DNA of 64,000 nucleotides. Origin: Aquisphaera insulae (GTDB lineage Bacteria > Planctomycetota > Planctomycetia > Isosphaerales > Isosphaeraceae). The translations under genes and the position numbers were made by a program. This document shows, in pieces, positions 1 through 64,000 of the stretch. The notes beneath the pieces were generated by a model that made no database searches, was not told the DNA's origin, and was given only the letters and a program-made list of their open reading frames with translations. Positions within the stretch are counted from its first letter, which is position 1. Every line of letters begins with the position of its first letter. The stretch covers positions 1 to 64,000 of the forward strand of contig NZ_JAALJH010000049.1 in assembly GCF_011064615.1 (NCBI RefSeq), written 5' to 3'.

Positions 1-2
1 GG

Positions 3-836
3 CCCTGCCAGTACGGCTGCGTCATGAAGTGCAACTTCTGCGACGTGCCCAACGTCAAGTTCCGCGGAAACGCCAGCTTCCACGACCTGAAGGCCCAACT
101 CTATAACGCCCTGAGCCTTTTCCCCGGTGTTCATTACACGGAGCGTCTGAACCTGCACTTCGCTCGAATGGGCGATCCCATTTTCAACGAGAGCGTGCTG
201 GAGTTTTCCCGGTGGGCGATCCGCAACAAGCGGCAGATCCACACTGACACGGGCGTTCGGATCGAGGTTCTGCACCCGGTGCTGACCACATCGCTTCCCC
301 GGAAGTTCGCTCCGCTTGAGGAGCGGCTTCAGGAATGGTGCCGGATCAAGAACGAGGACTACAACGGCCAGGCCGGGCTCCAATTCAGCATCAACTCGAC
401 GGACGAGGCCCAGCGCGAGCAGATGTTCGGCGGTATGTCGCTGACGCTGGAGGAGTTTGCAAGGATCGCCGAGCGTCTTCCCGACCCGGTGAGCCGGAAA
501 TACTGCTTGAACTTCGCCTACTCGACGGACTTCGTGATCGACGCGAAGAAGGTCGCGGTCCTCTTCGACACTGACAAGTTCATGGTCAAGATCACGCCGA
601 TCCACAACAACACGGCCTGCCGGGAGAATGGTATCGAGACGGTGGGCGGCTACGACTCCTACCTTCCGTACCGGAAGCCGGAGGACGACCTCAAGGCCGC
701 AGGGTTCGACGTCCTGGTCTTCGTCCCTTCCATCGACGAGGAGGACGGCCTCGTGACCTGCGGGAACGCCGTCCTCGGTGGCAGCCAGCTCAAAACGGAC
801 GAGAGCGTCATCAAGATTCGCGGTATCGCAGCATGA
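3..836 (+). CDS. RlmN/Cfr-like radical SAM enzyme (5' end outside window)
   Basis: The reading frame is open from the window edge, so the true start lies upstream. The first visible codons contain a CX3CX2C radical SAM cluster motif (CVMKCNFC, about codons 6-13). The C-terminus has the pattern of RlmN: an 'AAGFDVLVFVPSIDEEDG' stretch followed by TCGNAVL, which matches the place of RlmN's second catalytic cysteine (family ACGQL). RlmN/Cfr enzymes methylate C2 or C8 of adenosine in RNA, so RNA methylation is a family-based guess; the substrate here is unknown. The gene starts an operon (ATGA overlap with the next gene) inside an integrative element, and the core chromosomal rlmN is normally not mobile. 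It could instead have been recruited for another RNA or nucleotide modification. Confidence 0.75.
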   Translation, partial: PCQYGCVMKCNFCDVPNVKFRGNASFHDLKAQLYNALSLFPGVHYTERLNLHFARMGDPIFNESVLEFSRWAIRNKRQIHTDTGVRIEVLHPVLTTSLPRKFAPLEERLQEWCRIKNEDYNGQAGLQFSINSTDEAQREQMFGGMSLTLEEFARIAERLPDPVSRKYCLNFAYSTDFVIDAKKVAVLFDTDKFMVKITPIHNNTACRENGIETVGGYDSYLPYRKPEDDLKAAGFDVLVFVPSIDEEDGLVTCGNAVLGGSQLKTDESVIKIRGIAA

Positions 837-1150
837 CCAGTCTTTGCGGGAGATACACCAAGACCTTCTCTGATGCGTCGCACGCCCTGCCAGATGGCAT
901 GCACATGAACGCCGACTACCCCTTCATGCTCCCTCGAATCGTGAAGCTGGAAGGCAACGAAGTAGTGCTGGAAGGCCGGGACGGTGAGGGGCGGTTCAAG
1001 ATCACCAGGGGCAAGGATGGGCGGGAGTATTGCGTCATCGCCCAAAGCAGCAGCTTCGAGAAGATGTTCAGAAGGCCGCCTACCAAGTTCAAGGCGTACC
1101 CCTTCAAAGACGAGCACACTCCGGCGTTATCCGAGAGGGGAGTAGCATGA
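833..1150 (+). CDS. Small hypothetical protein of the element operon
   Basis: This 105-residue protein is not recognised. It has no signal peptide, membrane segment or obvious metal motif; it is rich in Arg, Lys and Phe and looks soluble. Its start overlaps the stop of the radical SAM gene (ATGA), and its stop overlaps the ASCH gene start in the same way, so the three genes are almost certainly translated as one unit. That coupling suggests a partner role for the radical SAM enzyme, but nothing in the sequence states the function. Confidence 0.6.
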   Translation: MTSLCGRYTKTFSDASHALPDGMHMNADYPFMLPRIVKLEGNEVVLEGRDGEGRFKITRGKDGREYCVIAQSSSFEKMFRRPPTKFKAYPFKDEHTPALSERGVA

Positions 1151-1518
1151 AAACCCTCTCCGTCCGCCAGCCATGGGCATGGCTCATCGCCCATGGGTTC
1201 AAGCCGGTCGAGAATCGCACCTGGGACACGAAGGTTCGCGGCCCGATCCTGATCCACGCAGGCAAGTCGTTCGACCGTGAGGGATACGAATGGATACGCT
1301 ACACCTTCCCGGAGATTGACCTTCCGCATCCTGCCCAGTTCGAGCGGGGCGGCATCGTCGGTGTTGCCGACCTCTACGCGGTGGCGACCGTCAGCACCTC
1401 GCCGTGGTTCTGCGGGCCGGTTGGATTCTGCTTTCGGGACGCCAAGCCGCTGCCGTTCGTCCCAACGCCGGGGCGTCTCGGGTTCTTCGAGGCGGAGCAT
1501 CCGGAGGTGTCGGCATGA
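1147..1518 (+). CDS. ASCH domain protein
   Basis: The protein is 123 residues and consists of one ASCH domain. The start motif SVRQPWAWLIAHG followed by ENRTW is the classic ASCH signature, and LIHAG with the central GIVGVADL strand fits the beta-barrel of this PUA-like fold. ASCH proteins bind RNA or modified nucleosides, and some (YqfB) hydrolyse N4-acetylcytidine. The frame is open upstream to 1030, but the start at 1147 gives the family's normal N-terminus and the ATGA overlap used throughout this operon. Together with the RlmN-like gene it suggests an RNA-modification theme for the element; that link is inference. Confidence 0.85.
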   Translation: MKTLSVRQPWAWLIAHGFKPVENRTWDTKVRGPILIHAGKSFDREGYEWIRYTFPEIDLPHPAQFERGGIVGVADLYAVATVSTSPWFCGPVGFCFRDAKPLPFVPTPGRLGFFEAEHPEVSA

Positions 1519-1874
1519 GCCGCGTCCGCTTCAAGTCATGGGACTGCCTCGTCCAGAAACGCCAGTACGGCAATGGCCGCCCGGCGCTCCAACTGATTGA
1601 CGCCGATGACGGCTCGCCGATCGCCACCGCCACCGTGAACCTGCCGGACGTTCCGCTGGGCAAGAACCAGGTCGCCATCAAGGACTACGGGGAAAATGCG
1701 GGAATGTTGAAGGCTCTGGCCGAGGCGGGCATCGTGAAGCCGACCGGGCAGACGATCCCCTCCGGCTACGTCGAGGTTCCGATCTGCGAGCTCCAGCCGC
1801 CGTTCCGGGATGCGACCCAGGTCGATAAGCTGGCCGAGCGGTGTTCAGGCCGGGGCAAAGGACGCGCGAGGTAG
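1515..1874 (+). CDS. Small hypothetical protein (phage/ICE-type)
   Basis: This is a 119-residue protein with the pattern ALQLIDADDGSPIATATVNL, then VAIKDYGENAGMLKALAEAG. Small proteins with this layout are common in phages and conjugative elements, but I cannot name the family with certainty. The start overlaps the ASCH gene stop (ATGA), and the nuclease gene begins two bases after its stop. The frame is open upstream, but the overlap start is preferred. There is no signal peptide or membrane segment, so it is probably cytosolic. Confidence 0.65.
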   Translation: MSRVRFKSWDCLVQKRQYGNGRPALQLIDADDGSPIATATVNLPDVPLGKNQVAIKDYGENAGMLKALAEAGIVKPTGQTIPSGYVEVPICELQPPFRDATQVDKLAERCSGRGKGRAR

Positions 1875-1876
1875 AC

Positions 1877-2239
1877 ATGGCTGTCGGTTCAGGCATCCAG
1901 ACCATCATCGGCCTCATCCGAAGCGCGAAGATCGACCTGTCCAGCGAGAAACGGGCACAGGCCGACGTCGAGCAGGTCCTGACTCAGACCGGGATCGCCT
2001 TCGAGCGCGAGCTTCCTCTGACGGACTCGGACATCATCGACTTCATGGTCGAAGACATCGGGATCGAGCTGAAGCTCAAGGGCGCCCGGAAGAAGGAGGT
2101 CTACCGGCAGCTCTGCCGCTACGCCCGCCATCCCCGCGTCGGTTCCCTGATCCTGGCTTCCAATCTCAGCATGGGCCTCCCCGCCCAGATCGAGGGCAAG
2201 GACGCCTATTTCGTCCGGCTGGGGGAGGCGTGGCTATGA
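1877..2239 (+). CDS. PD-(D/E)XK nuclease-like protein
   Basis: The 120-residue protein carries the core of a restriction-endonuclease fold. An aspartate in DIIDFMVEDIG is followed by GIELKLKG, which supplies the E-x-K of the catalytic site, then a KKEVYRQLCRYARHP helix and a LILAS strand. The whole protein is little more than the nuclease core, like VRR-NUC or Holliday-junction-resolvase-sized proteins. The start at 1877 has an AGG-type ribosome site in GCGAGGTAGAC. It is translationally coupled to the helicase that follows (ATGA overlap). Small PD-(D/E)XK protein plus SNF2 helicase pairs occur in phage replication modules and in defence systems, and the sequence does not decide between them. 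Confidence 0.72.
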   Translation: MAVGSGIQTIIGLIRSAKIDLSSEKRAQADVEQVLTQTGIAFERELPLTDSDIIDFMVEDIGIELKLKGARKKEVYRQLCRYARHPRVGSLILASNLSMGLPAQIEGKDAYFVRLGEAWL

Positions 2240-3915
2240 GCAGAACCTACGGCAGCCTTTCGCTCTCCCCCGACCAGTCTCAGTGGATCATCGGCCGCGC
2301 CGAGCCGCACGTCTCGATCCGCCTCAAGCAGATCTTCCCCAGCATCCCCAAAGCCGCTGTGCCCCCGTACCGGTTGCCCCACAACCTCGTGACGGACACC
2401 GACCTCGACTGGTTCATGCAGCGTTACCCGCTGGACGTGTCCGAGGTCGACCGGGCCGCCCTCTCCAGCGGTCACCAGGAGTTCCTCCAGCGTCAGGCCG
2501 AGATGGAACGCATCCTGATGCCGGACTATGCCCCCAACGGCGGAGCCCAGCTCCGCGAGGGGCAGCAGCTCAGGCTCTACCAGTGGCAGGCCATCGAGGT
2601 TCTGCGCCGGAGACACCGGCTCCTGCTCGGCGACGAGGGCGGGCTCGGGAAGACCTACACGGCCGCCGGCTTCATGGTGGCCGAGCCGGGCGCATTGCCC
2701 GCCGCCGTGGTCTGCGACGCCCACATGCAGCGGCAATGGAAGGAGAAGATCGAGGCGTTCACCCATCTCCGCGTCCACCTGATCAAAAAGGGCAGCCCCT
2801 ACGCCTTGCCTCCGGCGGATGTCTACGTCTACCGCATCAGCCAGGTCGCCGGGTGGTCGGACATCTTCGCCACGGGGTTCTTCAAGTCCGTCACCTACGA
2901 CGAGCCGCAATCGCTCCGGACGGGGGCGAGCACGGCCAAGGGGGCGGCCTGCAAGGTGCTCTCGGCAAACACGACCTACCACCTCGGGCTGACCGCCACG
3001 CCGATCTACAACTACGGCGACGAGATGTGGCACATCATGCAGTTCATCGACGACGCGGCGCTCGGCCAGTGGCCGGAGTTCGAGCGGGAATGGTGCGACG
3101 CCATCGGGAACGGGAAATACCGGATCAAGGACCCGAAGGCGCTCGGCACCTACCTCCGCGAGCAGTACGTCATGCTCCGTCGCCTCAAGTCGGACGTCGG
3201 GCAGCAGTTGCCGAAGGTCTCCCGCATCGTCGAGCACATCGACTACGACGAGAAGACGGTCTCGGCCGTCGAGGATCTGGCACGAGCCCTCGCCATCAAG
3301 GCGACCACGGCCAGCTTCGTCGAGCGCGGGAACGCCGCCCGCGAGCTGGACATCATGATGCGGCAGACGACCGGCGTGGCCAAGGCTAGGACGGTGGCCG
3401 CGTTCGCCCGGATGATGGTCGAGGCGGGCGAGTCCGTCGTGCTCTGGGGCTGGCACCGGGAGGTCTACGAGATCTGGAATCGGGAGTTGGCCGACCTGAA
3501 GCCCGCGATGTACACGGGCAGCGAGACCGCCGGGAAGAAGGAGGCGGCGAAGTCCCGGTTCCTGAACGGCGAGACGGACATCCTCATCATGTCGCTCAGG
3601 AGCGGGGCGGGCGTCGACGGCCTCCAGCACCGCTGCTGCACCGGCATCTTCGGGGAGCTCGACTGGTCGCCGGGCATCCACCAGCAGTGCATCTGGAGGC
3701 TTGACCGCGAGGGTCAGACCAGCCCGGTGACGGCGTTCTTCCTCGTGACGGACGACGGCAGCGACCCGCCGATCATGGACGTCCTGGGCATCAAGGCGTC
3801 CGAGGCCCAGAGCATCGTCGACCCGTATCTCGGCGTCGAGGTCAAGGAGAACGACACCAGCCACCTGCGGAGGCTCGTCGAGCGGTATCTCGACCGGAAA
3901 AAGGGGGCCGCCTGA
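2236..3915 (+). CDS. SNF2-family DEAD/DEAH-like helicase
   Basis: This is a 559-residue SF2 ATPase of the SNF2/RapA type. Visible motifs are the Q-motif region (LRLYQWQAIEVL), motif I GDEGGLGKT, motif II as DEPQ in place of DEAH, motif III LGLTATP, and motif VI QCIWRLDREGQTSPV near the C-terminus. There is no obvious extra DNA-binding or nuclease domain; the nuclease is the separate, overlapping upstream gene. The start at 2236 is set by the ATGA overlap, although the frame is open further upstream. The protein probably remodels or translocates on DNA with the nuclease partner, in element replication or in defence. It is the last gene before the integrase. Confidence 0.85.
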   Translation: MSRTYGSLSLSPDQSQWIIGRAEPHVSIRLKQIFPSIPKAAVPPYRLPHNLVTDTDLDWFMQRYPLDVSEVDRAALSSGHQEFLQRQAEMERILMPDYAPNGGAQLREGQQLRLYQWQAIEVLRRRHRLLLGDEGGLGKTYTAAGFMVAEPGALPAAVVCDAHMQRQWKEKIEAFTHLRVHLIKKGSPYALPPADVYVYRISQVAGWSDIFATGFFKSVTYDEPQSLRTGASTAKGAACKVLSANTTYHLGLTATPIYNYGDEMWHIMQFIDDAALGQWPEFEREWCDAIGNGKYRIKDPKALGTYLREQYVMLRRLKSDVGQQLPKVSRIVEHIDYDEKTVSAVEDLARALAIKATTASFVERGNAARELDIMMRQTTGVAKARTVAAFARMMVEAGESVVLWGWHREVYEIWNRELADLKPAMYTGSETAGKKEAAKSRFLNGETDILIMSLRSGAGVDGLQHRCCTGIFGELDWSPGIHQQCIWRLDREGQTSPVTAFFLVTDDGSDPPIMDVLGIKASEAQSIVDPYLGVEVKENDTSHLRRLVERYLDRKKGAA

Positions 3916-4007
3916 TGCTTCCCGGCAAACCGCCAACCCCTCTGGCTCGCTCCACCTCCTGAACGTAAAATCACTACATTCAACCCGATACCACCGGAGC
4001 CATCGCC

Positions 4008-5378
4008 ATGGCCTCGATCCGCAAGCAGAGCCGGGACAAGGGCCAGAAGAACAAGCCCTACTACATCCAGTACGTCGATCATGAGGGCAAGCGGGTCACG
4101 GTCAAGGGGTTCACCGACAAGGCCCTGACCGAGCAGCTCGCCGCGAAGCTGGAGCACGAGGTCATGCTCCGCAAGCGGGGGATGATCGACCCGGCGCAGG
4201 AGCGGCTCCTGGCGATCAAGAAGTCGCCGATCGAGGACCACCTTGCCGCCTTCGACCGGTCGATGGCCAATAACACCCAGAAGCACCGCAAGCTGACCAT
4301 GACGCGCGTCCGGCGGGTGGTTGAGGGCTGCGGATTCAAGACCCTCGCGGAGATGGACGGCGAGAAGGTCGTCGAGTGGCTGAACGAGGCCCGGGAGGAG
4401 GACGACCTCGGTGCCCGCACTTACAACCACTACCTGCAGGCGGCCGACGCGTTCGGCAAGTGGCTGGTCGCCACGAAGCGGCTACCCGTCAACCCGCTGG
4501 CCGGGATGGAGAGGCTCAACGCCGAGACCGACGTCCGGCACAAGCGGCGGGCGCTCTCCAACGACGAGGTCCGCCGGCTGATCGAGGCGGCCCGAGGGTC
4601 GGGGGTGGAGGTGCAGGGCTACGACGGCGAGACCCGGGCCCGCATCTACCAGATCAGCTACCTCACCGGGCTCAGGAGGGGAGAGCTGGCGAGCCTGACC
4701 CCGGCCTCCTTCATGCTGGACGCTGCCCAGCCGACGCTGACGGTCGAGGCCAGGTCGTCCAAGCACCGGCGGAAGGACACGCTGCCGATGCACCCGGAAC
4801 TGGTTGAATTGGTGCGTGAATGGACGGATGGTCTTGGTCTGGATGAGCCGCTCTTCCCGAAGCTCGCCCGGCGGAAGACGTACACCATGGTCCAGAAGGA
4901 TCTGGAGCGGGCAGGCATCCCCTATGAGACACACGAGGGGCTGGCCGACTTCCACGCGGCGGGGCGGCACTCCCACATCACCGGGCTCGTCCGGTCGGGG
5001 GCGTCGATCATGGAGGCGAAGGAACTCGCCCGCCATGCCGACATTCGGCAGACGGCCAGGTACACCCACATCGGCATCGAAGACCAGGCGGAGGCGCTGG
5101 CCAGCCTGCCTCGCACCAATGCATCGGCGAACGTCGATAGACTGCACATTGCCTGCATTCGGGGCGACGTCGGGAGTCGCGAGGCGTCGCCGGATGGCAG
5201 CGAGCCCGTGGGCGAGGCCGGGCCGGAAAACGAAAAAACCCCTTCCGGGGAAGGGGTTTCGTCGTCTGGTGTCACTGACTTTCAGGAGTTGTCAGTTGAC
5301 GTAAGTAGTGGAGGCGGCGGGAATTGCACCCGCGTCCCGAGAAGCGTTAGTGAGGGCCTCTACGTGCGTAGCCGATGA
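4008..5378 (+). CDS. int: Tyrosine recombinase/integrase of the ssrA-integrated element
   Basis: The protein has an N-terminal arm-binding and SAM-like core-binding region (about residues 60-170) and a catalytic domain (about 180-360). The catalytic set is visible: Arg in TGLRRGEL, Lys in SSKHRRKD, the HxxR box in HAAGRHSH, His in LARHADI and the Tyr nucleophile in ARYTHIG. After about residue 370 the tail is low-complexity. Its codons pass through a terminator for the opposite strand and then through the antisense of the last ~70 bases of tmRNA. The C-terminus is therefore partly supplied by the target site and would differ in the excised form. It is separated from the helicase by 92 bp and has its own GGAG ribosome site. 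This is an element-type integrase, not XerC/D. Confidence 0.9.
   Translation: MASIRKQSRDKGQKNKPYYIQYVDHEGKRVTVKGFTDKALTEQLAAKLEHEVMLRKRGMIDPAQERLLAIKKSPIEDHLAAFDRSMANNTQKHRKLTMTRVRRVVEGCGFKTLAEMDGEKVVEWLNEAREEDDLGARTYNHYLQAADAFGKWLVATKRLPVNPLAGMERLNAETDVRHKRRALSNDEVRRLIEAARGSGVEVQGYDGETRARIYQISYLTGLRRGELASLTPASFMLDAAQPTLTVEARSSKHRRKDTLPMHPELVELVREWTDGLGLDEPLFPKLARRKTYTMVQKDLERAGIPYETHEGLADFHAAGRHSHITGLVRSGASIMEAKELARHADIRQTARYTHIGIEDQAEALASLPRTNASANVDRLHIACIRGDVGSREASPDGSEPVGEAGPENEKTPSGEGVSSSGVTDFQELSVDVSSGGGGNCTRVPRSVSEGLYVRSR
5233..5259 (-). terminator. Intrinsic terminator for ssrA inside the integrase 3' end
   Basis: AAACCCCTTCC and GGAAGGGGTTT form a perfect 11-bp inverted repeat around a two-base centre. 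On the minus strand the stem is followed by six T residues (5233-5238), giving a classic rho-independent terminator about 50 bases beyond the tmRNA 3' end. On the plus strand there is no useful T run, so it does not serve the integrase gene. It lies within integrase codons. Confidence 0.85.
5306..5340. other. Probable attachment site at the ssrA 3' end (element right end)
   Basis: The integrase reading frame abuts and enters the T-arm and acceptor stem of tmRNA, a very common target of tyrosine integrases. The 3' end of ssrA is intact, as expected when the element restores the gene on integration. The matching direct repeat at the other end must lie left of the window, so the exact core cannot be fixed. 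Confidence 0.65.
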
Positions 5379-5672
5379 TTTGATTGTCGGCCGCGGGGCT
5401 CCCATCGGCAGGATCCCTTTTGGCTTATCTCATCATGAGTTTAACCCTGGCCGCAACGAGAGGTTAGGCCCGGGCGATCCCGAATTGGCGTCCCCGGCCG
5501 TGCCTCTCGGGAGAAGGCTCGGCGCGAGGCCGTCGCTGTTTTTCAGGCAGCGAGACGGAGACCAACAGTGTTGTTGGCAGTTAAGTTTTAGTCGGCTTTT
5601 TACGAGGCCTGCTGACCAACCTCGGCACGCCACCGCACACCTCTGACATCCGGTCGATCCTGGTTCGCCCCC
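5309..5672 (-). ncRNA. ssrA: tmRNA (transfer-messenger RNA)
   Basis: On the minus strand the RNA begins GGGGGCGAACC and ends CGCCTCC plus discriminator A, giving a 7-bp acceptor stem with one G-U pair. The T-arm GCGGGTGCAATTCCCGC is intact. The tag frame starts at the resume codon GCC. The next three genomic bases read CTA, so CCA is not encoded and must be added. The molecule is one-piece, not permuted, with room for pseudoknots on both sides of the tag. It lies directly downstream of smpB on the same strand, pairing the RNA with its protein partner in trans-translation. Confidence 0.96.
5543..5578 (-). other. tmRNA tag reading frame (ANNTVGLRLAA)
   Basis: Eleven codons from GCC followed by TGA encode ANNTVGLRLAA. 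The Ala resume codon and the terminal LAA degradation signal match known tags. The peptide is added to stalled nascent chains and directs them to ClpXP-type proteolysis. Confidence 0.92.
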
Positions 5673-5720
5673 TGGGTGAAGGTCGCGACGAACGGCCCTG
5701 ATACCGCCCTCGCAAAAGGC

Positions 5721-5748
5721 ATTATGACCCGACCTCCGCCGGAATCAA
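5721..5748 (-). promoter_or_regulatory. Candidate sigma70-type promoter for ssrA
   Basis: On the minus strand, TTGATT (5743-5748) and CATAAT (5721-5726) are separated by 16 bases. Transcription would start near 5713, leaving a leader of about 40 bases to be removed by RNase P at the mature 5' end at 5672. Just upstream is a 7-bp palindrome, CGGATTTGAAATCCG. Confidence 0.5.
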
Positions 5749-5818
5749 GCGGATTTGAAATCCGTTTCCTCACCTCACCTCCTCACTCACCAAGGCCCGC
5801 TCACCAGGCCTCGCCCGC

Positions 5819-6325
5819 TCATCGACGCCGGAGTGCCCGATCCATGTCGCGCTTGGCGTCCTGCTTCTTGATCGCCTCGCGCTTGTCGTAGGACTTCCGG
5901 CCCTTGGCGATGAATAGCTCCACCTTGGCCATCCCCTTCTTGAAATAGATCGCCAGGGGGATGATCGTCAGCCCCCGCTCGCTCGTCCGGGCGCCGAGCT
6001 TGTCGATCTCGCGGCGATGGAGGAGCAGCTTCCGCTTCCGCTTGGGGACGTGGTTCATCCGGTTGGCCTGGAGGTACTCCGGGATGTCGCAGCCGAGGAG
6101 CCAGACCTCGTCGCGGTCAACCTCGGCGTACGCATCCTCGAGGTTCGCCTTGCCGTTGCGAAGGCTCTTCACCTCGGTCCCCGTGAGGACGATGCCCGCC
6201 TCGATCTTCTCGATCAGGTCGTACTCGTGCCTCGCCCTGCGATTCCGGGCGACGACCTTGATCCCGTCGTCGGCGGCGGGGGGCTTCCCCTTCGCCGCCG
6301 ACTTCCCGCCCTCTTTCTTGGCCAT
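5819..6325 (-). CDS. smpB: SsrA-binding protein SmpB
   Basis: The 168-residue protein matches SmpB along its length after a Lys-rich ~25-residue leader. It shows NRRARHEYDLIEKIEAGIVL, then GTEVKSLRNGKANLEDAYAE in the OB-fold, HVPKRKRKLLLHR, and the basic C-terminal helix KKQDAKRDMDRALRRR that mimics an anticodon stem in the ribosome. It binds the tRNA-like domain of tmRNA and is needed for trans-translation of stalled ribosomes. The tmRNA gene follows 146 bp downstream on the same strand. FolK lies 38 bp upstream, so smpB may be read from the folK side. Confidence 0.97.
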   Translation of the reverse strand: MAKKEGGKSAAKGKPPAADDGIKVVARNRRARHEYDLIEKIEAGIVLTGTEVKSLRNGKANLEDAYAEVDRDEVWLLGCDIPEYLQANRMNHVPKRKRKLLLHRREIDKLGARTSERGLTIIPLAIYFKKGMAKVELFIAKGRKSYDKREAIKKQDAKRDMDRALRRR

Positions 6326-6363
6326 GACGCGACCACCGTCCGTCTGACTGGGACCCGATCGGC

Positions 6364-7374
6364 CTAGCCGATCTCGACCTCATCCTCTCCACGGTATCTT
6401 AACACGGGGTAAACCCCGGGCGGATCGATGTTCGGCGCGTCCATTCGCGTGGCCTTGCAGGCGTCGATCATCGTCTCCGCCAGCGCCTCGGCCCGTTCCG
6501 ACGCCAGCAGGAGCGTCGGGACGCCGCCGTTCCCGATCCCCGGCTGTCCCGGCGAGCTCGCGGAGGTCGGCGGCCGGCGGACGACGATCGTGGGGCGGAC
6601 GCTCGCGCGGTCGCCGGCCGTCCGCCTCCAGGACGGCCAGCCCGTCACGTCCGTCTCCGAATCGTCGGCGAACTCGTCGGGCGCGAAGTCGGCGACGATC
6701 CAGCGATCGCCGTGGGGCTTCCGGGAGTCCATCAGCCGGGCGAGCTTCCGCCAGTCGATCTCCGGGCCCCGGCTGGCGGACCTGGAGGCGGAGACGTCCT
6801 CGAGCCGGAGGGCGTGAGCGTGCAGGGTCCGGACCACGGACTCGAACGCGGCGGTCCAGGAGGGGAGGCGGTCCCGCCAGCAACCTCGCAGGCAGAGGAC
6901 GCTCGGCCGGCGGTCGAGGTGGTTCAGCAGGTCGCGGATCGAGGTCTCGGTGACCGGGTCCACGCCATCCGGGGCGATCTCGGCGAGCGGCGCCAGGACG
7001 AAGCGGCGGACGGCCATCCAGGGGTGGGGGATGGAGAGCGTCGGGGTATCGAGGATCATCGATCCGAAGAGGAGCAGGTCCAGGTCCAGGGTCCGCTCGC
7101 CCCAGCGCTCGACCCGGATCCGGCCGGCGTTCGCCTCGATCGCCTGGAGGCCGGCCAGGAGCGGGATGGGGTCGAGCGTGGTCTCGACCGCGGCGGCGGC
7201 GTTGAGGAACCGGCCCTGGCCCGAGGGCCCGCCCACGGGCGTGGTCTCATGATAGCGGCTGAGGGACGCCAGCCGGGTGCCGGGGAGCTGAGCCAGCGAC
7301 TGGGCCGCCGCGTCGAGGATCGCGCGGCGGTCGCCCAGGTTCGATCCCAGACCGATGTAGGCGAGAGTGGCCAT
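6364..7374 (-). CDS. folK: HPPK (FolK) with a long C-terminal extension
   Basis: Residues 1 to about 160 are a standard 6-hydroxymethyl-7,8-dihydropterin pyrophosphokinase: YIGLGSNLGDR at the start, TTPVGGPSGQGRFLNA, ERWGERTLDLDLLLFG with the metal-binding aspartates, and IPHPWMAVRRFVLAPLAEI. This is the pterin activation step of folate synthesis. About 175 further residues follow with no recognisable fold. They include WRKLARLMDSRKPHGDRWIV and an acidic ADFAPDEFADDSE stretch, and there is no P-loop, so this is not the HPPK-deoxynucleoside-kinase fusion seen in some phyla. It lies 42 bp downstream of dapL in a co-directional gene set. Confidence 0.92.
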   Translation of the reverse strand: MATLAYIGLGSNLGDRRAILDAAAQSLAQLPGTRLASLSRYHETTPVGGPSGQGRFLNAAAAVETTLDPIPLLAGLQAIEANAGRIRVERWGERTLDLDLLLFGSMILDTPTLSIPHPWMAVRRFVLAPLAEIAPDGVDPVTETSIRDLLNHLDRRPSVLCLRGCWRDRLPSWTAAFESVVRTLHAHALRLEDVSASRSASRGPEIDWRKLARLMDSRKPHGDRWIVADFAPDEFADDSETDVTGWPSWRRTAGDRASVRPTIVVRRPPTSASSPGQPGIGNGGVPTLLLASERAEALAETMIDACKATRMDAPNIDPPGVYPVLRYRGEDEVEIG

Positions 7375-7416
7375 TCGGGCCTCGGAATCGGCCGTTCAAC
7401 CGGTGAGAAGGCAGGC

Positions 7417-8589
7417 TCAGAGCGAGAGCTTGCCGATCCGGTCCACGGCCTCGAGCAGCCGGGGCGTCTCCACCGTGAGTGCGGCCCGGATGTAGCCGTC
7501 GGCGGTGCGGCCGAAGCCGAGGCCGGGGGTCGTGACCACGTTGGCCTCATCCAGCAGGCGGCTGCAGAGCTCGGTGGAGGTGTAGCCGGCGGGGCAGGGG
7601 ATCCAGACGTAGAACGTGGCCTCGGGCGTCGGCACGTCCCAGCCGAGCTTCTTGAACGCCCCGACGAAGGCGTCCCGACGCTCCTTGTAGAGGGCCCGGA
7701 TGGGCGGGGTGAGCGTCGCGTACTCGTCGAGCGCGGTCTTGGCGGCGAACTGGATCGCGGTGAAGATGCCGGAGTCGGTGTTGGCCTTCACCTGCCCGAG
7801 GGCGGCGATCAGGGGAGCCCCGCCGATGGCGAAGCCGACCCGCCAGCCGGTCATGTTGAAGGTCTTGGAGAGGCTGTGGAACTCGATCGCGACGTCCTTC
7901 GCCCCGGGCACCTGGAGGATGCTCGGCGCGGGGGTGTCGAAGTACATCTCGTTGTAGGCGGCGTCCTGCGCGATGACGAAGTTGTGGGCCCGCGCCAGGT
8001 CCACGACGGATTCGAAGTACGGCAGGTCGGCGGTGCCGCCGGTCGGATTGTTGGGGAAGTTGAGGAACATCAACCGGGCCAGCCGCAGGACGTCGGCGGG
8101 GATGGCCGCCAGGTCGGGGCGGAAGCCGTGGGAGCGCTCCAGGGGCATCGTGTAAACGTCGGCGCCCGCGAACATGCTGCTGGACCGATAGACCGGATAG
8201 CACGGGTCGGGGACCAGGCTGATTTCCTGGGGGTTCAGCACCGCCAGGGGGAGGTGGGCGATCCCCTCCTTGGACCCGATCAGGGGGAGGATCTCCGAGG
8301 CCGGATCGAGGTCGATGCCGTACCGCGACTTGCAGAAGGCGGCGATCGATTCCCGGAGCTCCGGCGCCCCCTGGTCGAGGGCGTACTGGTGGAAGGCCGG
8401 GTTCTCGACGTGCTGCTGGAGGCTCCGGATGATGGGCGTCGGGGTGGGCCGGTCCGGGTCGCCGACGCCGAGGTTGATCACGTCGCGGCCGGCGGCGATG
8501 GCGGCCTTCTTCTTGCGGTCGATCTCCGCGAAGAGGTAGGGAGGCAGCTTCTGGAGTCGTTCCGATTTCACGAAGGGAGTAGTCGACAT
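7417..8589 (-). CDS. dapL: LL-diaminopimelate aminotransferase
   Basis: This is a 390-residue class I/II PLP-dependent aminotransferase. The N-terminal RLQKLPPYLFAEIDRKK, INLGVGDPDRPTP and Y-A-L-D-Q-G-A-P-E-L-R motifs are typical of DapL, and the PLP-binding lysine is in HSLSKTFNMTGWRVG. DapL converts tetrahydrodipicolinate directly to LL-diaminopimelate for lysine and peptidoglycan synthesis, a route common in planctomycetes. A broader aminotransferase specificity cannot be excluded from sequence alone. It is followed by folK and preceded by the YebC gene, all on the minus strand. Confidence 0.88.
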   Translation of the reverse strand: MSTTPFVKSERLQKLPPYLFAEIDRKKKAAIAAGRDVINLGVGDPDRPTPTPIIRSLQQHVENPAFHQYALDQGAPELRESIAAFCKSRYGIDLDPASEILPLIGSKEGIAHLPLAVLNPQEISLVPDPCYPVYRSSSMFAGADVYTMPLERSHGFRPDLAAIPADVLRLARLMFLNFPNNPTGGTADLPYFESVVDLARAHNFVIAQDAAYNEMYFDTPAPSILQVPGAKDVAIEFHSLSKTFNMTGWRVGFAIGGAPLIAALGQVKANTDSGIFTAIQFAAKTALDEYATLTPPIRALYKERRDAFVGAFKKLGWDVPTPEATFYVWIPCPAGYTSTELCSRLLDEANVVTTPGLGFGRTADGYIRAALTVETPRLLEAVDRIGKLSL

Positions 8590-8661
8590 CGAGCCGTTCG
8601 TCCTTCCACCGGGCCAATGCTTGCAGGTCGGGTCGTGGAGCCGATCGAGGCCGGGCGGCGA

Positions 8662-9402
8662 TCAGCCGGCCATGACCTCCTCGGGGAGGTTGTCGTTCGC
8701 GTAGACGTTCTGGATGTCGTCGTTCTCGTCGAGGACGTCGCGGAGCTTGAGCATCTTCTTCCCGGCCTCGACGTCCAGGTCCACGTAGGTGGTCGGGATG
8801 TAGCTGGTCTCCGCGCTCTCGGTCGGGATCTTGGCGTCCTCGAGGGCCTTGCGGACGGCCTCGACCTGCTTCGGGTCGCAGGTGACCTCGAACAGGCCCT
8901 CGACCAGCTCGATGTTGTCGGCGCCGGCCTCGAGGGCGACCTCCATCAACTGGTCCTCGGTGGTGTGCTTCGGGTCGACGACGAACAGGCCCTTGAAGTT
9001 GAACAGGTAGCTCACGCAGCCGCTGCCGCCGAGGTTGCCGCCGGCCAGCTCGAAGGCGCGGCGGAGCTCGCCGGCGGTCCGGTTGCGGTTGTCGGTCAGG
9101 GCCTCGCAGAGGACGGCGACGCCGCCGGGGCCGTAGCCCTCGTAGAGGACCTCCTCGAAGTTCTCCGCGCCGAGCTCGCCGGTGGCCTTCTTGATGGACC
9201 GCTCGATATTGTCCTTGGGGCAACTGAAGGATCGGGCCTTGTCGATCGCATAGCGGAGGCGAATATTCGCGGCCGGGTCGCCGCCGCCCACGCGTGCCGC
9301 CACATAGATCGCGCGACAGAGCTTGCTGAAGAGCTTGCCGCGCTTGGCGTCGACGAGCCCCTTGCGGTGGGCGATGTTGGCCGAATGGGAATGTCCTGCC
9401 AT
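8662..9402 (-). CDS. YebC/PmpR family (TACO1-like) regulatory protein
   Basis: The 246-residue protein matches the YebC family from end to end: MAGHSHSANIAHRKGLVDAK at the start, then KLFSKLCRAIYVAAR, NIRLRYAIDKA, CPKDNIERSIKKATGE, YEGYGPGGVAVLCEALTDNR and GCVSYLFNFKG. Members act as transcription regulators (PmpR) or as ribosome-associated factors that relieve polyproline stalling (YebC2, TACO1). Which role applies cannot be read from the sequence. The protein is cytosolic, and its neighbours are a TPR protein upstream and dapL downstream. Confidence 0.94.
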   Translation of the reverse strand: MAGHSHSANIAHRKGLVDAKRGKLFSKLCRAIYVAARVGGGDPAANIRLRYAIDKARSFSCPKDNIERSIKKATGELGAENFEEVLYEGYGPGGVAVLCEALTDNRNRTAGELRRAFELAGGNLGGSGCVSYLFNFKGLFVVDPKHTTEDQLMEVALEAGADNIELVEGLFEVTCDPKQVEAVRKALEDAKIPTESAETSYIPTTYVDLDVEAGKKMLKLRDVLDENDDIQNVYANDNLPEEVMAG

Positions 9403-9502
9403 CTCGAACGGAACTCCTCGTGGACCCTCGATCGTTTCGGTGAATGCCAGGAGCCCGGAGGGGCCCGGCGAGGCCCCTCGCGCCCTGGGATCGGCTCCCG
9501 CA

Positions 9503-11929
9503 TCAGGGGGTGTGAGTGCTGGAGGCCTTGGGGGCGGAACCGAGCTGCTTGAGCGAGGCCAGCTTCTTGCGGATCTCGGGGAGCCGCTTGTCGGGGGGGA
9601 TGGCCTTGTTGGCGATGGTCTCGGCGTCGCGCCAGACTTCCGCCGCCTTCTCGACCTGGTTGAGGCGGAGGAAGACGTCGCCGAGATGCTCGCGGATGGT
9701 GGCGTCGGGCGGGGCCAGGCCGGACTTCTCCTTGGCCTTCTGGATCTCGACGGCCTTCGTCATCGGCTCGAGCGCCTCGCCGGCCTTCCCCCGCTTGAAG
9801 AGGACCCATCCCAGGCTGTCCAGGTAGGCCGAGTTGTCGGGCTCTTCCTGCACGGCCTTGCGGATCATGGACTCCGCCTTGTCCAGGTTCTTCCCCTGCT
9901 CGGCATACAGGTAGCCGAGGTCGTTGTTCACCCCCGCGTCGTCGGGCGTCTTCTGGTAGAGGATCTCGAGCTCCGCCTCGCCCTTCGCGTAATCGCCCTG
10001 GTTCACGTAGATGATCGAGAGGTTGGAGTGGGCGATCCGGACGACGACGTCGTTCGAGGGGAACCGCTTGAGCATGTCGTGGAAGACGCCGATGGCTTCC
10101 TCGTTGCGTCCGAACTTGGTGAGGATGTTGCCGAGCGTGAAGACGTACTTGGGATTGTCCAGGTCCACCTTCACGACCTTGCGGAGGATGTCGAGCGACT
10201 CGTCCAGCTTGCCGGCCTCGCTGAGGACCTCGGCCAGGACGGTCTGGACGTCGAGGTCATTCGGCTCCGCCTGGGCGGCGGCCCGGGCCGTGGTCAGGGC
10301 GGCCTGACTCTGGCCGGCGGCGCGCTGCATCTCGGCGAGCTGGCCGAGGCTCCGGCCGTTCTTCTCGGCCGGGAACTTGTCGAACATCGTCTTGAGGGTC
10401 TCGGCGGCCTCGGAGTTCCTGTCCAGGCGATGGAGCGTGTCCGCGATCTCCCGGTAAAGTAGAGGCGACGGGTTCTGGGCGAGGATGATCCGCTGGATCT
10501 TCACGAGCCGCTCGAGCCGGGCGGCCTTGTCGATCCCCCGCTCGGGGTTGGCGATGATCCCCAGGACCAGGATCGCGGGCCTCTGCGGGAGCGTCGGGGG
10601 CTTGGCCTCGATCTGCTTGATCCCCTCGTCGAGCATCTCGAGGGCGAGCTTGTCGTCCGAGGCGACGGCCTGGAGCTGGGCGGAGATGGCTTCCAGGCCG
10701 TTGGGGCGGGGGATCGCCTCGCACATCACCTTGAGGAGGTCCGGCACCTTGTGCCGCTTGAGCAGCGAGGCGGCCAGGGCCCGGTAGATCTGAGGCGTGG
10801 GTTGCGTCTTCAGGAGCGATTGATAGAGCGCCTCGGCCTTGTCCACCTGGCCGATCTCGCGGTAGCGGTCGGCCAGGACGTACTGCAACGGCACGTTCTT
10901 GGAGTCGCGCCGCGCCGCCTCCTCCAGCCGAGGGGTGATCTCGGCCTCCCGCTTGAGGGACGTGAGGACCTTCGTCAGCAGGTCGTACGCCTCGAGCGCC
11001 TGGGGCTGGCGCTTGATGTAGCGGTCGACCAGCGTGAGCGCCTGGGCCCCTTTGCCCTGCTTGAGGAGTGTCTCCGCCAGGAGCAGGGGGATCTGGGGGT
11101 TCTCGTCGTCGTAGACGAGCCCCCGCTCGAAGGCCCGGATGGCCAGGTCGTTCTGGTTCGCCGCCAGCAGGACCGTCCCGAAGCCCAGGTAGGCGGTGGC
11201 CGGCTCGTTGGTCAGGATCCGGGCCAGCTCGATCGGGGAGAGCCGGTTGGCGGCCTTCTCGTCGAGCCCCTTGACGACCTCGCCGAACTCGTGGGCGGCC
11301 TTGTCGAGCTGGTTGAGGCGGAGCGCATAGAGCTTGCCCAGCTCGTTATGCATGATCAGCCTGGTGGGCGAATCGGGGGCGAGCTTCGGGCTGGCGAGCG
11401 TCGATTTGAGCAGCGACTCGATGGACGCGGTGTCGCCCTTCCGCCCGTAGAACTCGACGAGGCGGATCAGGGTGTCGGTGTCATCCGGGGCGGCCTCGAG
11501 GACCTTCTTGCCGGACTCGAGCGCGAGTTCCGGCTTCCCCAGGGCTCCGACGTAGATCCGGGTGAGGCGGCGAAGGATGGCGAGCGATTCCGGGTCGAGC
11601 TTCAGGGCCTGCTGGAGCAGTCCCACGGCCTCGTCGTAGGCCCCGCGATCCTCGCAGGCGCGGGCCGCGGCATACAGGCGGACAGCCTCGGCCTCCTGCC
11701 GATCCTCCACGGTGCTCGCGTGCATCGGGACGAAGGGACGCGGCGGGTCCTCGCCGCGCTGGCCGAACAGCGCGGAGACATCGGGCTTCTCGGACCGCCT
11801 GGGGCTGGCCGGCTCCTGGGCGTTTGCCGCGCCGGAGAGGGTCTCCGTCGCCGCCCCGGCTCCGAGGAGTAGGACCGCCATCGTCAGGCAGACCGCGGCC
11901 CATCCTGGCCTTCGCATGTTGTCGACCAT
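9503..11929 (-). CDS. Exported TPR-repeat protein
   Basis: This is an 808-residue protein with an N-terminal signal sequence (GWAAVCLTMAVLLLGAGAA, cleavage probably near ANAQE). It is then almost entirely alpha-helical TPR units, such as RGAYDEAVGLLQQALKLDPE and PDDAGVNNDLGYLYAEQGKN. It should be a periplasmic or membrane-associated scaffold; no enzymatic motif is seen. The frame is open 16 codons further upstream, but the start at 11929 has a GGAG site eight bases away and puts the signal peptide at the N-terminus. It heads the minus-strand series TPR-yebC-dapL-folK-smpB-ssrA. Confidence 0.88.
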   Translation of the reverse strand: MVDNMRRPGWAAVCLTMAVLLLGAGAATETLSGAANAQEPASPRRSEKPDVSALFGQRGEDPPRPFVPMHASTVEDRQEAEAVRLYAAARACEDRGAYDEAVGLLQQALKLDPESLAILRRLTRIYVGALGKPELALESGKKVLEAAPDDTDTLIRLVEFYGRKGDTASIESLLKSTLASPKLAPDSPTRLIMHNELGKLYALRLNQLDKAAHEFGEVVKGLDEKAANRLSPIELARILTNEPATAYLGFGTVLLAANQNDLAIRAFERGLVYDDENPQIPLLLAETLLKQGKGAQALTLVDRYIKRQPQALEAYDLLTKVLTSLKREAEITPRLEEAARRDSKNVPLQYVLADRYREIGQVDKAEALYQSLLKTQPTPQIYRALAASLLKRHKVPDLLKVMCEAIPRPNGLEAISAQLQAVASDDKLALEMLDEGIKQIEAKPPTLPQRPAILVLGIIANPERGIDKAARLERLVKIQRIILAQNPSPLLYREIADTLHRLDRNSEAAETLKTMFDKFPAEKNGRSLGQLAEMQRAAGQSQAALTTARAAAQAEPNDLDVQTVLAEVLSEAGKLDESLDILRKVVKVDLDNPKYVFTLGNILTKFGRNEEAIGVFHDMLKRFPSNDVVVRIAHSNLSIIYVNQGDYAKGEAELEILYQKTPDDAGVNNDLGYLYAEQGKNLDKAESMIRKAVQEEPDNSAYLDSLGWVLFKRGKAGEALEPMTKAVEIQKAKEKSGLAPPDATIREHLGDVFLRLNQVEKAAEVWRDAETIANKAIPPDKRLPEIRKKLASLKQLGSAPKASSTHTP

Positions 11930-13086
11930 GCTCGAATCTCCACCCTCTTCGACTGTCGATCTGTCCCGAGCCGCCATCTTCCATCGACCTCGCCTCGCGG
12001 GGGACGGCGAGGGCCGAAGGCGCCCTCCTTTTCCCTCGACGCGTTCGCGGTCCCGCGCGACCTACGGGCGACGGCCTGGCGAGAGTCTTAGGGCCGATGC
12101 GCCACGACGTTGCGACCGGCAATCGTAGCACGGTCGGAAGGACCCTGCCAAGCCCGGGTATGCCCCCCGGAAGCGCAAACCGCCCCCCTCGGCTCGCGGG
12201 CCTCCGCCCCCCCCACTCATCCCGCCCCGAGCGAGCCAACGGGAGGCTTTGGAGGAGCGGGGCGGTCCCACGGGAGGCAGGCCGCCGCTCCCCTGGCGTG
12301 GCTGGCGTTTTTCCGGCTGACGGTGCTGCTCCGCTGCTTCCTGCACGGCTGACCGAACATCCGCAGTCGGGGCAAGCTCAGCGAGTCGTTCCGTGAGCGG
12401 TCGGCGAAGGTCTGGGAGGCATACGGCGTTGCTCACGAGTGGCGTCGGCCCCTCGCGTTCGACCGCCTGCGACGAATCCCCGGAGTTCGCCGATTTCAGC
12501 GGAGACAATCTCTGGGAAAACTCGTTGGCGATGAACGAAAAACGCGAAACATGGCGCACTCTCCAATAGAGGCCTTGCATTGCGGGGCCTTGGGGACGCG
12601 CCGGCCGAGGGGGCCGATTGCGTGCCTACGGTGGAGGTTTCACGATCCGGTGGGGGCCAAAAGAGAGGGATCACGAGACGTGGTTCGGGCCTATGAACAT
12701 GGACAACGTGCCGGCTGTCGCCCGCTCGACATCGGGGTGCCGTACCTCGGCGACGTTTGTCTCCACGCTGATCGCGGAAACGAATGCCGTTGTGGTCGCC
12801 CATGCTTGCACGGACGTGCGGGCGGTCAACCACCTGCAACCGTAAGCTCGTTTTGTCGTGACGATGCTATCAAAGCCAATGCCGCCATGGCAGTCAAGTT
12901 GTTGTGCCACATGGATTTATGAAACGAATGACGGATCGGTTATGTGACGATCAAAGCCAATTTGCCGGCGGGGCGGTGGTGCGTGAGGACTCGGATGGTC
13001 CGGGTAGGGACCTGCCGGATAGGGGGGGCCTGACTAGCAGGCAGGATGGAACGAGCGGCTTCTCCGCGCCCCCGATGTCAGAAACC
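11930..13086. other. Long gene-poor stretch
   Basis: About 1.15 kb separates the TPR and HEAT genes. Open frames occur on both strands, but none has a recognisable domain, a good ribosome site and a length beyond chance for this base composition. The part from about 12,650 to 12,960 is less GC-rich than its surroundings and contains ATCAAAGCCAAT twice, about 80 bases apart. I see no tRNA or clear transposase remnant. Confidence 0.5.
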
Positions 13087-14103
13087 CTAGCCGGGATTGA
13101 CCGGCGTCGGCGGGGGAGGCGGCGTGCGATCCTTGGTCCCCGCGGCCTCGCCCTCGGGCAGGGGACCATCGAGTGCGGGTTCCGCGGGCGTCGTCGCTTC
13201 GGCGGAGGATCCGGATCGATTCGCCCGTGATGACGGCACCCACGGGGAAAGTCGCGGAACCTCGGAGGTCACCCTTTCTGAGGAAGAGGGGGCCGGACGG
13301 ACCGACCGGCGGGGGGCATCGTTCACCGCGGTCGCCATCTCCTGCTCCCGGTTCCGAAGTCCCGCCAGGGCCGTGGCCGCGGCTTCGCGGACGTCTTCCT
13401 TCTTCTCGTAGACGATGCAGCGCTCGAGGACGGTCGCGGACTCCGGCCCGCCGATCTGGCCGAGGGCCGTCGCCGCCGCGATTCGGACCTCCCTGGAGGA
13501 GTCATGCTTGAGCGCGTCGACGAGCGGCGGAACTCCTCGCGGATCACCGAGCCGGCCGAGCGTCTGGGCTCCTTCACGACGGCTCGCGGCGTGGAAGCTC
13601 TGGAGCCGCTGGGCCGCCAGGACGACGGGATCGAGAGGGGAGGACTGCGCGGGGGTCGGCTGGGGTTGCGGCACGACGACGGTCCCCGGCTGGGCGACCA
13701 CCACCGGCGGAGCGACCACCACCGGCGCCGGTGGCCAGAGCGGAGCCGCCACCACGGGGGCGGCCATGAGGCCGAAGGAGAAGAAGCTGGACGAACGAGG
13801 ACCCGGCGGCGGGGGGGGCGGTCCGAACCATCCTCCCGGCCGCGGCCCGAATCCTCCCACGTAACCGGGCGCCGCGCGCTGAATGGTCACTCCCCGCTCG
13901 AGCGTCCCGCCGGGACGCTGGATCTGAAGTTCACGCTGGTAGAATCCCGGGGCTCTTTCGACCTCGACTCGCCGTTCGATCGTCCGACCCCTCGGCCCGG
14001 TCACGGTCGCTTCCCGCTCCCGGCGGACCTGCGCCTCGACCGGCGCCGCCAGGACCAGGGCCGCTGATGACACCCCCCACGCCAGCAAACGCCTCCATGC
14101 CAC
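13087..14103 (-). CDS. Exported proline-rich protein with HEAT repeats
   Basis: The mature part has three zones: a short Arg-rich segment (REREATVTGPRGRTIERRV), a Pro/Gly/Val-rich linker including eight consecutive prolines, and two to three HEAT-type repeats (GAQTLGRLGDPRGVPPLVDA, then SSREVRIAAATALGQIGGPE). A signal sequence (RLLAWGVSSAALVLAAPVEA) starts at the codon chosen here, a GTG with GGAGG six bases upstream. A GTG one codon earlier is also possible. The frame is open to 14337, but the extra residues would bury the signal peptide. It is probably a periplasmic or surface scaffold with no visible catalytic residues. Confidence 0.8.
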   Translation of the reverse strand: MAWRRLLAWGVSSAALVLAAPVEAQVRREREATVTGPRGRTIERRVEVERAPGFYQRELQIQRPGGTLERGVTIQRAAPGYVGGFGPRPGGWFGPPPPPPGPRSSSFFSFGLMAAPVVAAPLWPPAPVVVAPPVVVAQPGTVVVPQPQPTPAQSSPLDPVVLAAQRLQSFHAASRREGAQTLGRLGDPRGVPPLVDALKHDSSREVRIAAATALGQIGGPESATVLERCIVYEKKEDVREAAATALAGLRNREQEMATAVNDAPRRSVRPAPSSSERVTSEVPRLSPWVPSSRANRSGSSAEATTPAEPALDGPLPEGEAAGTKDRTPPPPPTPVNPG

Positions 14104-14468
14104 CACGCACCTCCCTGTGCCGGATGCCTCGTACCGACGAGCGTCCCGGAGTTGCCCCGGGCCGATTTTCACCCCGATGGCCGTGGTTGGAAAGGCCAAA
14201 CCTTGTGCTGGCATCGCCACTACGATAGTGTCGCCAGCTAAAGTTCCATGGATGCCTGTTTCGATGATGCTGATCTTGCTAAAAACTGATGCTTCAGGAA
14301 TGTCCGTTAGCCAATTCGCCCAAGGAATACCCGTCACTGTTGTGGAGAGAGGGGGTATTTAGGCTATGATTAGCCTGGCGTTGATGCGCCCGTACAAAGT
14401 GGCCTTGTCCGGCAGCCCAGACGTCCTGCGACTCGGAGGCGGCCGGCCTTCGGAAGGGGGTGCATGAC
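14104..14468. other. Divergent intergenic region
   Basis: About 365 bp lies between the HEAT gene (minus) and the zinc-ribbon gene (plus) and should carry both promoters. A short hairpin, GGCTATGATTAGCC, lies near 14,370 and includes a TATGAT that could be a -10 element. A GGAAGGGGG ribosome site precedes the plus-strand gene. Nothing else is seen. Confidence 0.4.
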
Positions 14469-14804
14469 ATGGACTCCGGTCGATCCAATCCCGAAGTTCC
14501 GCACTCTCTGACGGTCAGCTTGAAGGTCAGGCGTTTAGCTCCGTCCAGGATGGAGGCTCAACTGGTCTGCCCCGAATGCGGGGCGCCGCTCAACCTGAGC
14601 CAGCCTGACGAGGAATTCCCGACGGACCTGCTCGCGACGTGTGGACCGTGCCGCCGCTGGTATGTCCTGGGCGAACCGAACGAGTCCGGGGAGGTCCTCC
14701 TCCTGGAGCTTCCCGGGATCTCCGAGATCGACGAGATGATGCGGGGGCCGGTCCTCGCCAAGCCACCGCGAAAAGGACGCGCCCGCGATCGCCATTCGAG
14801 TTAA
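14469..14804 (+). CDS. Small zinc-ribbon protein
   Basis: The 111-residue protein has two CxxC knuckles, VCPECG and TCGPCRRW, about 27 residues apart. This is enough for one zinc ribbon, followed by an acidic GEVLLLELPGISEIDEMM segment and a basic tail. It may bind nucleic acid or a protein partner; the role is unknown. The start at 14469 has GGAAGGGGG about nine bases upstream, and a GTG three codons earlier is an alternative. It converges on RNase R, whose gene ends 25 bp away on the other strand. Confidence 0.7.
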   Translation: MDSGRSNPEVPHSLTVSLKVRRLAPSRMEAQLVCPECGAPLNLSQPDEEFPTDLLATCGPCRRWYVLGEPNESGEVLLLELPGISEIDEMMRGPVLAKPPRKGRARDRHSS

Positions 14805-14829
14805 CCTGAGGATCGCAAGCTCAGGGCGG

Positions 14830-17163
<2,334 letters not shown>

Positions 17164-17283
17164 GATGACTCCTTCATACCGCGGACGGCCCTTCCGGCCC
17201 CGGGCGGCGCCACTCGTCGATGCTACGAAAGCCGGCCGCTCCTGACCATCCCGGGCGCCGGGCGGACCGGCAGGGCGGGGGCG

Positions 17284-18090
17284 TCATGCGGCGACGACGT
17301 CCAGTTGGAACTCCCGGGCGGCCAGCGCGACCTCGCGCGGGCCCGCGAGCGGCCGGCCCTCGGCGTAGGCGATCAGCAGCGCCATGTCCGCGAGCCGATT
17401 CAGCCTTCGAGGCAGGCCGTCGGCGGACCGGTGCAGCGACCGCACGGCCTCGTCGTCGAAGAGCGGCTTGCCGGCCCCCGATGCGACGAGCCGCCCGTGC
17501 ACGTAGGCCGCGGATTCGTCCTCGTGGAGCGGCCCGAGCAGGCACCGCGCCGTCAGGCGATCGGCCAGGGAATCCGGGATCCGCACCATGAGCTCCCCGG
17601 TGCCGACGAGGAGGAACGTCAGGTCGGGGGGGCCGTTGGTCGCGAAGTTGAGCAGCAGCCGGAGGCTCTCGAACGTCTCCGGGTCCCGGATGAGGTGGGC
17701 GTCGTCGACGACCAGGAGGGTGCGACGGCCCGCCGTCGCTTCCGCGGCGAGATGGTCCCGGAGTCTCAGCACGAGCGAGCCCGCGGATCCCCGCCCACCG
17801 AGGGGGGAGCCCAGCAGCTCCTCGGCGATCAGGGCGATGATCTCGGCGGCGGGAAGGGGGGGGAAGGCCAGGTGGACCGTCCGCATCCCGAGCTCCGACG
17901 CGGCGAGGCGGGCGATCAGGGACTTCCCCGCTCCGGGGGGCCCGAAGAGCGCGACCGGGCCCAGTCCGTGTTCGATGCCGTAGCGGATCCGGCGGAGCGC
18001 CGAGTCGCGACTGGCAAGCGCCACGTAGGACGACGGAGCCACGGTCTCGCCGAACGGGCGAGCGCTCAGTCCGAAATGCTCCTCGTACAC
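17284..18090 (-). CDS. ExeA/XrtA-associated-type AAA ATPase
   Basis: This 268-residue AAA ATPase starts MYEEHFGLSARPFGET, the usual start of the ExeA/GspA and exosortase-associated ATPase group. It has Walker A GPPGAGKS, Walker B LLVVDDAHLI, sensor-like FLLVGTGEL and the LPRRLNRLADMALLIAY helix near the end. No peptidoglycan-binding or membrane segment follows, so it is the short cytosolic form. Such ATPases sit in exopolysaccharide or surface-protein sorting loci. It is the third gene of a minus-strand module with the CpsD-like ATPase (42 bp upstream) and a membrane protein, and probably energises their secretion or assembly function. Confidence 0.85.
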   Translation of the reverse strand: MYEEHFGLSARPFGETVAPSSYVALASRDSALRRIRYGIEHGLGPVALFGPPGAGKSLIARLAASELGMRTVHLAFPPLPAAEIIALIAEELLGSPLGGRGSAGSLVLRLRDHLAAEATAGRRTLLVVDDAHLIRDPETFESLRLLLNFATNGPPDLTFLLVGTGELMVRIPDSLADRLTARCLLGPLHEDESAAYVHGRLVASGAGKPLFDDEAVRSLHRSADGLPRRLNRLADMALLIAYAEGRPLAGPREVALAAREFQLDVVAA

Positions 18091-18132
18091 GGGCCCTCCA
18101 CCCCCCGGGGTACTGGCATCGAAGACTTGCGG

Positions 18133-18936
18133 TCAGACGAACGTCTCCGCCAGGCCGAGCACGGGGATCCCTCCGGAGTCGAGCACCTCCCGGGCCCGGA
18201 GGAGCGATCGCTCCCCCGTCATGCTCGGATTGTAGACCAGCACGGCGGCGTCGACCGATCGGGGAGGGGCGGCCGCGCTCAGGCCCGTGAAGATGGGGCT
18301 GCCGTCGATCAGGATCAGGTCGAACTCGCGCCGGAGCCTCGCGACTGTCCGAGTCCAGGTCGGGCCGGCGAGGAACTCGCGAGGGCGGCTGACCGCCGTC
18401 CGAAGGGGGAGGACCCAGAGGTGATCGTCGCGCGCGGCGAGGATCGCGTCGGCGAGCGCATGGCCCTCCTCCACGACATCGTCGAGCCCGTTGGCCGGCT
18501 GGAACCCCAGCGATCGCGACAGCATCGGCCCGGATACGTCCGCGTCGACCAGCAGGGTCCGGCCGCCGCGTCGGGCGAGGGCCCGGGCGAGGGTCAGGAC
18601 CAGCGTGGTCCGCCCCTCAGCCCGGTGGCAGCTCGTGAACAGCAGCGCCTTCACGTTCTGGCGATCGCGGGCCTCGATGAGCCGGTCGGCCATCTGTTCG
18701 AAGCGCTCGCCCCATCGCTGCTCCAGGAGCTGGACGATGAGCGGCCATCGGAGCTCCACGCCGGGGGCCATCCCCGCCTGGCCGGCCGGGGAGGACTCGA
18801 CGTGGGACTCGACGGGTCGGTGCCGGACCAGGATGCCACCCTCCACCGCCCGGTGCGGTCGGGGAGGAACCGGGTCGCCCCCCGGCCGCGAACGCTGGGC
18901 AAAGGCTCGGGACAGGGCGTCGTCAACTTCCTTCAT
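18133..18936 (-). CDS. CpsD/Wze-like P-loop ATPase with altered Walker A
   Basis: This 267-residue protein resembles the cytosolic bacterial tyrosine-kinase/ParA-like ATPases of exopolysaccharide systems. The equivalent of Walker A reads AEGRTTLVLTLA, with Arg where the family has Lys, followed by TLLVDADVSGPMLSRSLG (Walker A') and FDLILIDGSPI (Walker B). There is no C-terminal tyrosine cluster, so classical BY-kinase autophosphorylation is doubtful. The start at 18936 has a GAGGAGG site and overlaps the end of the upstream membrane-protein gene by 14 bases, as in split Wzc-type modulator/kinase pairs. It probably controls polysaccharide or surface polymer export. Confidence 0.8.
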   Translation of the reverse strand: MKEVDDALSRAFAQRSRPGGDPVPPRPHRAVEGGILVRHRPVESHVESSPAGQAGMAPGVELRWPLIVQLLEQRWGERFEQMADRLIEARDRQNVKALLFTSCHRAEGRTTLVLTLARALARRGGRTLLVDADVSGPMLSRSLGFQPANGLDDVVEEGHALADAILAARDDHLWVLPLRTAVSRPREFLAGPTWTRTVARLRREFDLILIDGSPIFTGLSAAAPPRSVDAAVLVYNPSMTGERSLLRAREVLDSGGIPVLGLAETFV

Positions 18937-19429
18937 GACCCGCCTCCTCGCGGCCGTCGTCCGGTAGCAGATATCCGGGGAAGACGACCGTGCCCTGGTC
19001 CGTCGGCTCCGATCCCCTTCCGATCGCCTCCACCGACAGGAGCACGGCCGGAGCGGGATGAAGGGCGTTGACGGGCCGGCTGTTCTCGGGCCGCGCGGCC
19101 GGAAGCGGAGCCGCGGCGTCGGCACGCTCCGCCCCGACGCGGGGCAGCCGTGCCGCCCGTCCCGCCTCCCAGAAGCTCGCCGCCGTGAGGATCGGGGCGA
19201 TCGCCAGGATGGCACAGCCCGCGACCCGCAGCTCGCGTCGGAGCCTCCGTCGCACCCGCCGGCCCTGGCTGGCCGGGGCGGTCACGAGACCAGGACTGGA
19301 GGGGAGGGCCCCGATGTCGAGCCCATCGGCCCGAGGTATCCGGATGAGGACGGGGATCGGGAGAAGCCCGGACGGCACGTCTCGACGGGCCATCGTCGGA
19401 TTCAGCAGGAGAGCCTGGGTTCGACTCAT
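18923..19429 (-). CDS. Membrane-anchored partner protein of the CpsD-like ATPase
   Basis: This 168-residue protein has a basic stretch (RRVRRRLRRELR) followed by one transmembrane segment (VAGCAILAIAPILTAASFW). A Pro/Ala-rich extracytoplasmic part of about 80 residues follows. It has no recognised domain and is much shorter than a Wzc/CapA modulator. Its 3' end overlaps the ATPase gene start, which implies translational coupling and a direct partnership as membrane anchor or activator. The start at 19429 was chosen over one six codons upstream; neither ribosome site is strong. Confidence 0.65.
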   Translation of the reverse strand: MSRTQALLLNPTMARRDVPSGLLPIPVLIRIPRADGLDIGALPSSPGLVTAPASQGRRVRRRLRRELRVAGCAILAIAPILTAASFWEAGRAARLPRVGAERADAAAPLPAARPENSRPVNALHPAPAVLLSVEAIGRGSEPTDQGTVVFPGYLLPDDGREEAGHEGS

Positions 19430-19757
19430 GGATGCGACTCCCACCACTGGGGGCTTCCAGGATCCACGGGGTGCGATTCAGACCGCCTCTCGGGGGCAAC
19501 TCGCCTCGCGCGGGTCTTGCGGCCAGGGGCCGAACGACCGATTCGCGAGGTCCTCGAGCTTCCACCAACTAGATCGACCCGGGGCTGCGGCAAACTTGAA
19601 CGGCCGTGACGAAAATCCGGAAACCGGAGACTCGTCCGGCCGCGGGACGACCGCAACCTCGGTCGAGCCCTTGCAGTCGATAAGACCCGACGCTTCGGCG
19701 ACGCCCAGGGTCGCTGCCCGTGAGCCTCGGCGGCGAGCCACGGATCGGCCAACGGAA

Positions 19758-19796
19758 CCGGCCGCCCTCGCGTGGGGATCACGCGAGGGCGGCCGG
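19758..19796. terminator. Perfect 17-bp stem hairpin downstream of the transglutaminase-like gene
   Basis: CCGGCCGCCCTCGCGTG and its exact complement are separated by five bases, 60 bp after the end of the minus-strand gene at 19857. There is no T run on either side, so it is a strong hairpin rather than a canonical intrinsic terminator. The rest of 19430-19856 is without a gene and should contain the promoter of the ATPase module. Confidence 0.6.
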
Positions 19797-19856
19797 GTGA
19801 GGGGGGCAGGGGCGTCAACCCAGTTGCCGGCCGATCCATCGGCCGGTCGGCTCCGA

Positions 19857-21434
19857 TCAGCGTCCGAAGATGCGGAAGATCCCGCGACGCGAACCCGAGT
19901 AGCCGTTGCCGTTGCCGCCGTTGCTATTGGCGATCGAGTTCGAGGCCGGTGCGGAGCGCCGACCCTCGTACTCGAGGACGGACTTGAAGTGGGGCGCGGC
20001 GGACGCGAAACGGAACCGGTCGCCGCCGTTGGCGAGGTCGAGGGCCCGGACGTTCGCCTCGGTGACGTACGGATTGTGGCCCTGCCAGGTGGTCTGCACC
20101 ACCTCGAGGACGTTGAGCGGGGCAAAGAGGGCCTCGCCACCGACCGAGACCCAGTCCGCCGTCGCCGGGTTGGTCTCGTCGACCTGGCCGTCCAGGCCGT
20201 AGACGATGTTGTACTCGTAGAAGATCACGCGGTCCTTGTCGTCGGCGCCGTTGAGCATCGAGCCGCTGTTGGTGTGGAGCTCGAGCTTGACGTTGACGGC
20301 CCGCTCGCCGCGGCCGGGCATGGCCTTGAACTCGGCGATGTACTTGTAGATGCCCTGGTTCCAGACCTCGTTGACGGTCCCGCGCGGGGGGAAGGCCCGC
20401 ATGTTGCCGAGGAGGGCCTGCTTCTGGCCCCGGATGTGCGACTCGAACATCGCATGGACCCGCGGGGCCTTCCAGTCGCACTCATCCGGGCCGGGACGGG
20501 GCGGGCCGGGGGGGATGTCGGTGGCGTAGTCGCCGATCCGGTGATTGAGGTGGTTCTCGCCCAGCTCGGCCCAGAGGGCCTTCAGCTCATCCTTGGTGAG
20601 CCCCGAGCCCGGAGCCGGGACCGGCTCGTTCAGGAGGATCGAGGCCACCGCGCCGCCCAGGCAGTGACCCGGCCAGCGGCTGATGTCCTTGTTCTGGCTG
20701 TTGACCGCCTCCCACCAACGCGCCGACGTCCCGAAGAGCTGGTCGTACTTGAGCAGGGGAGAGGGGGTCTGGAAGATCGTGACCTCGTTCCCCTTCTCCT
20801 TGTTCGGGCCGGTCCAGGTGATGTCGTCGTAGAGGTTCGGGAACCAGGTCGCGTCGTCGCCGGCCGGCGGGAGGGTCTCGAGCCGACCGTCCGCGCCGGC
20901 TCGGACGATGTCCTCGCCCGGGGGAATGTAGCTGCCGGGCTGGCGAATCAGCTCGTCATCGCCGCGGATCATCGTGTAATCGATGTCGACCCGGCCGTTC
21001 CCGCCCGCCCAGGGCTCGTGGATCGAATCCGCCTTGGTCGGCCAGTAGTAGAAGTTCCACGCCTTCTTCCCGGCCTGGGCCGTCTGGACGAACTTCGTCG
21101 AGACCTGGAACGGCTTGTCGGCACCCTTGACCTTGAACGTGTACCAGCCCTGCTGGTCCAGGCCGAGGTCCTCGCCGTTGGTGCGATCCTTCTGATTGGG
21201 ACCGCTGGGGCCCTTCAGCTCGACGACCTTCCCGGACGTCGCCGTCGCCGTGAGCGTGCCGCCGAAGCGGGTGGGGACGTAGACACCGTAATGATGCTCG
21301 CCGGATTGCTTCTCCAGCGAACCCCCCAGCGGAATCGGAGTGACTCGGTCCGCGGCTTCTACGCCTGCGGTTGCACCAAAGAGGGCTATCGCCGCCCCGA
21401 TGACCGAGACCCCGAGTCGGTTGCCACTACGCAT
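19857..21434 (-). CDS. Secreted transglutaminase-elicitor-like protein
   Basis: The 525-residue protein starts with a signal peptide (GVSVIGAAIALFGATAGVEA, cleavage near AADR). Residues from about 240 on fit the transglutaminase elicitor family, known from Phytophthora GP42. A candidate catalytic cysteine lies in RWPGHCLGGAVASILLNEP (about Cys258), and RGTVNEVWNQGIYKY lines up with the conserved VWNQ-P-hydrophobic region that holds the oomycete Pep-13 epitope. The N-terminal ~100 residues look like a PPC/beta-sandwich domain. It would cross-link proteins outside the cell through Gln-Lys bonds, if active. The start at 21434 has GGGAGG upstream. The tail is Asn/Gly/Ser-rich. The family call is from motif memory and needs an alignment. 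Confidence 0.65.
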   Translation of the reverse strand: MRSGNRLGVSVIGAAIALFGATAGVEAADRVTPIPLGGSLEKQSGEHHYGVYVPTRFGGTLTATATSGKVVELKGPSGPNQKDRTNGEDLGLDQQGWYTFKVKGADKPFQVSTKFVQTAQAGKKAWNFYYWPTKADSIHEPWAGGNGRVDIDYTMIRGDDELIRQPGSYIPPGEDIVRAGADGRLETLPPAGDDATWFPNLYDDITWTGPNKEKGNEVTIFQTPSPLLKYDQLFGTSARWWEAVNSQNKDISRWPGHCLGGAVASILLNEPVPAPGSGLTKDELKALWAELGENHLNHRIGDYATDIPPGPPRPGPDECDWKAPRVHAMFESHIRGQKQALLGNMRAFPPRGTVNEVWNQGIYKYIAEFKAMPGRGERAVNVKLELHTNSGSMLNGADDKDRVIFYEYNIVYGLDGQVDETNPATADWVSVGGEALFAPLNVLEVVQTTWQGHNPYVTEANVRALDLANGGDRFRFASAAPHFKSVLEYEGRRSAPASNSIANSNGGNGNGYSGSRRGIFRIFGR

Positions 21435-22019
21435 GCTGCCTCCCAAATGCCCGTGCCGAATGGGTCGCGCCGAACCCTTTGGCCCCGCTCCGCGGAACCT
21501 GGGGAACGCCCGTGTTCCCCGCCTGAACCGTGAGTTCCCATGACCAGGGTCAGCGCCTCTCCCTCAGAGTACCCAATCATCGTTCGGCTTCGAACCCACC
21601 GAGGGTGGATTCCAAAGTGGGGTGGGCAGCTAGCCATCCTCTTGATACTCGTCAAAGCCCCTAGAGTTCCCCAGCTTGGCAGAGTGTCGATTTTCTCAAG
21701 TTGTGTAAATGGAGCACCGGGAGATGCCGATAACCAGCACTGGCCACCCCTGGGGTGGAGAGCAAGAGTCGGCCAAGATGACCGGCTCGAGGCTTCCGCC
21801 ACCGCAAGAGGCCCTTGTGACCAGCCTTCGAGGGAGACCTCGGAGTCTCGATTCACCGCCCAACCTCGATGGGGAAGGCATGGTGGACGACGATAGGGAC
21901 GGTGGTGTTGGCGATCGGACGTTGTCCAGCATCGGCCGGGCCGAACCATCAGGGGATTGTCAGCTAACCGACTCGATCGAGACGTCGACCGACAACCTCA
22001 CTCTACAGAGGACATCGCG
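21435..22019. other. Divergent intergenic region without a clear gene
   Basis: About 585 bp lies between the transglutaminase-like gene (minus) and the tandem-repeat protein gene (plus). Short open frames are present on both strands but show no domain and no ribosome site worth accepting. Promoters for both flanking genes should lie here. Confidence 0.4.
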
Positions 22020-22583
22020 ATGACCAGTGCGGTTCTTGCTCTCGCCTTGGGCCTGTCAGGACAAAGCCCACAGGCTTATCCTGCTGCCCAGGCTCCGGCG
22101 AAGGTCGCCCCGGCCCCCGTGGCCCCGGCGAAGGTCGCCCCGGCTCCTCAGGCCCCGGCGAAGATCGCCCCGGCTCCCCAGGCTCCGGCGAAGATCGCCC
22201 CGGCTCCCCAGGCTCCGGCGAAGATCGCCCCGGCTCCTCAGGCTCCGGCGAAGATCGCCCCGGCTCCTCAGGCTCCGGCGAAGATCGCCCCGGCTCCTCA
22301 GGCTCCGGCGAAGATCGCCCCGGCTCCTCAGGCCCCGGCGAAGATCGCCCCGGCTCCTCAGGCCCCGGCGAAGATCGCCCCGGCTCCTCAGGCTCCGGCG
22401 AAGATCGCCCCGGCTCCTCAGGCTCCGGCCAAGGTCGCCCCGGCCCCCCAGGCGGCTCCCCTGGCTCCGGCCAAGGTCGCCCCGGCTCCTCAGGCGGGTG
22501 CACCCTACGCCCCGGCCAAGGTCGCCCCGGCTCCTCAGGCGGGTGCACCCTACGCCCCGGCCAAGGCCGCACCGCAGTCGTGA
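22020..22583 (+). CDS. Exported Pro/Ala/Lys decapeptide-repeat protein
   Basis: The 187-residue protein has a short signal-like start (MTSAVLALALGLSGQSPQA). It is then nearly nothing but the decapeptide APAKIAPAPQ or APAKVAPAPQ in tandem, with the last three units lengthened by AAPL or AGAPY inserts. It is strongly basic and, given its proline content, extended. It could be a cell-wall or matrix linker, or bind acidic polymer; no catalytic or binding residue is seen. The start at 22020 follows an AGAGGAC site. Similar Pro-Ala-Lys repeats occur in TonB-like linkers, but no membrane or TonB domain is present. The next gene lies on the opposite strand. Confidence 0.75.
   Translation: MTSAVLALALGLSGQSPQAYPAAQAPAKVAPAPVAPAKVAPAPQAPAKIAPAPQAPAKIAPAPQAPAKIAPAPQAPAKIAPAPQAPAKIAPAPQAPAKIAPAPQAPAKIAPAPQAPAKIAPAPQAPAKIAPAPQAPAKVAPAPQAAPLAPAKVAPAPQAGAPYAPAKVAPAPQAGAPYAPAKAAPQS
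22091..22574 (+). repeat. Tandem 30-bp coding repeat
   Basis: About twelve consecutive 30-bp units (consensus core CCGGCGAAGATCGCCCCGGC) are nearly identical and differ mainly in silent or Ile/Val changes. They are followed by three units lengthened by 6 or 12 bp. The period keeps the reading frame. Copy-number change by slippage is expected. Confidence 0.95.
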
Positions 22584-22773
22584 TTTCCGATATGGCGTGA
22601 ATCCGCTCCGGCCCTTCGAGACTTCTCGACGGGCCGGCTCGTTTTCTTCCATGACGAGTTCAAGGGCGACTTGCTTCTTACGGAAGCGGGCCGCCCTTAC
22701 CACGTTCGAAGATGACGATCCGGCTGGGAGACGCCCCGATCGAAGGCGTGAGCGGCGGTCCCCCGGGGCGTGC

Positions 22774-23850
22774 TCACGAGGATCTCGCCTCGTCGGGCCG
22801 TCTCCTCGCCGGGGAGTTCCTGGAAAGCCATTGTTGATACTGGGCGTCGAGTTCCGGGGCCGCATCTCGGATCGGGCCGGGCAGGGGGATCAGGCCGTAA
22901 GCCCTCGCCAGGGACTGGTAGTTCACGATGCTCCGGCCTCCCACGAAGACGGGCACTTCGGTGATCCCCTTGAGCTCCTGGAACCGCTTCTTGATGTTCC
23001 GAGAGAGCGTGAACGAGAGCGCCAGGGCCGACGGGCGGAGATCTCGTATGGCCGTCGTGAACTCGCGAACCGGCAGGTCGGTCCCCAGGTTGAAGACCCG
23101 CCAGCCCCGCAATTCCATCACGAGATTGAGGATGAGGCTGCCGCCCTCGTGGCGGTCTCCCTGGACGGTGCCCACGAGGAGGCAGCCTCGCGGGACAGGG
23201 GAGTTGTGGCGGACCGAATCGATGAGGACGCTCAGCTTCCGCCTGATGAAGACCGTGATCAGCCGTTCCTTGTAGATCGGGTAGTCGCGACGATACCAAC
23301 CCTCGCCTGCCTCGACCAGCCCCGGCTCGATCACCTGATCCACGAGGTCGATCGGGGTCCATTGCGCGCAGAGCCGCTCGTATTCTCGCTCGCTTCCCAC
23401 ACCGTCGCCGACCGTGAGCAGGTCGACGAGGGCCTTGATGCTTTCCTCCCGCCCTCCGCCCGATCCGCCGTCGGCCGAGGGATTCGCATCCGGTTCCCCG
23501 AGGCTCAATCCGGCGATGAGCTGACCCACGGATTGTCCGGTTGCTCGGCTGAGGCGCTCGACGCTCTTGAGCTGGTGGACCTGGCTGAGGCTATAGCGAC
23601 GATGGCCCGTGGCCGTTCGCCCGGGGACCGGGTAGCCGTATCGCCGCTCCCAGACGCGCAGGGTGTGGCAACTGATCCCGGTGAACTTGGAGACGGCCGC
23701 GATCGAGTAGGTCGGAGATTCCCCGGTGGGGCTGCGGTGGGCCTCGGGCCGCGTCGCTTGATCCGGGGGATCGTCGGCTTCGGCGCCGGTCTCGATCGGG
23801 TGTGGCTCGGGCTGAGTATTCACTGGCCATCGTCCCGCATGGACTGTCAC
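22774..23850 (-). CDS. MerR-type regulator with B12-binding domain (CarH/LitR-like)
   Basis: The 358-residue protein has a ~45-residue polar leader and then a MerR winged helix (YSIAAVSKFTGISCHTLRVW, RRYGYPVPGRTATGHRRYS). A helical bundle and a cobalamin-binding Rossmann domain follow, with the D-x-H-x-x-G motif in GTVQGDRHEGGSL. Family members such as CarH repress carotenoid and light-response genes in the dark using adenosylcobalamin. In the helical bundle the CarH W-x9-EH capping motif appears as GWYRRDYPIYKERL, so the capping His is Arg and the CarH lower-ligand His after Trp is Tyr. Photosensing is therefore uncertain, though B12 or oxygen sensing remains possible. The start is a GTG; another GTG nine codons later is possible. 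Confidence 0.82.
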   Translation of the reverse strand: MTVHAGRWPVNTQPEPHPIETGAEADDPPDQATRPEAHRSPTGESPTYSIAAVSKFTGISCHTLRVWERRYGYPVPGRTATGHRRYSLSQVHQLKSVERLSRATGQSVGQLIAGLSLGEPDANPSADGGSGGGREESIKALVDLLTVGDGVGSEREYERLCAQWTPIDLVDQVIEPGLVEAGEGWYRRDYPIYKERLITVFIRRKLSVLIDSVRHNSPVPRGCLLVGTVQGDRHEGGSLILNLVMELRGWRVFNLGTDLPVREFTTAIRDLRPSALALSFTLSRNIKKRFQELKGITEVPVFVGGRSIVNYQSLARAYGLIPLPGPIRDAAPELDAQYQQWLSRNSPARRRPDEARSS

Positions 23851-24163
23851 GGCGTGACGCGGCCGCGGGGATCAAACCCGTTTCAATTCCTACTATAGCC
23901 CCTGGGTGCCCGACGACAAGGGGCTTGAGACGCCCACTCTCGGTCCGGTCGGACGGCTCGCGCGGATCCTCGGTCTACTTATGTTGTTCGAAGGCACCAT
24001 GACCGCATTCTCCGGGATCGAGACCTACGTTTCTTAAGGATGTCTGGCGAAGCAGGAGGCCTTGCCAGGCAATCGCGGCCCCGCTGAGCCCGTAGAGGCC
24101 GGGCGTTTCGGCTGCCGTGGTTGCTGCCTGTCCCTCGACACGTCCTTGAGTCTCTGGAGCCAG
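23851..24163. other. Divergent intergenic region
   Basis: About 313 bp lies between the MerR-type regulator (minus) and the metalloprotease (plus). It is a natural place for autoregulation by the regulator, but I see no clear palindromic MerR operator. A GGAG ribosome site lies just before the metalloprotease start. Confidence 0.4.
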
Positions 24164-25627
24164 ATGATGCTCAGTCAGCGATTCACGTCTCGTCTCACCA
24201 AACGGGCGGTTCCGCCCAGGCGATGCTCTCGACCCCGGATTGAAGGCCTTGAAGATCGGCTCGTGCTCTACTCGACGCTGGGAGCCCAGTGGGTTTATGC
24301 GAGCAGGATCACGTATAGCTTCGTGCCCGATGGGGCCAACATCGGCGGCTACTCGAGCTCGCTCTACGCGACGCTCAATGCCAAGTATCCCACGGCGACC
24401 TGGCAGCTCCAGTTCCAGAAGGCCGCCGCCGTCTGGCAGGCCGTGGCGGGGATCAACCTCTGCCAGGTCGGCGATGACGGCAGCACCCTGGGGGCCTACG
24501 GCAATCAGCAGGGGGACTCTCGGTTCGGCGACATCCGCATCAGCGCCGTACCACAGTCCTCGGGGACGCTCGCGATCTGCCTGACCCCACCACCGGTTAA
24601 TGGCGGCAGCGAGGCGGGAGATCTCATCTTCAACTCCACCTCGAACTGGGGGATCAACACCAATTACGACCTGGAGACGGTGGCGATCCACGAATTCGGC
24701 CACGCGCTGGGGCTCGACCATTCCGCGATCACCACGGCCTGCATGTACGCGTACTTCAACGGCTTCAAGCAGTCGCTCACGACCGACGACATCAATGGCA
24801 TCCAGTCCATCTGGGGTTCCGGAAAGACCGACATCTTCAACTCGAATGGGCAGAGCAACGGGGTCTATACGTCGGCTCCGAACATCAGCGGATATCTCAA
24901 TTCCACCACGGCACAGGCCGCCATCCCGAACCTGTCGATCACCAAGACGGGGCAGTCGGAGTGGTTCGCCGTCACCGTCCCGGCGAACACGACCGGGACA
25001 TTCGTGACCACGGTGCAGTCCACGAATCTCAGCATCTTCAGCCCGAAGCTCCAGGTGCTCTCGACATCGATGGCCCTCCTCGGGAGCGCGACTTCCTCGG
25101 ATTACGGCGCGACGGTGAGCGTCTCGCTGAGCGGAGTGAGGGCCGGGACGACGTACTATGTCCGCGTCTCCGGCAACACGGCCGGGAATCCCTTCGGCGG
25201 CTACGGCCTGCTGGTCAACTTCGGCTCCCAGGCCCAGTCGCCGATCGCCCCGCCGAACACGACCGTAGCCTGGGCCGCGTCGCAGGGGGGAGGCAGCGAG
25301 AGCGAGGGGCATGATCTCGTCAGCATCGGCAACTTCACCTCCTACGGCGACGCCCTGGAGGTTTCCACGGCCGGTGTCAGGATGCGGGCGGTGACACATC
25401 CGGCCGCCGTCCCGTCCGCGATTGCCGGCCAGACCGCTGTCTCCACCTCGGCGATCGATCCCGGCTTCTGGACCGCCCATGCCGTCGCAAAGGTGGGACG
25501 AACCGACCGGGCATCGACCCCCTCGTTGCCGATCGTCCACTCCGCCGGCCGTCGGGTGTCGCACGCGTTCGACGCCGCGATCGCGGCCTGGAAGGGCCGC
25601 GGCCTGATCGATTGGGCCGATGCCTGA
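24164..25627 (+). CDS. Secreted matrixin-type zinc metalloprotease (LEPR-XLL-like)
   Basis: This 487-residue protein has the full metzincin zinc motif HEFGHALGLDH (about residues 177-187), followed by a possible Met-turn (CMYAYF). The preceding region has the fold cues of matrixins (ATWQLQFQKAAAVWQAVAGI, FGDIRISAVP). A PPC-like beta-sandwich (WFAVTVPANTTGTFVTTVQS ... YYVRVSGN) follows at about 260-350, then a Ser/Ala-rich tail. The N-terminus lacks a usual signal peptide and carries RPRIEGLEDRLVL, like the planctomycete LEPR-XLL export signature. The start at 24164 has GGAG five bases upstream. It probably degrades extracellular protein and lies 72 bp before another protein with the same type of N-terminus. 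Confidence 0.85.
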   Translation: MMLSQRFTSRLTKRAVPPRRCSRPRIEGLEDRLVLYSTLGAQWVYASRITYSFVPDGANIGGYSSSLYATLNAKYPTATWQLQFQKAAAVWQAVAGINLCQVGDDGSTLGAYGNQQGDSRFGDIRISAVPQSSGTLAICLTPPPVNGGSEAGDLIFNSTSNWGINTNYDLETVAIHEFGHALGLDHSAITTACMYAYFNGFKQSLTTDDINGIQSIWGSGKTDIFNSNGQSNGVYTSAPNISGYLNSTTAQAAIPNLSITKTGQSEWFAVTVPANTTGTFVTTVQSTNLSIFSPKLQVLSTSMALLGSATSSDYGATVSVSLSGVRAGTTYYVRVSGNTAGNPFGGYGLLVNFGSQAQSPIAPPNTTVAWAASQGGGSESEGHDLVSIGNFTSYGDALEVSTAGVRMRAVTHPAAVPSAIAGQTAVSTSAIDPGFWTAHAVAKVGRTDRASTPSLPIVHSAGRRVSHAFDAAIAAWKGRGLIDWADA

Positions 25628-25699
25628 TCACCGCCCCGCGTTGAGCTCGCCTGAAGTCCTACCGATGGTTGGCCGCCGGGTCGGCACGATCCGGCGGCC

Positions 25700-28357
25700 A
25701 TGGCTCGAACGAAGAAATCGCCGCTCCTCTTTCATGGTGCCGCAATGATCCCAGCGCGATCCCGTCGATCCATGAAGGTCCTGTCCGGCATGGCCGCGGA
25801 GCGACTCGAATATCGCCATCTCCTCTCGGCGACGTCCATCCTCACCGCCCCATGGCCGGCCCACGCCGCCGGGGCGAGCGGGGCGGACGGCGACGGCTCC
25901 GGCGCCGAGGGCGATCTCGAGGCGTCATCCGTCGCCGCCACGTCCCTGATCGCCAGCCCGGCGGACCATTCCCGCCTCACCGCGCCGGCGAGCGAGATCC
26001 GGGTCAGCTTCCCGGACACGATCGACTATCTCTGGACCGACGGCGACATCCGGCTCGATGTCGTGGCGCCGGACGGGTCCGCCGCTCCGTACTTCGGGAT
26101 CGGCGAGATGCCCCCCGCGACCTTCGATCCCAGCGGGACGACGGCGACCATCGCGCTCGATTCTCCCCTCCCGGCGGGCCGTTACAGGATCGTCCTGGCG
26201 GGCGGATCGCTGGAGTCCATGATCTTCAGCGGGGGGCTCTGGGACGATTCCTCGGACCAGATCCTCTCCGACTTCACGGTCGCGACGCAGGGGGCCACGC
26301 TCGACGATGCGACCGACATGGGGACCATCGGCAGCCAGGTCGTGTCGCTGTCCGACTCGCTCGACCTGACGGCCTTGCCGAACGTCAAGCTCTACAAGGT
26401 GACCCTGGCCCCGGGACATTCGTGGCGGCTTGGCGTCCAGGTCGATGCGCAGTCGATCGGCAGCCGGCTCCTCCCCGCGCTCTCGCTCTTCGATTCCGCG
26501 GGGAACGTCCTCGCGACTCGGGACATTGGCACGGGACGTCCGATCGCCACCAATGACCCCTATCTCTTCGCGGGCCTCGGAGCCGGGACGTACTACATCG
26601 GCATCTCCGGCGCGGGAAACCTGCCGGGGACGGACGGGGGCTACGATCCCATCGAGGGATCCCTCGGCATCAGGGGGATGGCCCAGCCTGGCGGCGATTT
26701 CCGCCTGGATGTGGTCGCCGACCCCACGGATTCTCCGACCCGAGTGACCGGGTGGAGCCTCCACTGGGAGGACTCGCTGGACCCCAGCCCGACGACCCTG
26801 ACGGTTGCCTTCTCGGGTCCCATCGATCCTCACAGCCTGCTGACCGATAGGCCGCTCGTCGTGGTCGACTCCGCGGGGCGGAAGTGGCCCCTGGTCGCGA
26901 TCGGCTACAACGAGCCGCTCAGCCAGGTCACCTTCGCCTTCGGTGAGCGCCTGCCCGCGGGGTCTTACACCCTCGTCGATCCGGAAGGTGGGCTCGTCGA
27001 TCTCACGGGGGAGAGGCCGGTCGCCGCGGGCCTTCCCGCGGGGAGCCTGGCAACCTGGACCGTGGCCTCGAGGTCGACTCCGGCCGGGGCGGGCGACCTG
27101 GGCGTCGCCTGGCCGTCGGGCCATGGCCTTTCGACCGGCTTGCAGGTTCCGGCCGGCCAGTCGCGGACCCTGAGGGTCGTGATCCCCGTCGCCGATCTCT
27201 ACTCGATCGCGGCGGTGGTGAATGGCGGCGAGGTCCGGATTACGAAGGGAGGAGAAGGGGGTACCCCGGAGGACGTCGCGATCGATCCGGAGACCGGTAT
27301 GTCCTTCGTCTTCCTCCGGCCCGGGGTTTATCTCTTCACGTTCCAGGCCGTCGGCGGTGAGGCCGCTTCGATCGACTGGCAGATCAACGGACTTCCTCTG
27401 TCCCCGGAATCGCTCGTCAATAACGGGATCGGGCAGACCTCGGCCCTCTCGCTCAGGATCACCGGGACCGCGGACGGTGGGCTCTCGGCCGCCAATCCTC
27501 CCACCCTGGCCACCGTGACGCCATGGACCACGGCGCCGACGGCCCCGCAGTCCCTGAACCGGGGAGTCAACACGGTCGAGCCGGACGTGGCGGGGCAGGG
27601 GGGCGCCAGTTCGCGAATCCTCCTGGCGTCGAGCGTCCATCAGCAGGACGGGGCCGCGGTCTTCGCGGGCAGTCTCTCCATGAGCCTCGATTCCAACCTC
27701 ATGGGGCGGCCGGGGATCCCGGGCCAGTCCCAGCCGGGTGTGGGGCTCTCGGCGGCCTCGGGATTCGTCGTCCAGGGGAACCGAGCCGTCACGCGTGAAA
27801 ACCGTGCGAGCTATCCCTACGACGGGCCGGCCGATCCCGACGATTCGGACGAGTCAGAGGCCTCGGAGGATGGGCCGGTGGCGGACCGAGGGTCGGGCGC
27901 CGACCGCGATCCTGCGCCCGCGGATTCGGCCGTGATCCGTGTCACCGCGGACGCCGATGACCGCGCGATCCGTCGCGCAGATCGGCTCGCCGAGATCGCC
28001 GATACGCTCCTGAGCTGGGTCTTCCCGAGGTCCTCCGGAGCGGCGGACATCGGAGGCGTGGGGGAGAATCGAGCCGCCGCCCGAGGCGCGGGGGACCTCG
28101 GTCATGCGCTGAAGGTTGCCGGTCCGGGGACGCCGAAGGCGGAGCTGCATTCGGGGCGGATCGAGAGCGAACGCGCCGGGCTGGTCGCACCGGTCAGTGG
28201 GCTGGTGGCGGCGGCGGCCGCCTACCGTCTCCATCAGCTTTCCGCCAAATGGTGGCGCCGGACCGGCTCGACGCGCCCGATCCCTCAGCCACGAGGGATC
28301 AACCACCGGCCGCATTGGCCCAGGAATCGCCCGATGCCCGTCAGGGCGTCCCGTTGA
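25700..28357 (+). CDS. Large secreted LEPR-XLL-like protein with Ig-like and PPC-type domains
   Basis: This 885-residue protein begins with a basic leader and AAERLEYRHLLSAT, matching the LEPR-XLL-type N-terminus. It then shows a bacterial Ig-like domain (SPADHSRLTAPASEIRVSFP ... LPAGRYRIVLAG, about 85-190), a PPC-type domain (YKVTLAPGHSWRLGVQVDA ... LGAGTYYIGISG), and a second Ig-like unit (TTLTVAFSGPIDPHSLL ... LPAGSYTLVDPEG). The C-terminal 200 residues are acidic, then basic and Pro-rich (GINHRPHWPRNRP). No catalytic motif is seen; it is a surface or matrix protein. Starts at 25745 or 25772 are also possible. It is in the same direction as the metalloprotease, which might process it. Confidence 0.78.
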   Translation: MARTKKSPLLFHGAAMIPARSRRSMKVLSGMAAERLEYRHLLSATSILTAPWPAHAAGASGADGDGSGAEGDLEASSVAATSLIASPADHSRLTAPASEIRVSFPDTIDYLWTDGDIRLDVVAPDGSAAPYFGIGEMPPATFDPSGTTATIALDSPLPAGRYRIVLAGGSLESMIFSGGLWDDSSDQILSDFTVATQGATLDDATDMGTIGSQVVSLSDSLDLTALPNVKLYKVTLAPGHSWRLGVQVDAQSIGSRLLPALSLFDSAGNVLATRDIGTGRPIATNDPYLFAGLGAGTYYIGISGAGNLPGTDGGYDPIEGSLGIRGMAQPGGDFRLDVVADPTDSPTRVTGWSLHWEDSLDPSPTTLTVAFSGPIDPHSLLTDRPLVVVDSAGRKWPLVAIGYNEPLSQVTFAFGERLPAGSYTLVDPEGGLVDLTGERPVAAGLPAGSLATWTVASRSTPAGAGDLGVAWPSGHGLSTGLQVPAGQSRTLRVVIPVADLYSIAAVVNGGEVRITKGGEGGTPEDVAIDPETGMSFVFLRPGVYLFTFQAVGGEAASIDWQINGLPLSPESLVNNGIGQTSALSLRITGTADGGLSAANPPTLATVTPWTTAPTAPQSLNRGVNTVEPDVAGQGGASSRILLASSVHQQDGAAVFAGSLSMSLDSNLMGRPGIPGQSQPGVGLSAASGFVVQGNRAVTRENRASYPYDGPADPDDSDESEASEDGPVADRGSGADRDPAPADSAVIRVTADADDRAIRRADRLAEIADTLLSWVFPRSSGAADIGGVGENRAAARGAGDLGHALKVAGPGTPKAELHSGRIESERAGLVAPVSGLVAAAAAYRLHQLSAKWWRRTGSTRPIPQPRGINHRPHWPRNRPMPVRASR

Positions 28358-28426
28358 GCCAGCGGCCGGCTTGCGGACGAGGGCGGCCGCGCGATCGGTC
28401 CGATCGCTCGCCCGCCCTCCGGTCGT

Positions 28427-29446
28427 TCAGGCGCACCAGGGCCGCGCGCGGTTCTTCGATCGCTTGAGGGCCTTGACGGCGATCTCCACGTTGCCGGCGA
28501 GCTGGAAGTCGAACATGCCCGCGACGACGAAATCGGCGCCGTGCTGGAAGGCATGGTTGATCCCGACCTGGGCGGGGATGGCCCCGGCGGCCATGACCTT
28601 GAAGGCGAACCAGGGTTTCTTGACCCCCTTCATGAACGCCTCGGTCTGGTCCGGATGGAGGTCGAAGATGTTGTCGTGATATCGGTCGTGGGCGTCGCTG
28701 CTGCCGGTGTACCAGCACCATTCCTCGCGCTTCTCCGCGGGGGTGGCCGACCAGTAGTTGTCCGGGTGGAATGTCTTGACGTAGAACTCGTTGCCGATGC
28801 CGTTCTTCTCGCAGGCGATCGGCGTCTGGAGGGAGTGGCTGCCCACGCCGGCCGGGACGCCGGCCGCCTTGATGATCTCGGTCATCCGGCCGATGGCATC
28901 GACCTGGTTGTTCATCGTCATGTGGTCGGTCCGCTCGCCGTGCCCATACAGGGCCTCGACGCCCAGATCGACGAGCTGCTTGACCTGTTCCTTGACCTTG
29001 GTCGCGTCCAGCGGATCCGCGTTGATGCAGACCAGCATCTGCATCTTCCCGCCCCGCTCCTTGCGATAGCGGACGATGTGCTCGACGCAGGCCGGATCGA
29101 CCTGGATCATGTTGACGCCGGACTGTTCCGCCTGCTCCAGGGTGTCCAGGATCCGCGTGTCCGTGTTGTATTCTCGCAGCAGGCGTGAGACGTACAGTAA
29201 GTCTCGGCTGTGAGCCCAGCCGCCGAAAAGGTTGCCGCCCATCACCAGGCGGCTGACCGACAGCTTGCCGAGCTTGCCGCAGGGGAGCGATTCTCCGCGA
29301 TAGGGGGCGTGGTGGGCCTGGCCTCGCGGCTCGCCCTCCTGCGCGGCCTGGAGCGATTTCTCCTCGAGGCTGACGAAGGCCCCCGTGGCCGCGGCCCCGA
29401 GAACGGCCGAACTCATGAAACGGCGTCGATCGGTTGATTCTGCCAT
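28427..29446 (-). CDS. Tat-exported TIM-barrel (aldo/keto reductase-like) protein
   Basis: This 339-residue protein starts with a twin-arginine signal (STDRRRFMSSAVLGAAATGA). Its mature part begins GKLGKLSVSRLVMGGNLFGG, resembling the first strand of aldo/keto reductases. It continues with barrel-like strands ending in MIQVDPACVEHI, MQMLVCINADPLD, VEALYGHGERTDHM and PWFAFKVMAAGAI. The usual reductase catalytic Asp-Tyr-Lys-His set is not evident, so activity is uncertain. A Tat signal suggests folding or cofactor loading before export. The start at 29446 was chosen for its AGAGGA site and for placing the Tat motif at the N-terminus; the frame is open 38 codons further upstream. Confidence 0.7.
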   Translation of the reverse strand: MAESTDRRRFMSSAVLGAAATGAFVSLEEKSLQAAQEGEPRGQAHHAPYRGESLPCGKLGKLSVSRLVMGGNLFGGWAHSRDLLYVSRLLREYNTDTRILDTLEQAEQSGVNMIQVDPACVEHIVRYRKERGGKMQMLVCINADPLDATKVKEQVKQLVDLGVEALYGHGERTDHMTMNNQVDAIGRMTEIIKAAGVPAGVGSHSLQTPIACEKNGIGNEFYVKTFHPDNYWSATPAEKREEWCWYTGSSDAHDRYHDNIFDLHPDQTEAFMKGVKKPWFAFKVMAAGAIPAQVGINHAFQHGADFVVAGMFDFQLAGNVEIAVKALKRSKNRARPWCA

Positions 29447-29663
29447 CGTGAAATCCTCTGGCAAGGGGCCTCCCGCATCGAAGGCCAGATCGCGGGCAGG
29501 TCGGCGTGGCCCGCATGGCGCGAGTATGCCCCCAAATGGGGGGCGCGGCAAGGGGGACACAGGCCCCTCGCGCCGATTGTGAACCCATGCAGCCCGCCGC
29601 TAGAATTGCCCCGAGCGGACGTTCGAGGCCGGTTGCCAGATGTCCTTCACGAAGGAGGCTTCC

Positions 29664-31010
29664 ATGAGGTCTTCTCGCGGTTCCGCGATGATGGCCTTCC
29701 TTGCGGGGACCCTCGCCTGCGGGGGATGCGGGGCGCCGCTCCTGGTCCAGGTCGAGACCACGGTCCAGCCCGACGGGAGCTGCACTCGGACGATCTGGCA
29801 GCCCGAGGGAGAACTGCTGCCCGCCGCGGCGAAGTCTCCGGACTGGGCGGCGAGGTGGACTGGTATTGAAGCCGTGGTTGTCCCGCCGGCCCTGCGGGAT
29901 GTCGCCCCCCACCCGGAGAGGAAGTACTTCAGGGCCGTGGGAGTGTTCCCGAGCGTCGCCGCGATTCCCGACCACTATGAACGGTCGGCCCCGGAACTTC
30001 CGGGGGGGCCGTCGAGCGTCTTCAAGAGGGCCTATGGCAGGCGCGACCTCGGATTCGTTGTCGAGCACCGGTGGGAGGAGTCGGTCACGAACATCGTGAA
30101 TCGCGCCGACTTCATCCGGGCGCGCGACGAGCTGCTGGATCGCGGCCTGCCGATGCTCGACGAGTGCATCGATCGCGTCTACGGCGTCGACTTCGATGTC
30201 AGCGGCCTGCACGATTACCTTCGCCGCGACGGGCGGCTGCTCCTCGAGAAGGCCGCATTGATCTATTTTGAAATCAACTCTCGCCACCTGGCTGAGAAGG
30301 CGGCGACGGTCGAATTTGCCAGGACGGCTCGCGCGGTCGGGCTGGACCTGCTCGACGCCAAGGGATCCGTCGTGGATTCCGACGAGGCGAGCCGGCGCGT
30401 CCGGGAATACCAGAGGCACCGGCTCGTCCTGGGCGTCCGCCATCGCGACGGTTCCCGCCTGACCCCGTCGGAGGTCGACGCAATCCTCGCACCGGGACCG
30501 GGGTCGCCATACACCGCGCGCGCCGAGGAGTACTTCAAGACCCATCAGGACGACCTGAAAGGGCTCCTCGGCCCGATGGTCCGGATGACGGGCCTCTACC
30601 ATTCCGTCATCCCCTTCGCACCATCCGGCGCCTCCACCGTCCGATTCGCCTTCCGGATCCAGCTCCCGGGAGAGATCGTCGAGACCAACGGCAAGGCGGA
30701 CGGCCCGGCGCGGGCCTCCTGGCGATTCTCCGGGGACGACCTGTATCCCTCGGGCCTCTCGATGAGGGCACGGAGCCTGGAGATTGATGAGGCTTCCCAG
30801 CGCCTCGTCCTGGGGCGCGTCGCCGTCAAGGGCCGCGCCGAGGCGGAAGCACTGGCCTCCCTGCTCGAGTCCAACGAGTCCCTGAGAGCCCTCGTGATCC
30901 GCATCCGGGAGACGCGGAACCCCGGGCTCCTCGGCGAGCATCATCCGGCCAAGGCCGAGGAGAGGGCCTCGTTCGAGAGGCTCCGCCGCCTGCTGGGGGT
31001 CGAGAAATGA
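29664..31010 (+). CDS. Lipoprotein of unknown function
   Basis: This is a 448-residue protein with a lipoprotein signal peptide: SRGSAMMAFLAGTLACGG, where LAC gives the lipobox and the Cys is near residue 19. The rest is mostly alpha-helical with charged helices (HDYLRRDGRLLLEKAALIYF) and has no recognised domain or active-site motif. It is probably attached to a membrane on the periplasmic side. The start at 29664 has a strong GAAGGAGG site; an ATG eight codons upstream is weaker. It converges with the small membrane-protein gene that ends 27 bp away on the other strand. Confidence 0.75.
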   Translation: MRSSRGSAMMAFLAGTLACGGCGAPLLVQVETTVQPDGSCTRTIWQPEGELLPAAAKSPDWAARWTGIEAVVVPPALRDVAPHPERKYFRAVGVFPSVAAIPDHYERSAPELPGGPSSVFKRAYGRRDLGFVVEHRWEESVTNIVNRADFIRARDELLDRGLPMLDECIDRVYGVDFDVSGLHDYLRRDGRLLLEKAALIYFEINSRHLAEKAATVEFARTARAVGLDLLDAKGSVVDSDEASRRVREYQRHRLVLGVRHRDGSRLTPSEVDAILAPGPGSPYTARAEEYFKTHQDDLKGLLGPMVRMTGLYHSVIPFAPSGASTVRFAFRIQLPGEIVETNGKADGPARASWRFSGDDLYPSGLSMRARSLEIDEASQRLVLGRVAVKGRAEAEALASLLESNESLRALVIRIRETRNPGLLGEHHPAKAEERASFERLRRLLGVEK

Positions 31011-31037
31011 GTCGCCGGCGCGACACCCTCGAACCGA

Positions 31038-31493
31038 TCAGAGGGGGTCGGACTTGTCGTCGTCGTGTGCGTCCTCGCGTTTCCGCCGCGCCTCGCGGCG
31101 GATCGAATCGATCGACTCGTGGACGATCCGGCGGCGATGCCGGCGGGCGTAGTCCCGGGTGGCGGCCAGGTCCACCAGGGCGAGCACCAGCAGGGAGACC
31201 ATGAGCCCCATGATGACGATCCACACGATCGGGAAGAGCACGCTGGGGCGGCGATGCGGCGTCCACTCCAGGATCGCCCCGACGACGACCAGGACCGCGA
31301 CCGAGGCGACCAGGCCGATCCCCAGCCCGCGGCGGAGGTCCTGGCGGGCGAAGTGGGCGCGATCCTCTTGCGAGCGGTCCTCCTCGCGGGCCCGGCGCTC
31401 ATACCACTCGCGCAGGCCCAGGAACAGGGCGATCATGAAGAGCCCGGTCGCCAGGCCGAGGCTCGCGGAGGGGTAGTCCTGGGTCTCGGGCAT
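31038..31493 (-). CDS. Small three-helix membrane protein
   Basis: The 151-residue protein has a first hydrophobic segment (ASLGLATGLFMIALFLGL), a charged loop (YERRAREEDRSQEDRAH), two further segments (IGLVASVAVLVVVGAIL and FPIVWIVIMGLMVSLLVLAL), and a basic/acidic tail. No family is recognised. The frame starts at a TTG at 31517 that overlaps the stop of the upstream Ser/Thr kinase gene (TTGA), so translation could begin there. I chose the ATG at 31493 as the more usual codon. Coupling to the kinase suggests a regulatory or substrate relation, which is inference only. Confidence 0.7.
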   Translation of the reverse strand: MPETQDYPSASLGLATGLFMIALFLGLREWYERRAREEDRSQEDRAHFARQDLRRGLGIGLVASVAVLVVVGAILEWTPHRRPSVLFPIVWIVIMGLMVSLLVLALVDLAATRDYARRHRRRIVHESIDSIRREARRKREDAHDDDKSDPL

Positions 31494-31513
31494 CGCGGTG
31501 CCAATCCGGGTGG

Positions 31514-32992
31514 TCAATAGGCGTCGAGCCGGGTGAGCTGCTGCTCGATCTGGTCCGACTTGCGGCCGATCTCGAGGATCGCGTCACGAAGCTCGGAGGA
31601 ACGGACCTGGTCTCTCGAGAAGGTCCGCGACATCACGAACATGGGCGAGCCGAGCACGTGGCGAATCGACAGACTGCCGTATGTCAGCCTGGCATTCAAG
31701 GCCAGCGCGGCGCCGTAGTGGCGTGGTTCGGCCGGCCCGCAGACCGAGAAGACCGTCAGGAATCGTTCCCCCCGACTGCCGTCGTTGACCTCGACGAGGA
31801 CCTCCTGAAGGCGCTCGCCCTGACTCTGCGGGAGGACGATCCGGAAGCTCTCCCGACTCCCCTGCACGAAGCAATCGATGTCCTGCATGCTCTCCCGGAT
31901 GAGGGCCTCCGTGTCGCGCAGGTGCTGGATCACGCGGCGGAGCTCCTCCGCGAGCTCCTGGGCCGAACCGTGGCGGCTTGCCGGGGACTTCGCCAGGCAG
32001 CGCTCGATGACGGCGATCAGCGGCTCCGGCATCCCGGGCACGACCGACCGGAGGTCGGGCACGGGCTGCGTCTGATGGAGACGGATGAGCGAGCGGATGT
32101 TCCCGGATGCGAACGGCAGCAGGCCGGAGACCAGGTAATGGAGCATCACGCCGACCGCATAAATGTCCGATTGCCGACTCCCCGTCTCCCCGCGGAAGAG
32201 CTCCGGCGCCATGAACGTCGGGGTGCCGGCCACGCGGTCGGTCGCCAGCCCGACGAGGCTCTGCGCCAGGCCGAAGTCCGCGAGCTTGGCCTGCCCATCG
32301 GGCGTCAGCAGCACGTTCGCCGGCTTGACGTCGCGGTGGATGATCCCCGACCGATGGGCCGCGTCCAGGGCCAGCGCCACCTGACGGACCAGTCGGGCGG
32401 CCCTCACCGGCCGGAACGGTCCGTTATGGATCAGGCACTCCCGGAGGCTGATCGCGCCCTCGATGTACTCCATCTCGATGAAGTAGTAGCCCCGCGCCGT
32501 GCCGAGATTGTGGATCATCACCACGTTGGGGTGGATGAGGTTGGCCGCGGCACGCGCCTCGGCCCAGAACTGGCCGCGCTGCGTCGAGTGCCGAGCCATC
32601 ACCCGCGGGCTCATGATCTTGAGCGCGCTGACCCGCCCCAGGCCGAGGTGCCGGGCCCGATAGACCCGGCCCATGGCCCCTCGCCCGACCTCGGAGAGGA
32701 TCTGGTAGTTGGCGATCGTCTTGTCCAGCAGCGGAGTCCAGAACTCCTCCGACTCGGCATCCGGCCCCGCGGGCGCGGTCTCCGTCTCCGCCGGCGCGGC
32801 AAACTGGCCCGTGCCGTGGATGCTGAGGATATCGAACCCGTCGACCTCCTCGCCGTCGACGGGCCGGCTAACGACGCCTGCCGGAGACTCCGGACGCGCC
32901 GAGGGCCGTTCTCCGCCGCCGCGAGCCGGCGGGGCGAGAGGCAACGAATGGAGGGGGACGGATTGAGGGAGCAGGCCCTGCGACATGACCAT
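31514..32992 (-). CDS. Ser/Thr protein kinase with YbjN/secretion-chaperone-like C-terminus
   Basis: The 492-residue protein starts with a disordered Pro-rich region (about 1-90). A complete Hanks-type kinase domain follows: GRGAMGRVYRARH (glycine loop), ALKIM (Lys), HRDVKPANVLL (catalytic loop), DFGLAQ, MAPELF, then a helical C-lobe to about residue 360. The last ~125 residues (SMQDIDCFVQGSRESFRIVL ... LEIGRKSDQIEQQLTRLDAY) have the alpha/beta pattern of YbjN or type III secretion chaperone domains (ERFLTVFSVCGP, ALALNARLTYGSLSIRHV). There is no transmembrane helix, so it is a cytosolic kinase whose tail probably binds a partner. The start at 32992 is one of two Met codons two residues apart. 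Confidence 0.85.
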   Translation of the reverse strand: MVMSQGLLPQSVPLHSLPLAPPARGGGERPSARPESPAGVVSRPVDGEEVDGFDILSIHGTGQFAAPAETETAPAGPDAESEEFWTPLLDKTIANYQILSEVGRGAMGRVYRARHLGLGRVSALKIMSPRVMARHSTQRGQFWAEARAAANLIHPNVVMIHNLGTARGYYFIEMEYIEGAISLRECLIHNGPFRPVRAARLVRQVALALDAAHRSGIIHRDVKPANVLLTPDGQAKLADFGLAQSLVGLATDRVAGTPTFMAPELFRGETGSRQSDIYAVGVMLHYLVSGLLPFASGNIRSLIRLHQTQPVPDLRSVVPGMPEPLIAVIERCLAKSPASRHGSAQELAEELRRVIQHLRDTEALIRESMQDIDCFVQGSRESFRIVLPQSQGERLQEVLVEVNDGSRGERFLTVFSVCGPAEPRHYGAALALNARLTYGSLSIRHVLGSPMFVMSRTFSRDQVRSSELRDAILEIGRKSDQIEQQLTRLDAY

Positions 32993-33199
32993 GGACCTGC
33001 GATCTCTTCGCAGGTTCCCGCTTTTCGGTAACGTGGATGAATCCAGCGCGGTCGGGCGACCGCTCGGCAAGGGAGGGAGAGTGGGGTGGGTTCAGCCGAC
33101 TCATCGACCTTCTCTGCCTTACTATTATAGTCGACAACCCGGCAATGTCGCGTCGCGAACGGCCCGTTGTCCGCGCAAGTCCTTTCCAGTAAGGGAATT

Positions 33200-33229
33200 A
33201 AAAAAGCCACGTCCCTCAAGGGGCGTGGC
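33200..33229 (-). terminator. Intrinsic terminator after gnd
   Basis: On the minus strand GCCACGCCCC and its partner GGGACGTGGC form a ten-pair stem with a TTGA loop, followed by six T residues. It lies about 65 bases after the gnd stop codon and so ends the pfp-gnd transcript. Confidence 0.85.
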
Positions 33230-33292
33230 GGCCTGGACAGGACTCGGATGAGCGACCGGGGCGGACGGGCTCGCATCGGGATCGACGCGGGC

Positions 33293-34759
33293 TCAGACGT
33301 TGTACGACGTCGACGTCACGTCGCCTCCCCGGCCGGTCCAGTTGGTGTGGAAGAACTTACCCCGCGGCTGGTCCACTCGCTCGTAGGTGTGGGCGCCGAA
33401 GTAGTCGCGCTGGGCCTGGAGGAGGTTGGCGGGGAGCCGGGCGCTCCGATAGCCGTCGAAATAGCTGAGGGCGGAGGTCATGGCGGGCAGGGGGATGCCG
33501 TGGGTGATCGCCGCCGCGCAGACGCGGCGCCAGCCCTCCTGTGCCCGGGTGATCTCGTCGCGGAAGTAGGGATCGAGGAGCAGGTTCGCGAGGTGCGGGT
33601 CCTTGTCGAAGGCCTCCTTGATCTTCCCCAGGAACGCGCTCCGGATGATGCAGCCGCCGCGCCACATCAGGGCGACGGCGCCGTTGTTGATCTCCCACTT
33701 CGACTCGACGGCCATGGCACGCATCAGGGAGAAGCCCTGGGCGTAGGAGATGATCTTGCTGGCGTAGAGCGCCCGCTCCAGGTCGTCGACCATCGTCTGG
33801 AGGTTCCCCTTGAAGGGGGGCGTGTGACTCTTGAGGACCTTGGATGCGGCCACGCGCTCGTCCTTCTGGGCGGACAGGGTGCGGGCGAAGACGGCCTCGG
33901 CGATGAGCGTCAGGGGGACGCCCAGGTCGCACGCCGAGATCACGGTCCACTTTCCGGTCCCCTTCTGGCCGGCCGTGTCCAGGATCAGGTCGACCATCGG
34001 CTTGCCCGATTCCGGGTCCTTGTAGCCGAGGATGTCCGCGGTGATCTCGATCAGGTAGCTGTCGAGGGGCCCCTTGTTCCACCTCGCGAAGACGTCGTGC
34101 ATCGCGTCCGGTTCGAGGTTGAGCATCGTCCGCATGACGTCGTACGCCTCGCAGATGAGCTGCATGTCGCCGTATTCGATGCCGTTGTGGACCATCTTCA
34201 CGAAATGCCCCGCGCCCTCCGGACCGACCCAGTCGCAGCAGGGGGTGCCGTCGGCCACCTTGGCGGCGATGGCCTGGAAGATCGGCTTCACGTAAGGCCA
34301 CGCCTCGGGGTCGCCGCCGGGCATGATCGACGGGCCCTTGAGCGCGCCTTCCTCTCCGCCGGAGACCCCGGTGCCGATGAACCTGATCCCCTTCTCCTTG
34401 AGCGCCCGGGTCCGGCGGGTGGAGTCGGGAAAGTGCGAGTTCCCGCCGTCGATCAGGATGTCGCCAGGCTCCAGCAGCGGGACCAGCTCGTCGATGACCT
34501 GGTCGACCGGCGAACCGGCCTTGACCATCATCATGATCTTCCGCGGCTTCTTGAGCGCCGCGACCAGCTCCTTGACGTCGTGAGTCCCGATGATCGTCTT
34601 GCCCTTGGCCCGGCCGGCGACGAAGTCGTCCACCTTGGACGTCGTGCGGTTGAACACGGCGACGGTGAAGCCGTGATTGGCCATGTTGAGGACGAGGTTT
34701 TCCCCCATCACGGCCAGACCGACCAGGCCAATATCCGCGGTTCCGTTCGTCGTGCTCAT
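33293..34759 (-). CDS. gnd: 6-phosphogluconate dehydrogenase (decarboxylating)
   Basis: The 488-residue protein has the full-length 6PGDH pattern: N-terminal NADP fold ([20 protein letters not shown]), [35 protein letters not shown], the catalytic [17 protein letters not shown] with Lys and Asn, and the C-terminal [26 protein letters not shown]. It oxidises 6-phosphogluconate to ribulose-5-phosphate and CO2 in the pentose phosphate pathway. The start at 34759 gives the family's usual N-terminus. An in-frame ATG at 34792 directly follows the TGA of the upstream phosphofructokinase gene, so the two genes are likely co-translated. A terminator follows. Confidence 0.97.
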
Positions 34760-34792
34760 GGCGTGTGATCCCTGGGGTTTCCTGAGGTTCAT

Positions 34793-36088
34793 TCAGCTCT
34801 TGCGGTAGGTCTGGGGGATGTACGAAGGCAGTTTCCGTTCCGCGAAGACGCGGGAGATCCGCGCGAATCGGGGCAGGCCCGCGACGGTGGGGACGCTGAC
34901 CCAGTCCTCGCCGATCAGAGGCCGTGCGTAGTCGAGGAACTCGTCGGTGACGTCGATCCGCGAGGGGGCGATCCACTCCTTCGGGAAGTACCTCTCGGAG
35001 TTCGCCACGGTGGCCAGCGGGACCTTGTCCAGGTGGACGCTGTAGCCGGCCCGGCCGCGATCGCGGAGGAGCGTCGCCATCCAGCCGTTGCCCTCCTTGA
35101 GGGCGATCTCGACCGCATGGCAGCCGACGGCGTGGGCCTCGTCCAGGTCGACCACGCTGGCGTAGGCGATCGCGTTCCGCTGGTCGGTCCCCGGCACCTG
35201 GCCGCGTGCCTTGCCCGGGACGGGGAACTTCAGCGTGTTCAGGTAGTTCACGACGATCTGCGCCACGGTCTGCTGGCTGGAGCTGAACTGGACGTGGCCG
35301 AAGTTGTCGCGGATGGTCCCGAGCTCGCCGACGTCGAAGCCCTCGCTGACGACCACGATGCAGCGGCCGTCGGTCTCGAGCTGCCGGAGCACGTTCTCGC
35401 CGAGCTGGGGGAGCGTCAGGCCGGACTCGGTCAGGTAGATCTGGATGGGCATGGCCCGCTCGGGATCGGCGAGCCGGGCCGCGGCCGGGATGAAGCCGAT
35501 CTTGCGGCCCATGGCCTGGATCACCAGCACGGGATCGGCCGGAGCGGAGCCGGAGTTCTCCTCGTTGGCCTGGCGGACGTAGTGGGCGTAGTAGCGGGCG
35601 ACCGAGCCGTACCCGGGGGAGTGATCCAGGAGCTTGAACTCGCCGTCGCCCAGGTCGTTGTCGATGGTCTTGGGGACTCCGGTCGCGACCAGGTCGAGGC
35701 CCCGCTCCTGCGCCAGCCGGCTCACCTTGTGGGCGGTGTCCTGTGAATCATTGCCGCCGATGTAGAAGAAGTAGCCGACGTCGTGGGCCCGGAAGACCTC
35801 GACGACGCGCTCGAAGTCCTGATCTTGCCCCTGCTTGAGCTTGTAGCGGCAGGTCCCGATCCCGCCCGCGGCCGGCGAGGTACGCAGCAGCGAGATCTCC
35901 TCGGCCGGTGTGGCGGAGAGATCCAGCAGCTCCTCCTTGAGGATGCCCTCGATGCCGAAGTGCCCGGCGTAGACGCGGCCGAAGTGGGACGGCCGGCTCC
36001 GACAGCTCTCGACGATCCCGCGGAGCGAGTTGTTGATGACGCAGGTGGGGCCGCCCGACTGGGCGACGACGACGTTCCGAGCGGCCAT
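34793..36088 (-). CDS. pfp: Pyrophosphate-dependent 6-phosphofructokinase
   Basis: This 431-residue phosphofructokinase starts VVVAQSGGPTCVINNSLRG. Its nucleotide-site motif reads YIGGNDSQDTAHK, with Asp after GGN, and VPKTIDNDL follows. The GGND/PKTIDND combination is the hallmark of PPi-dependent enzymes, as against GGDGS/PGTIDND of ATP-PFK. Substrate-site motifs MGRKIGFI and VVVSEGFDVGEL are present. It catalyses the reversible phosphorylation of fructose-6-phosphate using pyrophosphate. It is operonic with gnd, combining glycolysis and the oxidative pentose phosphate pathway, and the HAD phosphatase gene ends 43 bp upstream of its start. Confidence 0.92.
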   Translation of the reverse strand: MAARNVVVAQSGGPTCVINNSLRGIVESCRSRPSHFGRVYAGHFGIEGILKEELLDLSATPAEEISLLRTSPAAGGIGTCRYKLKQGQDQDFERVVEVFRAHDVGYFFYIGGNDSQDTAHKVSRLAQERGLDLVATGVPKTIDNDLGDGEFKLLDHSPGYGSVARYYAHYVRQANEENSGSAPADPVLVIQAMGRKIGFIPAAARLADPERAMPIQIYLTESGLTLPQLGENVLRQLETDGRCIVVVSEGFDVGELGTIRDNFGHVQFSSSQQTVAQIVVNYLNTLKFPVPGKARGQVPGTDQRNAIAYASVVDLDEAHAVGCHAVEIALKEGNGWMATLLRDRGRAGYSVHLDKVPLATVANSERYFPKEWIAPSRIDVTDEFLDYARPLIGEDWVSVPTVAGLPRFARISRVFAERKLPSYIPQTYRKS

Positions 36089-36131
36089 GGTTCTCTCGGT
36101 CCTCTTTGGCGTGGGATCCCGGGTCGCACCG

Positions 36132-37031
36132 TCAACGCGGCTTCCACGGGGGCGTCTCGGGGAGCAGGGACTGGAACCGGGCGACCTGCCTGTCCATGTA
36201 CGCGCCGGCGTAGTCCTCGTTCAGGAACTTGGGCAGGGCCTCCTCGAAGAACCGCTGCCAGGATTCGTCCTCGAAGCCGGGATCGATCGGGTAGAAGAGG
36301 ACGCCGTTGGCCGTGGCGGCGCTCATGTCGCCCGGCGCGTCCCCGACCATGAGGATGTGGTGCGGCTCATAGCGGCCGACCGCGGCCAGCGCGAGGTGTT
36401 CCTTCTTGCTGCCGAGCTCCTGGCCGGCGATCAGGCCGACGAAGGGCCTCAGGCCGTGCTCGTCCCACTCGCGTTCCAGGGCTTCGCCCGGGGTCGCGGA
36501 GACGACCATGACGTCGGCCTTGCCCTTGAGGGTCTCGAGCGACTCGCGGACGAAGGGGAAGGGGGGGACGTCGTGGACGATCTCGCCGATGGTCCGATTG
36601 ACGGACTCGCTCCAGGCGAGCGCCGCGGCGAGGTCGGCGTCGCCGGTGGCGGCGACCTCGGCCTTGAGGGTCGGGTTGGCGAGCTTCGTCTCCCGGCCGA
36701 TCCAGTCGCGGACTCCCGCCAGGTCCGGGATCGGATGCCGCCGCCTTAGGACCTCGGGCCGCGACAGCAGCAGGTCGAACGTCATCGTCAGGGCCGGGAA
36801 GCGGTTGATCCCCCGCCACCGGGAATACAGGTTCACGAACTCGGCCGCCTCGCGGGCATACTTGGAGACGGCGGCCAGGTTATAGGACCGGATGATATTC
36901 GGGATGAAGCACTCCTTGTGCTTCACTTCCATCGTATCGAAGGCACAGCCGTCGCTGTCGATGCCGACGAAGAACTCGTGGTTCTTCGAGAACTGGCGGA
37001 GGAGTTGCTGGGGGTCGTGCGGCGTCGCCAT
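36132..37031 (-). CDS. HAD-superfamily phosphatase
   Basis: The 299-residue protein has HAD motif I as VGIDSDGCAFDTMEVK (two Asp), motif II Ser/Thr in MVVSATPGEAL, the conserved Lys in GSKKEH and motif IV in MVGDAPGDMSAA. A helical cap of about 130 residues lies between motifs I and II. Its substrate is probably a small phosphorylated sugar or glycolate, as expected for this fold and for its position upstream of the PPi-PFK and gnd genes; this is not proven. The start at 37031 fits the family N-terminus, although the frame is open far upstream. Its 301-bp upstream region is shared with the divergent kinase gene. Confidence 0.85.
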   Translation of the reverse strand: MATPHDPQQLLRQFSKNHEFFVGIDSDGCAFDTMEVKHKECFIPNIIRSYNLAAVSKYAREAAEFVNLYSRWRGINRFPALTMTFDLLLSRPEVLRRRHPIPDLAGVRDWIGRETKLANPTLKAEVAATGDADLAAALAWSESVNRTIGEIVHDVPPFPFVRESLETLKGKADVMVVSATPGEALEREWDEHGLRPFVGLIAGQELGSKKEHLALAAVGRYEPHHILMVGDAPGDMSAATANGVLFYPIDPGFEDESWQRFFEEALPKFLNEDYAGAYMDRQVARFQSLLPETPPWKPR

Positions 37032-37332
37032 CTCTGCGTCCTTTCCGGTCACTTCAGCTCGGCCGATCCGGTCGCTCCGCCGAGGACTCCATCCTGACTT
37101 CCAGGTCGCCCCCATCGCAAGGGGATGGCGGTGCTCGATCGCGAGCCGCGGGCGCAACCGCGTTGGGGGGCGACGGATTGGGCACATCCGGACGAATTGA
37201 GGTGGGGCGTCACCTTTGCTAGGATGGCCGGTATTCTCTTCTCGGGGACTCGCCGTCGAGAAGCCGGCGTGCCAGGACGCGGGTGGATTCCGGGGCGATC
37301 CGCGACGTCGCCGACCGGCGGAGGGGCAATCG

Positions 37333-38673
37333 ATGGCGACATCCGACCGGCCGAAGTCCAGGGAGAGCCCCCCCGCCGACCTCCTCTCGGTCGTCCGCAC
37401 CTCCGGCGTCCTGCCCGAGCGACTGCTCGACGAGATTCGAACTCGGTTCGTCCGGGGCGAGTATCCGACCGATCCCGTGGCCCTCGCCGACCGGCTGATG
37501 AAGGATGGGTATCTGACCCAGTACCAGGCCCGGCGATTCCTCGCCGGCAAGCCTCACGGCCTGCTCGTCGGCCGGTACATCATCCTCGATCGCATCGGCT
37601 CGGGATCGATGGGGCGCGTCTACAAGGCGCACCATCAGATGATGGACCGGGTCGTCGCCCTCAAGATCATCGCGCCGGAGATCGCCTCGAATGAGAAGGT
37701 GGTCGCCCGGTTCCAGCGCGAGATGAAGCTCGTCGGCCGTCTCGACCACCCCAACGTCGTCCGCGCCTTCGACGCCGATCAGATCAACAAGGTCCTCTAC
37801 ATCGTGATGGAATACGTCCCCGGCCAGAGCCTGGGAGAGCGGCTCCGCCAGGGCCGCATCCCGGCGCCAGAGATGTTCGATTACGCCGCCCAGGCGGCGC
37901 TCGGCCTGGCGCACGCCCACGGCCAGGGGATGGTCCACCGCGACATCAAGCCCTCCAACATCCTGGTCACCGAGGATCGCCGCGTGAAGATCCTGGACCT
38001 GGGACTCGGCGTCCTGATGGAAGCCGACGACAGCGCGACCTTCGCCACGGCGGACGGGATCGCCGTGGGGACGGTCGACTACATGTCGCCCGAACAGGCC
38101 CTGGGTCGCGACGTCGACGGCCGGAGCGACGTCTTCAGCCTCGGCTGCGCGATGTATCACCTCATGACCGGCAAGCTCGCCTTCCCGGGCGATAATCCGA
38201 TCGACCGCCTGGGCCGGAGGATCAACTCCAAGGCCGTACCCATCAGCGACCATCTGCCCGATTTCCCCTCGAGTGCCACCAAGGTGCTCGACCGGATGCT
38301 GGCCCTCAAGCCCCAGGATCGGTTCCCTTCGGCCGCGGATGCCGCCGAGGCCCTCCAGGCCGTGATCCGGCCCCGGAAGCGGAGCGATCCGCCCCAGCCC
38401 TCGAAGGGAGCGTCGGCGAGTGCCGTCGCGGAGGCTCCCCGTCGTCAGGCCCCTCCGCCGGCCGAGGCGATTCCGGCGCCTCTCGTGGCGATCGACGTCT
38501 CCCCCGTCGGCGTTTCGGTCCCGCTCGGGACGCCATCGCGGAGCCTTCCCGCCTGGTTCGTCCCGATTTCTCGGCTGGCCGAGCGCAGGCCGGCGGTGCT
38601 CCTGCTCGGGATCGTGGCGACGCTGGCGGCGGCGTTCGGGGCGGGCGTGGGCGTTGGTCGCCTCCTGAAGTAG
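37333..38673 (+). CDS. Membrane-anchored Ser/Thr protein kinase
   Basis: The 446-residue protein starts with ~75 residues of helical leader containing LMKDGYLTQYQARRFLAGKP, a segment often seen before planctomycete kinases. The kinase domain follows: GSGSMGRVYKAHH, ALKII, HRDIKPSNILV, DLGLGV in place of DFG, and MSPEQAL. A Pro/Ala-rich linker of about 90 residues leads to one C-terminal transmembrane segment (PAVLLLGIVATLAAAFGAGV). The DFG-to-DLG change keeps the metal-binding Asp, so activity is likely. The start at 37333 has GAGGGG upstream. It is divergent from the HAD gene and converges on the epimerase gene. Confidence 0.9.
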   Translation: MATSDRPKSRESPPADLLSVVRTSGVLPERLLDEIRTRFVRGEYPTDPVALADRLMKDGYLTQYQARRFLAGKPHGLLVGRYIILDRIGSGSMGRVYKAHHQMMDRVVALKIIAPEIASNEKVVARFQREMKLVGRLDHPNVVRAFDADQINKVLYIVMEYVPGQSLGERLRQGRIPAPEMFDYAAQAALGLAHAHGQGMVHRDIKPSNILVTEDRRVKILDLGLGVLMEADDSATFATADGIAVGTVDYMSPEQALGRDVDGRSDVFSLGCAMYHLMTGKLAFPGDNPIDRLGRRINSKAVPISDHLPDFPSSATKVLDRMLALKPQDRFPSAADAAEALQAVIRPRKRSDPPQPSKGASASAVAEAPRRQAPPPAEAIPAPLVAIDVSPVGVSVPLGTPSRSLPAWFVPISRLAERRPAVLLLGIVATLAAAFGAGVGVGRLLK

Positions 38674-38696
38674 CAGGCGGTCCCGTCCGCTCCGCT

Positions 38697-39725
38697 TCAA
38701 TGATGTGCATGGGACCTGGAGGCTTCCGGCAGCGGCTTGTGCTCGGCCGTCGTCGCGATCGTGCGCTCCGTCAGGACGTCCTTCAGCGCCTCGGCGAGGT
38801 CCGGGTGCTTGTACCGGTATCCCAGCTCCAGTGCCCTCTTCGGGAGCACTTTCTGCCCGGACGCCACGACCGAGGCGACCTCGCCCAGCAGGAGCCGGAG
38901 GACGGCGTCGGGGGGGCCGTAGGGGAAGAAGAACCGCCAGGGGGCATATGGCTTCCAGAGCAGGTTTGAAAGCGCCCGCGAGAAGTCAGCATTCCGCACC
39001 GGCTCGGGCGCCGTGCCGTTGATCGGGCCCGTCGCCTGCGGATTCTCCACCGCCAGCTTGAACAGGCCGACGATGTCATCCACGTGGATCCAGCTCATCC
39101 ACTGCTGGCCGGTCGCCGGTCCGAGCTGGCCGGCGCTGCCGATCGGCGTCCCGGGGAGGGCCTTGAAGATCGGCTTCATCACCGCCAGGGCGCCCCCGGA
39201 AGCCGCCAGGACGACCCCGATGCGGATGATCGCCCGGCGGACGCCAAGGTCCTCCACCGGGTCCGAGGCGTGCTCCCACTCGCGGCAAACGACCGCGAGG
39301 AAGTCGGTGCCCGAGGGAGCTGGCTCGGTCAGCTCCTCGTCGCCTCGCGGGCCGTAATAGCCGATCGCCGAGGCCTGGACGAGCGCCTGCGGTCGGGTCC
39401 GGGCGATCCGGATCGCCTCCACGAGGTGGTCGGTCCCCCGCACCCGACTGTCCCGAATTCGTGCCTTCACGGCGGCGTTCCAGCGATCCTGGAACAGGTT
39501 ATGGCCCGCGAGGTTGACGACCACGTCGCAGCCGTCCACCTCCGATTGCCAGTCACCGGCCGCGCACGGATCTCCCTGGATCACACGATAGGCGCGGTAC
39601 TCGCGTCGCCGCCGGACCTCGTTGGAATGGCGGGAGAGGATGATTGGCTGATGCCCAGCCTCCAGGAGCTGCGCGGCGAGCCCCCGGCCGATCAGGCCCG
39701 AGCCCCCCGTGATGAAGACCTTCAT
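38697..39725 (-). CDS. TIGR01777-type NAD(P)-dependent epimerase
   Basis: This 342-residue extended-SDR protein has the cofactor motif FITGGSGLIGRGLAAQLL, VVNLAGHNLFQDRW, QASAIGYYGPRGDE (Tyr of the active site) and WMSWIHVDDIVGLF. The layout matches the YfcH/SDR39U1 group of sugar-epimerase-like proteins. Its C-terminal ~50 residues (SGQKVLPKRALELGYRYKHP) are the small DUF1731-type domain usual in this family. The substrate is unknown. The start at 39725 has GAGAGGGG upstream; the open frame continues to 39914 without a better start. Confidence 0.9.
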   Translation of the reverse strand: MKVFITGGSGLIGRGLAAQLLEAGHQPIILSRHSNEVRRRREYRAYRVIQGDPCAAGDWQSEVDGCDVVVNLAGHNLFQDRWNAAVKARIRDSRVRGTDHLVEAIRIARTRPQALVQASAIGYYGPRGDEELTEPAPSGTDFLAVVCREWEHASDPVEDLGVRRAIIRIGVVLAASGGALAVMKPIFKALPGTPIGSAGQLGPATGQQWMSWIHVDDIVGLFKLAVENPQATGPINGTAPEPVRNADFSRALSNLLWKPYAPWRFFFPYGPPDAVLRLLLGEVASVVASGQKVLPKRALELGYRYKHPDLAEALKDVLTERTIATTAEHKPLPEASRSHAHH

Positions 39726-40030
39726 GGTGACCCCTCTCGCTATGTCCCCGAGCCCCTCGACGTCCCTTGGATTCTCATCATTTAGGCCGATTGGCTGCCT
39801 CGTCAAGGATCTCGTGAAACTTCGACGAAATCGGCGCAAACAGCCGATGGCCTTACTGCCCGTGAAGTTACGATGAACTCGCGGGACCGGTGGTTGGCCC
39901 TTCGACGCCTTCATGGTAATGTCGGGACGCGACGGCCGAGGGGTGCGACGCCCTCTTCCGAATACCGTCCCGGCGACGGCAGAACGCGGCTCGTCCAGTC
40001 TACGAAAGGCACGGGGAGCCCCCGCCCATC
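39726..40030. other. Divergent intergenic region
   Basis: About 305 bp lies between the epimerase (minus) and the alpha/beta hydrolase operon (plus). Neither a clear promoter pair nor a palindrome stands out. It must hold both promoters. Confidence 0.35.
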
Positions 40031-40915
40031 ATGCGCACGAACGTCCGCGATTGGTTCGACCTGGCCCGCCTCCTCGGCAGTTACAAGCGTCGCCCGCCGC
40101 TGATCCTGGTCAACGGCCTGGCCGAGCAGCCCGAGAGCTGGTTCGCCAATCGCCGCCATCTGAGCCGGAACTTCGATCTCAAGGTCCCGGAGATCCTCGT
40201 CTATGACGGCGAGGCTCTCCATCGCCAGATCGACGCGGGGGGCGAGATCACGGTGGACTACCTGGCCGACCGGCTCGGCGGATTCCTGGACGAGTTCGTC
40301 CAGCGGGCTCCCTACCACCTGGTGGGCTCGAGCCTGGGCTGTCAGGTGATCTTGACCTACGCAAGTCGCCACCCCGAGCGGGTGGCGAGGATGGTCCTGA
40401 TCTGCCCGTCCGGCTTCCACGGGGATGAGAGCCTCCCCACCATGGAGGGCGTGCGGCGGAGCCGGTACGACACGCTGGTCAAGTCGGTCTTCCACAGCGG
40501 CCGGTTCGCCTCGGAAGACCTGGTCCGCGCCTTCGAGCGGAAGTTCCAGGACCGGGCCTGGAAGCGGGGAGTCCTTCGGACGCTCCGCGGGACGGTGGGG
40601 CACTCGGTCTCCCACCTCTTGCCGACCATCACGCAGCCGACGCTGGTGATCTGGGGCGCGGAGGACCGGGTCCTCTCGGATGTCCCTGGGGCGATTCGCG
40701 CGGCCTCCGGAATGCCGCAGGTCCGGCAGGTCGTCATCCCGAGCTGCGGCCATGCCCCGCAGATCGAGAGGGCCGGGCTGGTCAACCAGCTCGTCGATCG
40801 CTTCCTCCGGGAGCGGCTGGGGGCGATCCCGCCGGACCTCGACCCGCGTCGATACCTGGCCCGGTCGGATCGGGCGGGGCAGGACGTGGCGTACGCTCGA
40901 GCCGGCCTCTCATGA
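40031..40915 (+). CDS. Alpha/beta hydrolase, first gene of the GH3 operon
   Basis: This is a 294-residue alpha/beta hydrolase. An oxyanion-type LILVNGLAEQPESW loop, the nucleophile elbow HLVGSSLGCQVIL (Ser), the acid in VIWGAEDRVLSD and the base His in PSCGHAPQIE form a complete triad. The lid region between residues about 130 and 200 is helical, as in esterases and acyl transferases of this class. The stop overlaps the methyltransferase gene start (ATGA), and the GH3 gene follows, so the hydrolase probably acts on an acyl ester, thioester or amide made by those enzymes. The substrate is not visible from sequence. Confidence 0.85.
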   Translation: MRTNVRDWFDLARLLGSYKRRPPLILVNGLAEQPESWFANRRHLSRNFDLKVPEILVYDGEALHRQIDAGGEITVDYLADRLGGFLDEFVQRAPYHLVGSSLGCQVILTYASRHPERVARMVLICPSGFHGDESLPTMEGVRRSRYDTLVKSVFHSGRFASEDLVRAFERKFQDRAWKRGVLRTLRGTVGHSVSHLLPTITQPTLVIWGAEDRVLSDVPGAIRAASGMPQVRQVVIPSCGHAPQIERAGLVNQLVDRFLRERLGAIPPDLDPRRYLARSDRAGQDVAYARAGLS

Positions 40916-41490
40916 GCGACTTCAGCCTCTTCCTCGGCAAGTTCCTCCGCCATGGGACGGCCATTGCCAGCCTGGCGCCGAGCAGTCGCTGGCTGGCGCG
41001 ACTGACCGTCGGGAACATCGACTGGGCCGCCGCCCGGGTCGTGGTGGAGCTGGGTGCCGGCACCGGACCGATCACGCGGGTCCTCGCCGAGCGGGCCCCG
41101 GAGTCATGCCGCCTGGTCGTCCTGGAGCGCGACCCGGACTTCGCCCGGCTCCTCCGGGAGCGGTTCGCGGATCGCCCCGGCCTGGAGGTGGTCGAGGGGG
41201 ACGTCCGGGACCTGGCGGCGATCCTCGACGATCGGGGGCTCGCCCGGGTCGATTCGATCGTCTCCGGCTTACCGGTCCCCTCGTTCCCGACCGAGCTGAC
41301 GAAATCGCTCTTCCGGGTCGTCGGCAAGGTCCTGACGGGCGAGGGCAGCTACAATCAGATCACGGAGATCCCCTGGGCGTATTGGAGATTCTACCGCCGC
41401 TACTTCCAGGACGTCCGCTTCGTGCTCGAGCCGCGAAACCTGCCGCCCGCGGGGGCCTACTTCTGCCGCGGCGTCAAACCCGTGAATTGA
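40912..41490 (+). CDS. Phospholipid N-methyltransferase-like SAM methyltransferase
   Basis: The 192-residue protein has a Rossmann methyltransferase fold with SAM motif I VVVELGAGTGPITRVLAE, the acidic motif VVLERDPDFARLL and motif IV-like DSIVSGLPVPSFP. The N-terminal FLGKFLRHGTAIASLAPSSR, ending in a P-S-S-R segment, is the signature of the PmtA-type phosphatidylethanolamine N-methyltransferases. It may make methylated lipid head groups, or methylate the product of the neighbouring GH3 enzyme. rRNA dimethylase-like relatives are less likely at this length. It overlaps the hydrolase gene by four bases, and the GH3 gene begins six bases after it. Confidence 0.8.
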   Translation: MSDFSLFLGKFLRHGTAIASLAPSSRWLARLTVGNIDWAAARVVVELGAGTGPITRVLAERAPESCRLVVLERDPDFARLLRERFADRPGLEVVEGDVRDLAAILDDRGLARVDSIVSGLPVPSFPTELTKSLFRVVGKVLTGEGSYNQITEIPWAYWRFYRRYFQDVRFVLEPRNLPPAGAYFCRGVKPVN

Positions 41491-41496
41491 TCGACG

Positions 41497-43098
41497 ATGG
41501 CGATTACCTCGACTGCCGACGTCCCGCCGGCACGGCTCTCGTCCTTGATGGGCTCCGGGCCGGTCCGCTGGCTCGTGAATGCCGGCTTCAATCGCCGCTC
41601 GCGGCGTCGGGCGGCCGCGGTCGCCTCGCTTCGAGTGGCGCGGGTCCAGGAACGAACGCTCCGCGATCTGGTCCGTGTCGGCCGCGACACCCGCTTCGGC
41701 CGCGACCACGAATTCCGCCGAATCGACGGCATCGCCGCCTATCGCGCGGCCGTCCCCTTGCGGACCTATGAGGCGCTCTGGAACGACTATCTCCGGGACC
41801 GCTACCCGGTCCTCGAAGACCTGACCTGGCCGGGCCGCATCCCCTATTTCGCCCTCACCAGCGGCACGACGCAGGGAGCGACGAAGTACATCCCGGTCTC
41901 GCGCGCGATGGTCGCCTCGAACCGCCGGGCCGCGGAGACGATGCTGGCCTTCCACGTCGCGGCCCGCGGATCCTCGCGACTCTTCCGCGGCCGGATGTTC
42001 TTCCTGGGCGGGACGACGAAGCTCGAGGAGCCCGCGCCGGGGGTCCGCCAGGGGGACCTGAGCGGGATCGCCGCGCTCGAGGTCGAGCCGGCCGCGCGGG
42101 CCTACACGTACCCGCCGCTCGATCTCGCCCTGGAATCCGACTGGGACCGGAAGCTCTCGCGGCTGGCGGAGCGGAGCGTCCGCGAGCGGATCACTCTCGT
42201 CGGCGGCGTGCCGAGCTGGCTGCTCATGCTCTTCCGCCGCGTCCTCAAGATCGGCGGCAAGTCGACGATCGGCGAGATATGGCCCGACCTGGAGCTGGTC
42301 GTCCACGGGGGCGTGAAGTTCGACCCGTACGCCGAGTCGTTCCGGCGGATCCTGGGCAGGCCGGATATCCGGCTCCAGGACGCCTACGCCTGCTCCGAGG
42401 GCTTCGTGGCCTTCGGCGACCCGGCCACGGGCCACCTCCGCCTGGCCCTCGATCACGGGATCTTCTATGAGTTCGTCCCGGTCGAGGAGCTCGATTCGCC
42501 CTCGCCGGTGCGGCACTGGCTGGGCGACGTGCAGCCCGGGGTCAACTACGCAATCGTCGTGACGACCTGTGCGGGGCTGTGGGGCCACGTCATCGGCGAC
42601 ACGCTGCGATTCGAGTCGGTCGATCCACCCCTGATCACCTTCACAGGTCGGACGCGATACACGCTCTCGGCCTTCGGCGAGCACCTCATCAATGAGGAGG
42701 TCGAGGGCGCGATCGCCACCGCGTCGCTGGCCTGCAAGACGGCCGTCGGCGACTGGCACGTCGGACCGGTCTTCCGGGGGACCCCCGGTTTCCATCAATA
42801 CGTGGTCGAGTTCCAGGGGGCCGGGCCCGATCCCGTCGAGTTCCGGCGACGGCTCGACGCGGACCTCTCGAGGCGCAACGCCGACTACCTCGCCCATCGT
42901 GCCGAGAAAGTCGGCCTGCCGCTCCCGGCGCTCCTGGTGGCCAGGCCGGGATCCTTCGAATCCTGGATGCGCGATCGAGGGAAGCTCGGCGGGCAGAACA
43001 AGGTGCCGCGGATGGATGCCACGGGGAAACTCACGGCCGACCTGGTGGAGTATCTTCACGGTCGGGACTTGGTGGACCGGGAAATCGCCGCGGGCTGA
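41497..43098 (+). CDS. GH3-family acyl-acid amido synthetase
   Basis: The 533-residue protein matches the GH3 (auxin-responsive) family. RYPVLEDLTWPGRIPYFALT leads into the ATP loop SGTTQGATKYIPVS; YACSEGFVAFGDP is the adenylate-binding segment; and ALTSGTT/HLINEEV-type motifs frame the rotating C-terminal domain (FGEHLINEEVEGAI). GH3 enzymes activate a carboxylic acid as the adenylate and couple it to an amine. The length is within the bacterial GH3 range. It shares a tight operon with the hydrolase and the methyltransferase, and an acyl carrier protein gene converges on it 33 bp away, so a lipid or acyl amide product is plausible. The substrate pair is unknown. Confidence 0.92.
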   Translation: MAITSTADVPPARLSSLMGSGPVRWLVNAGFNRRSRRRAAAVASLRVARVQERTLRDLVRVGRDTRFGRDHEFRRIDGIAAYRAAVPLRTYEALWNDYLRDRYPVLEDLTWPGRIPYFALTSGTTQGATKYIPVSRAMVASNRRAAETMLAFHVAARGSSRLFRGRMFFLGGTTKLEEPAPGVRQGDLSGIAALEVEPAARAYTYPPLDLALESDWDRKLSRLAERSVRERITLVGGVPSWLLMLFRRVLKIGGKSTIGEIWPDLELVVHGGVKFDPYAESFRRILGRPDIRLQDAYACSEGFVAFGDPATGHLRLALDHGIFYEFVPVEELDSPSPVRHWLGDVQPGVNYAIVVTTCAGLWGHVIGDTLRFESVDPPLITFTGRTRYTLSAFGEHLINEEVEGAIATASLACKTAVGDWHVGPVFRGTPGFHQYVVEFQGAGPDPVEFRRRLDADLSRRNADYLAHRAEKVGLPLPALLVARPGSFESWMRDRGKLGGQNKVPRMDATGKLTADLVEYLHGRDLVDREIAAG

Positions 43099-43131
43099 GC
43101 CCCGAGCACGCGGCGGCGAGGGGCCCATCGG

Positions 43132-43386
43132 TCAGGCGGCGCGGGTCTTCTCGGCGACGAGATCGGCGATCTGGCGGATCGAATCGAGATGATCCACGCC
43201 GGCCTCGTGGGCCTCGACCGTGATCTTGTAATGATCTTCCAGGAAGGTCACCAGCTTCAGCGTGGTGATCGAATCGAGGATTCCCCCCGTGATGAGCGGG
43301 GTCTCGTCGGTGAGCTCGGCGGGATCCTCGCCGGGGAGGAACTCGTCGAGGATGTAGGCGTGCAGGGTCTTCGCGATACCTTCCAT
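43132..43386 (-). CDS. Acyl carrier protein
   Basis: The 84-residue protein has the four-helix ACP pattern and the phosphopantetheine attachment Ser in TGGILDSITTLKLVTFLE. That is the discrete D-S-I form seen in specialised or NRPS-type carrier proteins rather than the D-S-L of housekeeping AcpP. Its upstream region is shared with the divergent polysaccharide-export gene. It faces the GH3 operon and could carry the acyl group used or produced there. It could also serve an unlinked synthase, since no ketosynthase lies nearby. Confidence 0.88.
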   Translation of the reverse strand: MEGIAKTLHAYILDEFLPGEDPAELTDETPLITGGILDSITTLKLVTFLEDHYKITVEAHEAGVDHLDSIRQIADLVAEKTRAA

Positions 43387-43618
43387 GACACCCTCTGGGC
43401 CGGAGTCCGGGACATGCGCAGGTCCCTGCGCTTTCGGGGCCGGGCACGTTATACAATCCTGCCGCTTTGGTCAATCTCGGGTTTCGCTGATGTTCTCCTC
43501 CTGCTTTGCCGATTCCGTAAGGTAAGCAAGGCGGCCCGTACGCCCTTTCCCGGCACGTTGCGCACTCGGGACGAGCCATGGAGGCCGGACCAGTCCCCTA
43601 CATCGAGGTGCCCGGCTC

Positions 43619-44359
43619 ATGATCGCAGGGATGCCCCAAGCCCTCCTCCGGCGGTCGCTCACCGGCCTCGTCGGGATGGCCTTTACCCTTGGCCTGGCAA
43701 CGGGATGCGCCGATCATGCCCGCCGCCGCGAGGTCGATCGGATCCCGACGCGGGGGATGGTCGATCCGGCCCAACCACGTGAGCTCGACAAGACGACCAT
43801 GCCCCGCTACGTGATCGAGCCGCCGGACGAGCTCGACGTCACGATCCGCCCGGCGCCGACCGACTGGGTGCAGAACACCATCGTGGTCCAGCAGGACGGG
43901 ATGATCGACCTGGGTTTTGCCGGCGAAATCTACGTCACGGGGCTGACCGTGGGCGAGGCGGAATACCGGATCGCCCAGGAAGTGAATGCGGCGGCCGTGA
44001 AGCAGGGACAGAAGCCCGAGCAGCCGTACAAGGTCTCGGTCCGGGTGACGAATCCGCAGAGCAAGTTCTATTACGTGATGGGCACCGTCAATTCCCAGGG
44101 CCGTTTCCCGATCAAGGGGAACGAGACCGTGCTGGACGCGATCCTGCTGGCCGGCCTCAAATCGAATAGCCTGCCGGAGAAGAGCTACCTGGTCCGACCC
44201 CATCCCCCGGGCGAGCCCGACACCGTCCTCCGGATCGACTGGTGCGCCATCCGCGAGCGGGGTGACACCATGACGAACTATCAGCTCCTCCCCGGGGACC
44301 GCATCGTCGTCCCCGGGACGAAGCCGCCGAGCCTGATCTCCACTCTGCTAGCCCAGTGA
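43619..44359 (+). CDS. Wza-type polysaccharide export lipoprotein
   Basis: The 246-residue protein has a lipoprotein signal (LTGLVGMAFTLGLATGCADH, lipidated Cys near residue 30). A Poly_export (PES) domain follows: PPDELDVTIRPAP ... QQDGMIDLGFAGEIYVTGLT, VGEAEYRIAQEV. One SLBB-like beta-grasp unit (FYYVMGTVNSQGRFPIKGNE, TVLDAILLAGL) and a final DRIVVPG strand complete it. It is shorter than Wza and lacks the long C-terminal barrel helix, so it probably forms a periplasmic export component. It does not sit next to the CpsD-like module near 18 kb, but both indicate exopolysaccharide or adhesin export. The permease gene converges on its end 12 bp away. Confidence 0.88.
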   Translation: MIAGMPQALLRRSLTGLVGMAFTLGLATGCADHARRREVDRIPTRGMVDPAQPRELDKTTMPRYVIEPPDELDVTIRPAPTDWVQNTIVVQQDGMIDLGFAGEIYVTGLTVGEAEYRIAQEVNAAAVKQGQKPEQPYKVSVRVTNPQSKFYYVMGTVNSQGRFPIKGNETVLDAILLAGLKSNSLPEKSYLVRPHPPGEPDTVLRIDWCAIRERGDTMTNYQLLPGDRIVVPGTKPPSLISTLLAQ

Positions 44360-44371
44360 TCGATTCGCCGC

Positions 44372-45751
44372 TCAGGCGTCGATCCGGTTGGGCATGGGGA
44401 CGACCGGGGAGAGCAGGCCGATCTTGGCCGTCGCAAAGTAGACGACGAAGCCGACGATGAACGCGGAGACCGGCGCGATGGGAACATCCGGGATCGCGGC
44501 GTTCCATGCGTGCAGGTTGGGCATCACGCCGACGAGGAACCCGAGCGCCCAGGCGATCCAGCCGGCCGGGTTGAAGCCGGCCCGCGGGCCGCTCCAGCGC
44601 TTGCCCGCCAGCAGGTAATCCGCGACCATCGCACCGCAGATTGGGCCGAACGAGGCCCCGATGATCCCGAACACCCCGGGCAAGTTCTTCGCGATACCCG
44701 TGATCGCCAGCGTCATGCTGACGATGGCTCCAATCCCGACCGAGATAAACGGATTGACCTTCGGCATGACCGTCTTGAAGCTGTTCGCCGCGATGAAAGA
44801 CGAGAAGCACGCACCGGGGAACGAGGCGAGCGTGAGGCCGAGCATGATGGCCCTATAGAACGCCGATGGCAGCTTTGCTTCCAGGCCGTCGGTGACGTTC
44901 ATTCCCTTACCTGCAAGCGCATCCGGCTGAACCGCGCCACTCGCCCAGGCACCAGCCAAGGCGATCGCTGCGATGCCCATCGTGAGGATGATCGCCCCGA
45001 TGATCCCCACATAGCCGCCCTTCTGGACGTCCTCGGCGTCACGGCTGTTGGTGCCGAAGTCGACGCCGGCCGCTCCGGCTGTGGCGAAGAAACCGACGAT
45101 GATGGTGACCGTCAAGAGTATCGCTCCCAGGGCCCCGGGAGAGCCCTCCGTCGCGGGAGGTTTGTAGCTGAAGGCGGAGCCGGCGAAGAGTACAAGGGCG
45201 ATGATCAGTACGGCAAGCGGAATGAGCGGGAGGTAGGTCGCGACCTTCGCGACATACTGAATCCCCTTGAGCCCTACGAATGCCGCAAGCGCAGCCCAGA
45301 TGACGCACAACGCGTAGAACAAGCTGGGGCCGCCGCCGAATGCGGTGTTGAGGGCCTCGGCCGAGAAGTAGGTGTTCACTCCCAGCCATCCGAATTGGAG
45401 TAGACCCATGAGGAATCCGGGCATGAGCAGGCCGCCCAATGTCCCGAAGGTTGAAGTCCCTACTACATAAAGTGGCAATCCCGTCTTCAAGCCCAGCAGC
45501 CCGGGCACCACGTAGAACAGGAAGTGGCAGATGAGCGCCGCGAGGACGATTCCGAGCAGCGTCGGGAGCAAGCCACCGGCCAGCAGGCCGGCCGCAGCAT
45601 TCGAGTTCCAGAAGGCGAACCAGAGGAAGATCCCCGCGTACGTCGGCGCGGTGTTCTTGAACCAGGGCGCCCGATTCGACGGCGGGTTGGGCGTCGCGCT
45701 GGCGATGTAATCCGGGAGGGGGCCGGGGGCGGTCGTGGTCGGTGTGCTCAT
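44372..45751 (-). CDS. NCS1-family cytosine/purine permease
   Basis: This 459-residue membrane protein has about 12 hydrophobic segments and the NCS1 (CodB-like) layout. It starts PSNRAPWFKNTAPTYAGIFL in the first helix, then FAFWNSNAAAGLLAGGLLP, FGWLGVNTYFSAEALN and PICGAMVADYLLAGKRWSG near the end. Family members import cytosine, purines, hydantoins or related bases with Na+ or H+. The substrate is not determinable here. A second, more divergent NCS1 permease lies 0.75 kb away on the other strand. Confidence 0.87.
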   Translation of the reverse strand: MSTPTTTAPGPLPDYIASATPNPPSNRAPWFKNTAPTYAGIFLWFAFWNSNAAAGLLAGGLLPTLLGIVLAALICHFLFYVVPGLLGLKTGLPLYVVGTSTFGTLGGLLMPGFLMGLLQFGWLGVNTYFSAEALNTAFGGGPSLFYALCVIWAALAAFVGLKGIQYVAKVATYLPLIPLAVLIIALVLFAGSAFSYKPPATEGSPGALGAILLTVTIIVGFFATAGAAGVDFGTNSRDAEDVQKGGYVGIIGAIILTMGIAAIALAGAWASGAVQPDALAGKGMNVTDGLEAKLPSAFYRAIMLGLTLASFPGACFSSFIAANSFKTVMPKVNPFISVGIGAIVSMTLAITGIAKNLPGVFGIIGASFGPICGAMVADYLLAGKRWSGPRAGFNPAGWIAWALGFLVGVMPNLHAWNAAIPDVPIAPVSAFIVGFVVYFATAKIGLLSPVVPMPNRIDA

Positions 45752-45868
45752 GGTGTCTGTCTATGCGGAAAACAGGGAGAGGCAGGGGTTTCGGCCGGTA
45801 CGCTGGGAGCATCAGACAACGCGCCGGGACCAGTGTCAAGGGGGGACCCGTGGGGGCCGGACGAGCCT

Positions 45869-46414
45869 TCAGATGGACTCGCCGGCCGCCCGTCGTGCGT
45901 CCTGTTCGAACCAGTTGTCTCGGTAGTAGTGGCCCCCTCGGCGATGGGCCATATAGCTGGCCACGAGATAGGCGGGGATGAACGCCGGCCCCCATCGCTC
46001 CGCCTGGCGGACGTGGGCCTGCTCGTGATCCCTCAGGTCGTCCAGGACGGAGGCCGACCGACCCAGGATGACGTGACCGAGAGTCATCGCGTTGAAGCCG
46101 ATCCGGTCACCGAACCAGCGGGCGAATCCGCCGTGGAACTCGAGCGCGCCGCGACGGACGCGACCGCCGCCGCCAGAACCCAGGGTCAGCACGCCGGCAA
46201 TCAGGCCCAGCAACGTGGTTGGGCTGGCCCAGGCATAGCATGCAATCCGCCCCGGAATGCTCCGCCCACGGTCGGCCTGCTGATCGGCACGCCCGCGATC
46301 CCCGACGCTCCGCGCCCTCGGGATCGCCGCCTGGGTGGGGTCGCGACGAACGTGGCGACGATGCGGGCCCTTTTCCCGCTGCCGCGTCGGGCGTCGCCTT
46401 CGATTACGCCCCAT
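45869..46414 (-). CDS. Small HExxH-motif membrane-associated protein
   Basis: The 181-residue protein has a basic N-terminus (RNRRRRPTRQREKGPHRRHV), one or two hydrophobic stretches (SPTTLLGLIAGVLTLGSG), and DDLRDHEQAHVRQAERWGP with a complete HExxH zinc-type motif. FIPAYLVASYMAHRRGG follows. Similar small HEQxH-R-Q-x-E proteins exist without assigned function. Zinc binding is plausible, but a third ligand is not obvious. The start at 46414 has GGGGAGG ten bases upstream; the frame is open further upstream without a better site. It lies between two NCS1 permease genes, divergent from one of them. Confidence 0.72.
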   Translation of the reverse strand: MGRNRRRRPTRQREKGPHRRHVRRDPTQAAIPRARSVGDRGRADQQADRGRSIPGRIACYAWASPTTLLGLIAGVLTLGSGGGGRVRRGALEFHGGFARWFGDRIGFNAMTLGHVILGRSASVLDDLRDHEQAHVRQAERWGPAFIPAYLVASYMAHRRGGHYYRDNWFEQDARRAAGESI

Positions 46415-46503
46415 CGCCTGAATCCTCCCCGCACGTGTGGTAGGTTTGGCATGCGAGATTGCCGCGTGCCGACCGCACGATCCTTCCAGGAACCCGTGAT
46501 CCC

Positions 46504-47991
46504 GTGAGCGACCTGCCGCCACCCGCCGGCGAGCCAGCCGGCCACCTTCCTCCCATCCTCCGCGCCGAGCTCTCCCAGCCCTTTCCGACACGGAGCGGCT
46601 GGGCCTGGACGATCGCACCGGCCTATGCCGGGCTCTTCATCTGGATCCCGCTGCTCGACCTCGTCGGATTACTCGTCGCCGGCGGACTCGACGTGAGGCT
46701 CGTCTTCCTCGGCTCGATCCTCGCGCTCCTCGCCTGCTCCCTGCTCCTTTATTATCCCGCCGCCATCCTCGGGTGCCAGTCGGGACAGGGACTTGGCGTC
46801 GTCGCCTCGACGACCCTCGGGACGATCGGCGCGGAGTGGATCGTCGGGATCCTCGGCGGGTTGGGGGGACTTCTGGTCTACGCCATCTCGATCGATTCCT
46901 CGGTACGACTCACGATGCTGGGACTCACACTTTGCGGCCTGGTCGGTCCGGCGAGCCTGGAGAGATCCTCGATCGGTGCCGCGCAGTTCCCCGCGCCGAT
47001 TACCCTGATCACCGCGGCCTTCTGGATCTACGTGACGGGGACCGCGATCCTCCTCCGCCTCGCGAGCGTCGTCCGGGCGATGATGCAGGTCTACACCCCC
47101 GTGGCTCTCGCGCTCCTGGTCGTCGCGGCGATCCTGGCCGCTCGCGGGCCGGGAGTGGCGGTCGCTCGCGAACCTGTCACGGTCCTCCCTGCGTTCGCGC
47201 TGCTGATCCAGATCGTCTGTTCCGCCTTTGCCTTCTCCGGGCTCCTCGGGGCGGACTGGGGCCGTATGGCCCGAGACCGCCTCGATGTGATGCGAGGCGG
47301 CGCCGTTGGCATCAACCTGGCCGGAATGCTCGGCCTGGTGATGACCGCCTGCACCGTCTCGCTGGCGTTCCGGACCGACGCGTCGGGCATGCCTCCGGAC
47401 GGCGGTTCGCCGCCGCTCCTGATCCGCGGAAGCTTCCATTCCGCGATCTATCAAGGCATCGGCGGCCAGGTCGGCGGCATCCTGCTGATGCTCCTGGGAC
47501 TGGCGACCCTGGCGCCGGCCTGCTACGCGATCTGGCTTTTCGGGCGACGCTTCGCCGACCACTGGGGCGTCCTTCGAGTCTCCTCATGGACCTGGCTGGG
47601 GGGCGGACTCGCCCTGGCGATGATCGCATCGGGCGTCGCTCGTGACTCGATGCTCCTGATCCAGATCCTGGGCGCTCTCTTCGCACCCGTGGCCGGGACG
47701 TTCCTCGTCGAGCTGACCCGCACGGAGGGACACGTCCGGGGGATCCGGGATGGGGTGAATCCGCCCGGCGTGATCGCCTGGGGCCTCGGGCTGACCATCG
47801 GCCTGATCCCGATTGTGGGGGCGGTCATTCCGGCGGGGGAACCCCTCCGGAGGCTGCAGCCGGCATCGCTCTATGCCTTCGCGGTATCGGCCGCGACCTA
47901 TGCCATCCTCGCCCGGCTGGGGTGGGAGCGGCCGATCATCCCGATCCGGACCGAAACCCCCACGGAGCCTGGCGCGGTGGGCCGAGGTTGA
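46504..47991 (+). CDS. NCS1-type permease, divergent member
   Basis: This 495-residue membrane protein shares the NCS1 start WTIAPAYAGLFIWIPLLDLV with the neighbouring permease and has about 12 hydrophobic segments. Middle motifs are drifted: FSGLLGADWGRMARDRLDVM replaces the usual D-F-G-x-x-x-R-D region, and NPPGVIAWGLGLTIGLIP resembles the last helices. It is likely a nucleobase or related transporter of altered specificity. The start at 46504 is a GTG with AGGA about 12 bases upstream. The two homologues face each other around the HExxH gene and may have arisen by duplication followed by divergence. Confidence 0.78.
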   Translation: MSDLPPPAGEPAGHLPPILRAELSQPFPTRSGWAWTIAPAYAGLFIWIPLLDLVGLLVAGGLDVRLVFLGSILALLACSLLLYYPAAILGCQSGQGLGVVASTTLGTIGAEWIVGILGGLGGLLVYAISIDSSVRLTMLGLTLCGLVGPASLERSSIGAAQFPAPITLITAAFWIYVTGTAILLRLASVVRAMMQVYTPVALALLVVAAILAARGPGVAVAREPVTVLPAFALLIQIVCSAFAFSGLLGADWGRMARDRLDVMRGGAVGINLAGMLGLVMTACTVSLAFRTDASGMPPDGGSPPLLIRGSFHSAIYQGIGGQVGGILLMLLGLATLAPACYAIWLFGRRFADHWGVLRVSSWTWLGGGLALAMIASGVARDSMLLIQILGALFAPVAGTFLVELTRTEGHVRGIRDGVNPPGVIAWGLGLTIGLIPIVGAVIPAGEPLRRLQPASLYAFAVSAATYAILARLGWERPIIPIRTETPTEPGAVGRG

Positions 47992-48004
47992 ACAGCCGGC
48001 CGGC

Positions 48005-49429
48005 TCAGGGCACGACGTCGGTCGATGGGCCGCCCTTGATGGACGCTGGTGCGATCAGGCCCAGGACGCCGTTCACGCCGGACATCACGGACTCCTCGAC
48101 CCGGTCCGACCAGGGGCAGGGGAGGCCGTAGTAGACCATGCTGTCTCCGCCTTCGTAACCGCCTTCCTTCAGGACCCGCTGCGATGGGATGTACGCCATG
48201 ACGTCGTTGCAGTAGGCCGAGACCCAGGTCGGCGACGATCCCGCTTCCTTCTTGATCCGGAGCGCGTAGTCGACGGTGACCTCGCCACCGAGGAAGACCC
48301 ATCGCAGCTCGTCGAGGCCCCATGCCTGGACCGGATAAGGATAGTCCGGCGGGAGCTGGCCGAGCTCCTCGATCTGCCCCAGGAGCTTGCGGGCCCGCGA
48401 CGCGGCGAATCGATTGTCGGATTTTGCGTCGGACTCGATTTGTGACCTCGTCGGCAGGGAACCGAAGGCGAGGTTGACCTCCCGGTATGCGCTCCGGAGC
48501 GGGCCCTCGATCCGCTTCATCGGCCGTTCGAGGACCGCGGCGACCGAGGCGGCCATCGCCTGGCCGTGCGTCTCGGCGAGCGCCTCGGAACGCCGGGGGA
48601 TCGGGTTCTGGTCGCCACCGCAGCCCGCCACGTACATCGCCTGGGCACCCGGGAATCGCTTCTCGAGCGCGGCGGCGGCGTGCCCGGCCCAGTCGCCGCT
48701 CACCTTGTAGCCGTCCAGGACGGTGCAATGGCAGGCATAGACGAAGACCACGGCCCTTGGCCTGCCATCGACGTCCCTGCCCACGAGCACCGGGACGTCG
48801 TGGTCATCCGGCCCCTTGAGGTGACCTTTCTCCCGCAGCGCCGGCACCTCGCCCTCCGGGTTGTTCCGCCGGTTGACGGCGAAGTCGCAACGGCCGTTGC
48901 CCCAGTCCAGCCGCGCGACGGAGAGCGTCTCGAAGGCCTGACTGACCACGTCCGCGACGACCGACTCGAAGAGCCGCGTGTAATCGCCGACCTTCTGCTT
49001 CTGCGCGTCATCGAGCGTGTACATCGTGAGCAGATTCCTGCCGAGCACCGGCGCGCTATGGGTGTGCGAGCACGCGAGGACGATCCGGTCTCGCTCCAGT
49101 CCATGCTTCCTGCCGATGGCCTCCCGGATCCGTGCCGAGAGGTCCCGGCTGATCCCGCAGACATCCATCGTGACCAGGACGGCTCGCTTGCCGAGCGGAT
49201 CCTCGAGTGCCAGGGCCTTGACCCAGATATCCTGATCGACCCCGTCGGACGGGTGGTTCCTCGCGGCGTATCCGGACAGCCAGATCGGCTCCTTGGGCGT
49301 GATCGCGACCCGACCCACGCCGAGCTTCCAGCCGTCGCCAAGGCTCACTCGCGGCGACCCGGCGAGGATCAGCACGAATCCGATCACGACGCGCAACCCA
49401 GCCCTCGGATCGACCCCGATGCGGTTCAT
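48005..49429 (-). CDS. Exported neutral/alkaline ceramidase-like protein
   Basis: This 474-residue protein has a signal sequence (LRVVIGFVLILAGSPRVSLG). The ceramidase-type N-terminal domain has WLSGYAARNHPSDG, VTMDVCGISRDL, IVLACSHTHSAPVLGRNLL (His pair for zinc), VFVYACHCTVLDGYKVSGDW and MYVAGCGGDQNPIP. The C-terminal Ig-like domain of typical neutral ceramidases is short or missing. Related planctomycete proteins are annotated only as ceramidase-like hydrolases, so the substrate might be another N-acyl amide. The start at 49429 has AGGAGA upstream. It is the second gene of a two-gene unit after the epimerase (35 bp gap). Confidence 0.85.
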   Translation of the reverse strand: MNRIGVDPRAGLRVVIGFVLILAGSPRVSLGDGWKLGVGRVAITPKEPIWLSGYAARNHPSDGVDQDIWVKALALEDPLGKRAVLVTMDVCGISRDLSARIREAIGRKHGLERDRIVLACSHTHSAPVLGRNLLTMYTLDDAQKQKVGDYTRLFESVVADVVSQAFETLSVARLDWGNGRCDFAVNRRNNPEGEVPALREKGHLKGPDDHDVPVLVGRDVDGRPRAVVFVYACHCTVLDGYKVSGDWAGHAAAALEKRFPGAQAMYVAGCGGDQNPIPRRSEALAETHGQAMAASVAAVLERPMKRIEGPLRSAYREVNLAFGSLPTRSQIESDAKSDNRFAASRARKLLGQIEELGQLPPDYPYPVQAWGLDELRWVFLGGEVTVDYALRIKKEAGSSPTWVSAYCNDVMAYIPSQRVLKEGGYEGGDSMVYYGLPCPWSDRVEESVMSGVNGVLGLIAPASIKGGPSTDVVP

Positions 49430-49464
49430 GTCAAGAGTCTCCTGGTCGCACTTGCCGCCCGTCC

Positions 49465-50595
49465 TCACGACCGTTCCGCGCCCACCTGCGGGCGCCCGGC
49501 GGCGGTCAATCGCCTCCGAAGATCTCCCAGACGGACGAAGAAAGGGGGCGGATCATGGGGGATTCGTCCCGACGGATCTTCGAAGAACCAGCGGACGGTT
49601 CGGGAGATCGCCTCCTCGTAGGTTAACGAAGGCGACCATCCGAGTCTGCGGCGGGCCTTCTCCGTGCTGTACGAGAGATACCGGCCGAGGAGCCAGGCCC
49701 CATAGCGAGTGACCCTGGGAGGCCTGGCCCGTCGGCGAAGCCGGTCGCGTAACTCCAGTGACAAGCCGCCATAGTAGGCGTAAAGGAACGGGTAATGCCA
49801 GGTGACGCGGGGAGCGCCGGTGGCATCGGCCAGCATGTCCAGGAACTGCCTCTGGGTGATCGGGCCGTGGCTGGTGACGTTGTACGCCTCTCCTGCGGAG
49901 CCCTGGTCACGGGCCGCGAGGATCGCGGCGTCGGCGACGACCCCGGCGTAGACGGCGCTCAGCGGGTTATCCCCGGGGCCGACCACGGAGACGCGATGCC
50001 ATCGGAACTCCTGGATCAGCCGGGGGATCGTGGTCCGGTCGCGCTCGCCGAAGAGCCAGCTCGGTCGGATCACGGTCAGGGCAAGTCGTCCGGCGTGCGA
50101 CATCGCCCAGAGTAGCTGCTCGGACTCCACCTTGCTGCGGGTGTAGGGATCCATCAGCCAGACGTTCTGGCCCAGGGGCGAGGACTCGTCGATCGGTTCC
50201 GTCTGGTCCGGTGGGTGGCCATAGGCGCTCGTGGAGCTGAAGTGGACGAACCGCTCGACTCTCTCGGCGGCCGCGGCTGCGGAAAGCGTCCGGGTGGCGT
50301 CGATGCAGCCGAGCTGGAACTCGCGCCAGGGCCCCCAGTCTCCGACCTTCGCCGCCGCGTGGAAGATCCACCTGGCCCCCGCCACGGCCGCCGCGCAGGA
50401 AGCCGAGTCGGTCAGGTCGCCGCGATGGATCTCGACGCCCAGGGACTCCAGGAAGCCGGTCCGGCTCGACGGCCGGACCAGGGCCCGTACGCGATGCCCC
50501 TGGCCCACGAGCTTTTCCGCCACATGGCTCCCCAGCAGCCCCGTCGCCCCGGTCACCAGGACGAGGCCGGCATCGGCCGAAGATTCCGGACTCAT
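49465..50595 (-). CDS. NAD-dependent epimerase/dehydratase (3-beta-HSD-like)
   Basis: The 376-residue extended-SDR protein has VLVTGATGLLGSHVAEKL at the cofactor site, VEIHRGDLTDSASC, FVHFSSTSAYGHPP, and YTRSKVESEQLLW (YxxxK catalytic pair). The C-terminal half (GAPRVTWHYPFLYAYYGGLS) resembles 3-beta-hydroxysteroid dehydrogenase-like members that act on sterols or lipids. Its operon partner is ceramidase-like, which also suggests a lipid substrate; this is inference. The start at 50595 places the Rossmann motif near the N-terminus. A longer start at 50658 is possible. Confidence 0.85.
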   Translation of the reverse strand: MSPESSADAGLVLVTGATGLLGSHVAEKLVGQGHRVRALVRPSSRTGFLESLGVEIHRGDLTDSASCAAAVAGARWIFHAAAKVGDWGPWREFQLGCIDATRTLSAAAAAERVERFVHFSSTSAYGHPPDQTEPIDESSPLGQNVWLMDPYTRSKVESEQLLWAMSHAGRLALTVIRPSWLFGERDRTTIPRLIQEFRWHRVSVVGPGDNPLSAVYAGVVADAAILAARDQGSAGEAYNVTSHGPITQRQFLDMLADATGAPRVTWHYPFLYAYYGGLSLELRDRLRRRARPPRVTRYGAWLLGRYLSYSTEKARRRLGWSPSLTYEEAISRTVRWFFEDPSGRIPHDPPPFFVRLGDLRRRLTAAGRPQVGAERS

Positions 50596-50795
50596 GGATG
50601 CCCCGCGCCCCAGTTCGTGCCGCAGAAGTGACCGCAACGCCCCAGGTTGAGAGTGCATCACGGATTCACCGGGGTCAAGCGGGGACGACCGAGGAAATGG
50701 GATGGAGAGCCGCCACAACCTCTTCCGATCGTGACCTACAGTTCCTTCCGGGCATCATAACGGCCAGCCCCGGCGAGGGACGACCGGTCGACACC

Positions 50796-50825
50796 TTGTC
50801 TCGGGCCGACTCGTTTTGGTATGAA
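50796..50825 (+). promoter_or_regulatory. Candidate promoter of the SAH-riboswitch/ahcY transcript
   Basis: TTGTCT and TATGAA are separated by 18 bases and lie 65 bases before the riboswitch aptamer, a sensible distance for the ahcY transcript. The match to sigma70 consensus is moderate. Confidence 0.35.
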
Positions 50826-50890
50826 GGAATGCCTTCGGAACCCGGCCCGGGACCGAAGACCTACCTCAAATCCTGATGCGAACGCCATTC

Positions 50891-50972
50891 CATTGAGGGG
50901 CGCTGCGACGGTACGCCGGGGCGTACCTGCCAGGCTCGATGGGGCGGATCCAACAGAACTGCAACGGCGCCC
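50891..50972 (+). promoter_or_regulatory. SAH (S-adenosylhomocysteine) riboswitch
   Basis: The aptamer has all parts of the SAH riboswitch. P1 pairs CATTGAG with CTCGATG (one G-U). The conserved GGGCGCTGCGAC and TGCCAGGCTC core strands are present. A perfect 8-bp P2 hairpin is formed by GGTACGCC and GGCGTACC. GCAACGGCGCCC pairs back to GGGCGC to make the pseudoknot. It ends ten bases before the GAGGAG ribosome site of ahcY, whose product degrades the ligand, so SAH should switch the gene on. Confidence 0.92.
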
Positions 50973-50998
50973 TTTCATCGTTAGAGGAGACCTTGAAC

Positions 50999-52423
<1,425 letters not shown>

Positions 52424-52541
52424 TCGCTCCCCGAGGGCGGCGAGGGAATCGTCCCCCGCCGCCCCCTGATCGATCCCGCCACGACGAGGCTGCGGGAGCA
52501 CAAGTCGAAGCCGCGGTTTCCCCTCCCGTTCAATCTCCCTC

Positions 52542-54041
52542 GTGAACACCTTCCTTCGTAGAACCCTCTTCGGCCTGCTCTTCGCGCTGGGCCTCGCCAG
52601 GGCGGTGTTCTATCTCGCCTATGCGGTCGAGACCTTGCCGTCGCCGTTCGAGAGCTTCCACCTCGAAGCGAAGATGGTGCTGCTCGCGGATCGGGTCGTC
52701 CTCGGGAAGACGCTCTACCCGGCCTGGCGGGACTATCCGCACGTCGCCAACTTCTTCGGGCCGGTCTATTTCGGATCGGTCGGCCTGGTCGGCAGGCTGG
52801 CCGGGGCCGACATACCCGGACTCTTCCGGATCGGTCGATCGATCGCATTCGCGTCCGGGCTGCTCGCCTCGGCCATCGTCGCCGTGGTGGCCTGGAAGCG
52901 GTATGGTCGGGCGCCCGGTGTGCTCGCGGGCATCGCGACGCTCGGGGCGATCCCGATGGCCGGATTCTCGGTGATGGTCCGGCCGGACATGACCGCGGAG
53001 CTGTTCGGGATCGCGGGTTTCTTCCTGGCGCGGAGGAAGTCCACCGTCGGGCTGGTCGCGGCGGCGATCCTGCTGGCCTGCGCCGTGCTGACCAAGCAGA
53101 CCACCCTGATCTTCCTGTTCGCCGCATGCCTGGGGCTGGTCGCCGAGCGGGAATGGCGCCGGGCTCTCGCTCTGTTCGGGGCCACGGCGGGTATCCTCGC
53201 GGTGGTCGTCGGGCTCGTCACGCTCTTGATCGAGCCTCGTTTCGTCTCGAGCCTGATGGGCGAGTCTCGGACGCCCTGGGATGCCGCCACCCTGGTCAAG
53301 ACGTTCTCTCAGGTCTGGAGTCAGTCGCCCGACCTCCTGATCTTCGGGGTCGCCGGGCTGGTCGCGTGGATCGTCGGCGCGACAGGGCGTCGGGATCCCG
53401 CGCTGGCGGTCCTGGCAGCGGTCCTGCTCGCCTCGAGCGTCGGCCTGGCGGCCAAGCAAGGGGCCGCGGTCAACTACTACCTCAGCCTTCGACTCTTGGA
53501 AGGCCTGGCCGTCGCGGCCCTCTGGCAGTCAGCAAGGCAGTCCGGCACGCGACTCCGGTCGGCCGGCCTGGCGGCGCTCCTGATCATCGGGGCATGTTCG
53601 GTGGTCCCGAGCCTGATGATCATGCTCCAGTACTATCGGCGCTCCGTGGAGGTCACCGCGTTCCTCAAGGCGCCTCCCGGCTCGCGGATGCTCGGGGCCT
53701 ATCGTGACCTCTGCCGCATGGCCGCCGATCCCCGGTCGCGCTTGCTCACCGATGCGGGGCTCATCGACCTCTATCAGGGGGATCGCGCTGTGTTCGGCGA
53801 CCCCTGGCTGTTCCGCATGCTCGCCGAGACCAACCAGCTCGACCTGACCGTCCTCCAGGATCGGATCGACTCGCAGTATTTCGACCTGGTCGTGACGCTC
53901 TCGCCGCTCGAGGAACCGACGTATGAAACGTACGACTTCGGCCTGCCGATGCTCCTGGTGGAACGGCTGAGGGCCCGGTATACCCGTGTGGGGGCCCATG
54001 ATACACTCTTCTTCTATCAGCGCCGCCGGCCGTCGGGGTAG
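52542..54041 (+). CDS. Multi-pass membrane glycosyltransferase-like protein
   Basis: This 499-residue protein has about nine to ten hydrophobic segments (TLFGLLFALGLARAVFYLAY, GLVAAAILLACAVLTKQTTL, GATAGILAVVVGLVTLLI). A soluble C-terminal part follows (RSRLLTDAGLIDLYQGDRAV ... LDLTVLQDRIDSQYFDLVVT). The fold pattern and the Asp-containing first loop resemble GT39/PMT-type membrane glycosyltransferases that use polyprenyl-phosphate sugars. The catalytic residue is not certain. It starts at a GTG with a weak ribosome site. The nucleotide-sugar dehydrogenase gene follows 24 bp later, and both are in the same direction as the epimerase and GT2 genes. Confidence 0.75.
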   Translation: MNTFLRRTLFGLLFALGLARAVFYLAYAVETLPSPFESFHLEAKMVLLADRVVLGKTLYPAWRDYPHVANFFGPVYFGSVGLVGRLAGADIPGLFRIGRSIAFASGLLASAIVAVVAWKRYGRAPGVLAGIATLGAIPMAGFSVMVRPDMTAELFGIAGFFLARRKSTVGLVAAAILLACAVLTKQTTLIFLFAACLGLVAEREWRRALALFGATAGILAVVVGLVTLLIEPRFVSSLMGESRTPWDAATLVKTFSQVWSQSPDLLIFGVAGLVAWIVGATGRRDPALAVLAAVLLASSVGLAAKQGAAVNYYLSLRLLEGLAVAALWQSARQSGTRLRSAGLAALLIIGACSVVPSLMIMLQYYRRSVEVTAFLKAPPGSRMLGAYRDLCRMAADPRSRLLTDAGLIDLYQGDRAVFGDPWLFRMLAETNQLDLTVLQDRIDSQYFDLVVTLSPLEEPTYETYDFGLPMLLVERLRARYTRVGAHDTLFFYQRRRPSG

Positions 54042-54065
54042 CGGCGCGGCGGGGAGCATGCCGCC

Positions 54066-55265
54066 TTGGGCCAGTTCAGGTACGACGTCTGCGTGGTCGG
54101 CGGTTGCGGGCACGTCGGGCTGCCGCTGGCCCTGGCGTTCGCCCGGTCGGGCCTGGACGTCGCGGTCCACGACATCGACGATCGGGCCGTCGATCTCGTC
54201 CGGTCGGGCAGGATGCCGTTCCTGGAGCGGGGCGCCGAGCCGATCCTCCGCCAGGTGATCGGCAGAAACCTCATCGTCGCCGACGACCCCGGGCTGGTGA
54301 CGCAGTCGCGACACCTCGTCGTCATCATCGGCACGCCCGTCGATGAGCACCTGAACCCGAAATTCCACGCGATGCGGCGGTTCTTCCTGGACCTTCGGCC
54401 GCACCTGACCGACGGCCAGTGCGTGATCCTCCGGAGCACCGTGGCCCCGGGGACGACCGAGAAGATCCACTCGCTCCTGGCGAGGACCGGGCTGGACCTC
54501 CACGTCGCGTTCTGCCCGGAGCGTGTCGCCGAGGGTTATGCCCTGGAGGAGTTCGCCACCCTGCCGCAGATCGTCTCCGGCTGCGGCGAACGTGCCGTGG
54601 AGATGGCGTCCGAGCTGTTCGCGAAGGTCGCCCCGTCCTTGATCCGACTCTCTCCGCTCGAGGCAGAGCTGACCAAGATCTTCACCAACGCGTGGCGATA
54701 CATCCAGTTCGCGACCGCCAACCAGTTCCTGATGATCGCGGCCGACCGGGGCGTGGACTTCTACCGGGTCTTCGACGCGATGACCCGCGACTATCCGAGG
54801 ATGGCCGGACTGCCGAAGGGGGGTTTCGCCGCCGGCCCTTGCCTGTTCAAGGACACGATGCAGCTCGCCGCCTCGAGCGACAACAACCTGCCGCTGGGCC
54901 ACGCGGCGATGCTGATCAACGAGGGCCTGCCCAGCTTCATCGCCCGCCGGCTCCGGGCCCGCTATCCGCTCGAGTCGATGTGCATCGGGATCCTCGGCAT
55001 GGCCTTCAAGGCGGAGAGCGACGACCACCGCGAGTCGCTCTCCTACAAGCTCCGAAAGGTCATCGAGGCCGAGGCCGCAGAGGTCCTCTGCACCGACGCC
55101 TACATCGCCGACCCGACGTTTCGCCCGCTCGCCGAGGTCGTCGAGCGATCGGACCTGTTGATCATCGGTGCTCCGCACCGCGAGTATCGGGCGATCGCCG
55201 TCCCGATCTCGACACCGGTCGTCGACCTCTGGAACTTCCTGGGCAAGGGGACGGGCCTGGCATGA
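54066..55265 (+). CDS. Nucleotide-sugar (UDP-ManNAc/UDP-glucose type) dehydrogenase
   Basis: The 399-residue protein has the three-domain dehydrogenase fold: VCVVGGCGHVGLPLALAFAR for NAD, ILRSTVAPGTTEKI, the central AELTKIFTNAWRYIQFATAN helix, and the catalytic cysteine in GGFAAGPCLFKDTMQL. A C-terminal domain (SMCIGILGMAFKAESDDHRE) completes it. It oxidises the C6 alcohol of a UDP-hexose to the acid in two steps; the sugar is not resolved by sequence. It starts at a TTG preceded by GGGGAGC. Its stop overlaps the epimerase gene start (ATGA), so the two are translationally coupled. Confidence 0.9.
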   Translation: MGQFRYDVCVVGGCGHVGLPLALAFARSGLDVAVHDIDDRAVDLVRSGRMPFLERGAEPILRQVIGRNLIVADDPGLVTQSRHLVVIIGTPVDEHLNPKFHAMRRFFLDLRPHLTDGQCVILRSTVAPGTTEKIHSLLARTGLDLHVAFCPERVAEGYALEEFATLPQIVSGCGERAVEMASELFAKVAPSLIRLSPLEAELTKIFTNAWRYIQFATANQFLMIAADRGVDFYRVFDAMTRDYPRMAGLPKGGFAAGPCLFKDTMQLAASSDNNLPLGHAAMLINEGLPSFIARRLRARYPLESMCIGILGMAFKAESDDHRESLSYKLRKVIEAEAAEVLCTDAYIADPTFRPLAEVVERSDLLIIGAPHREYRAIAVPISTPVVDLWNFLGKGTGLA

Positions 55266-56281
55266 AGACCCTCGTGACCGGATCCTCGGGCTTCATCGCC
55301 GGCTATCTGATCGAGGAGCTGCTGGCCCACGGCCATGAGGTCGTCGGGCTGGACAACCTGTCGAAGTATGGACCGGTCGGGCGGACGTTCGACTCCGACC
55401 CCCGCTACCGGGCCGTGACCGGCGACGCCAAGGATCCGGCCCTGGTCGGCGAGCTGCTGGAAGGCTGCGACCACTTCGTCGCCGGCGCCGCGATCATCGG
55501 CGGGATCTCACTCTTCCACGAGCTGGCGTACGACCTGCTCGCCGAGAACGAGCGGATCACCGCCGCGGCCTTCGACGCGGCGATCAGGGCCCACCGGGGA
55601 GGCTCGCTCAAGAAGATCACGGTCGTTTCCTCGTCGATGGTGTTCGAGAACGCCGGGACCTTCCCGACCCCGGAAGGGGAGCAGGAGCGCTGTCCGCCGC
55701 CGTCGTCGACCTACGGCTTCCAGAAGCTGGCCACCGAGTACTTCGCCAGGGGAGCCCATCAGCAGTACGGATTGCCCTTCACGATCGTCCGCCCGTTCAA
55801 TTGCATCGGCATCGGCGAACGTCGGGCGAAGTACGACCGCGAGGTCCGCTCCGGCAATGTCCGGCTGGCCCTCAGCCACGTCGTGCCCGACCTCGTCCAG
55901 AAGGTGCTCAAGGGGCAGGACCCGCTGAGGATCCTCGGAGATGGCAGTCAGGTTCGGCATTACACCTACGGCGGCGACCTCGCCCGGGGGATCCGCCTGG
56001 CCGTCGAGTCGCCCGCGGCGTTGAACGAGGACTTCAACCTCTCGACCGCCAGCTCGACCACGGTGCTCGAGCTGGCCGGGACGATCTGGCGGATGATCCG
56101 GGGCGGCGACCCATTGCGGATCGAGCACGACCCGCCGTATCCCCACGACGTCCGCCGCCGCGTCCCCTCGGTCGACAAGGCCCGTCGCGTTCTCGACTTC
56201 GAGGCGAAAACCCCCCTCGAAGAGGCCCTGGCCGAGATCATCCCCTGGGTCCGCGACCAGATCGCCGCCGGCGGGATCTGA
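55262..56281 (+). CDS. NAD-dependent sugar epimerase/dehydratase
   Basis: The 339-residue extended-SDR protein has LVTGSSGFIAGYLIEELL for NAD, VVSSSMVFENAG and STYGFQKLATEYFA (YxxxK), followed by FTIVRPFNCIGIGER and GDGSQVRHYTYGGDLARGI. These fit UDP- or GDP-sugar 4-epimerases, or dehydratases of the GalE/RmlB class. It shares a four-base overlap with the nucleotide-sugar dehydrogenase and precedes the GT2 gene by nine bases. The set is therefore a sugar-precursor and transfer operon, perhaps for a uronic-acid-containing surface glycan. The substrate is not certain. Confidence 0.88.
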   Translation: MKTLVTGSSGFIAGYLIEELLAHGHEVVGLDNLSKYGPVGRTFDSDPRYRAVTGDAKDPALVGELLEGCDHFVAGAAIIGGISLFHELAYDLLAENERITAAAFDAAIRAHRGGSLKKITVVSSSMVFENAGTFPTPEGEQERCPPPSSTYGFQKLATEYFARGAHQQYGLPFTIVRPFNCIGIGERRAKYDREVRSGNVRLALSHVVPDLVQKVLKGQDPLRILGDGSQVRHYTYGGDLARGIRLAVESPAALNEDFNLSTASSTTVLELAGTIWRMIRGGDPLRIEHDPPYPHDVRRRVPSVDKARRVLDFEAKTPLEEALAEIIPWVRDQIAAGGI

Positions 56282-56290
56282 TTCGATCGG

Positions 56291-57022
56291 ATGGAGGCGA
56301 GCCGCTTGGAACCGGAACCTGTCGTCGACCTGATCATGCCTGTTTACAACGAGGGGGCGAACATCGCTCGAGCCCTGGACGAGATCGAGGCCAAGGTCCC
56401 GCTACCGAAGCGGATCCTCGTCGTCTACGACTTCGACGAGGACGACACGCTCCCCGTCGTCCGGGAGCGAATCCCGCGGATGCCTGGGCTGGAGCTGGTC
56501 CGCAACACCCTGGGCCGCGGCGTGCTGAACGCGATCCGCTCCGGGATCGCGGCGGCCCGGGCCGAGGTCGTGGTGGTCACGATGGCCGACCTCTCCGATG
56601 ACGTCGCCATCATCCCCCGGATGGTGGAGCTGATTCGCGACGAGGGTTACGACATCGTCGTCGGCTCGCGGTACATGAAGGGAGGGCGCCAGGTCGGCGG
56701 ACCTCGCCTCAAGAAGTTCCTGTCCAGGTCCGCCGGGCTGTCGCTCCACTGGCTAGCCGGCCTGCCCACCCACGACGCCACCAACGCCTTCCGCGCCTAC
56801 CGGCGAGACGTGCTCCAGGGGTTGCCGATCGAGAGCGAGGGGGGCTTCGCCTACTCGCTTGAGCTGACGGCCAAGGCCCACGCCGCCGGCCGGAGGATCA
56901 CCGAGATCCCCTCGACCTGGCACGACCGCTCCGCCGGAACGTCGCGGTTCCGGCTGAGGGCCTGGCTCCCCCACTACCTCAAGTGGTACGGCTACGCGCT
57001 CACACACCGGCCGCGACGTTGA
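56291..57022 (+). CDS. GT2-family glycosyltransferase (dolichol-phosphate-mannose synthase-like)
   Basis: This 243-residue GT2 protein has the nucleotide-binding start VVDLIMPVYNEGANIARALD, the variant metal/sugar motif VVVVTMADLSDDVAIIP (Asp in place of the full DxD), IVVGSRYMKGGRQVGG and a TKA...ITEIPSTWHDRSAG end. This is the layout of polyprenyl-phosphate sugar synthases. It has no transmembrane tail, so it is cytosolic or peripheral. It would load a sugar onto a lipid carrier, which the GT39-like protein upstream could then use as donor. That link is inference from gene order. Confidence 0.87.
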   Translation: MEASRLEPEPVVDLIMPVYNEGANIARALDEIEAKVPLPKRILVVYDFDEDDTLPVVRERIPRMPGLELVRNTLGRGVLNAIRSGIAAARAEVVVVTMADLSDDVAIIPRMVELIRDEGYDIVVGSRYMKGGRQVGGPRLKKFLSRSAGLSLHWLAGLPTHDATNAFRAYRRDVLQGLPIESEGGFAYSLELTAKAHAAGRRITEIPSTWHDRSAGTSRFRLRAWLPHYLKWYGYALTHRPRR

Positions 57023-57547
57023 GTCGAAACGTGAATCAAGGCCCCTTTTCGTGGCTGTTCACGATACATGGTTCTTCAGTGCCGTCCGTACCCGGAACGG
57101 CGACGAGTCCCAGCGCCAGCCTGTTGACCCCAGCCGCCTCATGGTCCGGGTGCGGGGCGGAGATCGCCCGTCGTCCCCGATCGCGCGACTCCCCGACGAC
57201 CTCCCATGAGTTGTGATCCAGGACTCATCCGGCCAGGTCGGACGCCGTCGCGTCGGACTCGATGTCGTCCCCCGGCGCGATGCTCTCAGCATGCCCGGGC
57301 CCGCGCCGGAAATCCAGCACGCGGGCCGTTCCGGGACCTGGGGCCGGCACGCGCGACCGGCTCGACGATCACGGAGTACGGACAAGAATACTGTAAACAG
57401 CTATATATGGTAAGTTAATCGAGTCATGCTTGACTTGATTCGCGCGATCTCCTTAAGATCGAGCCCGACCTGAAACGACGTTGGCGTGCATGCGTGTTTC
57501 GACACGGCCAGGACGTCGGGGAGTGATGAATGGGCGTGTAAGAGGAA

Positions 57548-57720
57548 GAATGGGACGTGGCCGTGATCGATGCCGGCATGGGCGGCGGCACGGTGGGTGG
57601 CCGATCTCATACGACGAGTTCCTCTCCTACTACGAGAAGGCGGAGCGTCTCTACGAGGTTCGCGGTACGCCGGATCCGCTGGATGACGACGACAACGGCC
57701 GCAGCCTCCTGAAGCCCCTT
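57548..57720 (+). pseudogene. Decayed remnant of a GMC-family oxidoreductase
   Basis: Frame 1 encodes EWDVAVIDAGMGGGTVGG, the FAD-binding start of GMC oxidoreductases. Immediately after it, in another frame, comes WPISYDEFLSYYEKAERLYEVRGT, a segment that in intact enzymes lies far downstream of the FAD motif. A frameshift and an internal deletion have fused two distant parts of the gene, and the rest of the roughly 500-residue enzyme is missing. It belongs to a gene-poor 1.2 kb stretch (57,023-58,224) whose first half is unusually AT-rich near 57,390 and shows no other gene. Confidence 0.75.
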
Positions 57721-57733
57721 CCTGAACAGGTGC

Positions 57734-57994
57734 ATGGCGCCCGGGATCGATCGAGCCAGATATCCGAACGTGCCGGTCAACGAGCTGGTCCCCGGATCCC
57801 TCCGCACTCGGATGAGCGAATCCGGTGAGGATCCGTTCGTCGTGTATCCGCATGTCGTTTCCCTGATCAACCTGCCTGCGGGCGGACCGACGGGTCGGAT
57901 CTTCATCAAGGGTGAACTATTCCAGGTGGACTCGGGGATGAAGGCGGAACTGAAGCGGAAAGTCGCCGTTATTCTGGGGAAGAAGGTCGCTTGA
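57734..57994 (+). CDS. Short ORF or gene fragment of unknown function
   Basis: An 86-residue frame (RARYPNVPVNELVPGSLRTR, then DPFVVYPHVVSLINLPAGGP and a basic VKIAELKRKVAVILGKK-like end) follows the GMC remnant. It looks like real protein sequence in composition but matches nothing I recognise and has no strong ribosome site. It may be the 3' end of another broken gene brought next to the remnant by deletion, or a short real gene starting at 57812. Confidence 0.3.
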   Translation: MAPGIDRARYPNVPVNELVPGSLRTRMSESGEDPFVVYPHVVSLINLPAGGPTGRIFIKGELFQVDSGMKAELKRKVAVILGKKVA

Positions 57995-58224
57995 TCGCGA
58001 TCGATCGGCGGGGCTGAGGTTTCCCCCTGAATCGAGGTCCCGTCCACGCCCGGGCCGGAACGCTTGACGGCCCGAACCTCGCGAGCAGACCTCCTCCGAT
58101 CCAATATTCGCCCCGTCCCGGAGAACATACGATTCCGGCCCCTCGCACCTGGCCGATGCCTCCGCGGGAGCGGTCCCGCGAGCCGATGTCGAGCCGGAAC
58201 CAATCCATCAGGGAGCACCTATTG

Positions 58225-60225
58225 ATGTACGGATCTCAGATGCGGACCCGCGCTCGGAGGACGCCGAGCGTTGCGGTCCTCGCCGCCGCGTTTCTCGTGG
58301 GGATCCCCATGTCGACCCGAGCCGATCTTCCTCCGCTGATCTCCCGCGAAGTCCTCTTCGGCAATCCGGAGCGGATGGGGCCCAAGCTGTCTCCCGACGG
58401 GACCAAGATGGCGTGGATCGCCCCGGACAAGAAGAACATCCTCCAGGTCTGGGTGAAGACGATCGGCAAGGATGAGGAGAAAGTCGTCACGGCCGACCCC
58501 AAGCGCGGGATCCGCCAGTTCGCCTGGGCGGAGAATAGCCGGGTGCTGCTCTACATGCAGGACAGCGACGGCGACGAGAACTTCCACGTCTACGGGGTGG
58601 ACCTCGCCAACGGCAATGTCCGAGATTTGACCCCGTTCCAGGGCGTCAAGGCCCAGATCACGGCCTCCGACCCGAGCTACCCTGACACGGTCCTCGTCTC
58701 GCTCAACACCCGCAATCGGGCGCTCTTCGACGTCTACCGGCTGGACCTGAATACCGGTGCCCTGACGATCGACACCGAGAACCCGGGCGACGTGGTGGGC
58801 TGGGTTGCCGATCCCCACTTGCAGGTCCGCGCGGCGCAGACGATGACCCCGTCGGGCGGCGCGGCGATCCGCGTCCGCGATGACGGCTCATCGACCTTCC
58901 GACCCTGGCTGGAGGTCGGCCCCGAAGACGCGCTCACGTTCGGCGCCCTGGACTTCTCCGCCGACGGCAAGTCGCTCACGCTGCTCTCCTCGCTGGGCCG
59001 GGATACCGCGGCCGTTGTCCAGCGAGAGATCGCCGGGGGCAAGGAGGCGCTCCTGGCGGCGTCCGACGAGGCTGACGCCGACAGCGTGCTGATCCACCCG
59101 AAGACGCACGTCGTCCAGGCCGTGAGGTTCGCGCCCGGCCGGGCGCACTGGAAGGTCATCGACCCCAGCATCGCGGCGGACTTCGAGGCCATCGGCAAGC
59201 TCCACGACGGGGACTTCTCGATCGTCAATCGCGACAACGCCGACCGGACCTGGCTGGTCGCCTTCACGGCGGATCGCGGGCCCGTGGCCTACTACGCATG
59301 GAATCGCGAGGAAAAGAAGGGCACATTCCTGTTCGTCCACCAGCCGAAGCTCCAGGGGCTCGCCCTCGCCGACATGAAGCCCGTGAAGATCAAGGCCCGC
59401 GACGGACTGACGCTGAACGCTTATCTCACGCTCCCGGTGGGAGTGGAGCCGCGCGGGCTGCCCATGGTCCTGATGGTCCACGGCGGCCCCTGGGCCCGGG
59501 ACCAGTGGGGATACAACCCCTATGCCCAGTGGTTCGCCAATCGCGGCTATGCGTGCCTGTCGGTGAACTTCCGCGGTTCCACCGGGTATGGCAAGTCCTT
59601 CCTCAATGCCGCCAACAAGCAGTGGGGCAGGGCGATGCACGACGACCTGATCGACGCCTGCAAGTGGGCGGCCGACAAGGGGTTCGCCGATCCCAAGAAG
59701 GTCGCCGTCTTCGGCGGCTCCTACGGCGGATACGCCGCGCTCGCCGCCCTGACGTTCACCCCGGAGTTCTTCGCCTGCGCCGTGGACATGGTGGGACCGT
59801 CCAACCTGAAGACCCTGATCGCGACGATCCCGCCCTACTGGAAGCCGATGCGGGTGATGTTCGACACGCGGATGGGGAACGTGGACGATCCCAAGGACGC
59901 CGAGTTGATTCACGAGGCTTCGCCGCTCTTCAAGGCCGATAAGATCCGCCGGCCGCTGCTGATCGGGCAGGGGGCCAATGATCCCCGCGTCAAGCAGGCC
60001 GAGTCCGAACAGATCGTCGCGGCGATCGAGAAGAATGGCGGCCGCGTCTCTTACGTCCTCTACCCGGACGAGGGCCACGGCTTCGCCAGGCCGGAGAACC
60101 GCATCGACTTCAACGCCCGCGCCGAGGCGTTCCTGGCCGAGAACCTCGGCGGTCGGGTCGAGCCGATCGCGGGCGAGAAGGTCCCCGGCTCCACGGCGGT
60201 CGTGAAGGAGGTGGGGAAGAAGTAG
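58225..60225 (+). CDS. Exported S9-family prolyl oligopeptidase-like peptidase
   Basis: The 666-residue protein has a signal sequence (TPSVAVLAAAFLVGIPMSTRA). A seven-bladed beta-propeller follows (about 35-400; repeats such as MGPKLSPDGTKMAWIAPDKK), then an alpha/beta hydrolase domain with MVLMVHGGPWARDQWGYNP. The nucleophile is in VFGGSYGGYAAL, the acid is in IGQGANDPRVKQ and the base His is in DEGHGFARP. It is a serine peptidase for short peptides outside the cytoplasm, close to acylaminoacyl-peptidases. The start at 58225 has GGAGCACC upstream; a Met five codons later is possible. Confidence 0.93.
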   Translation: MYGSQMRTRARRTPSVAVLAAAFLVGIPMSTRADLPPLISREVLFGNPERMGPKLSPDGTKMAWIAPDKKNILQVWVKTIGKDEEKVVTADPKRGIRQFAWAENSRVLLYMQDSDGDENFHVYGVDLANGNVRDLTPFQGVKAQITASDPSYPDTVLVSLNTRNRALFDVYRLDLNTGALTIDTENPGDVVGWVADPHLQVRAAQTMTPSGGAAIRVRDDGSSTFRPWLEVGPEDALTFGALDFSADGKSLTLLSSLGRDTAAVVQREIAGGKEALLAASDEADADSVLIHPKTHVVQAVRFAPGRAHWKVIDPSIAADFEAIGKLHDGDFSIVNRDNADRTWLVAFTADRGPVAYYAWNREEKKGTFLFVHQPKLQGLALADMKPVKIKARDGLTLNAYLTLPVGVEPRGLPMVLMVHGGPWARDQWGYNPYAQWFANRGYACLSVNFRGSTGYGKSFLNAANKQWGRAMHDDLIDACKWAADKGFADPKKVAVFGGSYGGYAALAALTFTPEFFACAVDMVGPSNLKTLIATIPPYWKPMRVMFDTRMGNVDDPKDAELIHEASPLFKADKIRRPLLIGQGANDPRVKQAESEQIVAAIEKNGGRVSYVLYPDEGHGFARPENRIDFNARAEAFLAENLGGRVEPIAGEKVPGSTAVVKEVGKK

Positions 60226-60416
60226 CCCGCGGTGCGAACTCGCGAGGGCGGTCGACCGCCCGATGGCGTCCCTCCCTCGACCGCGCGGGAGGGGCGCCGT
60301 AGGCCCGCTACCGGCGAAAGAGTCCTCTCGCCGCGACATCGCCGGGCGGATGGAATAGAATCGTCCAATCAGGCGATCGAGGCAACGACGGGCGGTCCGA
60401 CGAGGGGCGTGGCGCG

Positions 60417-61415
60417 ATGCGAGTGCTGATCACGGGTGGAGCAGGTTTCATCGGCTCGCATCTCGCCGAGGCTTACCTCGGGCGCGGGGATGAGGTCTTT
60501 GTCCTCGACGACCTGTCTACGGGGAGCATCGACAACATCGCCCACCTCCGAGGCCGCAAGGGATTCCACTACACCATCGAGAGCGTCCACCACGCCCCGA
60601 CGGTGGCGGAGCTCGTGGACCAGTGCGACGCGGTCTTCCACCTGGCCGCGGCGGTCGGGGTCCGGCTGATCGTGGAAAGCCCGGTGAGGACGATCGAGAC
60701 GAACGTGCACGGCACCGAGGTCGTCCTCGCCGCGGCGAACAAGAAGAAGAAGAAAGTGCTGATCGCCTCGACGTCCGAGGTCTACGGCCTGAGCGCCGAC
60801 GTCCCGTTTCGCGAGGACGGCAACCTCGTACTCGGTGCGACCACGAAGGGTAGATGGAGCTACGCCTGCTCCAAGGCGATCGACGAGTTCCTGGCGCTGG
60901 CCTACTGGAGGGAGCGGAAGCTGCCGACGATCATCGTCCGCCTTTTCAACACGGTCGGGCCGAGGCAGACCGGGCAATACGGCATGGTCGTCCCGACGTT
61001 CGTGAAGCAGGCCCTCACGGGCCGCCCGCTCACGATCTACGGCGACGGCAGCCAGTCCCGCTGCTTCACCCACGTCGGCGACGTGGTCGGGGCGCTGGTC
61101 GGGCTGATGGATCACCCGCGGGCGGTTGGCGAGGTCTTCAACATCGGGTCGGGCGAGGAAGTGACCATCCAGGAGCTCGCCGAGCGGGTCAAGGCCCTGA
61201 CGGGGTCCTCCTCGACGATCGTCCACGTCCCCTATGAGCAGGCGTATGGCGAGGGCTTCGAGGACATGCCTCGCCGGGTCCCCGATGTGAGCAAGATCGC
61301 CGACCTGATCGGCTACCGGCCGCGAAAGTCGCTGGACGCGATCCTCGGCGATGTGGTCGAGTATTTCCGCGACGGTCCGGCGGCGGCCGCCGGGGCCGCC
61401 GGGCTCGCCCTCTGA
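60417..61415 (+). CDS. NAD-dependent sugar epimerase/UDP-glucuronate decarboxylase-like
   Basis: This 332-residue extended-SDR protein has LITGGAGFIGSHLAEAYLGR, FHLAAAVGVRLIVESPVRTI, ASTSEVYGLSADVPFRED, YACSKAIDEFLAL (YxxxK) and RLFNTVGPRQTGQYGMVVP. These match UDP-glucuronate decarboxylases and GDP-mannose dehydratase-like enzymes, with DGSQSRCFTHVGDVV near the end. It would supply a sugar nucleotide for the surface glycan machinery encoded 4 kb upstream, although the S9 peptidase gene separates them. The start at 60417 overlaps a GGGGCGTGGCGCG stretch with no strong ribosome site. Confidence 0.9.
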   Translation: MRVLITGGAGFIGSHLAEAYLGRGDEVFVLDDLSTGSIDNIAHLRGRKGFHYTIESVHHAPTVAELVDQCDAVFHLAAAVGVRLIVESPVRTIETNVHGTEVVLAAANKKKKKVLIASTSEVYGLSADVPFREDGNLVLGATTKGRWSYACSKAIDEFLALAYWRERKLPTIIVRLFNTVGPRQTGQYGMVVPTFVKQALTGRPLTIYGDGSQSRCFTHVGDVVGALVGLMDHPRAVGEVFNIGSGEEVTIQELAERVKALTGSSSTIVHVPYEQAYGEGFEDMPRRVPDVSKIADLIGYRPRKSLDAILGDVVEYFRDGPAAAAGAAGLAL

Positions 61416-61676
61416 GGTTCAACCGCCGCCGGTCCCGAATCGGGCCCGGGGACTTTCGCCAGGTCCCGGGTACGGGCAGAATAGGGCCATGCCGCGTGTG
61501 CACCGCGGAGGTGGCCGGTCGCGGCTTGCGGCCAGGCCGGCGGGGTCATACAACGTTTCTTTTCGAGCCCGCCGCGACCAAGCCCTCCGCTCGCAAGGAA
61601 TGGGGGTCCCGACCGGATCCCCTGCGAGCGACGGGCGGCTCGCGGACCATTCGCCGAGCAGCCGGGAGAGGAAAGC

Positions 61677-62921
61677 ATGAGTCAGTCGAACGTGGCCGCG
61701 CAAGCCCGCGCGGCGCTCGAGGCCGGGGAGGGGATCTTTCGGCTCGCGCCCACCTGGGTGCCCCGTTCCTTCCTGATGCCGGGGGGGCGTCTCAAGCTCT
61801 CGCGCGAGGATCTCTACGCGCTGGGCACCCATCGCGGCGGCATCGACGAGCGCTGGTTCGGCTCGACGACTCCCGCCGCGAACGAGGGGGCGCCGCCGGA
61901 CGAGGGCCTCAGCTACGTCGTCCACGAGGGCCACAAGTTCACCCTCCGCGACGCGATACAGGCCCTCGGCGGCGAGATCATCGGCAAGTCCCTCTGGGAC
62001 ACTTACAAGAAGTGGCCCGTCTACAGCAAGTTCTTCGACAATCTCGGCCCGATCCCCCACCACATGCACCAGAACCAGGAGCAGGCGGCCAAGCTCGGCC
62101 TCGAGGGGAAGCCGGAGAGCTATTACTTCCCGCCGCAGCTCAACTGGACGGGGAACAACTTCCCCTACACCTTCTTCGGCCTCGAGCCCGGGACGACGAA
62201 GGAGGACATTCGCCGCTGCCTGGAGCGGTGGAACCAGGGCGACAACGGCATCCTCGACCACTCCAAGGCGTACCGCCTGAAGCCGGGCACCGGCTGGCTC
62301 GTCCCCCCCGACGTGCTCCATGCCCCCGGGTCGCTCGTCACGTTCGAACCCCAATGGGGATCCGACGTCTTCGGCATGTACCAGTCGATGGTCGAGGGGC
62401 GCAGGGTCCCCTGGGAGCTGCTGGTCAAGGACGTACCGGAGCCGTACAAGCACGACCTGGACTACCTGGTCAACCAGCTCGACTGGGAGAAGAACGTCGA
62501 TCCCGAGTTCAAGGCCCACAACTACCTCGAGCCGATCGTCCGGAGCGGCGGCGAGAAGGACGGATTCGTCGACAAGTGGATCGTCTACGGCACGGTCGAC
62601 GGCAAGCAGCTATTCAGCGCCTGCGAGCTGACGGTACTGCCGGGACATTCGGCCACGATCAAGGACCCCGGGGCGTACGGACTGATCGTCACCCAAGGGA
62701 GCGGCAAGATCGGGTCGCTGGAGGTGGACAGCCCGAACTTCATCCGATTCGGCGAGGTGACCAAGGACGAGGTCTTCGTCGCGGCCAAACGAGCCGGCGA
62801 GGGGGTCGCGTTCAAGAACACCGGGGCCGAGCCGTTCGTGAGCCTTCGCTATTTCGGGCCGGACACCCACAAGGACCTGCCCGCGGTCGGCGACCACCTG
62901 AAGTCAGCCCGCAAGGGCTGA
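61677..62921 (+). CDS. Cupin protein, phosphomannose-isomerase-like
   Basis: The 414-residue protein has two cupin-type halves. The first contains IPHHMHQNQEQAAKLG, with a metal-binding H-x-H and Gln/Glu set. It continues with GWLVPPDVLHAPGSLVTFEP, a second metal-site His. The second half is GHSATIKDPGAYGLIVTQGSG. This resembles type I mannose-6-phosphate isomerases (ManA), but the first ~60 residues and the long YYFPPQLNWTGNNFPYTFFG linker are unlike E. coli ManA. A sugar isomerase or epimerase is most likely; the substrate is not certain. The start has GAGAGGAAAGC upstream, and the next gene encodes a small membrane protein. Confidence 0.75.
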   Translation: MSQSNVAAQARAALEAGEGIFRLAPTWVPRSFLMPGGRLKLSREDLYALGTHRGGIDERWFGSTTPAANEGAPPDEGLSYVVHEGHKFTLRDAIQALGGEIIGKSLWDTYKKWPVYSKFFDNLGPIPHHMHQNQEQAAKLGLEGKPESYYFPPQLNWTGNNFPYTFFGLEPGTTKEDIRRCLERWNQGDNGILDHSKAYRLKPGTGWLVPPDVLHAPGSLVTFEPQWGSDVFGMYQSMVEGRRVPWELLVKDVPEPYKHDLDYLVNQLDWEKNVDPEFKAHNYLEPIVRSGGEKDGFVDKWIVYGTVDGKQLFSACELTVLPGHSATIKDPGAYGLIVTQGSGKIGSLEVDSPNFIRFGEVTKDEVFVAAKRAGEGVAFKNTGAEPFVSLRYFGPDTHKDLPAVGDHLKSARKG

Positions 62922-63006
62922 GCGTCCGCGTCGACTCGACCGTCGCGGCCGCCCCCGCAACGACGTGGCGTGAGCGGCGGGGCCGCGTGATTCCCGGGGA
63001 GATCGC

Positions 63007-63357
63007 ATGGTATTCTGGATCGCGTTTCTCGTCGCCCTCGTGTTCGTCCTGGGCGGGTTGTTCGCGGTGCTCGTCCTCTTCGGCCTGTCGCGTTCGGCGG
63101 CCGGAGGGGACGTCGACTGGCAGATCGCCCGCCTGGAGAGGAAGGTGGACCTGATCCTGACCAACATGGGGATCGGCCACGACGACCACGTGCCGGAGCG
63201 GGTCGTCCAACTGGTCCGCGATGGCAAGGTCCCCGAGGCGGTCGAGGAGTACATCCGGCTCACCGGCTCCCGGCGCACGATAGCCCGGCGCGAGGTCGAT
63301 TACCTCCGCCAGAAGGTCAAGGCCGCGACGGGCGACACGGGGCCGAACCCCGAGTGA
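63007..63357 (+). CDS. Membrane protein with ribosomal L7/L12-like C-terminal domain
   Basis: The 116-residue protein has one N-terminal transmembrane segment (VFWIAFLVALVFVLGGLFAVLVLF). A short helix (WQIARLERKVDLILTNMGI) and ERVVQLVRDGKVPEAVEEYI, ending LTGSRRTIARREVDYL, follow. That is the pattern of L7/L12-type C-terminal domains found in many small membrane proteins. The function of this combination is unknown. It lies 85 bp after the cupin gene and 32 bp before the last gene of the window, in the same direction. Confidence 0.8.
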   Translation: MVFWIAFLVALVFVLGGLFAVLVLFGLSRSAAGGDVDWQIARLERKVDLILTNMGIGHDDHVPERVVQLVRDGKVPEAVEEYIRLTGSRRTIARREVDYLRQKVKAATGDTGPNPE

Positions 63358-63389
63358 GACCCGTCGCGGCATTCAACGCGGAGCGAGCG

Positions 63390-64000
63390 ATGTTCGATCC
63401 GTACGGCTGGGGTGGCGAGGATCCGACCGACCGACCGGGGGAGGCCCTCGTCGGCCTGATCCGGGAGGAGATCTCCCCGACCGAATATCTCCTCTGGGCC
63501 GATCGGCCGGGTTGCCCCCCGCCGATCCGGATCCCGCCCGTTCCGCTCGTCTTCATCTCCGCGATGGCGGGCCTGAGCGGGCTGGCACTGGCGGGCATGT
63601 TCGGCCTGGCCAACCAGGCCATGATCGACACCCGGCTCCTGGCGGTGGCGATGGGGCTGGGCCCCGCGGTGCTCGGCGGCCTGATCGTCCTGCAGCTCAT
63701 TGTTCGGGCCATCCGGTCGTTCCTCCGGCGTAGGCTGCTCTCCCGCCTGGTCTACGCGGTCACCGATCAGCGCGCGATCATCGGCCGGATCGATGCCTCG
63801 CCGGGAGACCGATTGGCCCATTCGCTCTGGCGCGGCAGCGTCGCGGATACCCGCCGGTTCGAAAATCCGGACGGTTCCGGCGACCTCTTCTTCCTGGGCC
63901 ATGGGCTCGAGAACTGGCTGCCGATCGGATTCACGGAGGTCCCGAGCGTCGGCCTCGTGGAGGCGCTGGCGCGCGAGACGCTCATCGACGGGGCCCCCGA
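63390..64000 (+). CDS. Membrane protein with PH-like domain (cut by window end)
   Basis: The frame starts at 63390 after GAGCGAGCG and is open to the window end (203 codons). It shows a ~50-residue polar N-terminus, two hydrophobic segments (VPLVFISAMAGLSGLALAGM and LGPAVLGGLIVLQLIV), and LVYAVTDQRAIIGRI. That last stretch is typical of bacterial PH-type domains, whose strands often begin with a TDQRxI segment. It is a member of the small-membrane-protein pair with the L7/L12-like gene. The stop codon lies outside. Confidence 0.7.
   Translation, partial: MFDPYGWGGEDPTDRPGEALVGLIREEISPTEYLLWADRPGCPPPIRIPPVPLVFISAMAGLSGLALAGMFGLANQAMIDTRLLAVAMGLGPAVLGGLIVLQLIVRAIRSFLRRRLLSRLVYAVTDQRAIIGRIDASPGDRLAHSLWRGSVADTRRFENPDGSGDLFFLGHGLENWLPIGFTEVPSVGLVEALARETLIDGAP

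Follow-up and report, generated by a model that had tools for sequence, protein, structure and literature searches.

The 64,000-nucleotide window analysed here, taken from a draft genome of Aquisphaera insulae, opens with six closely packed genes and a tyrosine integrase that runs into ssrA, the gene for tmRNA. This raises the question of what kind of element has entered ssrA, and whether the six genes preceding the integrase form a single functional unit. The comparisons described below lead us to consider it probable (about 0.75) that the region forms the attR (right-hand) terminus of an integrative element with ssrA as its specific target, one that is probably mobilizable and in which the genes for the ASCH protein, p4, the nuclease and the SNF2 helicase would act on the element's own DNA, while the radical SAM gene would be derived from a phage.

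Gene order at the junction with ssrA

The draft genome (G000) comprises 10 Mb in 309 contigs. The first base of the window is also the first base of contig C254, and the radical SAM gene is therefore cut at its 5′ end. The features are as follows.

3-836, plus strand: RlmN-like radical SAM protein (phrog_24834), about 67 N-terminal residues missing at the contig edge
833-1150, plus strand: p2, a small protein of unassigned family; an 84% identical copy adjoins p4 in the IMG/VR element L071
1147-1518, plus strand: ASCH-domain protein (phrog_3193; ASCH 2.3e-5), 74% in L072
1515-1874, plus strand: p4, a DUF4313-like small protein (match below the Pfam cutoff)
1877-2239, plus strand: PD-(D/E)XK-type protein (phrog_5928 at 7.9e-28; D-IIDF ... 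IELKLK by eye)
2236-3915, plus strand: SNF2-family helicase (SNF2 2.8e-18; phrog_62 at 2.2e-83)
4008-5378, plus strand: tyrosine integrase (Phage_integrase 3e-17; R..H-x-x-R..H..Y residues by eye)
5142-5157, plus strand: arm-type site for the integrase, CTGCACATTGCCTGCA, lying 150 bp from the core and repeated identically at the left end (L018:5415-5430)
5307-5328: attR core AGTGGAGGCGGCGGGAATTGCA, matched exactly by the attL core on contig C59 (L018:5328-5349)
5308-5672, minus strand: ssrA (tmRNA), called by ARAGORN

The gene list, the overlaps and the entry of the integrase into the tmRNA 3′ end, as described in the first-pass annotation, were all recovered by ORF calls, family matches, ARAGORN and Rfam. 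Neighbouring genes of the six-gene run overlap by ATGA at four of the five junctions (833, 1147, 1515 and 2236), the remaining one, between p4 and the PD-(D/E)XK gene, being TAGACATG with a gap of 2 nt. The integrase stands apart, 92 nt downstream of this run; it reads into the ssrA 3′ end, and its C-terminal codons are ssrA DNA. The ssrA gene gave a full-length match to Rfam RF00023 (5306-5672, minus strand, E 4.2e-61). Among the cargo proteins, p2 had no match in Pfam, PHROG, NCBIfam or PADLOC.

The two ends of the element and its relatives

A BLAST search of the same genome with the ssrA end returned a 31-bp match on contig C59. The exact core common to both ends is 22 bp, and it is a copy of the ssrA 3′ end lying on C59 in the expected orientation. 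A second att repeat, expected to the left of the operon, was thus found, but on a separate contig; at window position 1 there was no contig-end overlap that would join C254 with C59. Both ends also bear the arm-type site of the integrase, a 16-bp sequence of the form CTGCA-N6-CTGCA. Its distance inward from the core is 61-66 bp on the left and 149-150 bp on the right. A. insulae and the same-family genomes G009 and G013 show this form and spacing at both ends; G018 shows it at the right end and has a degenerate copy at the left. In the 64-kb window and in C59 alike, CTGCA-N6-CTGCA is found a single time, exactly at the arm-site places. As the sequence and its comparison with relatives show, the integrase recombines the 22-bp core at the ssrA 3′ end and relies on paired CTGCA arm sites, which lie about 65 bp (left) and 150 bp (right) inward of the core; integration rebuilds ssrA.

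We infer that C59 and C254 are physically linked as two ends of one element. An alternative would be that the att repeat on C59 is left from an older, different ssrA element and that the element in the window has lost its own left end. Such an account would fit with the contigs not being joined and with a second partial ssrA-like stretch (18 bp) present at C298:640 in the same genome. We nevertheless regard it as very improbable: the 16 bp of the arm site are the same on C59 as in the window and unlike those of the relatives, only one integrase of this type was found in the 10-Mb draft, and the left-end gene order agrees with that of an element bearing the same integrase. To the left of attL, C59 carries chromosomal-looking genes encoding OsmC, the ATPase and permease of an ABC transporter (MetNI), and NlpA. 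This OsmC/MetNI/NlpA flank is not beside ssrA in the relatives examined, and at the nucleotide level only its OsmC part matched the same-genus genome G002 strongly, at 88 kb.

In G009, G013 and G018, the integrase beside ssrA is 74-75% identical to that of the window. Exact copies of the ssrA end, 27-28 bp long, lie 49 kb from ssrA in G009 and 115 kb in G013, and the same integrase and att pair delimit elements of 49 kb and 115 kb, respectively; the two element ends in G018 are on separate contigs. Each of these three genomes carries a TrwC/MobF relaxase (43-44% to a protein of the IMG/VR element L118, which itself matches Pfam TrwC at 8.4e-62); upstream of its integrase, each also has ParB, Xis and a TraG/D-like coupling protein, which contains a TraG-D_C domain. 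No such integrase was present in the 18.8 kb beside ssrA in G002. Taken together, the att pair, the arm sites, the same-family elements and the same-genus ssrA without such an integrase back the earlier description of an integrative element in ssrA.

Two IMG/VR contigs classed as viral, L144 and L145, encode the same integrase and both end in ssrA, with Xis and an ASCH-looking ORF (by eye) upstream of the integrase. L144 also holds p4 and a coupling protein of the L071 type, and L145 has a match to a coupling protein like that of G009. Because the relatives carry relaxase and coupling-protein genes, and given the gene content of L144 and L145, the six genes can be read as occupying a cargo slot, variable in content and located in front of the integrase, in this family of integrative mobilizable elements. 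Since G009, G013 and G018 all carry the relaxase, the coupling protein, ParB and Xis, the window's element is probably mobilizable as well as ssrA-specific and integrative, and is not a demonstrated prophage. By integrase homology, att layout and left-end genes, it would group with elements that encode a coupling protein of the TraG/D type along with a MobF relaxase and that would borrow or encode a mating channel. In the 10-Mb draft, a TrwC-type search gave no relaxase and two query types gave no coupling protein; either the assembly lacks the central part of the element, or this copy is not self-mobilizable.

Could the element instead be a prophage or phage-plasmid inserted in ssrA, whose six genes are an early or replication region and whose capsid and tail genes lie in the missing middle? 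Most of the cargo genes match PHROGs, the nuclease-helicase pair adjoins an integrase in Ruegeria phage 45A6, and the viral entries of IMG/VR include elements with this integrase or helicase. We consider it unlikely, as genes for a TrwC relaxase and a TraG-like protein are present in the same-integrase elements of G009, G013 and G018. Among the 25 Pfam families listed for the 42 predicted proteins of the G009 element, which include TrwC, RPA (replication initiator), ParA/ParB types, type I restriction and HMUDK, there is no structural phage family. Moreover, the SNF2 helicase is found in 409 plasmid vs. 151 phage records, with 66% identity to plasmid copies vs. 44% to phage copies. No structural phage gene was recognised in the approximately 11 kb of assembled element, the middle being unassembled. 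In L071 and L118 there are, in addition, genes resembling those for a terminase (called by eye), a primase and a recombinase, and with this gene content a phage-plasmid hybrid is possible.

The ssrA-specific integrative element is an already known type, to which the window adds another member. Just as the ssrA-GIs of Dehalococcoides (PMC3146451) and the tDNA islands of Islander (PMC4383910), it has a tyrosine integrase and a direct repeat of the ssrA 3′ end, leaves the tmRNA restored and carries variable cargo beside a conserved integration module. Bacterial group and cargo are different, and the Dehalococcoides islands appear to lack conjugation genes (PMC3146451), whereas relatives of the window's element encode a MobF relaxase and a coupling protein. 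The comparison thus brings to light, among bacteria of a family with large genomes, a group of integrative and probably mobilizable elements that are specific for ssrA and have a precisely defined att and arm-site grammar; some members of the group stand in IMG/VR as viruses.

The cargo genes next to the integrase

The part comprising p4, the nuclease and SNF2 shows 87% DNA identity to L071, and the part from ASCH to SNF2 shows 80% to L072. Both of these IMG/VR contigs have coupling-protein genes upstream of the block and an integrase-like gene downstream (by eye). L071 retains p2 without ASCH, and L072 retains ASCH; p4 is 80% identical in L071, 64% in L072 and 55% in L144, where it immediately precedes the ssrA integrase. 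The radical SAM gene is not next to the block in L071 or L072. Being an exchangeable insert missing from these closest copies, it argues against the six genes as one conserved functional unit, and the RNA-modification or defence unit put forward in the first-pass annotation stays hypothetical.

We hold a dedicated anti-phage or RNA-modification system made up of all six genes to be quite improbable. SNF2 helicases and PD-(D/E)XK nucleases are known from defence systems, and the ZorD, DpdE and BrxH models do match the helicase, but these matches span the generic helicase core only. No PADLOC model fits ASCH, p2 or the nuclease, and the match of the radical SAM protein is insignificant; besides, the gene content of the block varies, and the relatives of the radical SAM gene sit among dissimilar neighbours.

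Plasmid records with relatives number 409 for the SNF2 helicase and 101 for the PD-(D/E)XK nuclease; the pair is also present in phages, and ASCH relatives occur on plasmids and in phages alike. In Ruegeria phage 45A6 and in the P. aeruginosa plasmid pNY5530-NR1, the nuclease and helicase genes have the same order, adjacent and overlapping, at about 40-66% identity; unlike these, the pair in the window shares an operon with the genes for p2, p4, the ASCH protein and the radical SAM protein, inside an integrated element. The simplest reading is that the nuclease and helicase serve DNA maintenance as a pair whose companions vary and which plasmids, phages and integrative elements have in common. 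The view of the operon as a phage-like replication module stands insofar as the pair occurs in phages, but the pair is at least as widespread on plasmids, and the relatives of the integrase belong to elements with relaxase and coupling-protein genes. The ASCH/p4/nuclease/helicase block is probably a module of plasmids, phages and integrative elements for DNA maintenance. Its most likely substrate would be the DNA of the element itself, which it would help to repair, recombine or replicate while the element is transferred and becomes established.

The radical SAM gene was present in one of 45 family genomes, namely G000. Its product belongs to phrog_24834 (3.3e-84), and its relatives are about 340 aa long, starting about 67 residues earlier than the window's copy. 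The first two codons of the window read P-C vs. S-T in the family, and the very edge of the sequence may be unreliable. Relatives of 65-77% identity lie on viral contigs of 6-139 kb with almost no neighbours in common; a 51% identical relative is found in Bacteroides phage Versailles, and further ones in archaeal and bacterial metagenome contigs. Among the neighbours of these genes there is no generally conserved partner, models of C5 DNA methylases matching 5 of 110 neighbouring proteins and NAD-metabolism genes appearing in a few cases. The RlmN-like gene would be a separate phage-derived insert in the cargo slot.

The likeness to RlmN/Cfr, noticed at the outset, was confirmed by a profile search with the family (PDB RlmN at 1.8e-7), by fold and by hhalign. 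The AlphaFold model of the relative L022 (pLDDT 89.7) has RlmN as its best match (E 1e-10, TM about 0.55). The CX3CX2C cluster motif is present, as is an invariant Met in the MG(D/E)P motif, and C320, invariant in 21 sequences, aligns with Cys355 of RlmN. The methyl group of RlmN is borne by Cys355, whereas resolution of the protein-RNA crosslink requires Cys118 (PMC9692996). Unlike RlmN/Cfr, the family has Thr at the position of Cys118 in 20 of 20 sequences that reach it (the window's copy lacks this position at the contig edge), shows about 15% identity in the structural alignment and is phage-borne. Because the essential Cys118 is replaced by Thr, the protein is not to be named an RlmN orthologue. 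From fold and residues, it is predicted to perform radical chemistry of the C-methyl type, with a nucleotide or nucleic acid as substrate. Since the methyl-carrying Cys is kept but the resolving Cys is replaced, the outcome of the reaction might be altered. We raise only tentatively, as a somewhat doubtful possibility, that phrog_24834 represents a branch of the RlmN fold that is carried by phages, has a different radical outcome (e.g., nucleic acid of the phage or host receiving a methylene-type modification or a crosslink) and was recruited into the ssrA element. What an RlmN-like phage enzyme devoid of Cys118 modifies is a testable question.

Genes at the left end

To the right of attL, C59 encodes an HNH endonuclease, an XRE protein, an M78 peptidase, a papain-like peptidase, a thymidylate-synthase (TS)-like protein and an HMUDK_hel-MazG protein. 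The left end of the G009 element has the same order: XRE, M78, TS-like, HMUDK (67% identical) and MazG. We considered a thymidine-hypermodified prophage, where the radical SAM and HMUDK proteins would serve one DNA-modification pathway. This idea was dropped because HMUDK_hel was found in none of nine searched virus records with the radical SAM gene (several possibly fragments), and because HMUDK sits in the relaxase-bearing element of G009.

TS and 5-hmdU-kinase domains have recently been found in experimentally validated defence systems (PMC13092281). Similarly to these DefensePredictor systems, the left end of the element has TS-like, HMUDK-helical and MazG domains; it differs in its papain-like peptidase and fused MazG, the gene compositions being compared only roughly. 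The TS/HMUDK/MazG genes come after XRE and M78 genes resembling capH and capP (CapH model, 3.7e-16; CapP model, 5.4e-15). By analogy, the left end is a plausible candidate for a damage- or phage-responsive defence operon, and whether its TS/HMUDK/MazG genes defend the host can be tested.

Integrase frame in the integrated and circular forms

The integrase (window 4008-5378) comprises 456 aa in the integrated state. In the circular form its frame would run through the core into the left end of the element (L018:5350 onward, on contig C59), giving a protein of at least 500 aa, and therefore the C-terminus would differ between the excised and the integrated state.

Left-end genes and a further partial ssrA-like stretch

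L018:7034-11424 (contig C59), CapH/CapP-like regulators, then papain-like peptidase, TS-like, HMUDK_hel and MazG domains
L019:640-657 (contig C298), exact 18-bp fragment of the ssrA 3′ end, close to the start of the contig

The gene set at the left end is a candidate defence operon, and its gene order (XRE, M78, TS-like, HMUDK, MazG) is also kept in the same-family relative G009. The 18-bp fragment on C298, at which the arm sites are absent, is possibly a relic of an older insertion.

Related contigs

Although classed as viral in IMG/VR, the contigs with similar cargo (L071, L072) and those that have the same integrase and end in ssrA (L144, L145) are probably not plain phages, because they carry conjugation-type genes: all four have coupling proteins, and the L071 and L072 records also include a TrwC relaxase.

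On viral and metagenome contigs, NAD-metabolism genes (NrtR/NUDIX, NAPRTase and a nucleotidylyltransferase) lie close to some of the radical SAM gene's relatives.
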